The position numbers were made by a program, and so were the translations under genes. The notes beneath the pieces were generated by a model. The model did no database searches, was not told the origin of the DNA, and saw only the letters and a list, made by a program, of their open reading frames with translations. From positions 1 through 47,636 of the forward strand of contig NZ_BCRP01000019.1 of assembly GCF_001552655.1 (NCBI RefSeq): a stretch of 47,636 bases of DNA. Direction: 5' to 3'. This document shows, piece by piece, positions 1 through 47,636 of the stretch. How positions within the stretch are numbered: position 1 is the stretch's first letter; each line of letters starts with the position of its first letter. Source of the stretch: Alicyclobacillus kakegawensis NBRC 103104 (GTDB lineage: Bacteria > Bacillota > Bacilli > Alicyclobacillales > Alicyclobacillaceae).

Positions 1-269
1 TTTTCCAGTTCCGCAGCCCATAACACCACATTGCCCTGTTGGAAGGAGCCCACTAGTGCCATCCCAGTGACTTTAGCTCCGGGGTCTAGTTTTATGCGAA
101 GGGGCTGGACGCCACCACCTTCCCTCTCCGTCAGAATGATGGTGAAGGGATAACGGCGAAACACGGCCGCTTTGCTCTTCTTCAGAAGCTGTCTGGCCCG
201 TGCTGGGTGACAGGGCATCAGCGGGTTTCGATGATTGTCCAGTACAAACACACGGTTTTGCTTACTCAT
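1..269 (-). CDS. iscB: IscB RNA-guided nuclease, N-terminal part (cut by window edge)
   Basis: This is the 5' 89 codons of an IscB-type protein, the transposon-encoded ancestor family of Cas9; the gene runs off the left edge. The start ATG is at 269-267. Near residues 15-24 the protein reads NPLMPCHPAR, the signature of the PLMP domain, followed by the arginine-rich stretch AAVFRRYPFT. Then comes KLDPGAKVTGMALV at about residues 59-72, the RuvC-I motif with its catalytic aspartate. Known members are about 400-500 residues with split RuvC plus HNH domains; neither HNH nor RuvC-II/III can be checked here. The sequence directly upstream (270-525) is highly structured and fits its omega RNA. No TnpA transposase is visible, so it may be a stand-alone element or part of an IS200/IS605-like one. 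Confidence 0.88.
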   Translation of the reverse strand, partial: MSKQNRVFVLDNHRNPLMPCHPARARQLLKKSKAAVFRRYPFTIILTEREGGGVQPLRIKLDPGAKVTGMALVGSFQQGNVVLWAAELE

Positions 270-525
270 GGCAGTTACCTGCCTTTCTCCCCGATTGGGG
301 GTCACGTTGGCCTCGCCCGGTTATCCCGGCTTGTCATGCCCGGCATACTGGCTTCCACCCCGTATGCCTGTTTAATGCCGGACGGCAGGGCCCGGAGCTG
401 GCCTCGCACCCCAGGGTGCCATGACCGGGATAACGTCTGCATGAGGGGCTGTTCCCTCTCATGCGGGCTGGTCAACCCCAGGCTTGCTCATCGCAAGCCC
501 CCGGCTTTGCCGTGGGGTGGTTGAC
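270..525 (-). ncRNA. Candidate omega RNA of the adjacent IscB
   Basis: Omega RNAs are encoded just upstream of iscB on the same strand and carry the guide at their 5' end. This 250-bp GC-rich stretch ends at the iscB start and has no gene of its own. Visible helices: GGCTTGC (481-487) with GCAAGCC (493-499); GCATGAG (439-445) with CTCATGC (458-464); GGCATAC (342-348) with GTATGCC (362-368); and a long-range 10-bp pairing of GTTATCCCGG (320-329) with CCGGGATAAC (425-434). The minus strand also carries CACCCTGGGGTGCGAGG around 401-417, similar to the CACCCTGGG segment I recall from described IscB omega RNAs. The guide would lie just beyond about 525. The exact boundaries are inferred. Confidence 0.72.
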
Positions 526-643
526 ACAAACTCGACTAGATCCTCGCTCGACATAAACCGACCGAAACTATTTTCTCTCATGGCACATTATGCTATACTT
601 CTCAATGACCAGCCAGCGCAGGACACATGCGCCGACACTACTC

Positions 644-676
644 TTGACGTAGTGTATTGGGCGTAGTGTATCTATA
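644..676 (+). promoter_or_regulatory. Weak candidate promoter overlapping a 9-bp direct repeat
   Basis: TTGACG (644-649) is followed 17-19 bp later by poor -10-like hexamers (TGTATC at 667 or TATCTA at 669). The same stretch holds GTAGTGTAT twice (649-657 and 663-671), 14 bp apart. Anything transcribed from here would stop at the hairpin at 689-721, giving an RNA of only about 40 nt. This may be a regulatory leader or a small RNA; the promoter call is weak. Confidence 0.3.
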
Positions 677-688
677 GAGACAAATCTC

Positions 689-721
689 GCGCATCTGGTT
701 GGTCAGATGCGCTTTTATTTT
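689..721 (+). terminator. Rho-independent terminator
   Basis: GCGCATCTG (689-697) and CAGATGCGC (704-712) form a perfect 9-bp stem with loop GTTGGT, followed by TTTTATTTTT. It lies between the IscB unit and the replication-protein-like gene. Confidence 0.85.
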
Positions 722-780
722 TCGCCAGTAGCCCAATAGAAAGGAGGACCGTCGAACAGGGCGTGGTTGGGCAAAAAGAA

Positions 781-856
781 AAGACCCTCAGGTTGGCCGC
801 CGGAGGGGTCTTACGGGTTCTCGGTATGAATCTCGCAAAAAGAGATTATCATACCG
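781..856. repeat. Two consecutive hairpins in the leader of the Rep-like gene
   Basis: The first hairpin pairs AAGACCCTC (781-789) with GAGGGGTCTT (803-812), with one bulged G. The second pairs CGGTATGAATCTC (822-834) with GAGAT (842-846) and TCATACCG (849-856), with a 2-nt interruption. Both lie within the 120 bp before the ATG at 897, so they could control its transcript or form part of a replication origin. The second reads almost the same on both strands and may equally be a protein-binding palindrome. Confidence 0.5.
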
Positions 857-896
857 GCTAGTTAAAGTCAACCACTTTCCGCTGTTCGATGAACCT

Positions 897-1721
897 ATGG
901 AGCATGACAAGCTCGAAGCCATCTGGGGGCATCGACTGCTTGACGAGGGATTCCTCGCTATCCCCAATATCATCGTCCGCAATTACCGTCGCCTCGGAAT
1001 TGAACATGGCGAGTTCGGTTTCATTTGCGCCGTCCTCACATACAAACACGACGGTCGAGATCCTTACCCGAGCCAGGAGACATTAGCCGAACACCTTCAG
1101 TGTAGTACACGTCAGATCCGCAAATGGGCAGATAGCCTCGAAAAGAAAGGTCTACTTCTCATCGGTCAGCGTCGCAATCGGCAGAGCAAACAATTCGGGA
1201 ACGTCGTCTACAACTTTCGACCTCTCATCGAGGCCGCATTGAAGCTCGTCGGCGAAAAGCCACTGCCAGCCTCCAAGGAAGACTGGGACGTCGAGTATCG
1301 ACAGCCGGTGGAACCTGAAGTTCCAGCGGAACCTCAGATACCGATGGAACTTCAAGTACCGACGGGTAATACCGGACTTCAAGTTCCACCGGTTCAGGAA
1401 CTTGAAGTCCTCGAATTGGGACCTGAAGTTCCGCAGAATATATCATTTGAACAAACAAAAGAATATAACAAACCTGATCCTACTTTATTAACGGAACATC
1501 TATGCGAAAAACTCAGACAACAATTCTCATCTTCATCTTACGATACTTGGTTCCGTAATATACGCGTTGAGGGAATTTCAGATGGCATCCTCTTTGTGGA
1601 AACAGAACATGAGCTGGCTGCTACGTATTGTCAGCAACACTATGTAAACAAGTTTCTCGACATTCTTCACGAACTAGGCTATGAAGTCAGTCATGTGAAA
1701 TTCTTTGTCCGGGACAGCTGA
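897..1721 (+). CDS. Replication-initiator-like protein: HTH plus DnaA N-terminal-like domain
   Basis: The 274-residue protein has three parts. Residues 1 to about 115 form a winged-helix region (SQETLAEHLQCSTRQIRKWA near 58-77) of the kind seen in phage and plasmid initiators and DnaD-like proteins. Residues about 135-185 are a low-complexity linker of repeated E-x-E-V-P units. Residues about 200-274 resemble the DnaA N-terminal protein-interaction domain (SYDTWFRNIRV, then GILFVETEHELAATYCQQHY). That combination suggests loading of host DnaB or other replication factors at an origin. It starts at ATG 897, preceded by two hairpins. Function as a plasmid or integrated-element Rep is an inference; a chromosomal HTH protein of unknown role is the alternative. 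No ParA or relaxase is nearby. Confidence 0.6.
   Translation: MEHDKLEAIWGHRLLDEGFLAIPNIIVRNYRRLGIEHGEFGFICAVLTYKHDGRDPYPSQETLAEHLQCSTRQIRKWADSLEKKGLLLIGQRRNRQSKQFGNVVYNFRPLIEAALKLVGEKPLPASKEDWDVEYRQPVEPEVPAEPQIPMELQVPTGNTGLQVPPVQELEVLELGPEVPQNISFEQTKEYNKPDPTLLTEHLCEKLRQQFSSSSYDTWFRNIRVEGISDGILFVETEHELAATYCQQHYVNKFLDILHELGYEVSHVKFFVRDS
1310..1435. repeat. Array of six palindromic 15-17 bp repeats inside the Rep-like gene
   Basis: Units begin at 1310, 1328, 1346, 1374, 1398 and 1419, with consensus GGAACYTSAAGTWCC, which is itself palindromic. They encode the E/L-x-E/Q-V-P repeats of the linker. Because each unit is a palindrome, the opposite strand also reads as ELQVP-type repeats. The spacing (18, 18, 28, 24, 21) is irregular. 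Such arrays inside rep genes can be iterons, but a simple coding repeat is also possible. Confidence 0.65.
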
Positions 1722-1816
1722 TACTTACTGATGTAGATGTTTTCTCCCAGTAATAGTTGACGTTGGAAAACAGAGTATATTATGCTTCATTCAACAAATA
1801 TAAAGGGAGACAAAAG

Positions 1817-2056
1817 ATGAAGTCCACTGGATACGTTTATCGTGTTGACAACTTAGGTCGTATCGTTATTCCGGTCGAACTCCGAGAGGAGTTTCAAATT
1901 CACCACCGTGAGGATATAGAAATTTTCGTAAATCAGGAGGGGATTGTCCTCCAAAAGTACAAACCATCCTGCATCTTCTGCTCAAATGAAGAACATATGC
2001 GTGTCTACAAAGGGAAGCTCATTTGTGATGAGTATGTAGTGATCTCGGCTCGCTAA
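1817..2056 (+). CDS. AbrB/SpoVT-family transition-state regulator
   Basis: This 79-residue DNA-binding protein has the swapped-hairpin AbrB fold: TGYVYRVDNLGRIVIPVELR at about residues 4-23, followed by the EDIEIFVNQEGIVLQKY strand pair. The C-terminal half has CIFC (about 51-54), like the cysteine-containing tail of AbrB/Abh proteins. I chose ATG 1817, preceded by AAAGGGAGA, because the upstream extension to 1757 has no homology to the family. It lies 95 bp after the Rep-like gene on the same strand and may control it or act as a host regulator; mobile elements often carry AbrB proteins. Family assignment is firm, target unknown. Confidence 0.88.
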   Translation: MKSTGYVYRVDNLGRIVIPVELREEFQIHHREDIEIFVNQEGIVLQKYKPSCIFCSNEEHMRVYKGKLICDEYVVISAR

Positions 2057-2103
2057 TCCATACGTCATTGTATGCCGCATAATAAAAGTGCAGAAAACCG
2101 CAG

Positions 2104-2135
2104 CGTAAAATTGCAGAGTTAATCTGCGTTTTACG
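2104..2135. repeat. Inverted repeat near the left end of the IS21 remnant
   Basis: CGTAAAATTGCAGA (2104-2117) is matched by TCTGCGTTTTACG (2123-2135) with one base missing. It lies about 85 bp before the istA start, where IS21-family elements carry their terminal binding repeats. The exact insertion-sequence end and target duplication are not identifiable. Confidence 0.4.
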
Positions 2136-2219
2136 GGCGGAAAGTGAATAGGCACTTGCAACACCACTCTGCCAATTCTACCCTTGGGTTTGCCGAAGAC
2201 CTAAGGGGGATGAGAGAGG

Positions 2220-2718
2220 ATGTTGAAAGTGCCACAGCAACAGTATATCAAGTTTCTCTACGAGAATGAGGATTATTCGATCTCAGAGATCGCCAGGGCC
2301 ATGGGAATCAATTGGCGGACAGCCAAGAAGTACGCCACCAGGGACGATTGGAATGAGCCCGTGCGCCGGCGCAGGAGGCGATATCCCGTTCTCGGTCCGT
2401 ACCTTGACATCATCGATACCTGGTTGACTGTGGAGCAGGCGTTGCCCCGTAAACAGCGGTACACGGCGAAGCGAATCTTTGATCGCCTCTGATCGCCTCT
2501 GCGATGAGTATGGGTTTAAGGGCGGGCGGCGGACCGTTGAGGAATACGTGGCCAAGCGCCGGAAGGAACTCAAGCTGGAACGTGCCGAGAGCTATGAGCG
2601 GCTTGAACATCCCGGCGGCGAAGCGCAAGTGGATTTTGGCACGGCTTATGTTGGACAACCCGGCAAGCTCGTGGAGCGAAAGGTACTCACCATGTCTTTC
2701 CCGTTCAGCAGACCCTAA
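2220..2718 (+). pseudogene. IS21-family transposase istA, frameshifted and truncated
   Basis: Residues 1-90 carry the typical IstA N-terminus (KFLYENEDYSISEIARAMGI, an HTH). The reading frame then breaks at a tandem duplication of GATCGCCTCT (10 bp, around 2479-2498). The following frame continues the family sequence (EYVAKRRKELKLERAESYER, then HPGGEAQVDFG with the first catalytic aspartate) and stops abruptly after VLTMSFPFS at about 2711. The remaining two thirds of istA and all of istB are missing. The break lies just upstream of the promoter of the next operon, so the remnant marks a deletion junction. Confidence 0.85.
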
Positions 2719-2736
2719 ATAAAGTAGGTTACATAC

Positions 2737-2765
2737 TTGAATAGGAAACCGATTTCCCGTATAAT
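2737..2765 (+). promoter_or_regulatory. SigA promoter with candidate LacI-family operator in its spacer
   Basis: TTGAAT (2737-2742) and TATAAT (2760-2765) are separated by exactly 17 bp. The spacer contains GGAAACCGATTTCC (2744-2757), a near-palindrome with the A-rich/CG/T-rich layout of LacI/CcpA-family operators. The LacI-type gene starts 56 bp downstream, so repression by its own product is the simplest reading. Confidence 0.72.
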
Positions 2766-2820
2766 CCTTTTCAGAACGATGACAATAGACATCGAATAGA
2801 GGAGGTATGAAAGGAGCGAT

Positions 2821-3858
2821 ATGGGGGAAAAGCCGGTCAAACCAACGATTAGAGATATAGCCAAGAAAGCCAATGTGTCTGTTAGCACGGTGTCACGAGT
2901 TCTAAATGGTAGCAAACCGGTTTCCCCTGATCTTCGGGAGAAAGTGCTGTCTACCATCGAATCGTTGAAATATAGTCCAAACCCCATAGCCCGTGGTCTG
3001 GCCACCGGCAACCTGCCTTTTGTTGTTGTGATGATTCCGCAGTTCGATGAATTCTTTACCGAACTTGCAAGAGGTCTGGAGTTGGCATTACCAAAAGGAA
3101 TTACTGTTTTTCTTGTCGATTCTACGAACGACATTACGGTGGAGAAGCAAATTTTCGAACTGGTGAGTGAGCTTAAGCCTGTAGGATTAGTGCTCGCAGC
3201 GGTCGCGAGAGAATGGAATTATCCAACTCCGGATTATCCGATGGTATTTGTAAACCGTCTGCCAAGTGGTGTTCTTGATAGATTTGATACGGTCGAAAGC
3301 GACAACTATGAAGGCGGGAAGCTTGCTGGCAGTTTCATTCGTGAATCCGGTCATGAACGTGTCGCAATCATCGCCGGCCCGAAAGGATATAGAACGAGTG
3401 ACAATCGTGTGGATGGATTCATCAAAGGATTCCGCGCCGGTGGTAACAGGGACATCACTGTCTTCCGGACAGATTTGTCGTTTGAAAGCGGCTTATCTGT
3501 CGGGCAGGTGTTACTAGGAGCTAACACACGCTATACTGCGGCCTTCTGTGTCACGGATGCGATGGCCCTCGGTGTTATGGAAGCGTATTGGATGGCTGGG
3601 AAAGCGGTTCCTCGGGATATTAGCATCATTGGCTTTGACGACAGCTGGGCCGGACGATTAACGCCGGTGCAATTGACCACGGTGCAACAAAACCCACGAC
3701 AAATTGGTAGAGAGGCTGCGGGATTGCTGTTGAGAAGATTGTCCAACTTCGAGGTAGAGCCAGCATCAATTTGTTTGCCCGTCACTCTCTTAAAACGGAA
3801 ATCCGTCGGAAGATACCTATCGTGGTACGACGGTGCTAATGAAGGTGAGCGGTTATGA
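2821..3858 (+). CDS. LacI-family transcriptional regulator
   Basis: The protein is 345 residues, normal for the family. The N-terminal HTH is clear (TIRDIAKKANVSVSTVSRVL, about residues 9-28), with the hinge helix NPIARGLATG near 59. The periplasmic-binding-like sugar domain includes GFDDSWAGRLTPVQLTTV near residue 280. An AAAGGAG site sits 7 bp before ATG 2821. It is first in the operon and overlaps the next gene by 4 bp (ATGA). It probably senses the substrate or an intermediate of the downstream catabolic and transport genes and represses the promoter at 2737-2765. The effector is unknown. Confidence 0.93.
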   Translation: MGEKPVKPTIRDIAKKANVSVSTVSRVLNGSKPVSPDLREKVLSTIESLKYSPNPIARGLATGNLPFVVVMIPQFDEFFTELARGLELALPKGITVFLVDSTNDITVEKQIFELVSELKPVGLVLAAVAREWNYPTPDYPMVFVNRLPSGVLDRFDTVESDNYEGGKLAGSFIRESGHERVAIIAGPKGYRTSDNRVDGFIKGFRAGGNRDITVFRTDLSFESGLSVGQVLLGANTRYTAAFCVTDAMALGVMEAYWMAGKAVPRDISIIGFDDSWAGRLTPVQLTTVQQNPRQIGREAAGLLLRRLSNFEVEPASICLPVTLLKRKSVGRYLSWYDGANEGERL

Positions 3859-4997
3859 GTGAAATTGTCTTAAAAGGGATGGGTTGGAATCATATTAGGG
3901 CTATGGGTCCTGTATTGGCGGCATCTGAAGCATTTACCTCCAGCCATCCTTCTGTAACTTTAAGGTGGGATACTAGACCTTTGAGTGACTTTGAGTCCTA
4001 CCCTGTTGAAGAACTTGCCAGACGTTACGACATCATTCTTTTCGATCATCCCTTTGTTGGTAGCATAGCCAAAGGCAGGTGGTTTCTGCCGCTAGATGAA
4101 TGGATTTCCGAAGACGAGATGGAAGGTATTCGTAAAGGGTCGGTAGGACGGAGCTTTGAAAGCTATGCTTGGAATGGTCATCAATGGGGGCTTCCGGTTG
4201 ATGCCGCATGCCAGGTGATGGCCTTTACGGGAGATGATTTAGATGAGGACTCAGGGCGGGAGTGGGTCACGAGTCTCCTGCAGAGGAGGTCTACTAGAGG
4301 TGAATATTTAGTCCCATTGCATCCGATTCATGTATGGTCGTTGTTTCTGGGCTTGGGGCATTACATTGAGGGGAACACATTCTGGCCATTGGGTGAGGCG
4401 ATTTCGAGCCACAGTGGTGCTGAAGCCTATCATACGTTACGGTTCATTGTCAGACACGCTAGCCCCTTCTCACAGAGGAACGATCCAATAGGTATTCTCG
4501 ACTACATAAGTTCGACCAAGGATTCTTGTTTTGTTCCTTGGATTTTTGGGTATTCCATCTACTCTCGCGAGGGGGTTGGCACGAATCGGGTGCATTTTCG
4601 TGATTTACCCATTCGGGCTCATGCCTTTTCTCCCGCCATCGTGGGCGGAGTCGGAATCGGGGTTTCGGCGCGAACAGCCGTGCCGCAGATAGCGGCCGAA
4701 TTTGCCGCTTTTCTAGCGGGTGAAAAGTGCCAGACAGGAATGTACTGGAAGGCATTTGGACAGCCCGCTCATCGAGCGGCATGGATGAGTTCCGAATTGA
4801 ATCTGTCTACGGATAACTTTTTTACAAAGACGTTACAGACGATGGAAACAGCCTTCATGAGGCCAAGATTCCCTGGATTTCCTTCGTTTCAAGAGACTGC
4901 TTCCAAGATACTGCTGACCGGATTGCAAGAAGGCAGGTCGGCGTCATCTGTCATTGAACACATGAATGAAGCGTTTTTTACGATGTGCGCTATATAA
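3855..4997 (+). CDS. Leaderless protein with extracellular solute-binding (family 1) fold
   Basis: This 380-residue protein resembles sugar ABC binding proteins: PLDEWISEDEMEG near 82, WGLPVDAACQVMAF near 111, SPAIVGGVGIGVSA near 264, and a late region resembling the AAEFAAFL segment seen in family 1 solute-binding proteins. The N-terminus starts directly with the first beta strand (MSEIVLKGMGWNHIRAMGP), with no signal peptide or lipobox, so it is predicted to be cytosolic. It overlaps the LacI gene by 4 bp and precedes MaoC and CaiB enzymes. The ABC importer downstream has its own lipoprotein binding protein, so this one is unlikely to feed transport. It may have been recruited as a sensor, carrier or enzyme subunit. 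A similar leaderless protein lies at 12484-13707. Confidence 0.7.
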   Translation: MSEIVLKGMGWNHIRAMGPVLAASEAFTSSHPSVTLRWDTRPLSDFESYPVEELARRYDIILFDHPFVGSIAKGRWFLPLDEWISEDEMEGIRKGSVGRSFESYAWNGHQWGLPVDAACQVMAFTGDDLDEDSGREWVTSLLQRRSTRGEYLVPLHPIHVWSLFLGLGHYIEGNTFWPLGEAISSHSGAEAYHTLRFIVRHASPFSQRNDPIGILDYISSTKDSCFVPWIFGYSIYSREGVGTNRVHFRDLPIRAHAFSPAIVGGVGIGVSARTAVPQIAAEFAAFLAGEKCQTGMYWKAFGQPAHRAAWMSSELNLSTDNFFTKTLQTMETAFMRPRFPGFPSFQETASKILLTGLQEGRSASSVIEHMNEAFFTMCAI

Positions 4998-5066
4998 TGC
5001 CTACGCTAATGCTCGTGTTGGATGTATTGCCATCGAAGGATACCAAATCGGTTGGAGATGTCAGTG

Positions 5067-5504
5067 ATGAAAAAATATTATCAGGATTACGAGGTTGGGG
5101 AAACTCGTGAAACATATGGACGAACCATTACCGAGACTGACGTTGTCTTGCATGCAGGACAATCAGGAGATTTTTATCCGCATCATATGGATGCCGAATG
5201 GTGCAAAACCCAGGAGTTTGGCCAACGGATCGCGCATGGTACCTTAGTGTTTGCTGTCACGGTTGGTCTTGGTGCCAGTGAGATAAATTCAGTGGCATTC
5301 ACGTACGGATACGACCGAATTCGTTTCATCAAACCGGTTTTTATCGGGGATACCTTGCATTCGCGTATAACCGTTATCGAGAAGCGTTCACATCCAAAAC
5401 GTTCCTCCGCCGGCATTGTTGTAGAGCGAGTTGAGGCTATAAATCAACACGGGGTGACCGTTTTTGCCTGTGACCACTTACTGATGGTGGAAAAGAGAAA
5501 CTAG
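5067..5504 (+). CDS. MaoC-family hydratase/dehydratase
   Basis: The 145-residue hot-dog protein is the size of single-domain (R)-specific enoyl-CoA hydratases. The hydratase-2 motif is present: DFYPHHMDAEWCKTQEFGQR, then IAHGTLVFAVTVG, with the aspartate and histidine at about residues 34-38 as catalytic candidates. It would add or remove water from an enoyl-CoA thioester. I prefer ATG 5067, 9 bp after GGAG at 5054; ATG 5058 is possible. It sits between the leaderless binding-fold protein and a CoA-transferase, which suggests the transferase makes the thioester on which this enzyme acts. Pairings of this kind occur in C5-dicarboxylate (mesaconate, itaconate) degradation, but the substrate here is unknown. 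Confidence 0.87.
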   Translation: MKKYYQDYEVGETRETYGRTITETDVVLHAGQSGDFYPHHMDAEWCKTQEFGQRIAHGTLVFAVTVGLGASEINSVAFTYGYDRIRFIKPVFIGDTLHSRITVIEKRSHPKRSSAGIVVERVEAINQHGVTVFACDHLLMVEKRN

Positions 5505-5586
5505 CGGTCAAATAAAAGTGTAATAAAATTCCATGTAGATCTGGTGGAGCGTGAGTAATTCTTGCATCAAGAAGAGGTGACTTTGC

Positions 5587-6765
5587 GTGGGTGCGTTAAA
5601 AGGGTTAAGAATTTTAGACTTTACACAAATGAAGTTTGGGCCGTTTGCTACACAAATTCTCGGCGATGTGGGTGCCGATATCATTAAGGTCGAAAAACCG
5701 GGTGGAGAGTTTGAGAGAACACTGACCTATGAAGGCATGTTGCTGGGAGATACCAGTCCATTTTTCCTCAGTATGAATCGCAATAAGCGTAGCATCGTGC
5801 TTAATTTAAAGGACCACCGTGCACACGAAATTGTGAAACGTCTGGTAAGCACATGTGATGTTGTTGTCAGCAATTACAGGCCAGGGGTCATGCAGCGCCT
5901 TGGCTTGGATTACGAGTCGCTCAAAGCGATTAAACCAGACATTATCGTAATTGAGGCGAGTGGATGGGGAGCGGACGGACCTTACGTTGCGAGACCTGGG
6001 CAAGATTTATTGGTTCAGGCGGTATCGGGTGTAGCGGCAAACAGTGGCCTATTAAGTGGGCCTCCCATTCCAACATCGCTTTCCATTAGTGATACCTTTG
6101 GAGCACTCTATTTGGCCATCGCAATTCTTGTCGCTTACCAGCACAAGCAACGTACCGGTGAGGGTCAACTAGTGCAACTCAATCTTTTAGATGTGATGAT
6201 AGCTGTTCAATGTGAAGAAGCGACTGCGTGGTTAAATATGGGCGGAGATTTTGAGAGACCCGCGGTAGCTCCGGGCAGCCCATGGGCGAGTGCTCCTTAT
6301 GGAATCTATAGAGTTCGGGACGGATACATCGCACTGGCGATGAACAATCTATCCAAATTAGGTAAGATCCTTTCTATTGAAGAACTACATCAATTTGACA
6401 CTCCGGACATTGCTTTTAAGGAACGGGATAAGATCGCACGCATTATTCAAGCCAATCTTGATAACAGAGACTTATCCGTCGTTGAAGAATTGCTCGCGCA
6501 AGATATTTGGTGTGCTCAAGTACAGTCACTTCCGCAGGCCTTGCACGATCCGCAAGTGATTCATAATGGAATGATTCAAGAAATTGATCATCCGGGATAT
6601 GGAAGAATAAAGGTGATTGGACATCCGATTCACTATAGTAAGACGCCGGCTTCTCTTGGGTCAGGTGCTCCGAAGACGGGAGAACACACCGCAGAGATTT
6701 TAAAAGAATTAGGATTTGATTCGGAAAGTATCAAAGAACTGTTTAGTCAAGGGGTTATTTGCTGA
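5587..6765 (+). CDS. CaiB/BaiF family (class III) CoA-transferase
   Basis: The 392-residue protein is of typical length. It has the early Rossmann-like segment GLRILDFTQMKFGPFATQIL, then GADIIKVEKPGGE, then NRNKRSIVLNLKD and VSNYRPGVMQRLGLDY. The catalytic aspartate of the family falls in GQDLLVQAVSG at about residue 139. It transfers CoA between carboxylates as an intertwined dimer. The start is GTG 5587, behind AAGAGGTGA. It lies 82 bp after maoC and 3 bp before the ATPase gene, so the catabolic and uptake genes form one unit. Specificity cannot be read from the sequence. Confidence 0.92.
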   Translation: MGALKGLRILDFTQMKFGPFATQILGDVGADIIKVEKPGGEFERTLTYEGMLLGDTSPFFLSMNRNKRSIVLNLKDHRAHEIVKRLVSTCDVVVSNYRPGVMQRLGLDYESLKAIKPDIIVIEASGWGADGPYVARPGQDLLVQAVSGVAANSGLLSGPPIPTSLSISDTFGALYLAIAILVAYQHKQRTGEGQLVQLNLLDVMIAVQCEEATAWLNMGGDFERPAVAPGSPWASAPYGIYRVRDGYIALAMNNLSKLGKILSIEELHQFDTPDIAFKERDKIARIIQANLDNRDLSVVEELLAQDIWCAQVQSLPQALHDPQVIHNGMIQEIDHPGYGRIKVIGHPIHYSKTPASLGSGAPKTGEHTAEILKELGFDSESIKELFSQGVIC

Positions 6766-6768
6766 GTT

Positions 6769-8292
6769 GTGACATTGTTACGATTGTGGGGTGAGTATGA
6801 GTTGGAAAAAAACGCATTTATCCAACTGGATAACGTTACCAAGGAATACCCTGGCGTTGTTGCCTTGAATAAAGTTTCCTTCACAATAACCCCGAATGAT
6901 ATACACGCGTTGGTGGGGGAAAACGGGGCTGGGAAATCAACAATAATTAAGATCCTTGGTGGATTGGAGCGTCCGTCCAGTGGAACGCTGAGAGTACGTG
7001 GGAAAGATTATAAATACCTAACTCCTAAGCTATCTCAGGAGTTGGGGATCGCGGTCATCCATCAAGAACTCATGATTTTGCCCGAACTCAGCGTAGCGGA
7101 AAATTTGTTTCTCGGTCAAGTGCCGAGATTTGTAAACTGGTCTTCAGTGTACGAACGGGCTCAGACTATTCTCAGACGCTTAGGTCTGGATGATATTAAT
7201 CCGAAACAGCCGGCAGGGGAACTGACAGTGGCTCAACAGCAAATGATCGAAATTGCGCGAGCTGTGTCTAGAAACGCGAGTCTCTTGATTTTGGACGAGC
7301 CAACCTCATCTCTAACCGCTGTGGAAACGGAAGTTCTCCTTAGGCTCTTAGAGTCTCTCCGAGACGAAGGGACGTCGATCATTTATGTATCCCATCGCAT
7401 GAAAGAAGTGTTTGACATATGTAATACAATCACGGTTCTTCGCGATGGGAACATGATTACCTCAAAATCAAAGGATGATATCAGCTCGGGTGAAGTTATC
7501 CAGTTGATGGTTGGACGGCCAGTAGAAAATTTTTATGTGCGCAATCAACCTGCGAGGCACGGTGAAGAATTGCTAGCGGTCAGAGATCTCACGCGAAGAG
7601 GGTATTTCTACAACGTTTCATTTTCTCTTAGAGCAGGTGAAATACTTGGGTTCTCAGGACTCATCGGTAGCGGGAGAACCGAAGTAATGAGAGCGGTTGT
7701 TGGTTTAGACAAATATACTTCCGGGGAAGTTGTATTTAATGGTAGTACATGGGACAAACCTACTGTGGCTCGAAGCATTAATGAAGGACTCATATATCTT
7801 CCTGAGGACAGAAAGAGCGAGGGGATGTTTACAAAACTAGATATAATTGATAATATTTGTTCTATTTTGTTACGTGAGGTTAGTTCTGTAGGAGTGATAT
7901 CTCGAAAGAAAACTAGAAATTTGTCAGAAAACATTGTTGAAACATATAGTCTTCGGCTCGGCGGCTTGAAAACGAAGGGTGGTCAGTTAAGCGGAGGAAC
8001 GCAGCAAAAGATTATACTGGCTCGTGCTCTGGCACTGCGTCCGAAAGTCTTAATCCTTGATGAGCCTACACGGGGGATTGACGTCGGGGCTAAACAGGAA
8101 ATCTACAGATTGTTGAATCAACTAACAGAGATGGGAACGGGCATAATCCTCATTTCATCCGAGCTTCCCGAGGTTCTGGGATTAAGTGACCGTATTGTGG
8201 TCATGAGAGAAGGTTATGTTGTCGGTGAATTGGAGAGAAACCAAGCGACCGAACAATCCGTTATGGATTTGGCAATCGGGTATGCGGTTTAA
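6769..8292 (+). CDS. RbsA-type sugar ABC transporter ATPase (two ABC domains)
   Basis: The 507-residue protein has two nucleotide-binding domains. The first has Walker A GENGAGKST (about 51-59), Walker B LLILDEPTSS, and the unusual signature LTVAQQQM. The second has the degenerate Walker A GLIGSGRTE, signature LSGGTQQKI and Walker B VLILDEPTRGID, as in RbsA, MglA and XylG. It energises the two downstream permeases at the inner face of the membrane. The start is uncertain: GTG 6769 is 3 bp after the CoA-transferase stop, while TTG 6802 is better aligned with family N-termini and has GGGGTGAG 8 bp upstream. Confidence 0.95.
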   Translation: MTLLRLWGEYELEKNAFIQLDNVTKEYPGVVALNKVSFTITPNDIHALVGENGAGKSTIIKILGGLERPSSGTLRVRGKDYKYLTPKLSQELGIAVIHQELMILPELSVAENLFLGQVPRFVNWSSVYERAQTILRRLGLDDINPKQPAGELTVAQQQMIEIARAVSRNASLLILDEPTSSLTAVETEVLLRLLESLRDEGTSIIYVSHRMKEVFDICNTITVLRDGNMITSKSKDDISSGEVIQLMVGRPVENFYVRNQPARHGEELLAVRDLTRRGYFYNVSFSLRAGEILGFSGLIGSGRTEVMRAVVGLDKYTSGEVVFNGSTWDKPTVARSINEGLIYLPEDRKSEGMFTKLDIIDNICSILLREVSSVGVISRKKTRNLSENIVETYSLRLGGLKTKGGQLSGGTQQKIILARALALRPKVLILDEPTRGIDVGAKQEIYRLLNQLTEMGTGIILISSELPEVLGLSDRIVVMREGYVVGELERNQATEQSVMDLAIGYAV

Positions 8293-8308
8293 GAATGGGG
8301 TGTGCAAT

Positions 8309-9274
8309 GTGTCTCAAATTCAATCGAGTGAAAGCAAGTGGTGTCCGTTTGCAGTAACGGGTAAAGACCTAGCCAAGAATAACTTTATGCTAGCCATTCT
8401 GTTGGCCATGATTATAGTATTCAGTTTCATTCCTGGTTTCTTAACTTTTCACAACTTAGTTAACATCATGGCGCAGGGAGCCGTATTGTCGGTTGTGACT
8501 CTCGGCATGACCATTGCTCTTATAGCTGGCAAGTTTGATTTGTCGGTGGGTTCGATAATATCTCTGACGGGGGTACTTTCAATCGGACTACAATCTTTCA
8601 TGGGGTTGCCTCTGAGTTTGTTAGTCACATTGCTGGTGGGACTTGCTGTCGGAGCAGTCAATGGGGTACTGATTGGCTTTTTGGGCGCTGACGCTCTCAT
8701 TGTAACTTTAGGAATGCTCTCTGTGGTTGGGGCTGCAGCATTGTTGTACACCAATGGAGCGACTTTATCGGGTAATTCTCATGCATTTACATCTCTAACG
8801 CAAAGCAGTTGGGCTCACATCCCTACATTAGTAATTTATCCAATTATTCTGACCATACTTGCTCACTTGGTTCTTCGCCATACAGTGTTCGGACGAAAAA
8901 TCTATTTTGTCGGGGACAATGCGAAAGCTTCTATATTGGTTGGGATAAAGCCTAGACGAGTCATTTTCACTGTATTTTTGATTTCAGCTTTATTAGCATC
9001 CATAGGCGGTATTTTATTAAGCTCATGGGTTAACAGCGCGTCACCTGTGGCGGGCGTTGGCTGGGAGTTAAATGCTTTGGCTGCGGCGGTTTTGGGGGGT
9101 ACGAGCATGTTCGGTGCAGAGGGTCGAATGTCAAATGCCTTAGTTGGTGCGCTTATTTTCTCGGTCATCAGTAACGTGATTGTGCTTTTAAAGTTGCCCG
9201 TTGTCTATCAGGAAATCGTTGAAGGGATCATCATTGTGGTGGCAGTTGCCATCCGTCGGGGGCGAGTGAATTGA
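8309..9274 (+). CDS. RbsC-type sugar ABC transporter permease 1
   Basis: This roughly 320-residue membrane protein has about 8-10 hydrophobic segments. The family motif GMTIALIAGKFDLSVGSIIS lies near residue 68-87, and the late loop VLGGTSMFGAEG near 260. I prefer GTG 8309, with GGGG 8 bp upstream, because the in-frame extension into the ATPase gene has no family similarity. It overlaps the second permease by 4 bp (TTGA), implying translational coupling. The two permeases differ in sequence and probably form a heterodimeric pore. Confidence 0.93.
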   Translation: MSQIQSSESKWCPFAVTGKDLAKNNFMLAILLAMIIVFSFIPGFLTFHNLVNIMAQGAVLSVVTLGMTIALIAGKFDLSVGSIISLTGVLSIGLQSFMGLPLSLLVTLLVGLAVGAVNGVLIGFLGADALIVTLGMLSVVGAAALLYTNGATLSGNSHAFTSLTQSSWAHIPTLVIYPIILTILAHLVLRHTVFGRKIYFVGDNAKASILVGIKPRRVIFTVFLISALLASIGGILLSSWVNSASPVAGVGWELNALAAAVLGGTSMFGAEGRMSNALVGALIFSVISNVIVLLKLPVVYQEIVEGIIIVVAVAIRRGRVN

Positions 9275-10278
9275 CTTGGTTATTAAGTAGTTCGAAGAAC
9301 AATCTTCAGGGAATCAAGAGGCATCTATCCTTGCCATTTCTTGTAGCGGTAGTTCTATACATTGTGGAGGTAATTTTTATCCCGCATTTCTCTTCTGTGC
9401 GTAATATATCTCAAATAATGCTACAAATGAGTACTATTGGGATTATTACATTGGGAATGAGTTGTGTAATGATTGGTGGAGGTTATGATCTATCTGTCGG
9501 TTCCGTGATGGGACTAAGCGGTGTCATTACCGTGATGCTTGAATCTCATGGCCTTGTTTTGGCCATTTGTGTAGGGATTATTGCAAGTATTATTGTAGGC
9601 GCTATCAATGGTGTAGTCGTTACCTATTTCAAAGTGAGTCCGCTCATTGCCACGTTAGGAACCATGACCGCTGTGTTTGGTGTCGATTTACTGCTGACCA
9701 ATCAGACTTCGGTTATTGGTACGAACCTGGCTCTCACCAAACTGAATATCTCCATATCGCAAGTTCCCATTCAATTTATCATCTATTTAATTTGCATACT
9801 GTTTATGTGGTTCTTGTTCTCCCGAAGTCGTTTTGGTCGAAACTTATATGCCATCGGAGGGGATGAGCAGACAGCCCATGCGTTTGGAATACCCGTCATG
9901 CGAACAATCCTTCTTTCTTATACGATATCAGCTTTTATGGCTGGGATCAGCGGCATTTTAGTTGCTTCTCAGTTAAATACGGGTTCTCCACTGTCTGGAC
10001 AAAATGATGAATTGACTGCGATTACAGCAGCTGTACTGGGTGGTATCAGTCTGACAGGCGGTTCTGGAAAAATCGCAGAGACCCTTTGGGGGGTCTTTAT
10101 CCTCACAATCGTAGCAAACGGGTCTGATTTGCTCGGGATAAATGGCTATGTCCAACCTATTATTTCCGGGGTAGTGCTAATCATCGTAATTGTCACAGCG
10201 ACTGCACTGAAGAAAGAAAATCGACCGATGAACTTGGAGTCGAAATCCGATGGCAGAGGCCATGTAGCGAGTGCATAG
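9271..10278 (+). CDS. RbsC-type sugar ABC transporter permease 2
   Basis: The 335-residue multi-spanning protein has the motif GMSCVMIGGGYDLSVGSVMG near residue 62-81 and VLGGISLTGGSGK near 255. It starts at TTG 9271 within the stop of the first permease. The C-terminus carries a charged tail (KKENRPMNLESKSDGRG) likely on the cytoplasmic side. It completes the transport complex with the ATPase upstream and the binding lipoprotein downstream. Confidence 0.93.
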   Translation: MTWLLSSSKNNLQGIKRHLSLPFLVAVVLYIVEVIFIPHFSSVRNISQIMLQMSTIGIITLGMSCVMIGGGYDLSVGSVMGLSGVITVMLESHGLVLAICVGIIASIIVGAINGVVVTYFKVSPLIATLGTMTAVFGVDLLLTNQTSVIGTNLALTKLNISISQVPIQFIIYLICILFMWFLFSRSRFGRNLYAIGGDEQTAHAFGIPVMRTILLSYTISAFMAGISGILVASQLNTGSPLSGQNDELTAITAAVLGGISLTGGSGKIAETLWGVFILTIVANGSDLLGINGYVQPIISGVVLIIVIVTATALKKENRPMNLESKSDGRGHVASA

Positions 10279-10302
10279 GAAGTCTGCTTGGAACCCTGTT
10301 AA

Positions 10303-10333
10303 GGAGGTGATAATGTTGAATCCCATATCATGA
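10303..10333 (+). promoter_or_regulatory. Six-codon micro-ORF with a perfect ribosome site
   Basis: AAGGAGGTGATA (10301-10312) is close to a full complement of the 16S 3' end and is followed at once by ATG TTG AAT CCC ATA TCA TGA (10313-10333). It ends 61 bp before the binding-protein ATG, which has its own TAAGGAGG. Translation here may tune binding-protein output or protect the mRNA between the permease and binding-protein genes. It could also be a relic start. Confidence 0.5.
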
Positions 10334-10394
10334 AAGGACAGTCTGACAAGTATACATTTTATTCCACAACGAGCTAATTAAGGAGGTATTAACC

Positions 10395-11396
10395 ATGAAG
10401 AAACTTGCAATCATCTTGAGCAGTATGGTGGCAGTTTCCATCGCCCTCGTTAGCGGATGTGGTGCAACAACATCAGGCAATGATGCTGGTAATCAATCCA
10501 CCTCTTCGTCTTCGAGTAATGCACATGCCACGAATAAGACGCCTGTCATCGGGGTAACTGTATCAAGTCTTTCCAATCCATATATCAAGCCCTATGCCAC
10601 TGCTTTACAGAATGTAGCAAAGAAATACGGAGTAAAATTGATTATCTTGGATGGCCAGAATTCTGTTATAAGGCAAGCCAATGAGATTCAAGATCTAATT
10701 ACCAAGGGTGTCGATGGGATTATCGTGAACCCGGTCGATCAAGAAGGGGTGATACCTGCTATTAAGGCTGCTCATAATGCCGGGATTCCGGTCGACACCG
10801 GGAATATGAATGTTGCAGCAGACGGTCTTCGATACATTAGCGCATTTACGGGACCTGACGATGTGACTCAAGCTGAACAGGCAGCTTCTCTAATGGTTAA
10901 GGCATTACACCAAAAGGGGCAGGTCGGTATCATTATCGGGATGCCCGGAGATTCTGCGAGCGTGAATCGATTGAAAGGTTTTAAAAAGGAATTCTCAAAA
11001 TATCCGGGGATAAAGATTGTAGGTACAGCGATAGGTAATTGGCAAAAATCTGATTCGCTGACTGCTGCTCAAAATCTCTTGACTGCGCATCCCGGATTAA
11101 ACGGGATCATCTGTGTTGACGATAACAGCGCGGCTGGCGCAATTGAAGCGCTTCAACAGAGTGGGAAAGCAGGTAAAGTAACTGTCGTCGGTATTGGCGA
11201 TAACTCCACCGGCGCGGCTAATATCAAGGCGGGGCTGCAGTATGGTACGACGGATCAATCGCCCGTGACGGACGCAACATATGCGATTAAAGTGATGCTG
11301 GAGGTTATAAACCACCAGAGCCATAAAAAGTTAAATTATATACCGACACCTGTTGTTACAAAGGACAATATTGATAAGTATCCTCCGCAGTGGTAA
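10395..11396 (+). CDS. RbsB-like sugar-binding lipoprotein
   Basis: The 333-residue protein has a clear lipoprotein signal: MKKLAIILSSMVAVSIALVS then GCG, with Cys about residue 22 as the lipid anchor, and a Ser/Asn-rich linker to about residue 50. The mature part is a type 1 periplasmic binding fold: VIGVTVSSLSNPYIKPYATA, GVDGIIVNPVDQEGVIPAI, then VTVVGIGDNSTGAANIKAG. It delivers ligand to the two RbsC-type permeases. AAGGAGG sits 10 bp before the ATG. It is separated from the permeases by 116 bp holding a micro-ORF. The ligand is probably a monosaccharide or sugar acid. Confidence 0.95.
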   Translation: MKKLAIILSSMVAVSIALVSGCGATTSGNDAGNQSTSSSSSNAHATNKTPVIGVTVSSLSNPYIKPYATALQNVAKKYGVKLIILDGQNSVIRQANEIQDLITKGVDGIIVNPVDQEGVIPAIKAAHNAGIPVDTGNMNVAADGLRYISAFTGPDDVTQAEQAASLMVKALHQKGQVGIIIGMPGDSASVNRLKGFKKEFSKYPGIKIVGTAIGNWQKSDSLTAAQNLLTAHPGLNGIICVDDNSAAGAIEALQQSGKAGKVTVVGIGDNSTGAANIKAGLQYGTTDQSPVTDATYAIKVMLEVINHQSHKKLNYIPTPVVTKDNIDKYPPQW

Positions 11397-11890
11397 TTGA
11401 CTCTTATGAAAGCGGACCCAGTCAAGAATCTGTCATTCTGCGATTCTCGCAAACAGCAACAGAAACAGCAGTTAAAATCTGAAAAAGAGTGAGGTCTCTC
11501 GTCTGTGTAAGCAGTCTTGACAAAATGGTGCGTCAATTCAAGGATCGGGCGTCCTACAAGTCCGGTAATGGAACTTACGATAATCACTTATGGGTCGATG
11601 GGAACCTCCCGATCAGTTGGTGAAATCAGGCCTTGCGGTACAAGTCGGACTGCTAGACTGCTTGGATGGGGAAGCTCCCATTGACTTCCCATCCTCCTGA
11701 GCAACTGTCTCACATGGATGGGGTTTGAGCGGCTCTGGAAATTCTCCGGCGTTGTTCCAGCAGTTTCGGATCTACTGGAAATTCAACAACGGAGAACTTC
11801 TCTTACCGTCATAGGAGCGAGGACGGAGCATTCTGAACGGAATTTCTTAGGGGTCGAGGGAGCATGGGGGTTGAAGTGTAAGACTTTTAG
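11397..11890. other. Gene-free stretch after the importer operon
   Basis: No coding region is convincing here. An imperfect hairpin around 11663-11692 (GATGGGGAAG with CTTCCCATC) resembles the structured ends of small insertion sequences and may be a scar. I see no standard terminator with a T-run after the binding-protein gene. Confidence 0.4.
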
Positions 11891-11892
11891 AG

Positions 11893-12350
11893 ATGCATGC
11901 CAATGACGCGACGAGCCATTTCAGAGGTGCTTACAAGCGTGATGTGGCAGCGGTGCAAGGTGCACACCATCCGCAACGTCCACCCCCAGGGTGTCCAATG
12001 AAGCAGTACTCGATGATACCGCCCGTTATCCGGGCTATATTTGCCCAGCTCACTCAGGAAGGACCCCGGGGAGCAGTTGTGCCGTGGGCGAATGAACTCA
12101 AGGGCAATTTTTCAAAGGCTATGGAGGTACTGGAGAAGACGGCGGAGAACGTTGTCGAGCACCAGCGGCAACTCTGCTCGACGAATCCGATGGAGTGGTT
12201 GAATTGAGAGATGAGCCGGCGGTTGAATGTACTGGGCATATTCCCAAATTGAGACTCTGTACTCCGCTTGATGGGCCATCTTACAGGAACAACACGAAGA
12301 GTAGCTGGTAGCTCGTTGCTACTTCAGCATTGAGTCCATGGTGAAGCTGG
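11893..12350 (+). pseudogene. IS256-family transposase, decayed C-terminal remnant
   Basis: Pieces of an IS256 transposase can be followed across at least three frames. VMWQRCKVHTIRNVH is near 11940. VIRAIFAQLTQ and the helix before STNPMEWLN lie at 12020-12207. After a stop, RRLNVLGIFPN is at about 12217-12250, then EQHEE and YFSIESM up to about 12340. The family order is preserved but stops and indels are frequent, so it is old. It lies between the importer operon and the second leaderless binding-fold gene. Confidence 0.8.
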
Positions 12351-12483
12351 AGTCGGAACCCATATCAGTATTGGCGACGGATTCTGTATCTTAAGTAGTA
12401 ATATTAGATTGTCACACTCTGGGCAAACGGTGAATTTCCACCACTTGACGAGATGCTACTCAACATCGAGAGGTGACATTGCT

Positions 12484-13707
12484 ATGAAATTGAGATTGTT
12501 GTCGCGTGCCTTCGATGGTTTTGAGAGAAGCTTCAATGAGCAAATCCGTACATTCAAAGAGTTGCATCAGGATGTTGAAATAGAAGTTGATTTTATAGAG
12601 ATCTCCGAGTTGGAGAGACGAGTGGTGTATGGTGAAGATAGAAATGTTGACTACGATGTACTTCTAGCCAACACAGACTGGCTTCCTGCACTCGTACGCG
12701 ATAGGAAAATACTGTGTCTTGATACTTATCTAAAAAACGTTCCAGAGCGCATCGGTTGGCCGAGTGGTTGGTCACCAAGCATGCTGTCCTTACAAACATT
12801 TGATGAAAAAACATTCGGTGTTCCGTACCATGATGGACCGCAACTGTTCATGTATCGAAAAGATCTTTTCTTCGATTCAAACGAACGAAAGAAATTCAAG
12901 GATGTGTACGGATATGACTTGTCCGTTCCCAAAACATGGTCGCAATTCGCTGACATTGCGAAATTCTTCACCAGACCGGAGCAGGGGTTATGGGGAACGC
13001 TACTGGCGGGCTTTCCGGACAGTCACAACATCGTGTATGATTTTTTAATTCAATTATGGAGTCGGGGTGGCGAATTTCTCCGTGATCGGAAAGCAGCATT
13101 CAATGATGAAGTCGGTCTGGAGGCATTGAAGTTCTATATAGATTTGGCAATCAATGACAAGGTTGTTCCACCAAACTTTCGCGATTTGGATAGTGTTGCT
13201 TCTGGAGAGTATTTCGCATCCGGCCATGTTGCGATGATGTGGAATTGGAGCGGGTTTGCGGCGGTAGCCGACTCACCAACATCAAAAGTGAAGGGCCAAG
13301 TGGCTTGTACACATATTCCCAGAGGTGACGGTCCACATGGAAAGCATGTGTCACTAAACGTCTACTGGGTTTTGACGATTCCGAGTTCGGCGCGCAATCC
13401 GGATGCATCCTGGCAGTTTATCCAACATTGTATGAGTCCTGAAATGGATAAAGTCACCTCCATGGCTGGAGGGAATGGGACGCGCTTGTCCACTTGGAGA
13501 GATAGCGAAGTTCAAGCTCAATATCCGTATTACAAAGTGATTGAAGATATTCACAAAGAAGTCAGGTCAACGCCGTCCATACCCGAATATCCGCTGCTTG
13601 CAGACATCCTAAACGACATGATGGTGCGGGCGTTAAATGGTCTTCCAGCTCAAGACTGCCTCAACTGGGCTGAGAATGAGATCAATCGTATTTTACAGAC
13701 TAAGTAA
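12484..13707 (+). CDS. Second leaderless solute-binding-fold protein
   Basis: This 407-residue protein of the family 1 extracellular-binding type begins at ATG 12484 with the first strand of the fold (MKLRLLSRAFDGFERSFNEQ) and lacks any signal peptide. AGAGGTGAC precedes the start. Family-like blocks are FGVPYHDGPQLFMYRKDLF near 117, PKTWSQFADIAKFF near 151, ASGHVAMMWNWSGF near 243 and a late SWQFIQHCMSPEM. An upstream in-frame extension to 12409 adds no signal sequence. It heads a set with a Gfo/Idh oxidoreductase, FAH hydrolase and SDR. As with the protein at 3855-4997, a cytosolic role other than transport is likely; loss of the leader by mutation is the alternative. Confidence 0.72.
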   Translation: MKLRLLSRAFDGFERSFNEQIRTFKELHQDVEIEVDFIEISELERRVVYGEDRNVDYDVLLANTDWLPALVRDRKILCLDTYLKNVPERIGWPSGWSPSMLSLQTFDEKTFGVPYHDGPQLFMYRKDLFFDSNERKKFKDVYGYDLSVPKTWSQFADIAKFFTRPEQGLWGTLLAGFPDSHNIVYDFLIQLWSRGGEFLRDRKAAFNDEVGLEALKFYIDLAINDKVVPPNFRDLDSVASGEYFASGHVAMMWNWSGFAAVADSPTSKVKGQVACTHIPRGDGPHGKHVSLNVYWVLTIPSSARNPDASWQFIQHCMSPEMDKVTSMAGGNGTRLSTWRDSEVQAQYPYYKVIEDIHKEVRSTPSIPEYPLLADILNDMMVRALNGLPAQDCLNWAENEINRILQTK

Positions 13708-13760
13708 AAGATATAAAATTCTTGATATCAGTTTGTGATGCCATGAAAGAGGGACATAAA

Positions 13761-14858
13761 ATGCCGCGAGTACATGAGATCTTAGATCTTGAGTATAAGC
13801 CAAAACTACCTAAAGATATGTCTATGGGAATCGGCATTGTTGGAGCGGGTGAGATTGTTCGCGAGGCACATCTCCCGGCCTATAAGATTGCAGGTTTTAA
13901 CGTTGTATCGATAACCGATCTGGACACAACACGTGCACAGGCCCTATCGGTTCAATATGGGATACCCAGAGTCTATGAGACGGTAGAGGAACTCGTTGCC
14001 GATCCAGACATTCAAATTGTGGATATTGCAGTCCCGGCCGAGGTGCAGCCGAGCATTGTTGAACTTGCTACAAACCACGGCAAACATGTGCTGTGTCAAA
14101 AGCCGCTGGCCGATACGTTTTCCAACGCTCAAAGTATTGTTTCAATGTGCGAACAGGCAGGAGTTAGAGGTGCAGTGAATTGCCAGATGCGGTGGGCTCC
14201 AGGTATCCAAGCTAGCCACACGATTATAAAAAGAGGTTGGCTAGGGGACCTGATTCAAGCGAGCTTTCAAGTCAACGTTCTTCAAAGGTTTGAACGTTGG
14301 TCGTTTCTGAGAGATATTCCAACACTCGAGGTCATGTATCATAGTATTCACTATTTGGATTCAATTAGGTATCTCTTTGGCACACCATCATACATCTTCG
14401 CGGATGGTTCAAAGTATCCAGGACAGGTGTGCGCGGGTGAGACGAGGACATTGATTCATATAGCATATGAGGACGAAAGACGAGCGTTGATTTACGATAA
14501 TCATAACAACTGGTGCGGTCAGGATGATTGGTATGCCGCGTTCCGATTCGAAGGTACACGAGGCGTCATTAAAGGGACAAATGGAGCGCTGTATAATTAC
14601 CCGACAGGACGAGAGGATACAATGAGCTTTATCTCCAGGGAGATAGATGAGGACTATTGGTTTACCCCGCGGTTGACAGGCAGATGGTTTCCTCACGCAT
14701 TCATAGGAACTATGGGAGAGCTAATGATAGCCATCGAAGAAGATAGAGAACCGGTCAACAGTGTCCGAGACGGATTGGAAACGTTGCAAATGGTATTTGC
14801 AGCCTATAAATCAATGGATGAACGTCGCGCAGTATGGCTTCATGAAATAACGGGTTAG
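13761..14858 (+). CDS. Gfo/Idh/MocA-family oxidoreductase
   Basis: The 365-residue NAD(P)-dependent sugar dehydrogenase-like protein has the dinucleotide motif GIGIVGAGEIVREAHLPAY near residues 24-42, VDIAVPAEVQP near 95, and CQKPLADT near 117-124 where the family usually has EKP. The C-terminal half has the family's beta-sheet domain with LEVMYHSIHYLDSIRYLFG (H-x-x-H-x-x-D-like). ATG 13761 is preceded by AAAGAGGGAC; longer starts lack homology. It probably oxidises a sugar, polyol or sugar acid in the pathway that includes the following FAH and SDR enzymes. Confidence 0.92.
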   Translation: MPRVHEILDLEYKPKLPKDMSMGIGIVGAGEIVREAHLPAYKIAGFNVVSITDLDTTRAQALSVQYGIPRVYETVEELVADPDIQIVDIAVPAEVQPSIVELATNHGKHVLCQKPLADTFSNAQSIVSMCEQAGVRGAVNCQMRWAPGIQASHTIIKRGWLGDLIQASFQVNVLQRFERWSFLRDIPTLEVMYHSIHYLDSIRYLFGTPSYIFADGSKYPGQVCAGETRTLIHIAYEDERRALIYDNHNNWCGQDDWYAAFRFEGTRGVIKGTNGALYNYPTGREDTMSFISREIDEDYWFTPRLTGRWFPHAFIGTMGELMIAIEEDREPVNSVRDGLETLQMVFAAYKSMDERRAVWLHEITG

Positions 14859-14884
14859 CACCTAAAATTCCGATGGGAGTGCTG

Positions 14885-15790
14885 ATGTCTATGAAACTAG
14901 TTACCTACAAGTCGCAAAATCAAGAGTTGCTTGGGGTGAAATTGGACGGCGGGATCATCCCTGTTTCATGCATAGCAGAGGTTTCCGGCGACAGTGAGCT
15001 TGCTTTGGTTACGGTACATGACTTAATTGGGAATGCCATGTTAACCGAACGTCTGCATGAGGCGGTGGAGAAACATCATAATCAACTCCAACACAGTCTC
15101 GTCCAAGAGGACTCCATTCAGTTTTCCCCGTGTGTGCCGCGACCCGGCAAAATCATCTGCATCGGCTTGAACTATCGCCGCCATGCGATTGAAACCAACG
15201 CACCGATTCCAACTGTTCCGATTGTGTTCAGCAAGTTTTCCGACACAGCGGCAGCACATCTTGAAGAGATACCGTTGCCTAAAAGATCCACCGAGGTCGA
15301 CTACGAGGCGGAACTGGGCGTTGTCATCGGTAAGCGTGCTGTCGATGTTTCCCGCGAGCAAGCGCTCGATTATGTTTTCGGATATTGCAACGTGAATGAC
15401 TTATCCGCCCGAGATCTGCAGATGCGCACTCACCAATGGCTACTTGGCAAGACATGCGAGAAATTCGCCCCGATGGGTCCGTTTCTCGTCACCAAAGATG
15501 AAGTCGGCGATCCGAACAGCTTGGACATCCGTGCCTTCGTCAACGGTGAAAAGCGCCAGGACTCCAACACTTCGGACATGATTTTCCACGTCGATGAAAT
15601 CATCGAGTATCTCTCACAATACATGGTCCTCGAACCGGGCGACCTGATCTTGACCGGTACGCCGGAAGGCGTCATTCTTGGATATCCAGAGGATCAACGG
15701 GAATGGTTGAAAGCGGGTGACACGGTGACAATTGAAATCGAAAAGCTCGGCTCATTAACGAATACGTTCACTGTTAAAGAGAGGGTGTAA
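14885..15790 (+). CDS. Fumarylacetoacetate hydrolase (FAH) family protein
   Basis: The roughly 300-residue protein has an N-terminal small domain and the FAH catalytic domain: KIICIGLNYRRHAIETNAPI near 90-109, the metal-binding block STEVDYEAELGVVIGKRA near 138-155, YCNVNDLSARDLQMR, and GDLILTGTPEGV near 258. The family hydrolyses or decarboxylates acyl-pyruvates and 2,4-diketo acids using Mg2+ or Mn2+. In sugar-acid routes such as non-phosphorylative L-fucose or L-rhamnose degradation, an FAH enzyme follows an SDR, as arranged here. The start at ATG 14885 or 14891 is not settled. Confidence 0.93.
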   Translation: MSMKLVTYKSQNQELLGVKLDGGIIPVSCIAEVSGDSELALVTVHDLIGNAMLTERLHEAVEKHHNQLQHSLVQEDSIQFSPCVPRPGKIICIGLNYRRHAIETNAPIPTVPIVFSKFSDTAAAHLEEIPLPKRSTEVDYEAELGVVIGKRAVDVSREQALDYVFGYCNVNDLSARDLQMRTHQWLLGKTCEKFAPMGPFLVTKDEVGDPNSLDIRAFVNGEKRQDSNTSDMIFHVDEIIEYLSQYMVLEPGDLILTGTPEGVILGYPEDQREWLKAGDTVTIEIEKLGSLTNTFTVKERV

Positions 15791-15794
15791 TAAT

Positions 15795-16568
15795 ATGCGA
15801 CTGCAAAATAAGGTTTGCCTGATTACTGGAGCTGGAAAAGGGATTGGTGCCGCAACGGCAAAAGCGTTTGCACGGGAGGGTGCCATCGTTGAAATTGGCG
15901 AAGTCGATATGCGGTCTGCGAATTCCGTTGTAGAAGAGATCAATGTTGCCGGTAGACTGGCCTTCGCCACGGCTGTCGATGTAACCAACAGTGAATCGGT
16001 CGACGCGTGGGTGAAGCAGGTGCTTGAGCGTCACAAGCGGATCGACGTTCTGTTCAACAATGCGGGCGTGAGTGCTGTTGGCCAACTGCATGAAGTGACA
16101 CGGGATCTGTGGGATAAGGTAATGGCTGTCAACGTGACGGGTGTGTATTTGGTTTCACGGGCGGTGCTGCCAGTGATGATTGAACAAAATCAGGGCGTCA
16201 TCATCAACATGTCTTCTTGCATCGCACAGATCGGACTTGCTCGGCGCGCGGCCTATGCGGCGACCAAGGGGGCTATCCTCTCAATGACGAAGTCGATGCA
16301 GGTTGACTATGCACCGCATAATATTCGCGTGAATGCGTTGCTTCCGGGAACGATACTTACACCGTTTGTAGAAGATTATTTGAATCGGTCTTATGATGAC
16401 CCAACAAAAGCTATTGAATCTTTGAAACAACGTCAATTAGGGGGGGAACTAGGTAAACCGGAGGATGTTGCAGCCGCTGCCGTCTATTTAGCCTCTAATG
16501 AATCCAGTTACGTGATGGGAGCCGGCCTAGCGGTTGATGGTGGTGTTACTGCAGGGAAACCATTATAA
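15795..16568 (+). CDS. Short-chain dehydrogenase/reductase (SDR)
   Basis: The 257-residue classical SDR has the cofactor motif TGAGKGIGAATAKAF (about 11-25), the NNAG motif near 88-91, the catalytic serine in INMSSCIAQIG near 138 and YAATKGAILS (YxxxK) at about residue 152. The C-terminal AVDGG motif ends the fold. It starts 4 bp after the FAH gene, so the two are transcribed together. Together with the FAH and Gfo/Idh enzymes it suggests oxidation of a 2-keto-3-deoxy sugar acid before cleavage. That assignment is an inference; cofactor choice cannot be told from the sequence. Confidence 0.94.
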   Translation: MRLQNKVCLITGAGKGIGAATAKAFAREGAIVEIGEVDMRSANSVVEEINVAGRLAFATAVDVTNSESVDAWVKQVLERHKRIDVLFNNAGVSAVGQLHEVTRDLWDKVMAVNVTGVYLVSRAVLPVMIEQNQGVIINMSSCIAQIGLARRAAYAATKGAILSMTKSMQVDYAPHNIRVNALLPGTILTPFVEDYLNRSYDDPTKAIESLKQRQLGGELGKPEDVAAAAVYLASNESSYVMGAGLAVDGGVTAGKPL

Positions 16569-16799
16569 TTTAAGCAAAAATGTCCGTGTAATAGTAATAG
16601 CTGAATCCGTGACAGGGTAGCTGTCGGTTGCTCATGCGGCGTTTATCACGAATCGAACGGGCTTGGACACATCGGTGAGTCAAGCGATTCCATCGGAAAT
16701 TCACCCGTAAGGGAACACCAGTATCCGTAGAAGCGAATGGCTTCCCGGGCCGTTCATCGTCAGGCCTTGTTTCCAGGTCGCGTGGTTCCAAATCCCGGG
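16569..16799. other. Gene-free stretch beside the IS1380 remnant
   Basis: No gene is supported. On the minus strand a short phrase (PLRVNFRWN) may belong to the same IS1380-like remnant, but I could not follow it with confidence. Confidence 0.35.
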
Positions 16800-17371
16800 C
16801 TAGAGACGGCACATGTTATGCGAAGGTCAAATACAAATGGCGAAATACAGGGAGCCATCGGTTCCATGCCCCAGCTTCAGTTTGGTCTGCTTGCATGTCG
16901 GACTAGCTTCGCAACCAAGGTCATCAAGTTCTGAATTGCCGTCCGGATACGGCGACGTTCTGCCTTCTTACGCAGGGGTATCGTTGCGTTTCAGGCTTTC
17001 CTGACCAACCACCCTCAGCAAGTTATAAGTCATGCATACAAAATGCAGTACCGAGTTGGTTGCGAACTTGACTGACGGCAGCCGTTCTGCGTCAAAATCC
17101 GTCTTGATTTCGCTGTGGAACTGTTCCATCACGGCGTGGTCATGGTACAGACGAATGATCACATCTGGGTCGTCGGGCAGGGAGGTCCAGTAGGCGTCGA
17201 CCTCAATGTCTGGGACCAACAGGGTTTGTTCGTCGTCGTGGTCCGTTCGATGACCTCGCAAACCATCCGAACGGGTTCCGACAGGCCCTTGACTGGGCAC
17301 ATCAGCGAACCGTGATACACTTTCTTGCCTGGCCGAGGCTCGTGGCATATACCGTGCTGCTGGGCGGTCAC
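16800..17371 (-). pseudogene. IS1380-family transposase, decayed C-terminal half
   Basis: On the minus strand, phrases from the C-terminal half of IS1380 transposases appear in order but in different frames. KVYHGSLMCPV and VCEVIERT are near 17240-17330. LLVPDIEVDAYWTSL, EQFHSEIKTDFDAERLPSVK and FVCMTYNLLRVVGQESL are at 16975-17215. After a stop, RRRIRTAIQNLMTLVAKLVR is at about 16900-16980. At least two frameshifts and stops interrupt it, and the N-terminal half is missing. It separates catabolic block A from block B. Confidence 0.8.
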
Positions 17372-17701
17372 GAGCCAGGCCTAGGGGCTTTACCTTCGCA
17401 GATTCCGTTTGATAATGAACTCGGTCCTGCTATCCTGAGGCACAAATTCCGCGCTACATCTCGGTACGGTGAACTGGTAAACGAACAAAGTGGTGCAGAA
17501 ATTGTTCGGTTGATGGCAGAATCTCCTGATATATGGTTCTATGAAAACGCGATCATTATCCGACCGTCCTTCTTCAGGGGGTTAGAACCCATACTTCTTG
17601 CGTTTTTCTCCTTGTACTGTCGAAGTACTGTCGAAATTAAATATGTAAATTTTACAATTTTATAGGCTGCTATGTGGGGCCACTTGCTTCGTAAGCATTC
17701 A
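17372..17701. other. Gene-free stretch upstream of the block B terminator
   Basis: An open frame crosses this stretch but its sequence shows no family and no ribosome site. The region is ordinary intergenic or scar DNA, with an AT-rich run (TTAAATATGTAAATTTTAC) near 17636-17656. Confidence 0.3.
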
Positions 17702-17737
17702 AAATGCCCTCATCGGTAAAGATGGGGGCGTTTTTGC
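17702..17737 (+). terminator. Rho-independent terminator
   Basis: GCCCTCATC (17706-17714) pairs with GATGGGGGC (17721-17729), including one T-G pair, with loop GGTAAA, followed by GTTTTTG. It isolates the region to the left from the ROK regulator unit. Confidence 0.75.
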
Positions 17738-17939
17738 ATTTACCTAATCTGAATCCGACCGTTATTCCGGTACTCGAACAACCCAAACATGTTCTGAACT
17801 TCCAATTCCGATCATTTCTTAGAAAAAGATCGCGGTTTCATAATGACTCCTTTATCCATATTATCGAACGAGCGACAAGGATTTCCCCTATTCAGACCTG
17901 TTTCCAGTCTGCCCGTGCCAAGGTGGCGCGAAATGTGGG

Positions 17940-17969
17940 TTGACATCGATTTCATGATTGATTTAAAAT
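17940..17969 (+). promoter_or_regulatory. SigA promoter of the ROK regulator gene
   Basis: TTGACA (17940-17945) and TAAAAT (17964-17969) are 18 bp apart. The GTG start of the ROK gene is 46 bp downstream. Confidence 0.65.
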
Positions 17970-18015
17970 AGAGTCAAGAAACTTAGTAACCGTTATTAAG
18001 TAAGGGGTCAAAGAT

Positions 18016-19185
18016 GTGGTAAATAGTAAGCCTGAGTTGCTACGAAAACTCAACGACCGACAAATTCTCAACTTAATTCGGCAGGAAGGCCCTATTTCAA
18101 GAGCAGAAATTGCTCGTGAATTAGGCCTAGCACTTCCTACTGTCTCAAGAGCTGTTGACAGTTTTCTTGAACGCGGATGGATTGAGACCGTAGGGGTGGG
18201 CACCTCCAGCGGCGGAAGACCACCAACACTACTTCGGCTAAAGGAAAATAGTACGGGTGCCGTAGGTATCGAGATTGGCAGAAGCTCTGTCCGTATAATA
18301 TACACAGATCTTCGAGCACACGTTCGATATCTTGACGAGCGTTCCATCAATGAGGTTGCCGGGCCTTCTTCTCTTTTGAAGTATGTTTATGAATTTATTG
18401 AAGAGCATCAACTGCCGATTGACCAAATCGAAGGTATTGGTATTGCGGCTCCTGGACCGTTGGATGCGGCTAAGGGGGTATTGATGGTACCAGAGGACAT
18501 CACGAGTGAATGGATTGGTGCGCCTATTGTTCAAGTTCTGATGGATGGACTGAATGTTCCGTGTTACTTGTCAAATGATGCAAATGCAGCAGCGCTTGCA
18601 GAAAGCTGGTTTGGAAAAGCCAAAGATTATGACAGTGTTGTGTTTGTGCTGTCGGACATTGGGTTGGGTGCTGGGGTTGTACTAAACGGGTCTATATGGA
18701 ATGGGCACAATAATTTCTCCGGTGAAATCAGCCACATGATTGTGGATGTTCAAGGTATTAAATGCTCCTGTGGCAGAGTTGGATGTTTGAACGCATATGC
18801 TTCTCTTCGCGCAATCGAACAAGCTGTAAGATCGCGAGAGGCCAGTAGAGCAGATGCGACTTGGTCAGATATTATTCGACGAGCGAAAGAAAGAATAAAT
18901 CCCGAGGCTGAAGTCATTCGGACTGCTGCACGGTATCTCGCTGCTGCGATTGTGAACATAATTCAGATGATTGATCCTGCGGTTATCGTTCTTGGTGGGC
19001 GAGCAATGCTGCATGAAGATATGTACCTATTCAATCTCGTGCGGCAACATGTTAATCAGTTGCTCGGTAATGAAGAGCGAGACATCTTAATCACAGGCTT
19101 TGGCGTTGACGCCGTATGTGTCGGGGCAGCTTCGTTAGCGTTGCAATACGTTTATGACCATACACGGTTGTTGAAACAAAGTTAA
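18016..19185 (+). CDS. ROK-family transcriptional repressor (NagC/XylR type)
   Basis: The 389-residue protein has an N-terminal winged helix (GPISRAEIARELGLALPTVS, about 24-43) and a ROK sugar-kinase-like domain: GIGIAAPGPLDAAKG near 140, SNDANAAALAE near 180, then the zinc motif CSCGRVGCLNAY near 250-261. A GGRP motif precedes the domain. Such repressors bind operators upstream of sugar genes and are released by the sugar. It precedes a lipoprotein binding protein, permeases, beta-mannosidase and kinase, so manno-oligosaccharides or mannose are the likely inducers. The start is GTG 18016. Confidence 0.93.
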   Translation: MVNSKPELLRKLNDRQILNLIRQEGPISRAEIARELGLALPTVSRAVDSFLERGWIETVGVGTSSGGRPPTLLRLKENSTGAVGIEIGRSSVRIIYTDLRAHVRYLDERSINEVAGPSSLLKYVYEFIEEHQLPIDQIEGIGIAAPGPLDAAKGVLMVPEDITSEWIGAPIVQVLMDGLNVPCYLSNDANAAALAESWFGKAKDYDSVVFVLSDIGLGAGVVLNGSIWNGHNNFSGEISHMIVDVQGIKCSCGRVGCLNAYASLRAIEQAVRSREASRADATWSDIIRRAKERINPEAEVIRTAARYLAAAIVNIIQMIDPAVIVLGGRAMLHEDMYLFNLVRQHVNQLLGNEERDILITGFGVDAVCVGAASLALQYVYDHTRLLKQS

Positions 19186-19225
19186 GGGCTTTTACACGCG
19201 GGAACGTCTATTCAGCTCTTCCTTT

Positions 19226-19258
19226 TGTTACAAATTAACAAATATAACAAATATAAAC
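19226..19258 (+). promoter_or_regulatory. Candidate ROK operator before the binding-protein gene
   Basis: An A/T-rich stretch holds TTGTTACAAATTAACAA and then AACAAATAT twice in tandem. ROK repressors of the NagC/XylR type recognise T-rich/A-rich inverted sites of this look. It lies in the 319-bp gap between the ROK gene and the binding protein. No clear -35/-10 pair was found. Confidence 0.35.
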
Positions 19259-19504
19259 TTAAAGCGGGGTGTGAAGTGAGTTCAGTGCAGTGAGGGAGAA
19301 GAACTATGTTTGTTGGAGTTCTTGTAGGATTACAAAATATTACTATTAGGCTTGTGCAGGTAGGAGGCGTGCAAATCAGGTGGTGAATATTTCGTATGTC
19401 ACATGTGATCTGTGATCTATGTGGTTGATGGTAGGTTCACCACGCGGAATTACTCGTCACGGTTGTGCTCATCGACCATTGAAAAGAGATGGAGGGAGAA
19501 AGCC

Positions 19505-20857
19505 GTGGGTACCCATACGAAATCTAACGTAGCGAAGTTAGTCATCGGCGCGTCGTTGATAGCCATATTGGCAACTGGGTGTGGGGCACAGAATGCTACC
19601 AACAGTGCGCAAAGCAATTCGGGAAGTCCCAATGGCGAGACTATTACGTTTTGGGCTGACCAGGAGGCGCCTGAGAATTACCAAGCACAGGTTTGGAAAA
19701 AAGTTCTTGGTAAATTCAAGCAACAGACTGGAATAACTGTGAAGTATCAAATGATCCCGTGGTCGGATCTTTGGCAAAAGATTCTCGGTGCCGTCTCCAG
19801 CGGAAATGGACCAGACGTCGTTGCAATGGGTAACACTTGGGCGTCTACATTGGCTGCTACGGGCGGATTCGTCCAATTGACTCCAGACAAGGTACAGCAG
19901 ATTGGTGGTTCGTCGAAGTTTATACCTGCGTGCTTTGTTGTCACAGGACTAGCCGGACACTCACCGATCGCCGTGCCGTATCTGGCTGAAGCGGACGCGT
20001 TGTACTACAACAAGCAAATGTTCCAAGATGCTGGCATTGGGAAGCCCCCTACTACTTGGAGTGAATTTGTTGCTGATGCCCAAAAATTAACGAAAAACGG
20101 TGTGTATGGTTTTGGAACGGACGGAGCATCCGTCACCGATAACGCACACATCTTCTTTGATTTGCTCAACCAAAATGGAGGTTCATTCTTCGATAACAAT
20201 GGTAAGCCTGCATTGACCAGTACCGCGTCAACAAAGGCTGCGAGCTTCTTCGCAGATTTGAGGAGTAAATACAAGGTGATGGCGCCAGACTCCGCCGAGT
20301 GGAACGATAGTGATGTGGTAGCCGCTTTTGCTCATAAGAAGATTGCCATGATGATTATGCAAGATGGATACATGACTCAACTCAAGCAGGATGGCATGAA
20401 CGACAGCGAATACGGTGTAGCTCCGATTCCGATGATTCCGTATGGTTTAACTAAGCTCCCGGCAGGTGGAAGTATGACTGGTAGCCATGTCGCGGGCATC
20501 GATGTTGGCATACTTAAATCTTCCAAGCACCTGCAAGCGGATTTGAAGTTTTTGAAGTATATTACGGATCCACAGACGCAAATTACACTCTGCAAAGCGT
20601 TTAATCTGTTGCCAGTAAATCCGGACGCCTACAAAGATCCAGCTTTCCAATCGCCTAAAATTAAGGTGTTTGAAGATATCCTGAGGAATCATGCCAAGCC
20701 CACTCCGTTGGTGAATAACTATGGTCAAGTCGAGCAAATTATTGGTACCCATATCAAAAACATTCTTTCTGCAGCAGCTCAAAATAAACTTCAACCAAAT
20801 ACTGTGACGAAAGAACTTTCCCAAGCCAATCAGGAAGTGGCATCTATTTCTCAGTAG
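19505..20857 (+). CDS. Sugar ABC transporter substrate-binding lipoprotein (family 1)
   Basis: The roughly 450-residue protein has a lipoprotein signal (LVIGASLIAILATGCG, Cys near residue 26) and a Ser/Asn-rich linker. The mature fold includes ITFWADQEAPENYQAQVWKK, GPDVVAMGNTWASTLA, AVPYLAEADALYYNKQMFQD and GGSMTGSHVAGIDVG, typical of oligosaccharide-binding proteins. I chose GTG 19505 because GGAGGGAGA lies just upstream; longer starts break the signal peptide. It probably serves the permeases at 21680-23448, although 820 bp of apparently gene-free DNA separates them. Ligand by context: manno-oligosaccharide. Confidence 0.94.
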   Translation: MGTHTKSNVAKLVIGASLIAILATGCGAQNATNSAQSNSGSPNGETITFWADQEAPENYQAQVWKKVLGKFKQQTGITVKYQMIPWSDLWQKILGAVSSGNGPDVVAMGNTWASTLAATGGFVQLTPDKVQQIGGSSKFIPACFVVTGLAGHSPIAVPYLAEADALYYNKQMFQDAGIGKPPTTWSEFVADAQKLTKNGVYGFGTDGASVTDNAHIFFDLLNQNGGSFFDNNGKPALTSTASTKAASFFADLRSKYKVMAPDSAEWNDSDVVAAFAHKKIAMMIMQDGYMTQLKQDGMNDSEYGVAPIPMIPYGLTKLPAGGSMTGSHVAGIDVGILKSSKHLQADLKFLKYITDPQTQITLCKAFNLLPVNPDAYKDPAFQSPKIKVFEDILRNHAKPTPLVNNYGQVEQIIGTHIKNILSAAAQNKLQPNTVTKELSQANQEVASISQ

Positions 20858-20871
20858 AACGTTTGTGCTGA

Positions 20872-20908
20872 GGGAACAGGAACCATCGTAAGATGGTTCC
20901 TGTGTTCC
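20872..20908 (+). terminator. Long hairpin after the binding-protein gene
   Basis: GGGAACAGGAACCATC pairs with GATGGTTCCTGTGTTCCC around loop GTAA, with a 2-nt bulge. There is no T-run, so it may act as a processing or stabilising hairpin that raises binding-protein mRNA over permease mRNA rather than as a full terminator. Confidence 0.6.
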
Positions 20909-21679
20909 CGATATTCAAAACGTGTGAAAACTGAGTTAAGAAATTGATATTACCATAAGAGTCAAGGAACAACTCAGTGGTTGTCGCAATTGTTACATAG
21001 TTAGCTAGGGAAATGGTCCAGGATTGATGGAATTATTGAAGTGAAAAGATGCTTTGCCAGGATGAAGAAAGTTCGCTTGACTGCCATGTGGCTGCCTCGG
21101 CGTCACCTGTTCATCCTGAACTCATCGAGTACAAGCGCTTCAACAGAGAATAGTTGCAAACACTCATGGTGAAACGAAGGTGAGGCAGCCAGAGAGAACG
21201 CAAAGTGATTGGCTTGATTGTATGCTGGCACAGGCACTGCTCACCGGGGTTATGGAGAAGTTCAAGAGGTTACGCAAGTAGCAATTGTACCGCATGAGGG
21301 AATTATATGAGGGAGTTATCGAATTGCTTGGTTCTTCGCGTTTCAGAGGACCGAAATCTTTCGTGGCGGAGGTGGCTGAGTTGTTTCTGTGCGGCCATCA
21401 CAGTGATCTATTTATCGAAATGATGATTCATCGTGTCCAAACCTCCTAATGCCTCGGTATGCTAAGGCCATCTTCTGTTTGTTAAGCTTACTCACTCATA
21501 GTCAAACGGCACCAAGTCACGACAATTTGAATACTTCTCTATAGTCCTGAGTGATGTAACGAGTAGAAGAACACCACGTACGCATCGCCAAGAAGGCAAG
21601 GATTTTCAATGAAATGAATGATGTATGCGTACAAACCATACGTTAACTAACACACGCATCTAGAAAGTAGGTGGATATC
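20909..21679. other. 770-bp gap between binding protein and permeases
   Basis: I find no intact gene. Short fragments (LIEYKRFN near 21120; a helical phrase near 21190-21280) look like degraded coding sequence, probably an insertion-sequence scar, but I cannot name a family. The permease ribosome site AGGTGG lies at 21669-21674. Confidence 0.35.
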
Positions 21680-22606
21680 ATGCATAAATATTCCTGGTTA
21701 GAAAAAAAACCGAACCTTATCGTACTATGGATGCTGTTACCGGCACTAGTTTTGGAATTATTGATTCATATACTGCCGATGCTTGTTGGTTTATACATCA
21801 GCTTTACCCATCTCACGACGTTTACCTTACATGATTGGCTCCATGCGCCGTTCATAGGACTCGAGAATTACAAAGTTGGTCTTAACCCATCCAATCCTCT
21901 GGGGGCAGCGTTCTTCTGGTCATTCTTCATTAGTTTAGCTTACACTGCGATTACAGTCATTGCTTCAACTTTGTTAGGATTGGGCGGAGCACTGCTTGTC
22001 AATCATCATTTTCCAGGTCGAGCAGTATTTCGCACAATATTTCTATTACCTTATGCAATGCCTGTATTTGTGGTTGGGATTGTGTGGCGATTTATGTTCA
22101 TGAGGGATTGGGGACTTGTCAATCAACTACTTGTCAACGCGTTTCATGTTATCGCTAGTAAACCGTTCTGGCTGATTGGACCGCATGCGTTCATAGCCAT
22201 TGTTATTGCATCAATTTGGAGAAATTGGCCATTCTTGTTCTTGATTTCGCTGGCTGGCCTGCAAACGATTCCGCCTGACCAATATGAGGCTGCAGAGGTG
22301 GATGGTGCAAATACATTGATGAAATTCCGTCACATTACTCTTCCTGGTTTGCGGCCCGTCATTTCCATCGGTATTTTACTCAGTTTCTTGTGGACTTTTA
22401 ATGATTTTACACTTCCGTTTTCGATGTTGGGTGAGAACCCATCCCCGAGCGCGGATGTGTTAACTCTGCACATCTACTCTAATTCATTTCAAGATTGGAA
22501 CTTCGGTACAGGTGCTGCCATGTCCGTACTCATGATGATGGCACTGGGGTTGATTATCTTACTGTTCAACAGGATGTTCCGGCTGGGGAGGAGGAATGAA
22601 CTGTGA
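21680..22606 (+). CDS. MalF-type sugar ABC transporter permease
   Basis: The roughly 308-residue protein has six predicted membrane spans and the EAA loop near residue 205 (DQYEAAEVDGANTLMKFRHI), the contact point for the ATPase. Family phrases include LIVLWMLLPALVLELLIHIL at the first span. ATG 21680 has AGGTGG 7 bp upstream. It overlaps the next permease by 4 bp (GTGA). No ATPase gene accompanies it, so a shared MsmX-type ATPase elsewhere is expected, as is usual for CUT1 importers in Bacilli. Confidence 0.93.
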   Translation: MHKYSWLEKKPNLIVLWMLLPALVLELLIHILPMLVGLYISFTHLTTFTLHDWLHAPFIGLENYKVGLNPSNPLGAAFFWSFFISLAYTAITVIASTLLGLGGALLVNHHFPGRAVFRTIFLLPYAMPVFVVGIVWRFMFMRDWGLVNQLLVNAFHVIASKPFWLIGPHAFIAIVIASIWRNWPFLFLISLAGLQTIPPDQYEAAEVDGANTLMKFRHITLPGLRPVISIGILLSFLWTFNDFTLPFSMLGENPSPSADVLTLHIYSNSFQDWNFGTGAAMSVLMMMALGLIILLFNRMFRLGRRNEL

Positions 22607-23448
22607 AGCGCAAGTCACAATTACAGACGCTTACACGAGCTTTCTTTCTGACTTTGTACACGCTGTTTGTTGTTGTGCCACTTTACGAAATGGTAAAATC
22701 TTCATTTGAACCTTTGCGTGACATTGAGTCTACACAGTTTCATTTCTTGCCGCTTCACTTTAGTTGGAAGGCATACAGAGACATGTGGACAACACTTCCT
22801 TTAGCACGATACTTCATAGATAGTTTGGTTGTCTCTGGAATTTCGACCTTGCTCTCCATTGTCGTTGCGATATGTGCGGCGTATGCATTCAGTCGTTTTC
22901 GCTTTCCAGGCAAGTCTTTCTTCGGTGTAATGATTCTTGCAACACAAATCTTTCCCGGGATGTTGTTTTTGTTACCTATATTTGTAATGTTTACTCAGAT
23001 TCAGGATAACACGGGCATTCAACTGAATGGGACATATCTTGGGCTGGTCATCACTTATATGACGTTTGCACTTCCTTTTGCAATTTGGATGATGCGCGGC
23101 TATTTTGAAACCATTCCCCTTTCACTGGAGGAAGCGGCTATGATTGATGGCTGTTCTCGGATAGGTGTTTTAACTCGAATTGTTATTCCTTTGGCAATTC
23201 CAGGGATTATAGCTGTAGCCGTCTTCGCCTTCTTGAACGCGTGGAATGAAGTGCTGTTTGCTAGTGTTCTCACTTCGGATACGACACAAACGCTTGCTAT
23301 CGGACTCCAAAGTTATGCGACCCAAACTGTAGTCGAATGGAATCAGCTGATGGCATCGTCCATAACCGTGACTGTTCCAGTTATGGTTGCATTTTTGTTA
23401 GTTCAAAAGTATTTCTTGTTCGGCCTCACAGGTGGCGTAAAAGAGTAG
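22603..23448 (+). CDS. MalG-type sugar ABC transporter permease
   Basis: The 281-residue protein has about six membrane spans and the EAA motif SLEEAAMIDGCSRIGVLTRI near residue 172-191. The start GTG 22603 lies inside the stop region of the MalF-type gene, so the two are translated together. They form the channel of the oligosaccharide importer. It is followed by a 360-bp gap before the beta-mannosidase. Confidence 0.94.
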   Translation: MKRKSQLQTLTRAFFLTLYTLFVVVPLYEMVKSSFEPLRDIESTQFHFLPLHFSWKAYRDMWTTLPLARYFIDSLVVSGISTLLSIVVAICAAYAFSRFRFPGKSFFGVMILATQIFPGMLFLLPIFVMFTQIQDNTGIQLNGTYLGLVITYMTFALPFAIWMMRGYFETIPLSLEEAAMIDGCSRIGVLTRIVIPLAIPGIIAVAVFAFLNAWNEVLFASVLTSDTTQTLAIGLQSYATQTVVEWNQLMASSITVTVPVMVAFLLVQKYFLFGLTGGVKE

Positions 23449-23808
23449 CAAATTTAGTAGTTACGTTGGTGCAAAATGCGAGCATATTTCTGTAAAGTCC
23501 TAGCCTAGGAGTGTGTCAACGTATTTGATTTGAGCGCTGAAATATACGCGATAAGCCACATAGTTCCTTTTCGAACTCTGCCTCACCCCAGGAGGTCGCA
23601 TGATTTTGCGGTGGGCTTCTTTGTGCTGTGTACGCAGTGATGAAATCCCGGAGAGGTTGCCATTCCCTGTCTCGATGACGCTGTTGGGTGTCAAGGTGGT
23701 GCGCGCCTGAGAAGGTAATGATTTTCATTTCAGCAGATGTGATGATCAGGCTCTGCTAGTGATTTGAGAAACTAGATGGATGTAGATAGCCAGTAGGAGG
23801 CTCGCAGA
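23449..23808. other. 360-bp gap before the beta-mannosidase
   Basis: On the minus strand a tail-like phrase (FEKELCGLSRIFQRSNQ) near 23520-23580 resembles the end of a transposase, but the family is unclear. The last 30 bp contain AGTAGGAGGCTCGCAG, the ribosome site of the next gene. Confidence 0.3.
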
Positions 23809-26328
23809 GTGAACGAACTCACAAACTGGAAAATTCAACATATGGATGAAGGCGCGATCAGCGATTTGGTTATGGCTTCACCAGACTTTATCGACCACTT
23901 TTGGATCCCAACCCGCGTCCCCGGCGATGTACACACAACACTTATCGAACGAGGTATCATCGAGCACCCGTTCTTCGGCCACAACGACGTGAAGGCCCGC
24001 TGGATCGAGGACAAGGTGTGGTGGTATCGAACCGAGCTGTTCTGGGACGAGGTACTGGAGCCCGACGACCGGGTGGAACTCGTGTTCGAGGGCCTCGATA
24101 CGTTTGCCACAGTCTACTTCAACGGTCTCGAGATGGCTCGTTCTGAGAACATGTTCGTGCCGCTCGTACTCGACGTGACGCGCGAGATCCAACGGGGACG
24201 TAACGTGATCGCAGTCAAGTTTGACCCCATTCTGTACCGAGTGGCGAACAAAGAGATGCGCTATTGGTCGGGTTTCAGCAAGGAACGGATTTGGGTTCGC
24301 AAGGCACAGATGAACTTCGGCTGGGACTGGTGTCCGCGGCTGGTGACGGTCGGGATCTGGAAACCTGTACACCTGCTCCGCCGTCGTACCGGCCGCTTGA
24401 CCTCGGTCTGGGCGCGAACGACGAAGCTGACGCCCGACCACAGCCGGGCGTGGCTGGACGTCGACGTGGAGGCGCAAGTCTGGGCGGACAGCGCCGAGCA
24501 GGTGGTCGCAGAGGTGGAGTTGGCGTCGGACGCCGGCCGCCTGGTGCATGAGCTGCCGCTGCGGGCGGGGCGCGGCTCGCTGCGGATGGAGATACCGCAG
24601 CCGCGGCTGTGGTGGACGCATGACCTTGGAGAACCGCACCTCTATAAGCTTCAGACTCGGCTGTACGTGAACGGGGAAGTCGTCGACGAACACGCGTCCG
24701 AAGTCGGGATCCGCACCATCGAACTGCGAACCGCGGACGATCAAGGCCGCCCTGTCTTCACCTTCGTCCTCAACGGAGTGCCTGTGTTCGCGAGGGGTGC
24801 CAACTGGATCCCTGTTGACAGCTTCTTTGCGTCGGCATCGGATATGCGCTATCAGCAGCTGATCCGGCTCGCCAAGGAGGCCCACATGAATATGCTCCGC
24901 GTGTGGGGCGGTGGCATCTACGAACGGGATGTGTTCTATCAGACGTGTGATCGCGAAGGCGTCCTCGTCTGGCAGGATTTCATGTTCGCGTGCGCGTTGT
25001 ACCCGGATTACAACATGGACTTCATGCGCAACGTGGAGACGGAGATGCGCCACGTGATTCGCGCGCTCCGCAACCACGCGTGCCTGGCGCTGTGGGGCGG
25101 AAACAATGAAAACGACTGGTTGTACGAGATGCTGCGGGCCAGCGGCACCATTCAAACCCCGTTCTACGGCGAACGCATCTACCATCAACTGATTCCGAAG
25201 GTTCTCGCGGAACTCGACTCGACGCGGCCGTACTGGCCGAGTTCACCGTATGGCGGCAACGACCACAACAGTGCTGAGGCGGGAGATCGCCATAACTGGC
25301 AGGTCTGGCATGGCCATGTGTACCCGCGCAGGTTCGGCGAACCGGAACGGGTCGACTACAGCGTGGCCGGGGTATCGTTCAAACACTATGCAGAGGACGA
25401 GGCGCGGTTCGTTAGCGAGTTCGGGATGCACGCCGCGGCCAACCGCTACACGCTGGCGCGCTGGCTACCAGAAGGCACGCTGTACTGGGGCAGTCCTGAA
25501 CTCGCCTATCGGAACAAGGATTACCACCATCCTAAGGGCAACCTGCTAATGGCAGGGTATACGGGTGAGCCTCACAATCTCGAGACCTACTTGGCCTACT
25601 CGATGTTGACTCAAGCCGAGGGTCTTCGCTTCGGAGTCGAACACTATCGGCGACGCAAGTTTGAAACGAGCGGCACGCTGATCTGGCAGTTGAACGACTG
25701 TTGGCCAGGGACGAGCTGGTCCGTGATCGACTATCACCTGTTGCCCAAGGCGTCGTACTACTATGCCAGACGGTTCTACCACCCCATACTCTGGTCGCTG
25801 CGGGTCATACCCGGTGAGGTTATTGAATTGTGGGGCGTGAATGATACGCGGTGGCCTGTGGAGGAGAGAGTCCGGGTGGAGGTCCGCACCTTCCATGGTG
25901 AGACGATGTTGGAGGAGGAGGTCTCGGTCAGCCTTCCCGCGAACGGGATTCGACAACTCCGACGCTGGTCAGAGGCGGAGGTGCTGAGGGGTGCAGACCC
26001 GAGGCATGTGGTGGTGATCTCGACGCCTATCGCTGGGCGAGGACCGCGTCAGATCGTCTACCTCCGTGACCATCGTGAGCTGTGCTGGCCGTCCGCGGAG
26101 CTGCGCTGGGAGGTGGACCACGAGCGCCGGACGGTGACAGTGCAGACGGACGTTCATGCTCGCTTTGTGCAGATTGAGCTGGCACAGTCCGGCGTAGTCT
26201 GCTCGGACAACTTTTTCGACCTTCCGGCCGGGGAACGAACCACCATTGAAATCCGCCAGCTGGAAGGAGATCCGCTCCGCTGGGACACACTTCACATTCA
26301 TGCGCTAAACGAGAGGGGGAACGCGTAA
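23809..26328 (+). CDS. GH2 beta-mannosidase
   Basis: The 839-residue protein follows the beta-mannosidase layout of glycoside hydrolase family 2. A jelly-roll sugar-binding domain (WIPTRVPGDVHTTLIERGII near 30-50, FEGLDTFATVYFNG near 92) is followed by immunoglobulin-like domains. The TIM-barrel has NMLRVWGGGIYERDVFYQTC near 362, ALWGGNNENDW with the acid/base Glu at about 428, and RFVSEFGMHAA with the nucleophile Glu at about 536. It removes terminal mannose from short beta-mannosides. There is no signal peptide, so it acts in the cytosol on imported oligosaccharides. Base composition is clearly higher in GC than the permease genes before it. It overlaps the next gene by 1 bp (TAATG). Confidence 0.95.
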   Translation: MNELTNWKIQHMDEGAISDLVMASPDFIDHFWIPTRVPGDVHTTLIERGIIEHPFFGHNDVKARWIEDKVWWYRTELFWDEVLEPDDRVELVFEGLDTFATVYFNGLEMARSENMFVPLVLDVTREIQRGRNVIAVKFDPILYRVANKEMRYWSGFSKERIWVRKAQMNFGWDWCPRLVTVGIWKPVHLLRRRTGRLTSVWARTTKLTPDHSRAWLDVDVEAQVWADSAEQVVAEVELASDAGRLVHELPLRAGRGSLRMEIPQPRLWWTHDLGEPHLYKLQTRLYVNGEVVDEHASEVGIRTIELRTADDQGRPVFTFVLNGVPVFARGANWIPVDSFFASASDMRYQQLIRLAKEAHMNMLRVWGGGIYERDVFYQTCDREGVLVWQDFMFACALYPDYNMDFMRNVETEMRHVIRALRNHACLALWGGNNENDWLYEMLRASGTIQTPFYGERIYHQLIPKVLAELDSTRPYWPSSPYGGNDHNSAEAGDRHNWQVWHGHVYPRRFGEPERVDYSVAGVSFKHYAEDEARFVSEFGMHAAANRYTLARWLPEGTLYWGSPELAYRNKDYHHPKGNLLMAGYTGEPHNLETYLAYSMLTQAEGLRFGVEHYRRRKFETSGTLIWQLNDCWPGTSWSVIDYHLLPKASYYYARRFYHPILWSLRVIPGEVIELWGVNDTRWPVEERVRVEVRTFHGETMLEEEVSVSLPANGIRQLRRWSEAEVLRGADPRHVVVISTPIAGRGPRQIVYLRDHRELCWPSAELRWEVDHERRTVTVQTDVHARFVQIELAQSGVVCSDNFFDLPAGERTTIEIRQLEGDPLRWDTLHIHALNERGNA

Positions 26329-27359
26329 TGAAGGCAGTGGTATTACACGGTGTTGGAAACCTGCGGGTGGAGACCCTGCCTGACCCGGTCCCAGGCCCAG
26401 ACGAGGTCGTGATTCGTGTCGCCGTGTGTGGGATCTGCGGCACGGACCTGCACATCTATCAGGGTCAGCCGGGATCGGCCGAGGTGCATCCACCCGTGGT
26501 GCTCGGCCATGAACTGGCCGGCGAGGTGCTGGCCGTTGGGACGGGGGTGACGAAACTGCGCGTGGGAGACCGAGTGTCGGTCGACCCGAACCTGTACTGC
26601 GGCGTCTGCCGCTTCTGCCGCGACGGACGCATCCAGATGTGCGAGCATTTGCAGGCGATCGGAGTCACACGTAACGGCGGTATGGCCGAATTGTGCGTCG
26701 TTCCGGCCAAGAATTGCCACCGCCTACCGGACGGGCTGGGGATGCTGGAGGGCGCGCTGGTAGAGCCGCTCGCCTGCTGCGTACACGGAATCGAGCGGCT
26801 GTCGCTGCGGCCGGGGCAGTCCGCTCTTGTCATCGGTGCCGGTTACATTGGACTCATGATGGTACAGCTGCTGCGTCTGTACGGTGCAGGCCACATTGTT
26901 GTCAGTGAGCCAGAGGCGCGCAAGCGCGAGCTGGCCCTGTCGCTCGGCGCGGATTCTGCCATCAATCCGAATGCGCTTCCAGATCACGCAGCCGGCGTGC
27001 CTGCGGCGGATGCAGGAACCGGGTTCGATGTCGTCATCGAGTGCGTAGGCCGCGCGGAGACCATGCACGCCGCTGTCGAGGCCGCGGGCCGCGGGGGACA
27101 GATACTTCTGTTCGGTGTCGCTAATCCAGACGCGGTCATCCAGGTCCGACCGTATCAGGTGTTCGCCAAGGAGCTGACGATCGCTGGGTCGTTCGTGAAC
27201 CCGTACACCCATCGGGCGGCGGTCGCGTTGGCGGCGCAGGGTCGGATTCAAATGGTGCCCCTGGTCTCCCATCGCTTTGCGCCCGACGATATTCCCAGCG
27301 TCATGGAGTGCTATAGGGGGCTATCGGCACTAAAAGGCGTCATTGTCTGGATGCAGTAG
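26328..27359 (+). CDS. Zinc-dependent medium-chain dehydrogenase (sorbitol/threonine-dehydrogenase-like)
   Basis: The 343-residue protein has the catalytic zinc region GICGTDLHIYQG (Cys about 38) and VVLGHELAGE, and the structural zinc lobe CGVCRFCRDGRIQMC (about 88-102). The cofactor motif VIGAGYIGLMMVQLLRLYGA is near residue 168-187. It oxidises a secondary alcohol of a polyol or sugar with NAD(P). It shares the high GC of the beta-mannosidase and is translationally coupled to it, so the pair was probably acquired together. A likely role is interconversion of mannose-derived polyols or related sugars, but the substrate is not determined. Confidence 0.92.
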   Translation: MKAVVLHGVGNLRVETLPDPVPGPDEVVIRVAVCGICGTDLHIYQGQPGSAEVHPPVVLGHELAGEVLAVGTGVTKLRVGDRVSVDPNLYCGVCRFCRDGRIQMCEHLQAIGVTRNGGMAELCVVPAKNCHRLPDGLGMLEGALVEPLACCVHGIERLSLRPGQSALVIGAGYIGLMMVQLLRLYGAGHIVVSEPEARKRELALSLGADSAINPNALPDHAAGVPAADAGTGFDVVIECVGRAETMHAAVEAAGRGGQILLFGVANPDAVIQVRPYQVFAKELTIAGSFVNPYTHRAAVALAAQGRIQMVPLVSHRFAPDDIPSVMECYRGLSALKGVIVWMQ

Positions 27360-27707
27360 GCAGGATTCGTTTCCGGCACCAGCTGAATACCCCCGACACG
27401 TGTAAACGTACGGTTTAGTATCAAGTGGTTTGGGTTGCAATTGAGTTCACCGATTTCGTTCAAATAGCATACATCACGCCGGAGTGACAGTCTTCTGAAG
27501 AAGTTCACCGATACGGTGACTACAGGAGTTCGACAGAACTACCCCGGACCCTACGCTTAAGGTCATAGTTTTTTAGATTATGTAATTATGCAATGACTTT
27601 AGAAGAAAAAATTCATATGACGTATGCTCTGTCACTTCGCTAACTGGTTATGGAATGATGGAATCATAGAATGATAATTGAAGGCATTTCGTGAAAGGAT
27701 GGTCATC
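27360..27707. other. 348-bp gap before the ROK kinase
   Basis: No gene is seen. GTTCACCGAT occurs twice (27442-27451 and 27500-27509), the second beginning a short hairpin with CGGTGAC. The last 150 bp are A/T-rich and may hold the promoter of the kinase gene, but no convincing -35/-10 pair stands out. Confidence 0.35.
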
Positions 27708-28586
27708 ATGGTATACGGAGCCATCGAGGCTGGCGGCACCAAAATTTTGTTCGGAGTCGGTGATGATAACGGAAGAATTCTGGATTATAGGACCATTATT
27801 ACCACAACTCCGGCGGCAGCGATGTCATCGATTTGCGAATTCTTCAAACGTAATCCTGTGGAAGGTATTGGCGTCGGATCGTTTGGACCTGTGGATGTCC
27901 ATCTTACTAGTCCTACCTACGGTCAGTTGACGACGACACCTAAGATTCCGTGGCAACAGTTCAATTGGGTGCATCATCTTCGTGAGCGGCTCGACGTACC
28001 CGTCTATGTGGATACCGACGTGAACGCTGCCGCATTGGGAGAATCCCGTTGGGGAGCCGCCGTTGGATTTAGGAACTCTGTGTACATTACGGTAGGAACG
28101 GGGGTCGGAGCAGGAATTATCGCAGAGGGCCGCGTTGTTCATGGGCTGATACATCCGGAGGTCGGACACCTCTTGGTGCGCAAACATCCCAATGATTCGT
28201 TTGAGGGGATCTGCCCGTTTCACCAGGATTGTCTTGAAGGACTCGCAAGTGGACCTGCACTCGCAGAACGTTGGGGAGTCAAAGGAGAACATCTGGCTGA
28301 ACACGGTATCGCATGGGATATGGAAGCTTATTATCTGGCACAAGCGGTTGTGAGCCTGATGCTCATCTTGTCCCCCGAAAAGGTGATCATGGGAGGCGGT
28401 GTAATGAATCAGCCTCAGCTGATGCCAAAAATCCGATCACAGGTCGTTCATCTGCTCCAGGGTTATTTGTGTCATCCTCAAATCACTGAAAGAATCGATG
28501 ACTACGTCGTGCCACCTGCCCTCGGGCACCTGGCTGGTCTCAAAGGAGCACTCGCACTCGTGCTCGAGCGTTGTAGCTCCTCGTGA
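27708..28586 (+). CDS. ROK-family fructokinase/mannokinase
   Basis: The roughly 292-residue sugar kinase begins MVYGAIEAGGTKILFGVGDD, the ATP-binding start shared with the Bacillus subtilis YdhR/GmuE fructokinases. It has VYVDTDVNAAALGESRWGAA near 103-122, ITVGTGVGAGIIAEGRVVHG near 128, HPEVGH near 150, and a zinc site of the form C-P-F-H-x-x-C (CPFHQDC, near 170). GmuE-type enzymes sit in glucomannan gene clusters, which fits the beta-mannosidase here. ATG 27708 follows AAAGGATGG. Confidence 0.92.
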   Translation: MVYGAIEAGGTKILFGVGDDNGRILDYRTIITTTPAAAMSSICEFFKRNPVEGIGVGSFGPVDVHLTSPTYGQLTTTPKIPWQQFNWVHHLRERLDVPVYVDTDVNAAALGESRWGAAVGFRNSVYITVGTGVGAGIIAEGRVVHGLIHPEVGHLLVRKHPNDSFEGICPFHQDCLEGLASGPALAERWGVKGEHLAEHGIAWDMEAYYLAQAVVSLMLILSPEKVIMGGGVMNQPQLMPKIRSQVVHLLQGYLCHPQITERIDDYVVPPALGHLAGLKGALALVLERCSSS

Positions 28587-28599
28587 ACAGGTCAGTTCA

Positions 28600-28975
28600 G
28601 CCGCGAGGATGACCGGTATCCTGCATGCCAATCTTTCGAAAACGGCCCGGTGAGATGCCCACGTAACGACGGAACGAGTTCTCAAAATGCGTCTCGCTTT
28701 GATACCCGACCGTATTTCTCCAATTGTGTCCTGTGTCGTGAGAAGGCGGCGTTTCGCCACCTCAATTCTATAGGCACGCAAAAACTGCATAGGACTTATT
28801 CCTGTCTCTCTCTTGAACGTAAGACAAATGAAAGGGACTGATATAGACCATTTCCGAGAGCTGCTCAAGCCGAAGATCATTCGAATCGTATTGAACCCGA
28901 GTTTGTCAAGACAGATGGGATGGCCTTTTAAGAGAGAGCATTCCTGTAATAAAGCAAAATCGGGTTTGAGACAAT
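28600..28975 (-). pseudogene. AraC-family regulator, decayed DNA-binding domain
   Basis: The double HTH of an AraC regulator can be read only by switching frames. LEQLSEMVYISPFHLSYV (about 28810-28865) shifts to FKRETGISPMQFLRAYRIEV and KRRLLTTQDTIGEI, then shifts again to VGYQSETHFENSFRRYVGIS and SPGRFRKIGMQD near 28620-28700. Two indels destroy the frame and no effector domain is present. Convergent with the kinase gene, it may once have controlled this sugar cluster. Confidence 0.85.
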
Positions 28976-29038
28976 GAAAAACTCCTGATAGTGTTGGGTT
29001 TGCACAGAACACATCACTTATCAGGAGGTAAAGACAAC
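28976..29038 (+). ncRNA. Non-coding left end of an IS110 element; possible bridge-RNA locus
   Basis: The 60 bp before the IS110 recombinase start contain CTCCTGATA (28982-28990) and its inverted partner TATCAGGAG (29019-29027), giving a large hairpin loop. In IS110-group elements the non-coding end upstream of the recombinase encodes a bridge RNA that pairs with donor and target DNA. That identity here is an inference, and the element is truncated. Confidence 0.35.
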
Positions 29039-29297
29039 ATGAGTATAACGCAGAACAGCAAGATTCGCAGGATCACGGATTCAACCTTGGTTGTCGGAGC
29101 TGACATTGCTAAAAAGGTCCACGTGGCTCGTGCTAGTGATGTGCGGGGCGTGGAACTTGGGAAGCCACTGACTTTTGACAACACAAGACACGGTTTTGGA
29201 AGGCTTCTCACGTGGATTCAGTCACTCATGGTGGACCATAGTTGCGACAACGTCGTGTTTGGCGTCGAACCAACGGGTCACTATTGGATCGGATTAA
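29039..29297 (+). pseudogene. IS110-family recombinase, N-terminal fragment
   Basis: This is about the first 85 residues of a DEDD transposase: TLVVGADIAKKVHVARAS with the first catalytic aspartate, FDNTRHGFGRLLTW, and VVFGVEPTGHYWIGL with the glutamate. The similarity stops at about 29297, where IS3-type sequence begins. The start ATG 29039 follows TCAGGAGG. The catalytic C-terminal half is missing. Confidence 0.85.
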
Positions 29298-29499
29298 CAC
29301 CCGCAGATTGGACACATACTCCCGATATTGAGCTCTTTCGCAGTTTTTCTTCGGGCCTTTGCTCTGGTCCATAAATTGCCATCAGTCGTCGGTCCGTCAA
29401 GGGCCGCTGTCGCTGAACCTCCGGTTCCCCTTGACCGCCCCTCCTCCCTCTGGCCTTGGGTAGTGAGGGGCAAAGGCCCTGGATACGCACCAACGTGCG
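29298..29499. other. Junction between IS110 fragment and IS3 remnant
   Basis: No gene is supported in either direction. The minus strand reads TGTCCAATCTGCGGGTGT at the junction, which may be the terminal repeat of the IS3 element. The rest is non-coding insertion-sequence DNA. Confidence 0.35.
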
Positions 29500-30351
29500 T
29501 CACACCCTTACAGGACGTCTGGGCTGGAGCCCAGTCTCGAGATGGCGGCGGTAGAACTCGGCCGGCGACAGGTAGTGCAAGCCGGAATGCAATCGGCGGT
29601 TGTTGTACCGGCTCACGAATTCCACGACCGCCTGATATGCCTCGGCGTAGGTCTCGAACTCGTACATGGACAAGCACTCATCTTCGAGAAGCCTGTGGTA
29701 CGACTCAATGTATGCGTTCATATTCGGTGTCTTGGGCGGTATACGCTCGTGTAGGACATTCCATCGCTCACACTCCGATTCAAACACATGACTCACAAAC
29801 TGGGGGCCATTGTCTGAACGGATAACGGGCAATGGTAAATTACGCTGAAGAATCCGACGCTTCCACAGTGCTGTCCGAAAAGCTTCAACGGCATGTCTGG
29901 CTTCGCAGGTGAGACCGATATGATATCCCACAATCTGCCTGTCATACACGTCGATGTACGACAGCACAAAGAAGAAGCGATCCTCTCCCGTGATGTATCC
30001 GTACTTCACATCCACCTCCCAAAGCTGGTTCGGTCCTGTGATGGTGCGGTTCTGTGCCAACTTCCTCGGGGTTTTTTGGCGAAGTTTCCGTTGTGGCCGC
30101 AGGACATCCAGTTCCTTACACAGGCGGTACACCTTTTTCTCGTTCACCACGAGTGTATGGTCCTGTCGGAGCATATGGGTCAGCTTGCGGTACCCATATG
30201 CGTAACCGTCACCGGCAATGGATTCCATAATCCATTCCTTGATCTGTTCATCACTGACCTTGCGACCATCCACAGTCCGTGAATACCCAGGAATGGGGCG
30301 TCCACCCGAAGTGGTATGCGGCCTTCGCGCCCGTTTTTCGAGCGCGCACGA
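29500..30351 (-). pseudogene. IS3-family (IS150-like) transposase OrfB, without OrfA
   Basis: The integrase core is intact: the HTH-like YGYRKLTHMLR region near the start, WEVDVKYGYI (first Asp), VIRSDNGPQFVS (second Asp) and NAYIESYHRLLEDECLS (Glu). The C-terminus YLSPAEFYRRHLE is family-typical. Upstream of about 30351 the open frame continues into unrelated DNA (the IS1634 fragment side) and no OrfA is present. The element is therefore a 5'-truncated remnant that could not make the usual OrfAB fusion. Confidence 0.88.
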
Positions 30352-30451
30352 TTTTTGACAGGAATTTCGCCGGCCGGTGTGGAATCCAGTAGCTCGTTGC
30401 ATCTTCGGACGGGAGGATTTCCAGTTGCTCGGCGGCATTCGTACGTTTGTC

Positions 30452-30945
30452 ATGGGACCCGCGCCTGTACTCGCTCGTCTCATCGATTGGCTGGGGTGGG
30501 TCGACATCATTGACCAGGGAGTGTCCCGATCGGACTGCAAACTGTCGGTCGGCTTACGCACCAAGGCGTTGCTCATAAACGTGGGGACCAACCGGGAGGC
30601 TCTGTACCGTGTAGAGGAGTTCTATGCCCAGCACGATACAGAGGTGCTGCTGGGCGAAGGCGTTTCCGCCGAGGATCTCAACGATGATGCCTTGGCGCGT
30701 GCGTTGGATGCTCTCTACGAGGCTGGGCCGGAACGGCTGTATACCACCATGGCTTTGCAGACCCTGCGGAAACTGCGGGTGATGGACGATGCCGATGACC
30801 TCATCCCCATTCATGCGGATACCCCCTCGCTCTCGGTCACGGGCGAGTATCTGGACCAGACGGAGTTTCGCATTGACCGGGGGTTTTCGAAGGACCATCG
30901 GCCGGACCTGAAGCAGATCGTCTTTGGGCAAGGTACTTGTGGAGA
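30452..30945 (+). pseudogene. IS1634-family (DUF4277-type) transposase, N-terminal fragment
   Basis: About 165 residues match the start of IS1634-type transposases: APVLARLIDWLGWVDIID, then REALYRVEEFYAQHDTEVLL, NDDALARALDALYEAGPE, IHADTPSLSVTGEY with the first catalytic Asp, and FSKDHRPDLKQIVFG. The similarity ends at about 30945 and the frame runs on into unrelated sequence to a stop at 31036. The DDE core beyond the first aspartate is missing. Confidence 0.87.
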
Positions 30946-31126
30946 TCCGCTGTGCGACCAAATTTTTAAAAAAAAGGGCTACCCCCTATTGGAGCTGCAC
31001 AACCCATGTCGGAAGATTGCCACTATAAGGGTCTAATGCAAGGTAGTCTTCTTTGTCCAATGCGAAAAACTACGAACGAGCGAGAATGCGGGAGAAAATA
31101 AAAAATCATTGAGGGAGGTATATAAA

Positions 31127-31639
31127 GTGTCTTCTACCCGTCCTCACATCGTGCCACCTAATCGTTGGTGGGACTACGTGTTCATCACGGCTGGCGCGAC
31201 GATAGTTCTTGTAAATATCATTTATACATGTTATGTATGGATGCTTCTTCCTAATACAATTCCCATGCACTTCAGTGTATCTGGACAGCCAAATCAGTGG
31301 GGCGGCAAGGGAAATGTCATACCGTTGCCCATCATCAGCCTGCTCTTGTACGCTTTGTTCATCGTATTTCGTAGGTTTCCTTGGTTGATGAACTATCCAG
31401 TGGCGGTGACTCCCCACAATGCCATTCGTCTATACAGCTACGCTAGACTTCTTATGGCGATCATGGCTCTGGAGTCATCCGCCTTTTTATTCGCGTTGCA
31501 ACTGGGTATCGTGAGAACCGCATTGGGAAAGCAACATGGGCTTGGAAGTATATATCTAATTCTTGTTGTGGTAATTTCTTTATTGGTATTGATCGTCTTT
31601 TTGGTAGCAATGATCTCAAGATCTAAGAGACAGGATTAA
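31127..31639 (+). CDS. DUF1648-type membrane protein
   Basis: The 170-residue protein has about four membrane segments (residues about 15-40, 65-85, 105-130, 140-165). It carries the DUF1648 motif LPNTIPMHFSVSGQPNQWGG near 43-62, also found in SdpI and immunity-related proteins. GTG 31127 lies 7 bp after GGGAGG, better than the upstream ATG at 31109. No SdpR-like partner is present and the function is unknown. It stands alone, 300 bp before a Tn7-like element. Confidence 0.8.
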   Translation: MSSTRPHIVPPNRWWDYVFITAGATIVLVNIIYTCYVWMLLPNTIPMHFSVSGQPNQWGGKGNVIPLPIISLLLYALFIVFRRFPWLMNYPVAVTPHNAIRLYSYARLLMAIMALESSAFLFALQLGIVRTALGKQHGLGSIYLILVVVISLLVLIVFLVAMISRSKRQD

Positions 31640-31941
31640 AACGCGTTTGGTTGGGTGAATAAACGTAAGATATGAGCCTCCCTTGTTTACTAAAAGTGGA
31701 TATCAGCCTTCGCTGAAAATGTTGCCCTAAATTCAGGAGAATTGTCTTAGACATGGTCACAGGTGCGGTGTGTTCACCCGCGCAAGGGCCGCTTCGCTTA
31801 CGGCGTTATCTCTTTTCGTGAAGCCACCCCAGGAGCAATGATGTACCGACTCTCCGTGTCAACTCACGAATAAATCTTACCGAACGGGATGTGAATCACT
31901 CATTCAAAAATCTAACCTTTCACTCGCTCTCTCTCCTTTTG
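31640..31941. other. Gene-free stretch left of mobile element 1
   Basis: I see no gene. The minus strand has a short phrase (GGFTKRDNAVSEAAL) that might be degraded coding sequence. The DNA ends in a pyrimidine-rich run (CTCTCTCTCCTTTTG) immediately before the element end at 31942. Confidence 0.35.
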
Positions 31942-31966
31942 TGTAACCGCTCACGCTGTTTGGCGG
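31942..31966 (+). repeat. Terminal inverted repeat, left end of element 1
   Basis: It begins TGTAACCG and contains the 17-bp core CTCACGCTGTTTGGCGG. Bases 31945-31952 (AACCGCTC) also pair with GAGCGGTT (31972-31979), followed by a T-run, so the end doubles as an intrinsic terminator. Confidence 0.85.
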
Positions 31967-31984
31967 AAGACGAGCGGTTTTTTG
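31945..31984 (+). terminator. Terminator embedded in the left end of element 1
   Basis: AACCGCTC and GAGCGGTT form an 8-bp stem with a 19-nt loop, followed by TTTT. It would stop outside transcription entering the element. Confidence 0.55.
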
Positions 31985-32014
31985 TTGCATTCGTTGACGG
32001 AGGGTTTTCCCGTT

Positions 32015-32050
32015 GATTGTCGTATGACGATTCATATCGTACCGACAATC
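32015..32050. repeat. 36-bp imperfect palindrome inside element 1
   Basis: GATTGTCG at the left pairs with CGACAATC at the right, and the centre TATGACGATTCATATCGTA is also nearly symmetric. TGACGG lies just before it (31995-32000). It may be a transposase-binding or operator site near the end of the element. Confidence 0.55.
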
Positions 32051-32071
32051 ATCGACAGGGGGCATAAAAGA

Positions 32072-32114
32072 AGAAGAGAGACCTTCAAGGTTTGCCGGCC
32101 TCGGTCTCTCTTCT
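32072..32114 (+). promoter_or_regulatory. 12-bp-stem leader hairpin before the zinc-finger gene
   Basis: AGAAGAGAGACC (32072-32083) pairs perfectly with GGTCTCTCTTCT (32103-32114), 36 bp before the ATG. A structurally equivalent hairpin lies at the same place in element 2 (44264-44312). No T-run follows, so it may control translation, mRNA stability or transposase supply. Confidence 0.6.
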
Positions 32115-32150
32115 GCTGGGTCACGGTTCTCACCGTGCCCTAACTGAGTT

Positions 32151-32759
32151 ATGTCTCAATCTTATACCATCCCCTTTCCCGACGTCGAGTCCTACCTGCA
32201 ATTTTGTGAGGATCCGGATCTGGACCGGCTTCGCCCGCCGAGATGTGGTCATTGCGGACATTCTGTCTTGCATCGCCACGGCAGTTATAAGCGCAACGTG
32301 TGGGCAAAGGAACGGTCGTGGCGTATCCTGGTGTTCCGGTTCCGCTGTGCGAATCCGGAGTGTAAGCGAACCTGCAGTGTGTTGCCTAGTTTCGTGGGAC
32401 GGTACGAGCGGTTTGTCTGGGACGTCCAGGAGCAGGTGTGCACAAATGTGGATACACAGCACTCCATGGAGGAGGCGGGCAGGGCGGTCCCCGCTCCGGT
32501 CGGGCCGATTTGTACCCGTACAGTGTGGCGGTGGTTCAGGCGTTGGCGGGCGTACATGAACGAGTTGGAGAGCCAGTTCTGGGAATACGTGATTTCGCTC
32601 GATCCCGCTCTTCATATGCCGAGGGGTCAGGAGCGGCCCACCCGCCGTCTGCAATACTGGCAGAAGGTTTGGATGCAGCTGGTGCCAAAGAAAGTGAACG
32701 TTCGACTCTTCCATGGCTTGTATCGTCTTCGCCAGTCGTGTGCAGCCTATATGGTCTAA
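32151..32759 (+). CDS. Transposon zinc-finger protein (DUF6431-like)
   Basis: The 202-residue basic protein has an N-terminal zinc ribbon: RCGHCGHSVLHRHG near 31-44 and FRCANPECKRTCSVLP near 62-77 (C-x2-C ... C-x4-C). A helical region with GPICTRTVWRWFRRWRAYMN near 121-140 looks like a DNA-binding helix-turn-helix. Proteins of this kind regularly precede DDE/AAA transposon genes in Firmicutes. I recall the family as DUF6431 but could not confirm it. A role in DNA recognition at the ends or target, as TniQ does in Tn7-like elements, is inference. It is followed 86 bp later by the transposase. Confidence 0.75.
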   Translation: MSQSYTIPFPDVESYLQFCEDPDLDRLRPPRCGHCGHSVLHRHGSYKRNVWAKERSWRILVFRFRCANPECKRTCSVLPSFVGRYERFVWDVQEQVCTNVDTQHSMEEAGRAVPAPVGPICTRTVWRWFRRWRAYMNELESQFWEYVISLDPALHMPRGQERPTRRLQYWQKVWMQLVPKKVNVRLFHGLYRLRQSCAAYMV

Positions 32760-32845
32760 ACCATCCCACAATTTATGTCTATGGAGCCTTCTCGCCCTCT
32801 CGGCTGAGAATGGGGTTGTACCCATTCTGGAAGGGAGATGGTGGA

Positions 32846-34099
32846 ATGGACCGGAAGCGTGCGGAGGAGATTGCGGCGTTTCGATATGGGGCGATTGCTC
32901 CCATTGTGAGCCGGCAGACACCGCTGTCCCCAGGGGAACTGCGTGCGTATCTCGAACATGCGGTGAAGCAGTCCTATGTGATCCCAGGCACCACAAGAAC
33001 GACGCTCAGCGTGCGGACCTTGGAGCGGTGGATTGCGGCGTACAGAAAGGGCGGGTATGACGCCTTGCTTCCCAAGACCCGCAGCGATAAAGGCCGCCAC
33101 CGGCTGCCGGACGAGGTGATTCAAAAGGCCGTGGCGTTGCGCAGGGAGCGGCCCGAGCGCAGTGTGGAGCAGATCATTCTCTTGCTGGAGGAGAGTGGGG
33201 TTGTGGCGCCGGGCACGGTGGCGCAGAGCACCCTGGCTCGCCATTTACTCCGTGCTGGAGCAAGCCGCAAGGATCTGCTGCGCTCCGACGACCGGGGATA
33301 CCGGCGCTTTGAGGCAGAAGATGTCCATGTGCTGTGGCAGGCAGATTTTAAGCATGCGCTGTATCTCCCTGATCCGAATCATCCACAGCGCAAGAAAAAG
33401 ACCGTTCTATTCGCCATCCTGGACGATTACTCGAGACTCATTGTCCACGGGCAGTTTTATTGGGACGAGCAGTTGCCCCGCCTGGAAGACAGTTTGAAAA
33501 AAGCGATCCTGCGGTATGGCATCCCCGAACAACTGTACGTGGACAACGGTGCGGTTTTCTCATCCCAGCACCTGCGGCGCATCTGTGGAAAGCTTGGGAT
33601 TCACCTTTCGCACAGCAAACCCTACCGCCCTGCTGGGCGGGGCAAAGTAGAACGCCTGTTCCGGTTTCTCGACACGAGCTTCATCCCCGAAGCCTACGAA
33701 CAAGTCGAGGCAGGGCATATCCGGACGCTTGGCGAGTTGAATGACGCATTTTGGGCCTGGGTCGAGGGGTATTACCACCTGCGAAAACATGGCAGCACGG
33801 GACAGTCTCCCAAGGAACGGGCAGCGGCGAGCAACCGTACACCCAAGCGGGTTTCAGAAGCGGAACTGACAGACATTTTCCTGTGGGAGGAGGAGCGTAC
33901 CGCCGACAAGGCGAACTGTGTCTCCCTGATGGGCAACACCTATGAGGTGGACCCTGAACTGGCCAGGCGGAAAGTGATGCTGCGCTATGACCCGTTCGAT
34001 CTTACGGTGATCCAGGTCTGGAGCGAGGGTAAAAGATGGCCTGACGCCAAGCCGGTGGATTTGACCCGACGTTATGACCGCGGGTTACCTCGACGGTGA
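32846..34099 (+). CDS. TnsB/Mu-type DDE transposase (probable C-terminal frameshift)
   Basis: The protein is 417 residues from ATG 32846, which follows GGAGATGGTGG. It has N-terminal HTH domains (TLSVRTLERWIAAYRKGGYD). The RNase-H core carries ADFKHALYLP (Asp), YVDNGAVFSSQHLRRI (Asp) and RPAGRGKVERLFRFL (Glu near 270). Next comes the Mu C-terminal beta-barrel, with NTYEVDPELARRKVMLRYDP near 371-390. The frame stops at 34099, but the next frame continues with SFFEAADNRRRQAAQ and ends in the ATGA overlap with the ATPase start at 34218. So the ancestral gene probably ran to 34220, and a one-base indel near 34075 removed its last 40 residues, the part that would contact the ATPase. Confidence 0.88.
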   Translation: MDRKRAEEIAAFRYGAIAPIVSRQTPLSPGELRAYLEHAVKQSYVIPGTTRTTLSVRTLERWIAAYRKGGYDALLPKTRSDKGRHRLPDEVIQKAVALRRERPERSVEQIILLLEESGVVAPGTVAQSTLARHLLRAGASRKDLLRSDDRGYRRFEAEDVHVLWQADFKHALYLPDPNHPQRKKKTVLFAILDDYSRLIVHGQFYWDEQLPRLEDSLKKAILRYGIPEQLYVDNGAVFSSQHLRRICGKLGIHLSHSKPYRPAGRGKVERLFRFLDTSFIPEAYEQVEAGHIRTLGELNDAFWAWVEGYYHLRKHGSTGQSPKERAAASNRTPKRVSEAELTDIFLWEEERTADKANCVSLMGNTYEVDPELARRKVMLRYDPFDLTVIQVWSEGKRWPDAKPVDLTRRYDRGLPRR

Positions 34100-34217
34100 A
34101 AAGCGACAAGGAAAGTACGGACCACGTCTCCTTCTTCGAGGCAGCGGATAACCGGCGCAGGCAGGCGGCTCAGGGATCCCCCCTGCGATTTTCGGATGTA
34201 AAGCGTGGTGAGCACTC

Positions 34218-35039
34218 ATGACGCCACAGGAGAAGTGGGGATTAGAAAAGCTACCATTTCGACGGGACGTGGAAGGGCATGAGTTTTACGAGACAGCCGC
34301 ACACCGGGAAGCCTTGGCTCGTATGGAATGGGTGCTTGAACAAAACGCACTGGGTTTACTGACCGGTGAAGTGGGCAGTGGGAAATCCACCCTCATCCGG
34401 CGACTGATTGGCGGGTTGGATGAGATGAAATGGCTTCCCATCTACATTTGTATACCCGGCCTGCGACCAAGGGAGTTTTATGGAGAACTTCTCTCCTATC
34501 TTGGGGAGGCGAGTCCTTATTCCGTCAACCGGGCGAGGAAGCTCTGGAATGAACGAGTCCAGGCTGGCGGGCTTACTGACGAGAGACGGTGGGTGGTGGT
34601 GATGGATGAGGCGCAGGATATCTCCGATGAGATGTTGCAGGAGTTGAGATTTGTTCGTAACCAGAGGATGGACACCGTGTCCCCGTTCCCGCTGATTTTG
34701 GTTGGGCAACCGGAGTTACGGCGGAAACTGCGGCTGAAGAAATACGAGGCCATTTCGCAACGGATTGAGATGGTGTACCACCTGACCGGAATGACCAGGG
34801 AAGAGACAGCAGACTATGTGCGTCACCAGATTCGGCTGACCGGAAAGGCAGCGCCGTTGTTTACGGACAGCGCTTTGCACCTGATTTATGGAGCAAGCCG
34901 AGGAATTCCACGGGTGGTCCATCAAATCTGCTTGCAAGTCCTGTACGATGCAGCGGCCAAGAACAGTGATGTGGTGGAGGACGCCTACATCCAGCGAGTG
35001 TTGGCGGACCAGCAGTGGCAACGGGGGGCGGCTGGATAA
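34218..35039 (+). CDS. ExeA/TnsC-like AAA ATPase of element 1
   Basis: The 273-residue P-loop ATPase begins LEKLPFRRDVEGHEFYETAA, like ExeA and TniB-type proteins. It has Walker A GEVGSGKST (about 50-58), Walker B VVVMDEAQD near 129, sensor-1 PLILVGQPELRRKL and the late arginine-rich RGIPRVVHQICLQV. In Mu/Tn7-type transposition the AAA partner chooses target DNA and activates the transposase. The ATG overlaps the extended transposase frame by 4 bp. Confidence 0.88.
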   Translation: MTPQEKWGLEKLPFRRDVEGHEFYETAAHREALARMEWVLEQNALGLLTGEVGSGKSTLIRRLIGGLDEMKWLPIYICIPGLRPREFYGELLSYLGEASPYSVNRARKLWNERVQAGGLTDERRWVVVMDEAQDISDEMLQELRFVRNQRMDTVSPFPLILVGQPELRRKLRLKKYEAISQRIEMVYHLTGMTREETADYVRHQIRLTGKAAPLFTDSALHLIYGASRGIPRVVHQICLQVLYDAAAKNSDVVEDAYIQRVLADQQWQRGAAG

Positions 35040-35122
35040 CCGGCCGCTCCTACACACCTGAAGTGACTGACGGACCAACGACCACCAAGATGGCGGAATG
35101 TCGGTACAACTCTCACGCCAAT

Positions 35123-35143
35123 GGCGGTGAGAAATTCACCGCC
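35123..35143 (+). terminator. Hairpin merging with the right end of element 1
   Basis: GGCGGTGA (35123-35130) and TCACCGCC (35136-35143) form a perfect 8-bp stem with loop GAAAT. The right arm is the inner end of the terminal inverted repeat. No T-run follows. Confidence 0.6.
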
Positions 35144-35163
35144 AAACAGCGTGAGTGGCTACA
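35139..35163 (-). repeat. Terminal inverted repeat, right end of element 1
   Basis: Read on the minus strand it begins TGTAGCCA and contains the same 17-bp core as the left end, with two mismatches over 25 bp. Confidence 0.85.
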
Positions 35164-35358
35164 GCAAGCATCATGCTTTGGCTATGGATATTTAATCCTT
35201 CATATGGACTTTTAAATGCTGTTCTAGAGTCCCTTGGCCTTTCACAGTCGCAATGGATCTACGGTTCTGGAACGGCAATACCCTCGCTGGTTCTAATGTC
35301 AACGTGGAGTATAGGAAATACCGTCGTGATATTCTTGGCTTGGAGCCACTGCACTTGA
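35164..35358 (+). pseudogene. MalF-type permease fragment cut by element 1
   Basis: Starting at the first base after the element, the frame reads ASIMLWLWIFNPSYGLLNAV, then WSIGNTVVIFLA, matching the middle of CUT1 sugar permeases (the segment before the EAA loop). The frame then shifts at FLA and no EAA loop follows. The 5' part of the gene is not on the left side of the element, so the insertion was followed by deletion or rearrangement. Confidence 0.75.
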
Positions 35359-35483
35359 CAGCGCTCACATCATGCCCATATATTATCTATACGTCTAGAT
35401 GATATTAGGAATTCGCCGGATGATGGCCCCTCTGCACGTCAATTCGGTGTATGAGACCTGTAACGTCACGGGAGGGATGACAG

Positions 35484-36221
35484 CTGAGAGAGTTTATTGA
35501 CCGAGATTCTCCCCTGCCTGTATACGCTCAGATTGCGGAGCATCTGAAACAAATGGCCGATCAACAGTTTGTCGAAGGACGTACAAAGTTCTACACGGAT
35601 GACGAATTGATTGCCATGTTCGGTGTCTCCCGCATGACGATCCGCCAAGCCGTTCAAGTGTTGGTGGACGAAGGGATTCTGGAACGCATTCAGGGAAAGG
35701 GCACGTTCATTGTTAAAAAGAAAAAGATGGAGACTGACATTGAGCGGCTGGACACATTTTTTCGAGGCTGGTATTTGGAGCAGGACTTCAGTGTGGAGCT
35801 GTTGGTCAAGCAAGTGGTTCCGTGTCCGGACAAGTACTGCAGCCGGCTGGGACTCACACCTGAGTCGGAAGTCATTCAGGTGAAGAGAAGGAGGTTGTCC
35901 AAGGGAGTTCCGGTTGTGGTCGACAACCGTTACATGCTTAAGGAGTTCGGGGACAAAATATCCGACGAGGAGCTGGTTCGATATTCGTTTTCGGAGATCT
36001 TCCTCCGGAAATTCAATCTGAAGTTCTCAGAAGGAACCATTGAGATTGAGGCTACTCTAGCGGATGAGAAAACCGCAGAGTTGTTAACCGTACCGATCGG
36101 TTCACCGATTCTCTACCGACGCATCGAACTGATGGTGGACCATCACGGTTGCATATTCGTTGGCGAATCTTCGTACAGAGGAGACATGTTCAAGTACAAG
36201 TCCGTGCTTCGTTCCAAATGA
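35484..36221 (+). CDS. GntR/HutC-family regulator with UTRA domain
   Basis: The winged helix is clear (TDDELIAMFGVSRMTIRQAV), followed by ERIQGKGTFIV and a UTRA ligand domain ending FVGESSYRGDMFKYKSV. Family proteins start about 25 residues before the first ATG (35553). Here that stretch is present in frame (REFIDRDSPLPVYAQIAEHL), but its only plausible start is CTG 35484, 8 bp after GGAGGG; a stop codon lies just upstream. I therefore extend the gene to CTG, giving 245 residues. It probably controls the MFS / HD / lyase genes downstream in response to a carboxylate or phosphorylated ligand. Confidence 0.88.
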   Translation: MREFIDRDSPLPVYAQIAEHLKQMADQQFVEGRTKFYTDDELIAMFGVSRMTIRQAVQVLVDEGILERIQGKGTFIVKKKKMETDIERLDTFFRGWYLEQDFSVELLVKQVVPCPDKYCSRLGLTPESEVIQVKRRRLSKGVPVVVDNRYMLKEFGDKISDEELVRYSFSEIFLRKFNLKFSEGTIEIEATLADEKTAELLTVPIGSPILYRRIELMVDHHGCIFVGESSYRGDMFKYKSVLRSK

Positions 36222-36270
36222 GCATAGAAGCACTAGTGACGCAAGGGAAATCACGGATTTGGGTAGTGTG

Positions 36271-36284
36271 TGAAAGCGTTTCCT
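36271..36284 (+). promoter_or_regulatory. Candidate CcpA (cre) site
   Basis: TGAAAGCGTTTCCT matches the cre consensus at 13 of 14 positions and lies between the GntR gene and the transporter. Carbon-catabolite repression of the transporter cassette is plausible. Confidence 0.5.
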
Positions 36285-36354
36285 CGATCCTCCAATTATC
36301 GTCCGCACGACCAGTCTACTGATCACATACCGAAGCGGAGAAAGGAGTACAACG

Positions 36355-37641
36355 ATGAGTGCCTTTGCAACACAGACGCCTACAGAAACGGATGACAGAT
36401 TGACACCTGTACAAAAAAGGACGCTAGCCGCCGCCTGGGCAGGCTTCAGCCTAGATAGTTACGCAACCATCATCTATTCCCTAGTCCTTACGTCAGTGAT
36501 GGTAGCATTTCAACTTTCCCCGGCTGCGGCTGGATTGATTAGCACAGTGACGCTGGTTGCATCCGCGGTGGGAGGCGTGTTCTTCGGCATCCTTTCGGAC
36601 TATTGGGGCAAACGAAATGTGATGATTATCAGCATCTTGCTGTTCGCCTTCTTCAGTTTAATGTCTGCTGTCGCACAGAATTACGGTCAGTTGATGGTTT
36701 CACGCGCACTCGTGGGATTTGGGTTCTCTGGTGAATACACAGCGAGCATGATGATGGTAACCGAGGTATGGCCGGCTCATAAAAGAACCGTTGCCAGCGC
36801 ATTAACACAAAGCGGTTGGGCCATCGGTTTCTTTGTCGGTAGCTTGGTTACCTTGTTGTTGTTGCCCACATTTGGATTTCGGTCCGTATTCTTGGCAGGG
36901 GCCATTCCTGCGCTGTTTGTCCTGTACATTCGGTTTGGGCTGCCGGAGTCCAAGGTATGGGAAGAAACGCGAAAGGCGCAACGCGCATCTAAACGGGACA
37001 AGACCTTCTCTTTCTTCCAGTTATGGTCCCCGGTGCTGTTGCCCACTACCCTCATTACCATGGCCATCGCGACGTTTAACCAATTCGTCTATTGGGGAAT
37101 CAACTCTTGGCTTCCGGCCTTTCTGGAATCGCCGCAATCTAAAGGCGGTGCAGGCCTTGGATTTGTACATGGAATGAGTTGGCTCATGGTGTTCAACGCA
37201 GGGTCATTTCTAGGTTACATTTGTTTCGGCTGGATTGCGGACCGTATAGGCCGAAAGAAAGCCCTGTTGCTGTATTTGATTGCCATGATGGTCTTCCTTG
37301 GGATCTTTGTCGGCTGGGTGCGAGCCGAATGGTTGTCCTATCTCTTTGCTCCGGTCGTTGGATTTTTTGGCACAGGCTACATCTCTGCCTTTGGCGCTAT
37401 GTTTGCCGAATTGTTTCCCACCACGGCCCGAGCGACTGGACAGGGATTCGTGTATAACTTCGGCCGGGGTGTGGCAGGTTTCGTGCCCTGGATTCAGGGG
37501 CTTCTGGTGAGCAGAATGGGATATATGTCAGCTATGTTGATTCCCATCGGGTCGGCGGTGCTGTTGCTCATCTGCATATTCATTGTCCGGGACACACAGG
37601 GACAACCCCTTGTCAGAGACCTGGACGATCTGAAACAATAA
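36355..37641 (+). CDS. MFS transporter (organic-acid/sugar-acid type)
   Basis: The 428-residue protein has 12 predicted membrane spans. The loop 2-3 motif is GILSDYWGKRNVM near 75-87; its repeat in the second half is GWIADRIGRKKALLL near 291-305. ELFPTTARATGQGF near 350 is typical of aromatic-acid, dicarboxylate and sialate symporters. The ATG at 36355 follows GGAGAAAGGAG. It is followed by an HD-domain protein and a PrpB-like lyase, suggesting import of a carboxylate that the lyase cleaves. Confidence 0.93.
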   Translation: MSAFATQTPTETDDRLTPVQKRTLAAAWAGFSLDSYATIIYSLVLTSVMVAFQLSPAAAGLISTVTLVASAVGGVFFGILSDYWGKRNVMIISILLFAFFSLMSAVAQNYGQLMVSRALVGFGFSGEYTASMMMVTEVWPAHKRTVASALTQSGWAIGFFVGSLVTLLLLPTFGFRSVFLAGAIPALFVLYIRFGLPESKVWEETRKAQRASKRDKTFSFFQLWSPVLLPTTLITMAIATFNQFVYWGINSWLPAFLESPQSKGGAGLGFVHGMSWLMVFNAGSFLGYICFGWIADRIGRKKALLLYLIAMMVFLGIFVGWVRAEWLSYLFAPVVGFFGTGYISAFGAMFAELFPTTARATGQGFVYNFGRGVAGFVPWIQGLLVSRMGYMSAMLIPIGSAVLLLICIFIVRDTQGQPLVRDLDDLKQ

Positions 37642-37693
37642 ACATGACACAGGCCAAGTTAGAGAAGGACCATGACTGCGAAGGAGCACTTGC

Positions 37694-38251
37694 ATGAACA
37701 AAGAACCGTTGAACATCGAGAATATTTTACCGGAAGTGAATTGGATTTCGGATCTTGAGACCCGCAAAAAGGTCTGCTTGATTTGGGAGCGATTGTGGCA
37801 AGAAAGTTCGTTTACTGATATCAATCAACTGCCGGTCGTACCGAGTACGACGTACCCGCACATTCCGCATAATCGTGCAGTGGTCCACATGGCGGTTCGA
37901 GTGGCGGAAGTGTTGGAAGAGATCCATGGTGTGAAGATCGATCGCGATGACTTAATCGCCGCAGCGCTCTTGCAGGACGCGAGCAAGTTGGTGGAATACC
38001 GGAAGACGGAGGACGGCGGATACGAGTTCACCGAAATGGGAAGCATGTTCCAACATGCGTTCTATGCAGCACATCTCGCTTTGCAATATGGGCTGCCGCA
38101 TACGGTCGTACAGGCTATATTCACCCACACGCCGGACAGTGCCCAGTTTCCGCCAAGTTTAATTGCACGGATTCTGTTTTACGTGGACCAGATTGATACA
38201 GCGGCCTTGGGCGTTGACCGTTGGAAGAAGACGAGTATGATTTATCGGTGA
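37694..38251 (+). CDS. HD-domain protein with an altered HD motif
   Basis: The 185-residue protein resembles small HD-superfamily metal-dependent phosphohydrolases: HIPHNRAVVHMAVRVAEVLE near 54-73, then LIAAALLQDASKLVEY near 87-102, and GLPHTVVQAIFTHT near 135. The position that normally carries the histidine of the HD pair is Q (QDASKL). The metal site may thus be weakened, unless other histidines compensate. It lies 52 bp after the transporter and 130 bp before the lyase. Its role in this cassette is unknown. Confidence 0.8.
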   Translation: MNKEPLNIENILPEVNWISDLETRKKVCLIWERLWQESSFTDINQLPVVPSTTYPHIPHNRAVVHMAVRVAEVLEEIHGVKIDRDDLIAAALLQDASKLVEYRKTEDGGYEFTEMGSMFQHAFYAAHLALQYGLPHTVVQAIFTHTPDSAQFPPSLIARILFYVDQIDTAALGVDRWKKTSMIYR

Positions 38252-38381
38252 ACACCGTCGTGCTGTCATGCACTCAATGCTTGGCGCGGTACATCGATGG
38301 CCAACGAACGACTGACAGTCGCATTAATGGTATATACTGTATTTTCTGGAAATTTTGCGGACGAGTTAGGGGTGCTCCAGC

Positions 38382-39302
38382 GTGACGTGGATAGTGGACC
38401 AAGAAGTGAGTCAGATCCAGCTTTCCGAGCAATTTAAATTTCTGATGAACGGGACGTCGATTCTCAAAATACCTGGTGTCCATGACGGAATGGCAGGGTT
38501 GATCGCCCGCAACGTTGGTTTCCAAGCCTTGTACCTGTCCGGAGCAGCCTTTACGGCAAGTCAGGGGCTGCCCGATCTCGGCATCATCCACTCCTCCGAG
38601 GTGGCGGCCAAGGCCAGGGAAATTATACGAGCTACCAACCTCCCACTCCTAGTGGATATTGACACCGGCTATGGGGGCGTTCTGAATGTTGCTCGAGCCG
38701 CTCGCGAAATGACAGAGGCCCGGGTGGCGGCAGTTCAAATCGAAGATCAGGCGTTGCCTAAGAAATGTGGGCACCTTAACGGGAAGGACCTGGTATCCAC
38801 CGAAGAAATGGTGCAAAAAATCAAGGTTATCAAAGAGGTCAGCCCGACATTGGCCGTGGTTGCGCGGACGGATGCGAAGGCTGTCGAAGGCCTCGAGGCT
38901 TGCATTAATCGTGCTCGTGCCTATGTGGACGCCGGCGCAGATGCCATTTTCCCTGAGGCGCTTACGAGTGAAGCCGAGTTTCGGCACGTGGCCGACGAAG
39001 TCCACGTCCCCTTGCTGGCGAATATGACGGAGTTTGGGAAGACACCCTATTTTACGGCACAGCAATTCGAGGACTGGGGATACCGCATGGTCATTTACCC
39101 AGTGACCTCCCTACGGGTAGCTGCAAAAGCCTATGAAAGAGTGTTTACGGAGATTATGGAGAAAGGGACGCAGAAAGACAGCTTGCCCAGCATGCAAACG
39201 CGGGAAGAGTTGTACGAAACAATTCAGTACTACGCGTTTGAATCACTGGACGGAAAGATCGCGAGAACCGTACTTCCTCAGTTGGGCAAGGAAAATGGAT
39301 GA
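38382..39302 (+). CDS. PrpB-like isocitrate lyase/PEP mutase superfamily enzyme
   Basis: The 306-residue protein has PGVHDGMAGLIARNVGFQAL near 27-46, the metal-binding LLVDIDTGYGG near 88 and the catalytic loop PKKCGHLNGK near 126-135, where KKCGH marks methylisocitrate lyase-type enzymes. It would cleave or form a C-C bond in a 2-hydroxy- or 2-methyl-dicarboxylate. No PrpC or PrpD is nearby, so classical propionate use is unlikely. The start is GTG 38382; no strong ribosome site is evident. It closes the GntR cassette and is followed by a strong terminator. Confidence 0.88.
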   Translation: MTWIVDQEVSQIQLSEQFKFLMNGTSILKIPGVHDGMAGLIARNVGFQALYLSGAAFTASQGLPDLGIIHSSEVAAKAREIIRATNLPLLVDIDTGYGGVLNVARAAREMTEARVAAVQIEDQALPKKCGHLNGKDLVSTEEMVQKIKVIKEVSPTLAVVARTDAKAVEGLEACINRARAYVDAGADAIFPEALTSEAEFRHVADEVHVPLLANMTEFGKTPYFTAQQFEDWGYRMVIYPVTSLRVAAKAYERVFTEIMEKGTQKDSLPSMQTREELYETIQYYAFESLDGKIARTVLPQLGKENG

Positions 39303-39386
39303 AGCATAAACCGCGCACGGAATTTACGATGGCACTGTGGCCGCGTCAACCTTTGTTTTGTGATTCACACCGCAGCAGACGGGAGA

Positions 39387-39429
39387 CCACGCACATCTGA
39401 AAGATGTGCGTGGTTCCTCTTTTTTTGGG
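39387..39429 (+). terminator. Strong rho-independent terminator after the PrpB-like gene
   Basis: CCACGCACATCT (39387-39398) pairs perfectly with AGATGTGCGTGG (39402-39413) around GAA, followed by TTCCTCTTTTTTT. Confidence 0.92.
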
Positions 39430-39544
39430 CAAGTGGCATCGGCGACAGACCAGGGAATGTGGATGGGGTTTGGCCATAGCCTGCTCAACGACCAGACGCT
39501 TGAATCCTGGAGTCAATTTCCGGCGCTTCCCTGGAATAACCTCC

Positions 39545-40490
39545 AAACCTTCAGTCAGTTTGCGTGGTTGGGAGTGACGCTTGAAACTGCCTCAGTATCC
39601 TCAGCGATCTTCGTCGACCTGCGAATAATCAGCTCGGAATTCAAGACATGGTCACGTCCGTCGCTGCCCGTGCCAAGCGAACCTACATTCTGTAGGGCGT
39701 CTACCAAATCGGCAGCAACGACCCCCATCTCTGTTTTCGGATGCGTCATGGTTGTGAGCGGTACCTCCCCCATGTTGGCTATGGGGGCATCATCGAAACC
39801 GGCAATAGATAAATCTTCGGGCACCCAAATGCCGCGCTCGCCTAGAGCCGCAAGCAGCTCAAACGCGACCTCATCATTGTAGCACAGCACTGCCTCCGGC
39901 CGTACGTCAGACGCTGCCGACGCAGTGCGCTGAGCAAAGCTCTGGGGATGACTTCGCGCCGCGTCTCCGTCTCGTACATCGCGATAAAGCGGGAGGCGGG
40001 CAGGACGCCCTGCGCCTTCAGCGCCTTCAAGAAGTCGCGCATGCGGAATTTGCCCTGGACGTCATCCGAATTTGAACAGCCCGCCGATGCGGGTGTGCCC
40101 CAATTCCATCAGGTGCTGGGTAATGGTCTGCGCAGCCCCTACATCGTCAATGCGAATGGTCCGCGTGCACAGTTCGAGATACGAGGCGTGGAGCATGACC
40201 ATCGAGATGTTGCGCTCGACAATCTGCAGATACAAGTCGAGAGTCGGGGTGGCCAGGGCGCTTTTCGTCGGTTCAACAATCAACCCGTCCACGTGCGTCT
40301 CCAAGATGCGCCGCAGGGCGTCCCGCTTCCGGGAGAAGTCGTTGGATGTACTGAACAACAGCACCGAATAGCCGGCCTCGCTCAGCTCCAACTCGATGCC
40401 GCGGATGATAGCAGGAAGATAGAGTCGTTGACGTACGTGGTCAGCACGTCAATCATCCGGGTGGGTACAGAGGTGCGCGAAACGTGGGGT
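39545..40490 (-). pseudogene. AraR-like (GntR-LacI chimera) repressor, multiply frameshifted
   Basis: The ligand domain of an AraR-type repressor can be read in pieces on the minus strand: IDVLTTYVNDSIF, frameshift, IELELSEAGYSVLLFSTSND, HVDGLIVEPTKSA, QHLMELGHTRIGGLFKFG, frameshift, VQGKFRMRDFLKALKAQG, frameshift, and LCYNDEVAFELLAALGERG with PEDLSIAGFDDAPIANMG and LTTMTHPKTEMG. At least three single-base indels break it and the N-terminal GntR-type HTH is missing. It probably belonged to an arabinose or related pentose cluster now lost. Confidence 0.87.
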
Positions 40491-40588
40491 CAATGCAGAA
40501 TTGGTTCTAGAAAGTTGCATCAAATTTGCGCTAACTGTCCCTGCTCCGCCTGCTATCGTAGTTGGTAGCAGACGAAAGGGGTGCTGTT

Positions 40589-41173
40589 ATGCTCGGCAGA
40601 ACTCACATGGCCATCGGGGCCGTTGCTTCCGTTGCAGTCGCACCATTCATTGTGCATGCGCCTTGGGACGCCTTACGCAATTTCGCACAGGGCCGTGAAT
40701 GGCAAGCGGCCTCCGGTGCGCTTGTTGTCCAAGCATTGCTCGTCGTCACAGCCGTTGTCGGGAGTTTGCTCCCCGACCTCGACCAGCGAAATTCGCTCGC
40801 CGCGCGCAAAGTGGAGCGGGTGGGGCAGGTCGTGGCGTTCGTACTCATGGCCGCGCTCCTTTTCCTCATGCATTGGCAGACACACTGGGCATTGTGGGCG
40901 CTGGCCATAGTGGTGAGCTTCGCCCTGGGCGCGAACAGCAATATCGCACGCAGGATTGGCCTTGGCATTACAGGTGCAGGACTGCTGTTTCTCGCGGTAC
41001 ATGGGGCGATTCTGCTTACGGTTTGGATCTTGGACGCGATGTTCACCGAACACCGGACGTTCACGCACAGCTTACTAGGCACGGCCTTGTTGGTTGCTGG
41101 AGCATTCACTGTGTTGGATACTCTCGGTCAGGTGCACGGCTGTTACAGCCAACGTATAATGGCCATAAGTTGA
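40589..41173 (+). CDS. YdjM-like membrane metal-dependent hydrolase, C-terminus cut by element 2
   Basis: The protein starts LGRTHMAIGAVASVAVAPFI and contains LLPDLDQRNSLAARK and the HRTFTHSLLGT motif near residue 153, as in YdjM/LexA-regulated membrane hydrolases. It has about five membrane segments. The start ATG 40589 follows GAAAGGGGTG. Element 2 begins at 41141, so native sequence ends after codon 184 and the last ten residues (CYSQRIMAIS) are encoded by the transposon end. No convincing remainder is seen after 44401. Confidence 0.8.
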   Translation: MLGRTHMAIGAVASVAVAPFIVHAPWDALRNFAQGREWQAASGALVVQALLVVTAVVGSLLPDLDQRNSLAARKVERVGQVVAFVLMAALLFLMHWQTHWALWALAIVVSFALGANSNIARRIGLGITGAGLLFLAVHGAILLTVWILDAMFTEHRTFTHSLLGTALLVAGAFTVLDTLGQVHGCYSQRIMAIS

Positions 41174-41176
41174 CGG
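41141..41176 (+). repeat. Terminal inverted repeat, left end of element 2
   Basis: It begins TGTTACAGCC and holds GGCC at 21-24 and TGACGG at 31-36. A further TGACGG at 41195-41200 gives the two-site spacing expected of TnsB-type binding sites. Confidence 0.75.
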
Positions 41177-41264
41177 TGTTTGATGTCCGGAAACTGACGG
41201 ATTCGGTGACCAGAGTAGGCAAACGGGGCAACTCGGGTGAGTTGCCCTGTTGCAGCTGCAGTTT

Positions 41265-41528
41265 TTACAGATAGACCTTGGCGTCGTGGGTCCCCGCTGT
41301 TCTTAACGTGAGTACCGTTGATTGGCCATCCGTCGACCCGGGAAAGATGATGCACCAACTGCCCGACATGTCCATCTCCGGTTGCCCCCACACAAACTGC
41401 CTGCCAATTCGCAAACCAATCACTTCTCCACAGTGCAAAGACTTGGAGCCGTCCCCACATTGCACCCAGAATCGGTCGAACTGTCTGTCGTAACGAAGGG
41501 TGCCGCGCTTTGCAATTCGACTTGTCAT
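41265..41528 (-). CDS. DUF5348-like small protein of element 2
   Basis: The 87-residue protein with RGTLRYDRQFDRFWV, SLHCGEVIGLRIG and a late SGSWCIIF follows the DUF5348 pattern (short beta-rich protein with a L-H-C-G-E motif). It overlaps the ATPase stop by 4 bp, so it is translated with the transposition genes. Element 1 lacks it. DUF5348 proteins are common on mobile DNA of Firmicutes; their function is unknown. Confidence 0.7.
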   Translation of the reverse strand: MTSRIAKRGTLRYDRQFDRFWVQCGDGSKSLHCGEVIGLRIGRQFVWGQPEMDMSGSWCIIFPGSTDGQSTVLTLRTAGTHDAKVYL

Positions 41529-42325
41529 GACAACTCCCCCTGTATGACCAGATTCACGATGTGATCATCAATGATCCGGTGCTTCGTCTGGGCACCGTAC
41601 ATGAGGCAGTGCGTGCACACCTTGTTGATCATGCGTGCTGCACCACTGGAGAATCGATAAATCTCGCCGATGGCCTTGTCCGAGAAAATCTCGTGCTCGG
41701 CCCCGGCATAAGCCAGGTGACGTCGGATGTACTCGCCGACCTCTGCCCGGTCGTAGTACGGGAGCTTGCATTGTATGTCGATTCGTTGGCGGATGGCGGC
41801 GTACGCCTGGAGGTTTAGACGCTCCCAGAGTTCGCTCTGCCCGACCAGGATGAGCGCCATGGGGCTTTGTGCGTCCATGCGGAAGTTGAGCAGGAAGCGC
41901 ACCTCCTCTAACATCTCGCGATCCAGCAGATGAGCTTCGTCTACGACGCAAACGGGCTGCACGTGGTGAATGCCGCGCATGAGTTCTATCTCGCGATGCA
42001 ACTGTCGCTTTGCGTCTCCGCGGTAGAACTTGGACTCACACCCGAGCTGTTCCAACAATCCTTTGTAGAAGTGGCGAGGCGTGAGTCTCGAGTCGGACAG
42101 GTAGAGGACTTGGTACTTGGCGCTATCCAGTGTCTCCGCAAAACGGCGAATGGTCGTGGTCTTTCCCGTTCCGCAGTTTCCGGTGACAACACAGAACAGT
42201 TGCCGCTGTGCCGCGTAGAAAAGCCGCCCAAGCGTATCCTCCAACGATAGCGATGTGTAGAGCTCGCCGGCCGGAATGTTTCTGGCAAACGGGGTGTGCC
42301 TAAACCCGTAGAATGGCTCAAACAT
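41525..42325 (-). CDS. ExeA/TnsC-like AAA ATPase of element 2
   Basis: The 266-residue ATPase begins MFEPFYGFRHTPFARNIPAG, typical of ExeA-type proteins. It has Walker A GNCGTGKTT (about 48-56), Walker B PVCVVDEAHL near 125, sensor-1 MALILVGQSELWERL and GAARMINKVCTHCL. It is intact. Its start lies inside the end of the transposase gene (8-bp overlap). It is clearly related to, but not a copy of, the ATPase at 34218-35039. Confidence 0.88.
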   Translation of the reverse strand: MFEPFYGFRHTPFARNIPAGELYTSLSLEDTLGRLFYAAQRQLFCVVTGNCGTGKTTTIRRFAETLDSAKYQVLYLSDSRLTPRHFYKGLLEQLGCESKFYRGDAKRQLHREIELMRGIHHVQPVCVVDEAHLLDREMLEEVRFLLNFRMDAQSPMALILVGQSELWERLNLQAYAAIRQRIDIQCKLPYYDRAEVGEYIRRHLAYAGAEHEIFSDKAIGEIYRFSSGAARMINKVCTHCLMYGAQTKHRIIDDHIVNLVIQGELS

Positions 42326-43656
42326 CTCCCTTCACCTCGTTCCACGCACAGGTGTAGGAGATGGCCCGTGCCTGTCTGTGTTGACGTTGCTCATGCTGTT
42401 TCTGCGCAGCGCCCAGCAGCCTGGACGCGTCTGCTGGTTGGGACCCCAAGTGTTCCGGCAACTTGGGGCGTTTGCCAGCCCGCTCCCCGATGACCATGGG
42501 GCGAGCTTTCCACGGTTCATATCCCTCGTACTCGATGGTCACCTCGCTGATGTCTGCCGGGTCGTAAATGACGTCCACTGTGCAACCGATGAACGACAAG
42601 CCTACCTCATACTTCCGGTCCATGAAGCTGATGCATCCGGACTTGTCCACTTTACGTGTCTCGGCATGCAGGAACGCATTTGCGAGGACCTCCGGTTCAA
42701 CAAATCGCAGCGCCTTGTGGTCACTACGGTACGCCGTTTCTGGGCTTATGGACTGATTGTCTGTGGAGAGCGCGGCGTGCGGTTTGTTCTAGTAACATTC
42801 CGACAGCCATACGTTGAATTTTTGATTCAGCTGCTCAAGGGTCTGTGGCTTGTCCAGGACAATCTCGCTGAGAAATGAATCGACCGTCCGATTGAATTTC
42901 TCCACCTTGCCCTTACTTTCGGCAGCGTACGGCTTGGTGTAGAGGAGCCGTATCCCAAGCTTGGAACAGGTCCTGACCATCCAACGGGTTCGATATTGTT
43001 TTCCGTTGTCGAAGTACACCGAATCCGGGGCGCCGTATTTCTGGATGGCTTGGCGAAAACCATCTTCCACGATGGCCTGGTCGAGGGTGGGGTAAAACTC
43101 GGCATGAAGTACGTACCGCGTGGTGTCGTCCAGGAACACGACGAGGTAGACCTGTTTCCTTGCACCGCCAGGTCCGATGGGCAGATGCCATAATTCGTTT
43201 CGATGCCGGCGCTGAAACCGGCGGGCAGCCGCACCGGTTGCGGCATACATCCGCATCTGACGGGAGCTGTACCTACGCTCCGCCAACTTCTCCTGCAGGG
43301 TGCTGCGCTTAATCTGGCCCGGCTTTGCATGTCCCTCCCACTCAAGGATCTGAATGATCTGGGAGATGCTGCGCGTGGGAACCTCCCGTCGCAGCAAGAT
43401 GGCCTGTTCCAGGAGCGACTCCGGGATGACCTCTGGTCTTGGATACACCTTGGGTCTCGGCTTGAGGCCCTCGAATCCTTCCTTCCGGTACTGGGCCAGG
43501 TACCGACGAATGGTTCGTTCGGAGAGACCCGTTTGTGCGCAGATCTCGGCCCGGATCTGCCGCGCACGGCCTGCATCCAGGCCGTCTGCAAGCAACCGAG
43601 ACAGCATCTGCACCCGATTTGCGGCGATTTCCCTCCGCCTTCCTCGAATCTTTCAT
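42318..43656 (-). pseudogene. TnsB/Mu-type DDE transposase of element 2, broken twice
   Basis: From ATG 43656 the frame reads MKDSRKAE and then shifts: one extra G near 43637 displaces EIAANRVQMLSRLL. The long middle part is intact, with HTH domains (TGLSERTIRRYLAQYRKEGF), HLPIGPGGARKQVYLV, YFDNGKQYRTRWMV (Asp) and AAESKGKVEKFNR (Glu). After LSECY an in-frame TAG (42791-42789) interrupts it. The same frame then continues through NKPHAALSTDN and the Mu C-terminal domain (GCTVDVIYDPADISEV) to 42318. Both lesions look recent because the rest of the frame is open. Confidence 0.88.
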
Positions 43657-43712
43657 GCCAACCACCTCCATTTTGGTAGGGTCAGCATGAACGTACTTCC
43701 ACCAGACGCGGA

Positions 43713-44297
43713 TCAACACGCCGAACGGGTATGTCTCCACAAATGCAGATTTGCAAGCGGTCGGACAGCACGCGCCAGCCAACCGGGATGAGGCCCCACG
43801 ACCCGTCCGATTCGATGGAGTGCGGTTTGCGGATGAGCGGACGAACTCTCCACAGTCCACTGGAAGCGCTCAGCGATGGACTCCAGGCAGCCGGCGGCAT
43901 ATGGGGCAAAGTCCTCAAACCACTGGCACCAGCGCCGCAGCGTGGATTCCTCAACGCAGGCAGGCGTCGCCTTATCTGTGACAGCATCCTCAATGACTTG
44001 TGCCTCGTGGCGGCGGTAGGGAACCAGAAAGTTTGGCAGTTCGTGGTGGATCTTGTTACAATCCCGGCAGCGCAGTCGGCGGATGATGAGTTTTACCTTG
44101 TCGCCGGAGCTCTGAACCCAGGTCCTTTTCCGACTCCCGATGACGCGAAGCTTACCTTGGCAACAAGGGCAAGGGACATTCTCCGCACTCTGGACAAAAA
44201 ACACCGGTGGTATGGCTTTCAACAAGCTTAAAATTTGATATACTGACCATATTCGAGTGATGGGACGCCCCTTGTGATGCTGTTTGCCCAGCACCAC
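43713..44297 (-). CDS. Transposon zinc-finger protein of element 2 (DUF6431-like)
   Basis: The protein carries VPCPCCQGKLRVIGSRKR and LRCRDCNKIHHELP, two zinc-binding cysteine pairs, then a helical region (ESTLRRWCQWFEDFAPYAAG) and LHRIGRVVGPHPGWLARAVR near the end. The ATG at 44297 lies inside the leader hairpin, so the true start is probably one of the TTG codons at 44225 or 44222, 30 residues before the first cysteine pair, matching the protein of element 1. It is intact, unlike the transposase after it. Confidence 0.75.
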   Translation of the reverse strand: MVLGKQHHKGRPITRIWSVYQILSLLKAIPPVFFVQSAENVPCPCCQGKLRVIGSRKRTWVQSSGDKVKLIIRRLRCRDCNKIHHELPNFLVPYRRHEAQVIEDAVTDKATPACVEESTLRRWCQWFEDFAPYAAGCLESIAERFQWTVESSSAHPQTALHRIGRVVGPHPGWLARAVRPLANLHLWRHTRSAC

Positions 44298-44312
44298 GTA
44301 AATAGGGGCGTC
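44264..44312 (-). promoter_or_regulatory. Leader hairpin before the zinc-finger gene of element 2
   Basis: GACGCCCC (44264-44271) pairs with GGGGCGTC (44305-44312). The loop contains GATGCTG (44277-44283) and CAGCACC (44290-44296), which pair in part. It occupies the same position as the hairpin at 32072-32114 in element 1 although the sequence differs. Confidence 0.55.
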
Positions 44313-44365
44313 TTTCCTTTCCTAGGATATGGCCATTTTACTCAGCAATTTTCGGACAGGCAATA

Positions 44366-44401
44366 CCGTCAGCTTTCGGCCACTTCATTGTGGCTGAAAC
44401 A
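44366..44401 (-). repeat. Terminal inverted repeat, right end of element 2
   Basis: Read on the minus strand it begins TGTTTCAGCC, with GGCC and TGACGG at the same positions as the left end. Confidence 0.75.
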
Positions 44402-44525
44402 GTAAAAATGTTATTTGGCCTTCTGAGAAAGAGGCAAATTGTCTAAGCTATATGTCCTTTTTGTCGGACAAATTATGACGCATATGTTCAAAGTGTACAT
44501 GACTTGTTGGAGAGGAGGTGGAACG

Positions 44526-44651
44526 ATGTATGGAGTGTTTGGCGGGTTTACTCGTTGGGCGGTTGTGTTTTTGATTATCTTCGTGCTGTTCTTCTTGCTT
44601 ATTCCTGGATATGCAGCTCCAGCCGCAACTGCAGCAGGCCCAGTGTGTTAA
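44526..44651 (+). CDS. Hydrophobic micro-protein 1 (YjcZ-like)
   Basis: The 41-residue protein has one membrane segment (WAVVFLIIFVLFFLLIPGY, about 11-29) and a small Ala-rich tail ending VC. GAGGAGGTGG precedes the ATG by a few bases. It resembles the YjcZ-type spore membrane micro-proteins of Bacilli in size and layout (glycine/aromatic start, single helix). It shares that hydrophobic core with the next gene. Confidence 0.72.
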   Translation: MYGVFGGFTRWAVVFLIIFVLFFLLIPGYAAPAATAAGPVC

Positions 44652-44730
44652 TGGACGCAAGCTTAGGGTAGTCAATCCTTGTATGATGCCATGGAAATGT
44701 CTACACGAAACCCGGTAGGAGGAATCTTAA

Positions 44731-44865
44731 ATGTATGATGGCGGATGCTTTGGTGCCTATACCCGTTGGGCGGTTGTATTCCTGATTATCTTCGTGTTGT
44801 TCTTCTTGTTGGTACCGGGGTACTCGGCAGTGACAACCATCTGCACTACAACTCCCGTCTGTTAA
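44731..44865 (+). CDS. Hydrophobic micro-protein 2 (YjcZ-like paralogue)
   Basis: The 44-residue protein has RWAVVFLIIFVLFFLLVPGY near 12-31, almost identical to the helix of the preceding gene, and a Thr/Cys tail also ending PVC. TAGGAGG lies 9 bp before ATG 44731. The pair arose by tandem duplication. The conserved terminal Cys may form disulfides at the spore or cell surface; this is inference. Confidence 0.72.
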   Translation: MYDGGCFGAYTRWAVVFLIIFVLFFLLVPGYSAVTTICTTTPVC

Positions 44866-44940
44866 GTTCGCAACCGATTGTATCATCTCACTTTGACTTA
44901 GTGAGGTAGAGCCACATGTGTTTAGAATGGAGGGGTGACC

Positions 44941-45267
44941 GTGTGCAGTCGACTGGATTGCGTCAACAATCTGGGGAAATGGGTTCAATTCAGAACCCCG
45001 TGGGGAATTCATCGTGGCATCGTGACTGATGTGAACAACCGTGCGGTCTTAATCCGGGTTCCCCGTCAGTATGCACCCGTGGGTCTGGTCAGCGATGCTC
45101 AAATGGTCGAAAACGACGACGAGAAGAAACTCGACCTTGCGCTCGCCCAATGGCGTGCTTACAGCGTCGTCGCTTGGGGTTATCCCGGTTATGCTGCCTG
45201 GTGGGCCGGCTGGTTGTGGTGGTGGCTCGCATTTTCTTGGATCCTTGCCTTGGCATTTTTGTGGTAA
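44941..45267 (+). CDS. Small protein with SH3/KOW-like start and Trp-rich membrane tail
   Basis: The 108-residue protein reads GKWVQFRTPWGIHRGIVTDV near 9-28, an SH3/KOW-like small beta-barrel pattern. The tail AAWWAGWLWWWLAFSWILAL near 82-101 is strongly hydrophobic and tryptophan-rich, likely membrane-associated. I prefer GTG 44941, 6-7 bp after GGAGGGG. It lies directly after the two micro-proteins and may belong to the same sporulation or envelope set. I do not recognise a named family. Confidence 0.6.
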   Translation: MCSRLDCVNNLGKWVQFRTPWGIHRGIVTDVNNRAVLIRVPRQYAPVGLVSDAQMVENDDEKKLDLALAQWRAYSVVAWGYPGYAAWWAGWLWWWLAFSWILALAFLW

Positions 45268-45563
45268 AACTATAAACAGTGATGCCGCCCCATTTAACTG
45301 ATTAACCAAAATAATCTTTTTTAATAGATATCACAAAAAGAATATATTTTCTTACTTGTCGGTCCCTTCTATTCCAAAAGAGATGCAATAATGTATCCAT
45401 CAAGGATTCCCCGTAGTGAATCGAAGCAACGGAGCGTGCCGGGCTATAAACAGTCGCAAGTCGGCAGGCTCCTTGCTGCAGAATGCATCGCGGACCAGAG
45501 TGTTCACACACCTCCGGGAGTGCCCGTGCCACGTCGTCGTTATAAACACAGATTCTCATAAAC
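45268..45563. other. Gene-free stretch between convergent genes
   Basis: Short open frames here show no family and no ribosome site. The stretch ends in the bidirectional terminator at 45564-45615. Confidence 0.4.
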
Positions 45564-45615
45564 AAGGGGATGCCCCCTCAGTGTGCTTGGCACTTTTGAG
45601 ACATCCCCTTTTTTA
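45564..45615. terminator. Bidirectional terminator between convergent genes
   Basis: AAGGGGATG (45564-45572) pairs with CATCCCCTT (45602-45610), with T-rich sequence on the right. The loop contains a smaller hairpin (AGTGTGCTTGGCACTT). It lies between the Trp-rich protein and the DJ-1 gene. Confidence 0.75.
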
Positions 45616-45632
45616 TCATGTTCGTATTAATA

Positions 45633-46160
45633 TTAAGATTGAGCGACGGGCGTTCCTAGTTTGTTCAGTGTTTCCCGGATGAACGCCGGTTCGTCGGCTG
45701 GCATCCGCGACGAAACGTAGTTGCCGTCGACGACCACTTCTTGATCGACGTAGTTGGCGCCCGCGTTGATAAGGTCATCTTTCAAAGGAGGGAAACACGT
45801 CAACGTCTTGCTTTTGGCAAGACCTGCGCTAATCAGAATTTGAGGCCCATGGCAGATGGCCGAGATCAGTTTGCCCTGACTATCCATGTCCTTGACGAAC
45901 TGCTGTATTTGCTTATTAAGACGTAGGTTTTCCGGTGACGATCCGCCCGGAACGACGACTGCGTCAAACTGATCCGCCTTTACTTCGTCGATGGAAGCAT
46001 CGGTTACATACGTTGCCTGTTTGTTCTTGCCTGTCAGCTGTTCACCTTTTTTCAGCCCGACAATGACCGTTTCGTGGCCCGCTCCTTTGATGGCTTCGTA
46101 CGGTTTTTGCATCTCCGAATCCTCGAATTCGTTGGCCAGCAGGAAAGCAACTTTCTTCAT
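45633..46160 (-). CDS. DJ-1/PfpI-family protein (general stress protein 18 type)
   Basis: The 175-residue protein has VAFLLANEFEDSEMQKPYEA at the start (Glu near 13), FDAVVVPGGSSPENLR near 68 and the nucleophile elbow ISAICHGPQILISAG with Cys near 104. It ends with a conserved DEPAFIRETLNKLG helix. Members act as glyoxalases or deglycases or stress chaperones, and some were named intracellular proteases. ATG 46160 is preceded by AAAAGGAG. It stands alone between a terminator and an insertion sequence. Confidence 0.92.
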   Translation of the reverse strand: MKKVAFLLANEFEDSEMQKPYEAIKGAGHETVIVGLKKGEQLTGKNKQATYVTDASIDEVKADQFDAVVVPGGSSPENLRLNKQIQQFVKDMDSQGKLISAICHGPQILISAGLAKSKTLTCFPPLKDDLINAGANYVDQEVVVDGNYVSSRMPADEPAFIRETLNKLGTPVAQS

Positions 46161-46282
46161 ATCTGTTTAACTCCTTTTAACATGATGATTGGGTGCCCGT
46201 ACTTTACAGTACCCGTTTATGGATTCTCCAACCCAAAGACAGGCGCTATGCAGTTGCTCTCAATAACTGGGTCTTGTCAGGG

Positions 46283-47636
46283 TCAAACCACCCACCCCAG
46301 TTCCAATCGTGTTGGCCAAAATTTGTCGATGAGGGTTGCGCAATGTCTTGCCGCTGTGTCAAGATCGATCACGATCAAGTCTGGCTCGTCTGTTCGAGCG
46401 GCTTGACGGGTATGACAGCGGATGCAGAGCAGATTGCGGATCACTTGGCCGTGGGTGCAATCTTCCTCGTCCGCTGTTTTTCGTTGCTCCCAGACGAGGT
46501 ACCGAACGAGCGTTTCGGCCGTGAATAGCAGCGTCATATGAGCGTGTATGTGGTTTTGGTTGGGCGAATGACAATTGAGCATCCCGAGTTCTTGTTTTGC
46601 CGTACGGAACAAGATTTCAATTCGCCAGCGCTTCAGCCACGCCCCCATCACTTCAGATGGCGCATCGTGACGGTTACTTATGAGTAGGTAGGCCCCTCTA
46701 TACTCTGCAGCCAGCTCTTCAGTCTCCACGGGTTCATTCGAGTTCACCAGTTCTGTTGGTTGCGTGGTGGCTTTGTTGTCTTCCGGCTTCATTCGTTTGC
46801 CGACTACTGCGGCGACCGGTGTGTATTTCATTTTCGTACACGGCTCGCCCCGTCGATTCACGGAGACCTTCGGCATCTTCATGTAGATGTTTTCGCAGAC
46901 GACGGAGGCGACGTCCACATTGCCTTGCGCTATGAGCAGCGGATAGACCTCTCGAATGAGGTCCTTTGGACGCATTGGGACAAAGCGTTCACGTCTGGTG
47001 CCGGGCTCAATCATTCGGCGGAATAGCTGCGTGTTCCGTTTGGCCTTTGTGACCCAGTCAAAGTTCTCCGATTCACACCGGGCCAGGAATGGTTTGCTGA
47101 AGTACCAGCGGTCCATGACGACCCACAAGCGGCATGTCACCTGTTTTCGGACAGCCAAGAGCATCCTCCATGCCAGGTCCAGCTTCGACTGCTTCTTGTC
47201 GGTGTCGTTTTCAGGTTTCGTCCAGATGGCGTACGGACCATGGGTATTCAATCCCATTGCTCCGGACGGCGTGCAGCGCCACGATGTTCATCGCCCATGT
47301 GTAAACTTTGTTTGAACTGTCGTAGAGCCAGTAGAGAAACGGGATCCCCTTGGCGTATGGGTGTGGGGCATGCGTATCGTCGAGCGCAAGCACGTCTCCG
47401 TCTGCCAGAGCCGTATCCGGGTCTTCCTGAAGACGAGCAGTGCGCTTTTGATTGAACATGTCCCATTGAGAAAATCCCGTCAGGAACCGGCTGAGGGCGG
47501 ATTGGGTCACTCTTTCGAGGCCCAGCATGCGTTGTAACAGGCCGTCTGTGTTGAAGAACGTGGCCAGTGCATTGACGGAGGGACAGCGGTTGATGAGTCC
47601 AACGACGTAGAGGAACGCCAGAACCCAGGTGGCGAC
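46283..47636 (-). pseudogene. IS4-superfamily transposase, frameshifted, 5' end outside window
   Basis: Two overlapping minus-strand frames make one DDE transposase. The upstream part (from the window edge to about 47211) has LGLERVTQSALSRFLTGF and ALADGDVLALDDTHAPHPYA with the first catalytic Asp. A frame change near 47215-47255 leads to the second part, with YAIWTKPENDTD, RLWVVMDRWYFSKPFLARCE (second Asp) and LKRWRIEILFRTAKQELGML (Y/W-x-E-like Glu region). It ends at 46283. The shift could be decay or programmed frameshifting; I see no obvious slippery run. Family beyond IS4/IS701-like is uncertain. Confidence 0.8.

Follow-up and report, generated by a model that had tools for sequence, protein, structure and literature searches.

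A Small Transposon Family with a DUF6431 Partner Gene and Its Two Probably Decayed Copies in Alicyclobacillus kakegawensis

Comparison with Described Transposons

Tn7-like transposons are defined in PMC11406308 by TnsB and TnsC plus TnsA and/or TniQ; the same paper states TGT/ACA tips for IS481 too. Tn7-like transposons also have a 5-bp target duplication. The window analysed here, a stretch of 47,636 nucleotides from A. kakegawensis NBRC 103104 (contig NZ_BCRP01000019.1), contains two elements, E1 and E2, which carry homologues of TnsB and TnsC. They resemble Tn7-like and CAST systems in the TnsB-type transposase (E 3.6e-11 against CAST TnsB in the PDB), the TnsC-like ATPase and the TGT/ACA tips, while differing from them in the lack of TnsA and TniQ, in a duplication of 6 bp rather than 5 bp, and in the presence of a gene for a DUF6431 protein. 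The initial annotation had found the elements devoid of TnsA and TniQ, and this holds: neither gene lies within them, and PF06527 and PF08722 match neither their own genome (G000) nor G030. Because G030, which carries recent copies of the family, has no TniQ or TnsA match, the gene set falls outside the Tn7-like transposons as published work defines them. In another genome, G006, PF06527 and PF08722 have one match each; some 4 kb separates the two (451-456 kb), and they lie away from the family copies that were examined in G006.

Other described systems share part of this organization. As in IS21, a transposase is combined with an ATPase helper, no cargo is present, and IstA of IS5376 is matched in the PDB (E 5.5e-10); unlike IS21, the elements have DUF6431 in front, their ATPase is of the AAA_22 type with no IstB family among the matches listed, and the IS21 model scores 49.7 bits against a cut-off of 160, which together with the third gene places them outside IS21. 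The rve and Mu_C domains of the transposase and the MuB-like ATPase recall Mu and other transposable phages, and the ATPase also matches PHROG 296, 'DNA transposition protein' (E 2.8e-23), but the elements measure 3.2 kb and have no phage genes. The structural model of the E1 ATPase aligns with TnsC at Z 19.9 and with MuB at Z 19.5, a fold match that is tied with ORC/Cdc6 proteins. Tn552 and Tn5053 (TniA/TniB) possess TniQ and transpose replicatively with a resolvase. The E2 ATPase passes the cut-off of TniB (PF05621; 24.9 vs 22.4 bits), which is not listed for the E1 ATPase, and AAA_22 scores far higher in both; in contrast to Tn552 and Tn5053, the elements have neither TniQ nor a resolvase ORF. 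Finally, the transposase core is like that of IS481, yet the scores (195.7 bits for E1, 156.5 for the E2 fragment) fall below the cut-off of 224 bits, and the elements add a Mu_C domain, an ATPase and DUF6431. A literature search turned up no study of the DUF6431-transposase-ATPase set, in agreement with the earlier view that it is under-described.

The Two Elements of the Window

E1 (31942-35163, plus strand, 3222 bp, TGT...ACA tips) is bounded by a left tip (31942-31966, plus) identical in 23 of 25 positions with the right tip (35139-35163, minus); over 36 positions the tips match at 24, a value reached in 0/300 block shuffles of the flanks, the maximum of which is 21. Between them lies a structured leader (32015-32150, plus) with hairpins at 32015-32050, at 32072-32114 (12-bp stem) and from 32121, all on the plus strand. 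The leader ends at the start of a DUF6431 zinc-ribbon/HTH gene (32151-32759, plus; 202 aa in a single frame), the product of which passes the PF20020 gathering score of 26.6 bits with 34.6 bits (E 1.7e-8) and has a predicted structure of pLDDT 87.4. There follow the rve/Mu_C transposase (32846-34099, plus; 417 aa as read, 456-464 aa in relatives) and a TnsC/MuB-like AAA ATPase (34218-35039, plus; 273 aa; PF13401, E 3.6e-21). A frameshift near 34081 breaks the transposase gene, displacing about 46 C-terminal residues to another frame (34081-34215). Scans of E1 gave no promoter and two terminators, vs 3.2 expected from shuffles and hence not above them.

E2 (41141-44401, minus strand, 3261 bp) has TGT...ACA tips matching in 26 of 36 positions, vs a flank-shuffle maximum of 22 (0/300 block shuffles as good); its true right tip is 41141, two bases away from the first call. 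Its leader (44236-44363, minus) comprises a promoter-like TTGCCT-17-TAAAAT (44363-44335, minus), an SD-like AAAGGA and a hairpin at 44312-44264; the promoter scan gave 3 hits vs 1.5 expected. The DUF6431 gene (43713-44250, minus; PF20020, E 1.7e-29, 101.9 bits against the same cut-off) extends over two frames: ATG 44250 opens frame 0, a T6 run occupies 44201-44196, and the zinc-ribbon body is in the +1 frame. ATG 44250, which sits within the 3' arm of the leader's outer stem, is likely to be the real start, in another frame than the listed zinc-finger ORF, whose GTG (44297) falls inside the leader hairpin. The transposase gene (42321-43695, minus), with a main frame 93.9% identical to that of the related copy L065, is broken by a frameshift near the start, by an in-frame TAG and by the loss of eight residues, one of them the first catalytic Asp; the lesions in both elements were called against relatives from G030 and G024. 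The AAA ATPase (41525-42325, minus; 266 aa; PF13401, E 4.8e-24) is intact, and its stop is overlapped by a fourth gene, DUF5348 (41265-41528, minus; 87 aa; PF17295, E 4.5e-7, 30.2 bits, cut-off 22.8).

Profile searches thus recover the order noted in the initial annotation for both elements, namely zinc-finger protein (DUF6431), transposase (rve/Mu_C) and AAA ATPase, and the inverted ends described there are upheld. The description of two related minimal elements needs to be qualified: the minimal TnsB/TnsC type is real, but the transposases are broken and E2 has four genes. With ATPases 35% identical and transposases of the two types 31-35% identical, E1 and E2 are by sequence comparison distant relatives belonging to different subfamilies. 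Target duplications are absent from both (flanks CTTTTG/GCAAGC for E1, TTTTAC/GCCGTG for E2). Empty sites, sought through the right flanks in 41 genomes, yielded none that was usable: the E1 flank has no true match beyond its own genome and the matches of the E2 flank are other repeats. Taken as a whole, the evidence is best explained by E1 and E2 being dead, decayed copies of an autonomous transposon family, which we regard as probable.

Mobility and Gene Content of the Family

The ends of homologous copies had been chosen beforehand as the test by which these boundaries could fail, and they coincide with the repeats of the window: the tips of E1 are those of L034-L036, copies with 6-bp duplications, and the tips of E2 are those of L064, which also has a 6-bp duplication. 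In comparison, the unit between the TGT/ACA tips consists of DUF6431, transposase and ATPase, with DUF5348 added in the E2 type. Duplications of 6 bp flank 31 insertions with the same tips, and these relatives show the family to be mobile. Two counts are free of bias, 11 of 11 (all exact) for copies with tips set by copy-to-copy alignment and 7 of 9 for copies of G429 having both tips; two tip scans gave exact 6 bp in 19/53 rows (17 distinct loci) and 14/30 rows, but many of these rows are cut by contig ends, truncated or have misplaced tips, and the scoring rewarded duplications. Three copies in G030, and L160, show 5 bp. The target preference is weak, with a target information of 3.36 bits over the 31 insertions vs a maximum of 2.29 in 2000 random draws. 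Insertions are dispersed, for which reason site-specific target selection was rejected. An ORF of at least 200 aa spans the insertion point in 14 of 20 joined empty sites, a count without control.

Copies found through transposase or ATPase, i.e., without using DUF6431, bear out that the zinc-finger gene regularly belongs to the element: it lies upstream of 38 of 44 transposases. Among the six exceptions, L104 has an IS21-type insertion, L116 a deletion and L062 a displaced DUF6431, the others being L071, L072 and L122. The ATPase is downstream of the transposase in 71/74. DUF6431 is under purifying selection, as dN/dS ranges from 0.09-0.28 once the one saturated pair of 11 is set aside, and its distances follow those of the transposase (r 0.96, matched in 0/2000 permutations), the pattern of two co-diverging genes.

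The Leader RNA and the Split Frame

The structured leader ahead of DUF6431, described here for the first time, is a covarying one. The E1 leader has an MFE z of -4.0. Of the 162 cells counted for stem 2 of the E1 type, across 18 leaders with different stem sequences, 160 are paired; the count took loop-centred arms as best hairpins, a choice favouring pairing. The MAFFT alignment of these leaders was poor, and RNAalifold gave one main stem. Covariation also extends across 19 E2-type leaders (20 named, less L084). Their outer stem is 85.8% paired, yet shows zero two-sided changes, and because of this its support is weak. Overall, z is at or below -3 in 35 of 60 scored leaders and the best stem has at least nine Watson-Crick pairs in 44 of 60, those falling short including truncated loci. 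Rfam gave no match to the leader.

Could this left-end RNA, structured and conserved as it is, be a guide for target choice? We consider this hardly credible, and have rejected it: identical copies occupy unrelated targets, in 0/20 insertions does a leader share with its own target a word above the control maximum, and the structure overlaps the SD and start codon.

Of 24 E2-type DUF6431 genes, a set leaving out L084, L091, L092 and L077, which the regular expression missed, 22 are divided between two frames, with the break at a conserved T6 run. The run exceeds codon bias (TTT/TTC 43/3 vs 57/35, p 3.5e-5), and E1-type genes have no split frame. These observations suggest programmed frameshifting in E2-type DUF6431, likewise new here; the initial annotation had anticipated neither this nor the leader as a means of tighter expression control. 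The N-terminal frame might instead encode a separate leader peptide, the DUF6431 body being translated by re-initiation; frame 0 stops within three codons past the T run in 15/24 genes, and 15 of the 22 split genes have a body-frame GTG just ahead of it. We find this rather unlikely, as GAG, GGG, GCG or AGG takes that place in the other seven, the T run is kept beyond codon bias, and L079 has both parts fused in a single frame.

The Role of DUF6431

From its fold class and conservation, DUF6431 is a putative DNA-binding protein with a zinc ribbon and an HTH. Its model matches nothing in the PDB at an E of 0.001 or lower; the best Foldseek match is the ISCth4 transposase (E 0.032), and weak sequence matches below cut-offs fall on transposases of ISH6 (E 2.9e-4) and ISL3 (E 0.0055), in each case on the N-terminal part. 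Neither TniQ nor a solved family appears among the fold matches listed, an absence that excludes nothing. We favour, with reasonable confidence, an autonomous transposon of Mu/IS21 style in which DUF6431 would be a required, tightly dosed DNA-binding partner.

What would such a partner do? The earlier idea of an independent, sequence-specific target selector gained no direct support, insertions being dispersed and weakly preferred. A subtler version, in which DUF6431 replaces TniQ by reading the target beside the right end and recruiting the ATPase, can draw on the target information above random and on an asymmetry (p 0.022 for 17 E1/E2-like insertions, 0.059 for all 31): two and three bases beyond the duplication on the right side, A occurs in 16/31 and C in 19/31, G being never found at the former position in the 31 insertions, whereas a two-fold symmetric transposase alone should yield a symmetric preference. 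Nevertheless, the other 14 insertions have no asymmetry (p 0.30), the position was chosen after inspection, the preference is weak with dispersed sites, and transposase or ATPase could equally cause it; we therefore hold this version to be unlikely, if not strongly so. Slightly better odds, though still short of even, go to an end-binding or assembly factor without target role, equivalent to the separate DNA-binding domain of another transposase, as the zinc ribbon and HTH, the ISH6, ISL3 and ISCth4 resemblances and the co-divergence with the transposase would imply; against it, the matches are weak (rmsd 7.8) and the binding site is putative. The place of DUF6431 as first gene of the operon, directly after the structured leader, would also suit a repressor or RNA-binding autoregulator outside the transposition machine, which we judge improbable because a repressor need not be kept so constantly in a 3-kb element. 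The broader proposal of a TnsB/TnsC class in which DUF6431 replaces TniQ for target and orientation, its supply being limited by the leader and +1 frameshifting, is doubtful to us; if true, DUF6431 supply would throttle transposition via the selector and not via the transposase.

Proposed Mechanism

For the favoured Mu/IS21-style transposon, the named families suggest that the DDE transposase (rve and Mu_C) would nick and join the ends like MuA, TnsB or IstA, with a replicative cointegrate product expected from the lack of TnsA. The ATPase would capture target DNA like MuB or TnsC and then recruit the transposase tail, the part missing from E1. DUF6431 would be needed in the transpososome as a limiting assembly factor contacting the transposon end and/or the target, next to the ATPase, and its dose may be kept low at the RNA level. 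In the E2 type, transcripts entering from outside could fold away the DUF6431 start codon, a hairpin would form between the Shine-Dalgarno and the start codon, and the protein would require a frame change at U6. Such a two- or three-protein system without TnsA and TniQ offers a means of asking what an AAA ATPase needs for target capture and orientation, while the split gene and leader would represent a directly testable control through an accessory factor.

Distribution

The family consists of widespread, unstudied small bacterial transposons with an additional zinc-finger gene whose expression is apparently tightly controlled. Of 398 genomes sampled from the phylum, 95 contain DUF6431, which makes this unstudied accessory gene of DDE/AAA transposons a common one. 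Of two viral scans, one gave none and the other one locus. In G429, the loci L132 and L133 form a candidate composite or cointegrate arrangement.

Decaying Copies in the Window

The window's two TnsB/TnsC-type elements, E1 on the plus strand (31942-35163) and E2 on the minus strand (41141-44401), are distant relatives that represent separate subfamilies. They share one three-gene order, as the initial annotation had proposed: ORF and domain searches found in each a gene for the zinc-ribbon/HTH protein DUF6431 (PF20020), an rve plus Mu_C transposase and an AAA_22 ATPase, the Mu_C part of the broken E2 transposase scoring below the cut-off (18.5 vs. 21.7 bits). The TGT-starting inverted ends were likewise confirmed, for the TGT...ACA tips match at 24/36 positions in E1 (23 of the first 25) and at 26/36 in E2, values never equalled in 300 block shuffles of the flanks.

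Both elements are dead or dying copies. In E1 the transposase gene shifts frame near 34081, so that the final 46 residues lie out of frame, and the E2 transposase combines a frameshift, a TAG codon and an 8-residue deletion including the first catalytic Asp. Target duplications are absent from the flanks of both, and no DUF6431 genes were found in this genome beyond those of E1 and E2. A further integrase-like transposase ORF, weakly matching the E2-type transposase, adjoins E1 at 29500-30591 (minus strand). At 44538-44822 two 74-bp repeats, 80% identical, lie inside short hydrophobic ORFs, which resemble YjcZ-type small proteins; stretches resembling these repeats are present in 41/41 relatives searched.

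Mobility and Target Sites of the Family

The E1/E2 family is mobile. Genome G030 has three identical E1-like copies in differing places, and genome G006 has two E1-like and several E2-like copies, also in differing places. An exact 6-bp duplication flanks all 11 copies whose tips were set by copy-to-copy alignment (L034-L036, L052, L053, L056-L061) and 7/9 copies in genome G429. Counting singletons, the ends that the initial annotation had proposed to define from many insertions are accompanied by a 6-bp duplication in 31 insertions; in G030, three copies belonging to a third subfamily have 5 bp instead, as does L160. Draft genomes of Alicyclobacillus and Desulfosporosinus contain several contigs of 3.2-3.4 kb, each with just one element, as collapsed repeats would give.

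Some copies have unusual surroundings. In G429, L132 and L133 lie ~15 kb apart on the same strand, and the right flank of one and the left flank of the other have the same 6 bases (ATAAGG), as would be left by a composite transposon, a cointegrate or inter-copy recombination. The 6-bp flanks of L037:1246-4456 are reverse-complementary (GAAGAG / CTCTTC), with no direct duplication, and in L118 and L119 other DNA, roughly 3.5 and 3.9 kb long, respectively, splits the transposase match.

The 31 insertions carry 3.36 bits over 18 target positions, compared with a random maximum of 2.29. Inside the duplication the strongest preferences are A at position 3 (18/31) and T at position 4 (16/31); outside it, on the right side, A (16/31, G never) is followed by C (19/31). 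This right-side signal is asymmetric in the 17 E1/E2-like insertions (p 0.022) but not in the remaining 14 (p 0.30), with p 0.059 overall, and gives a hint of asymmetry at most. TniQ is not needed, because G030 has zero matches to either TniQ or TnsA.

Constancy of the Gene Set

The gene set is constant. DUF6431 lies upstream in 38 of the 44 transposase copies that were found via the transposase or the ATPase and have sufficient sequence on that side, and the ATPase lies downstream of the transposase in 71/74; conversely, the transposase follows in 98 of the 111 DUF6431 matches with enough sequence. Six copies have no DUF6431 in front (L104, L116, L062, L071, L072, L122). In L104 its place is taken by an IstB-like gene, identified by eye and pointing to an IS21-type insertion at this place; L116 has a deletion there, the leader hairpin still being present, and in L062 DUF6431 is displaced. 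The set is also annotated on plasmids of Streptomyces virginiae, Alicyclobacillus dauci and Ruminococcus albus. The upstream gene of Mycobacterium intracellulare matches DUF6431 at E 0.0014 only, under the cut-off, and the gene table used, which is incomplete, has no ATPase for Acidithiobacillus caldus and no DUF6431 for Thermobacillus. DUF6431 occurs in 95/398 genomes of the phylum vs. 0/14 controls; its dN/dS is 0.09-0.28 in ten pairs, one more pair being saturated, and its distances track those of the transposase (r 0.96).

A fourth gene, DUF5348 (PF17295), lies 3' of the ATPase in E2. By sequence the same small gene follows the ATPase in L039, L055, L063, L071 and L072, and Pfam identifies it at this place in A. 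dauci; the small gene of R. albus there has no Pfam match to DUF5348, and E1 has no small gene behind its ATPase. Copies in G429 and genome G406 have other small ORFs after the ATPase (103 and 91 aa), unlike DUF5348.

Proteins and Relation to Known Systems

How, then, should these elements be placed? In the PDB the solved proteins nearest to the transposase are CAST TnsB, at E 3.6e-11, and the IS5376 protein IstA, at E 5.5e-10. The ATPase model (pLDDT 88.0) fits ShCAST TnsC (Z 19.9) and MuB (19.5), and Cdc6/ORC proteins equally well (19.6), so that its fold alone is not decisive and gene context decides. The DUF6431 model (pLDDT 87.4) comprises a helix, zinc ribbon, HTH and C-terminal helices, with nine invariant columns, including four Cys, in 18 sequences; against the PDB nothing scored E 0.001 or better, the top match being the ISCth4 transposase (E 0.032).

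Tn7-like elements, as defined in an excerpt of PMC11406308, combine TnsB and TnsC with TnsA and/or TniQ, whereas the E1/E2 gene set has neither of the latter; for IS21, an excerpt of PMC10293859 says that no target selector has been reported. A search of titles and abstracts found no publication on the DUF6431-transposase-ATPase set, in line with the initial annotation, which knew of no described mechanism for it. In the literature searched, DUF6431 appears in a single paper, within a Ruminococcus gnavus gene table, and DUF5348 was not found.

Structured Leader and Split DUF6431 Gene

The leader between the left tip and DUF6431 contains hairpins. E1-type stem 2, its arms having been picked as best hairpins, is paired in 160/162 counted cells (18 leaders) despite sequence change. 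Among 19 E2-type sequences 88.4% of cells are paired, two-sided changes affect 12/28 pairs, and the covariation score of 0.244, vs. 0.133 in shuffles, was reached by 0/500 of these. A -10-like TATAAT (15/19 E2-type sequences; TAAAAT in E2) lies at the edge of an outer stem whose pairing involves the start codon; 5' of the inner hairpin there is an SD-like AAAGGA. A transcript started at this putative promoter would lack the 5' arm of the outer stem; one that enters from outside would include this arm and mask the start codon, by analogy with the fold-back control of IS10 and IS50. PMC8450116 deals with mRNA structure in transposase control more generally.

The E1-type DUF6431 genes have a single frame. 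Of 24 distinct E2-type genes, 22 encode the conserved N-terminal part (MVIVSxYELIENP..GVF) in a frame that differs from that of the zinc-ribbon body, offset by +1 in 19 and +2 in 3, the remaining two having one frame. The parts join at a run of T (20 genes have T6, the others T7, T5 and twice T4), where Phe codons are TTT 43 times and TTC 3 times, vs. 57 and 35 in the bodies (p 3.5e-5), and a 0-frame stop follows within 3 codons in 15/24. With UUU U ahead of such a stop, the junction looks like a site of +1 frameshifting, for which RF2 offers a parallel; polymerase slippage or re-initiation could instead operate at the T run.
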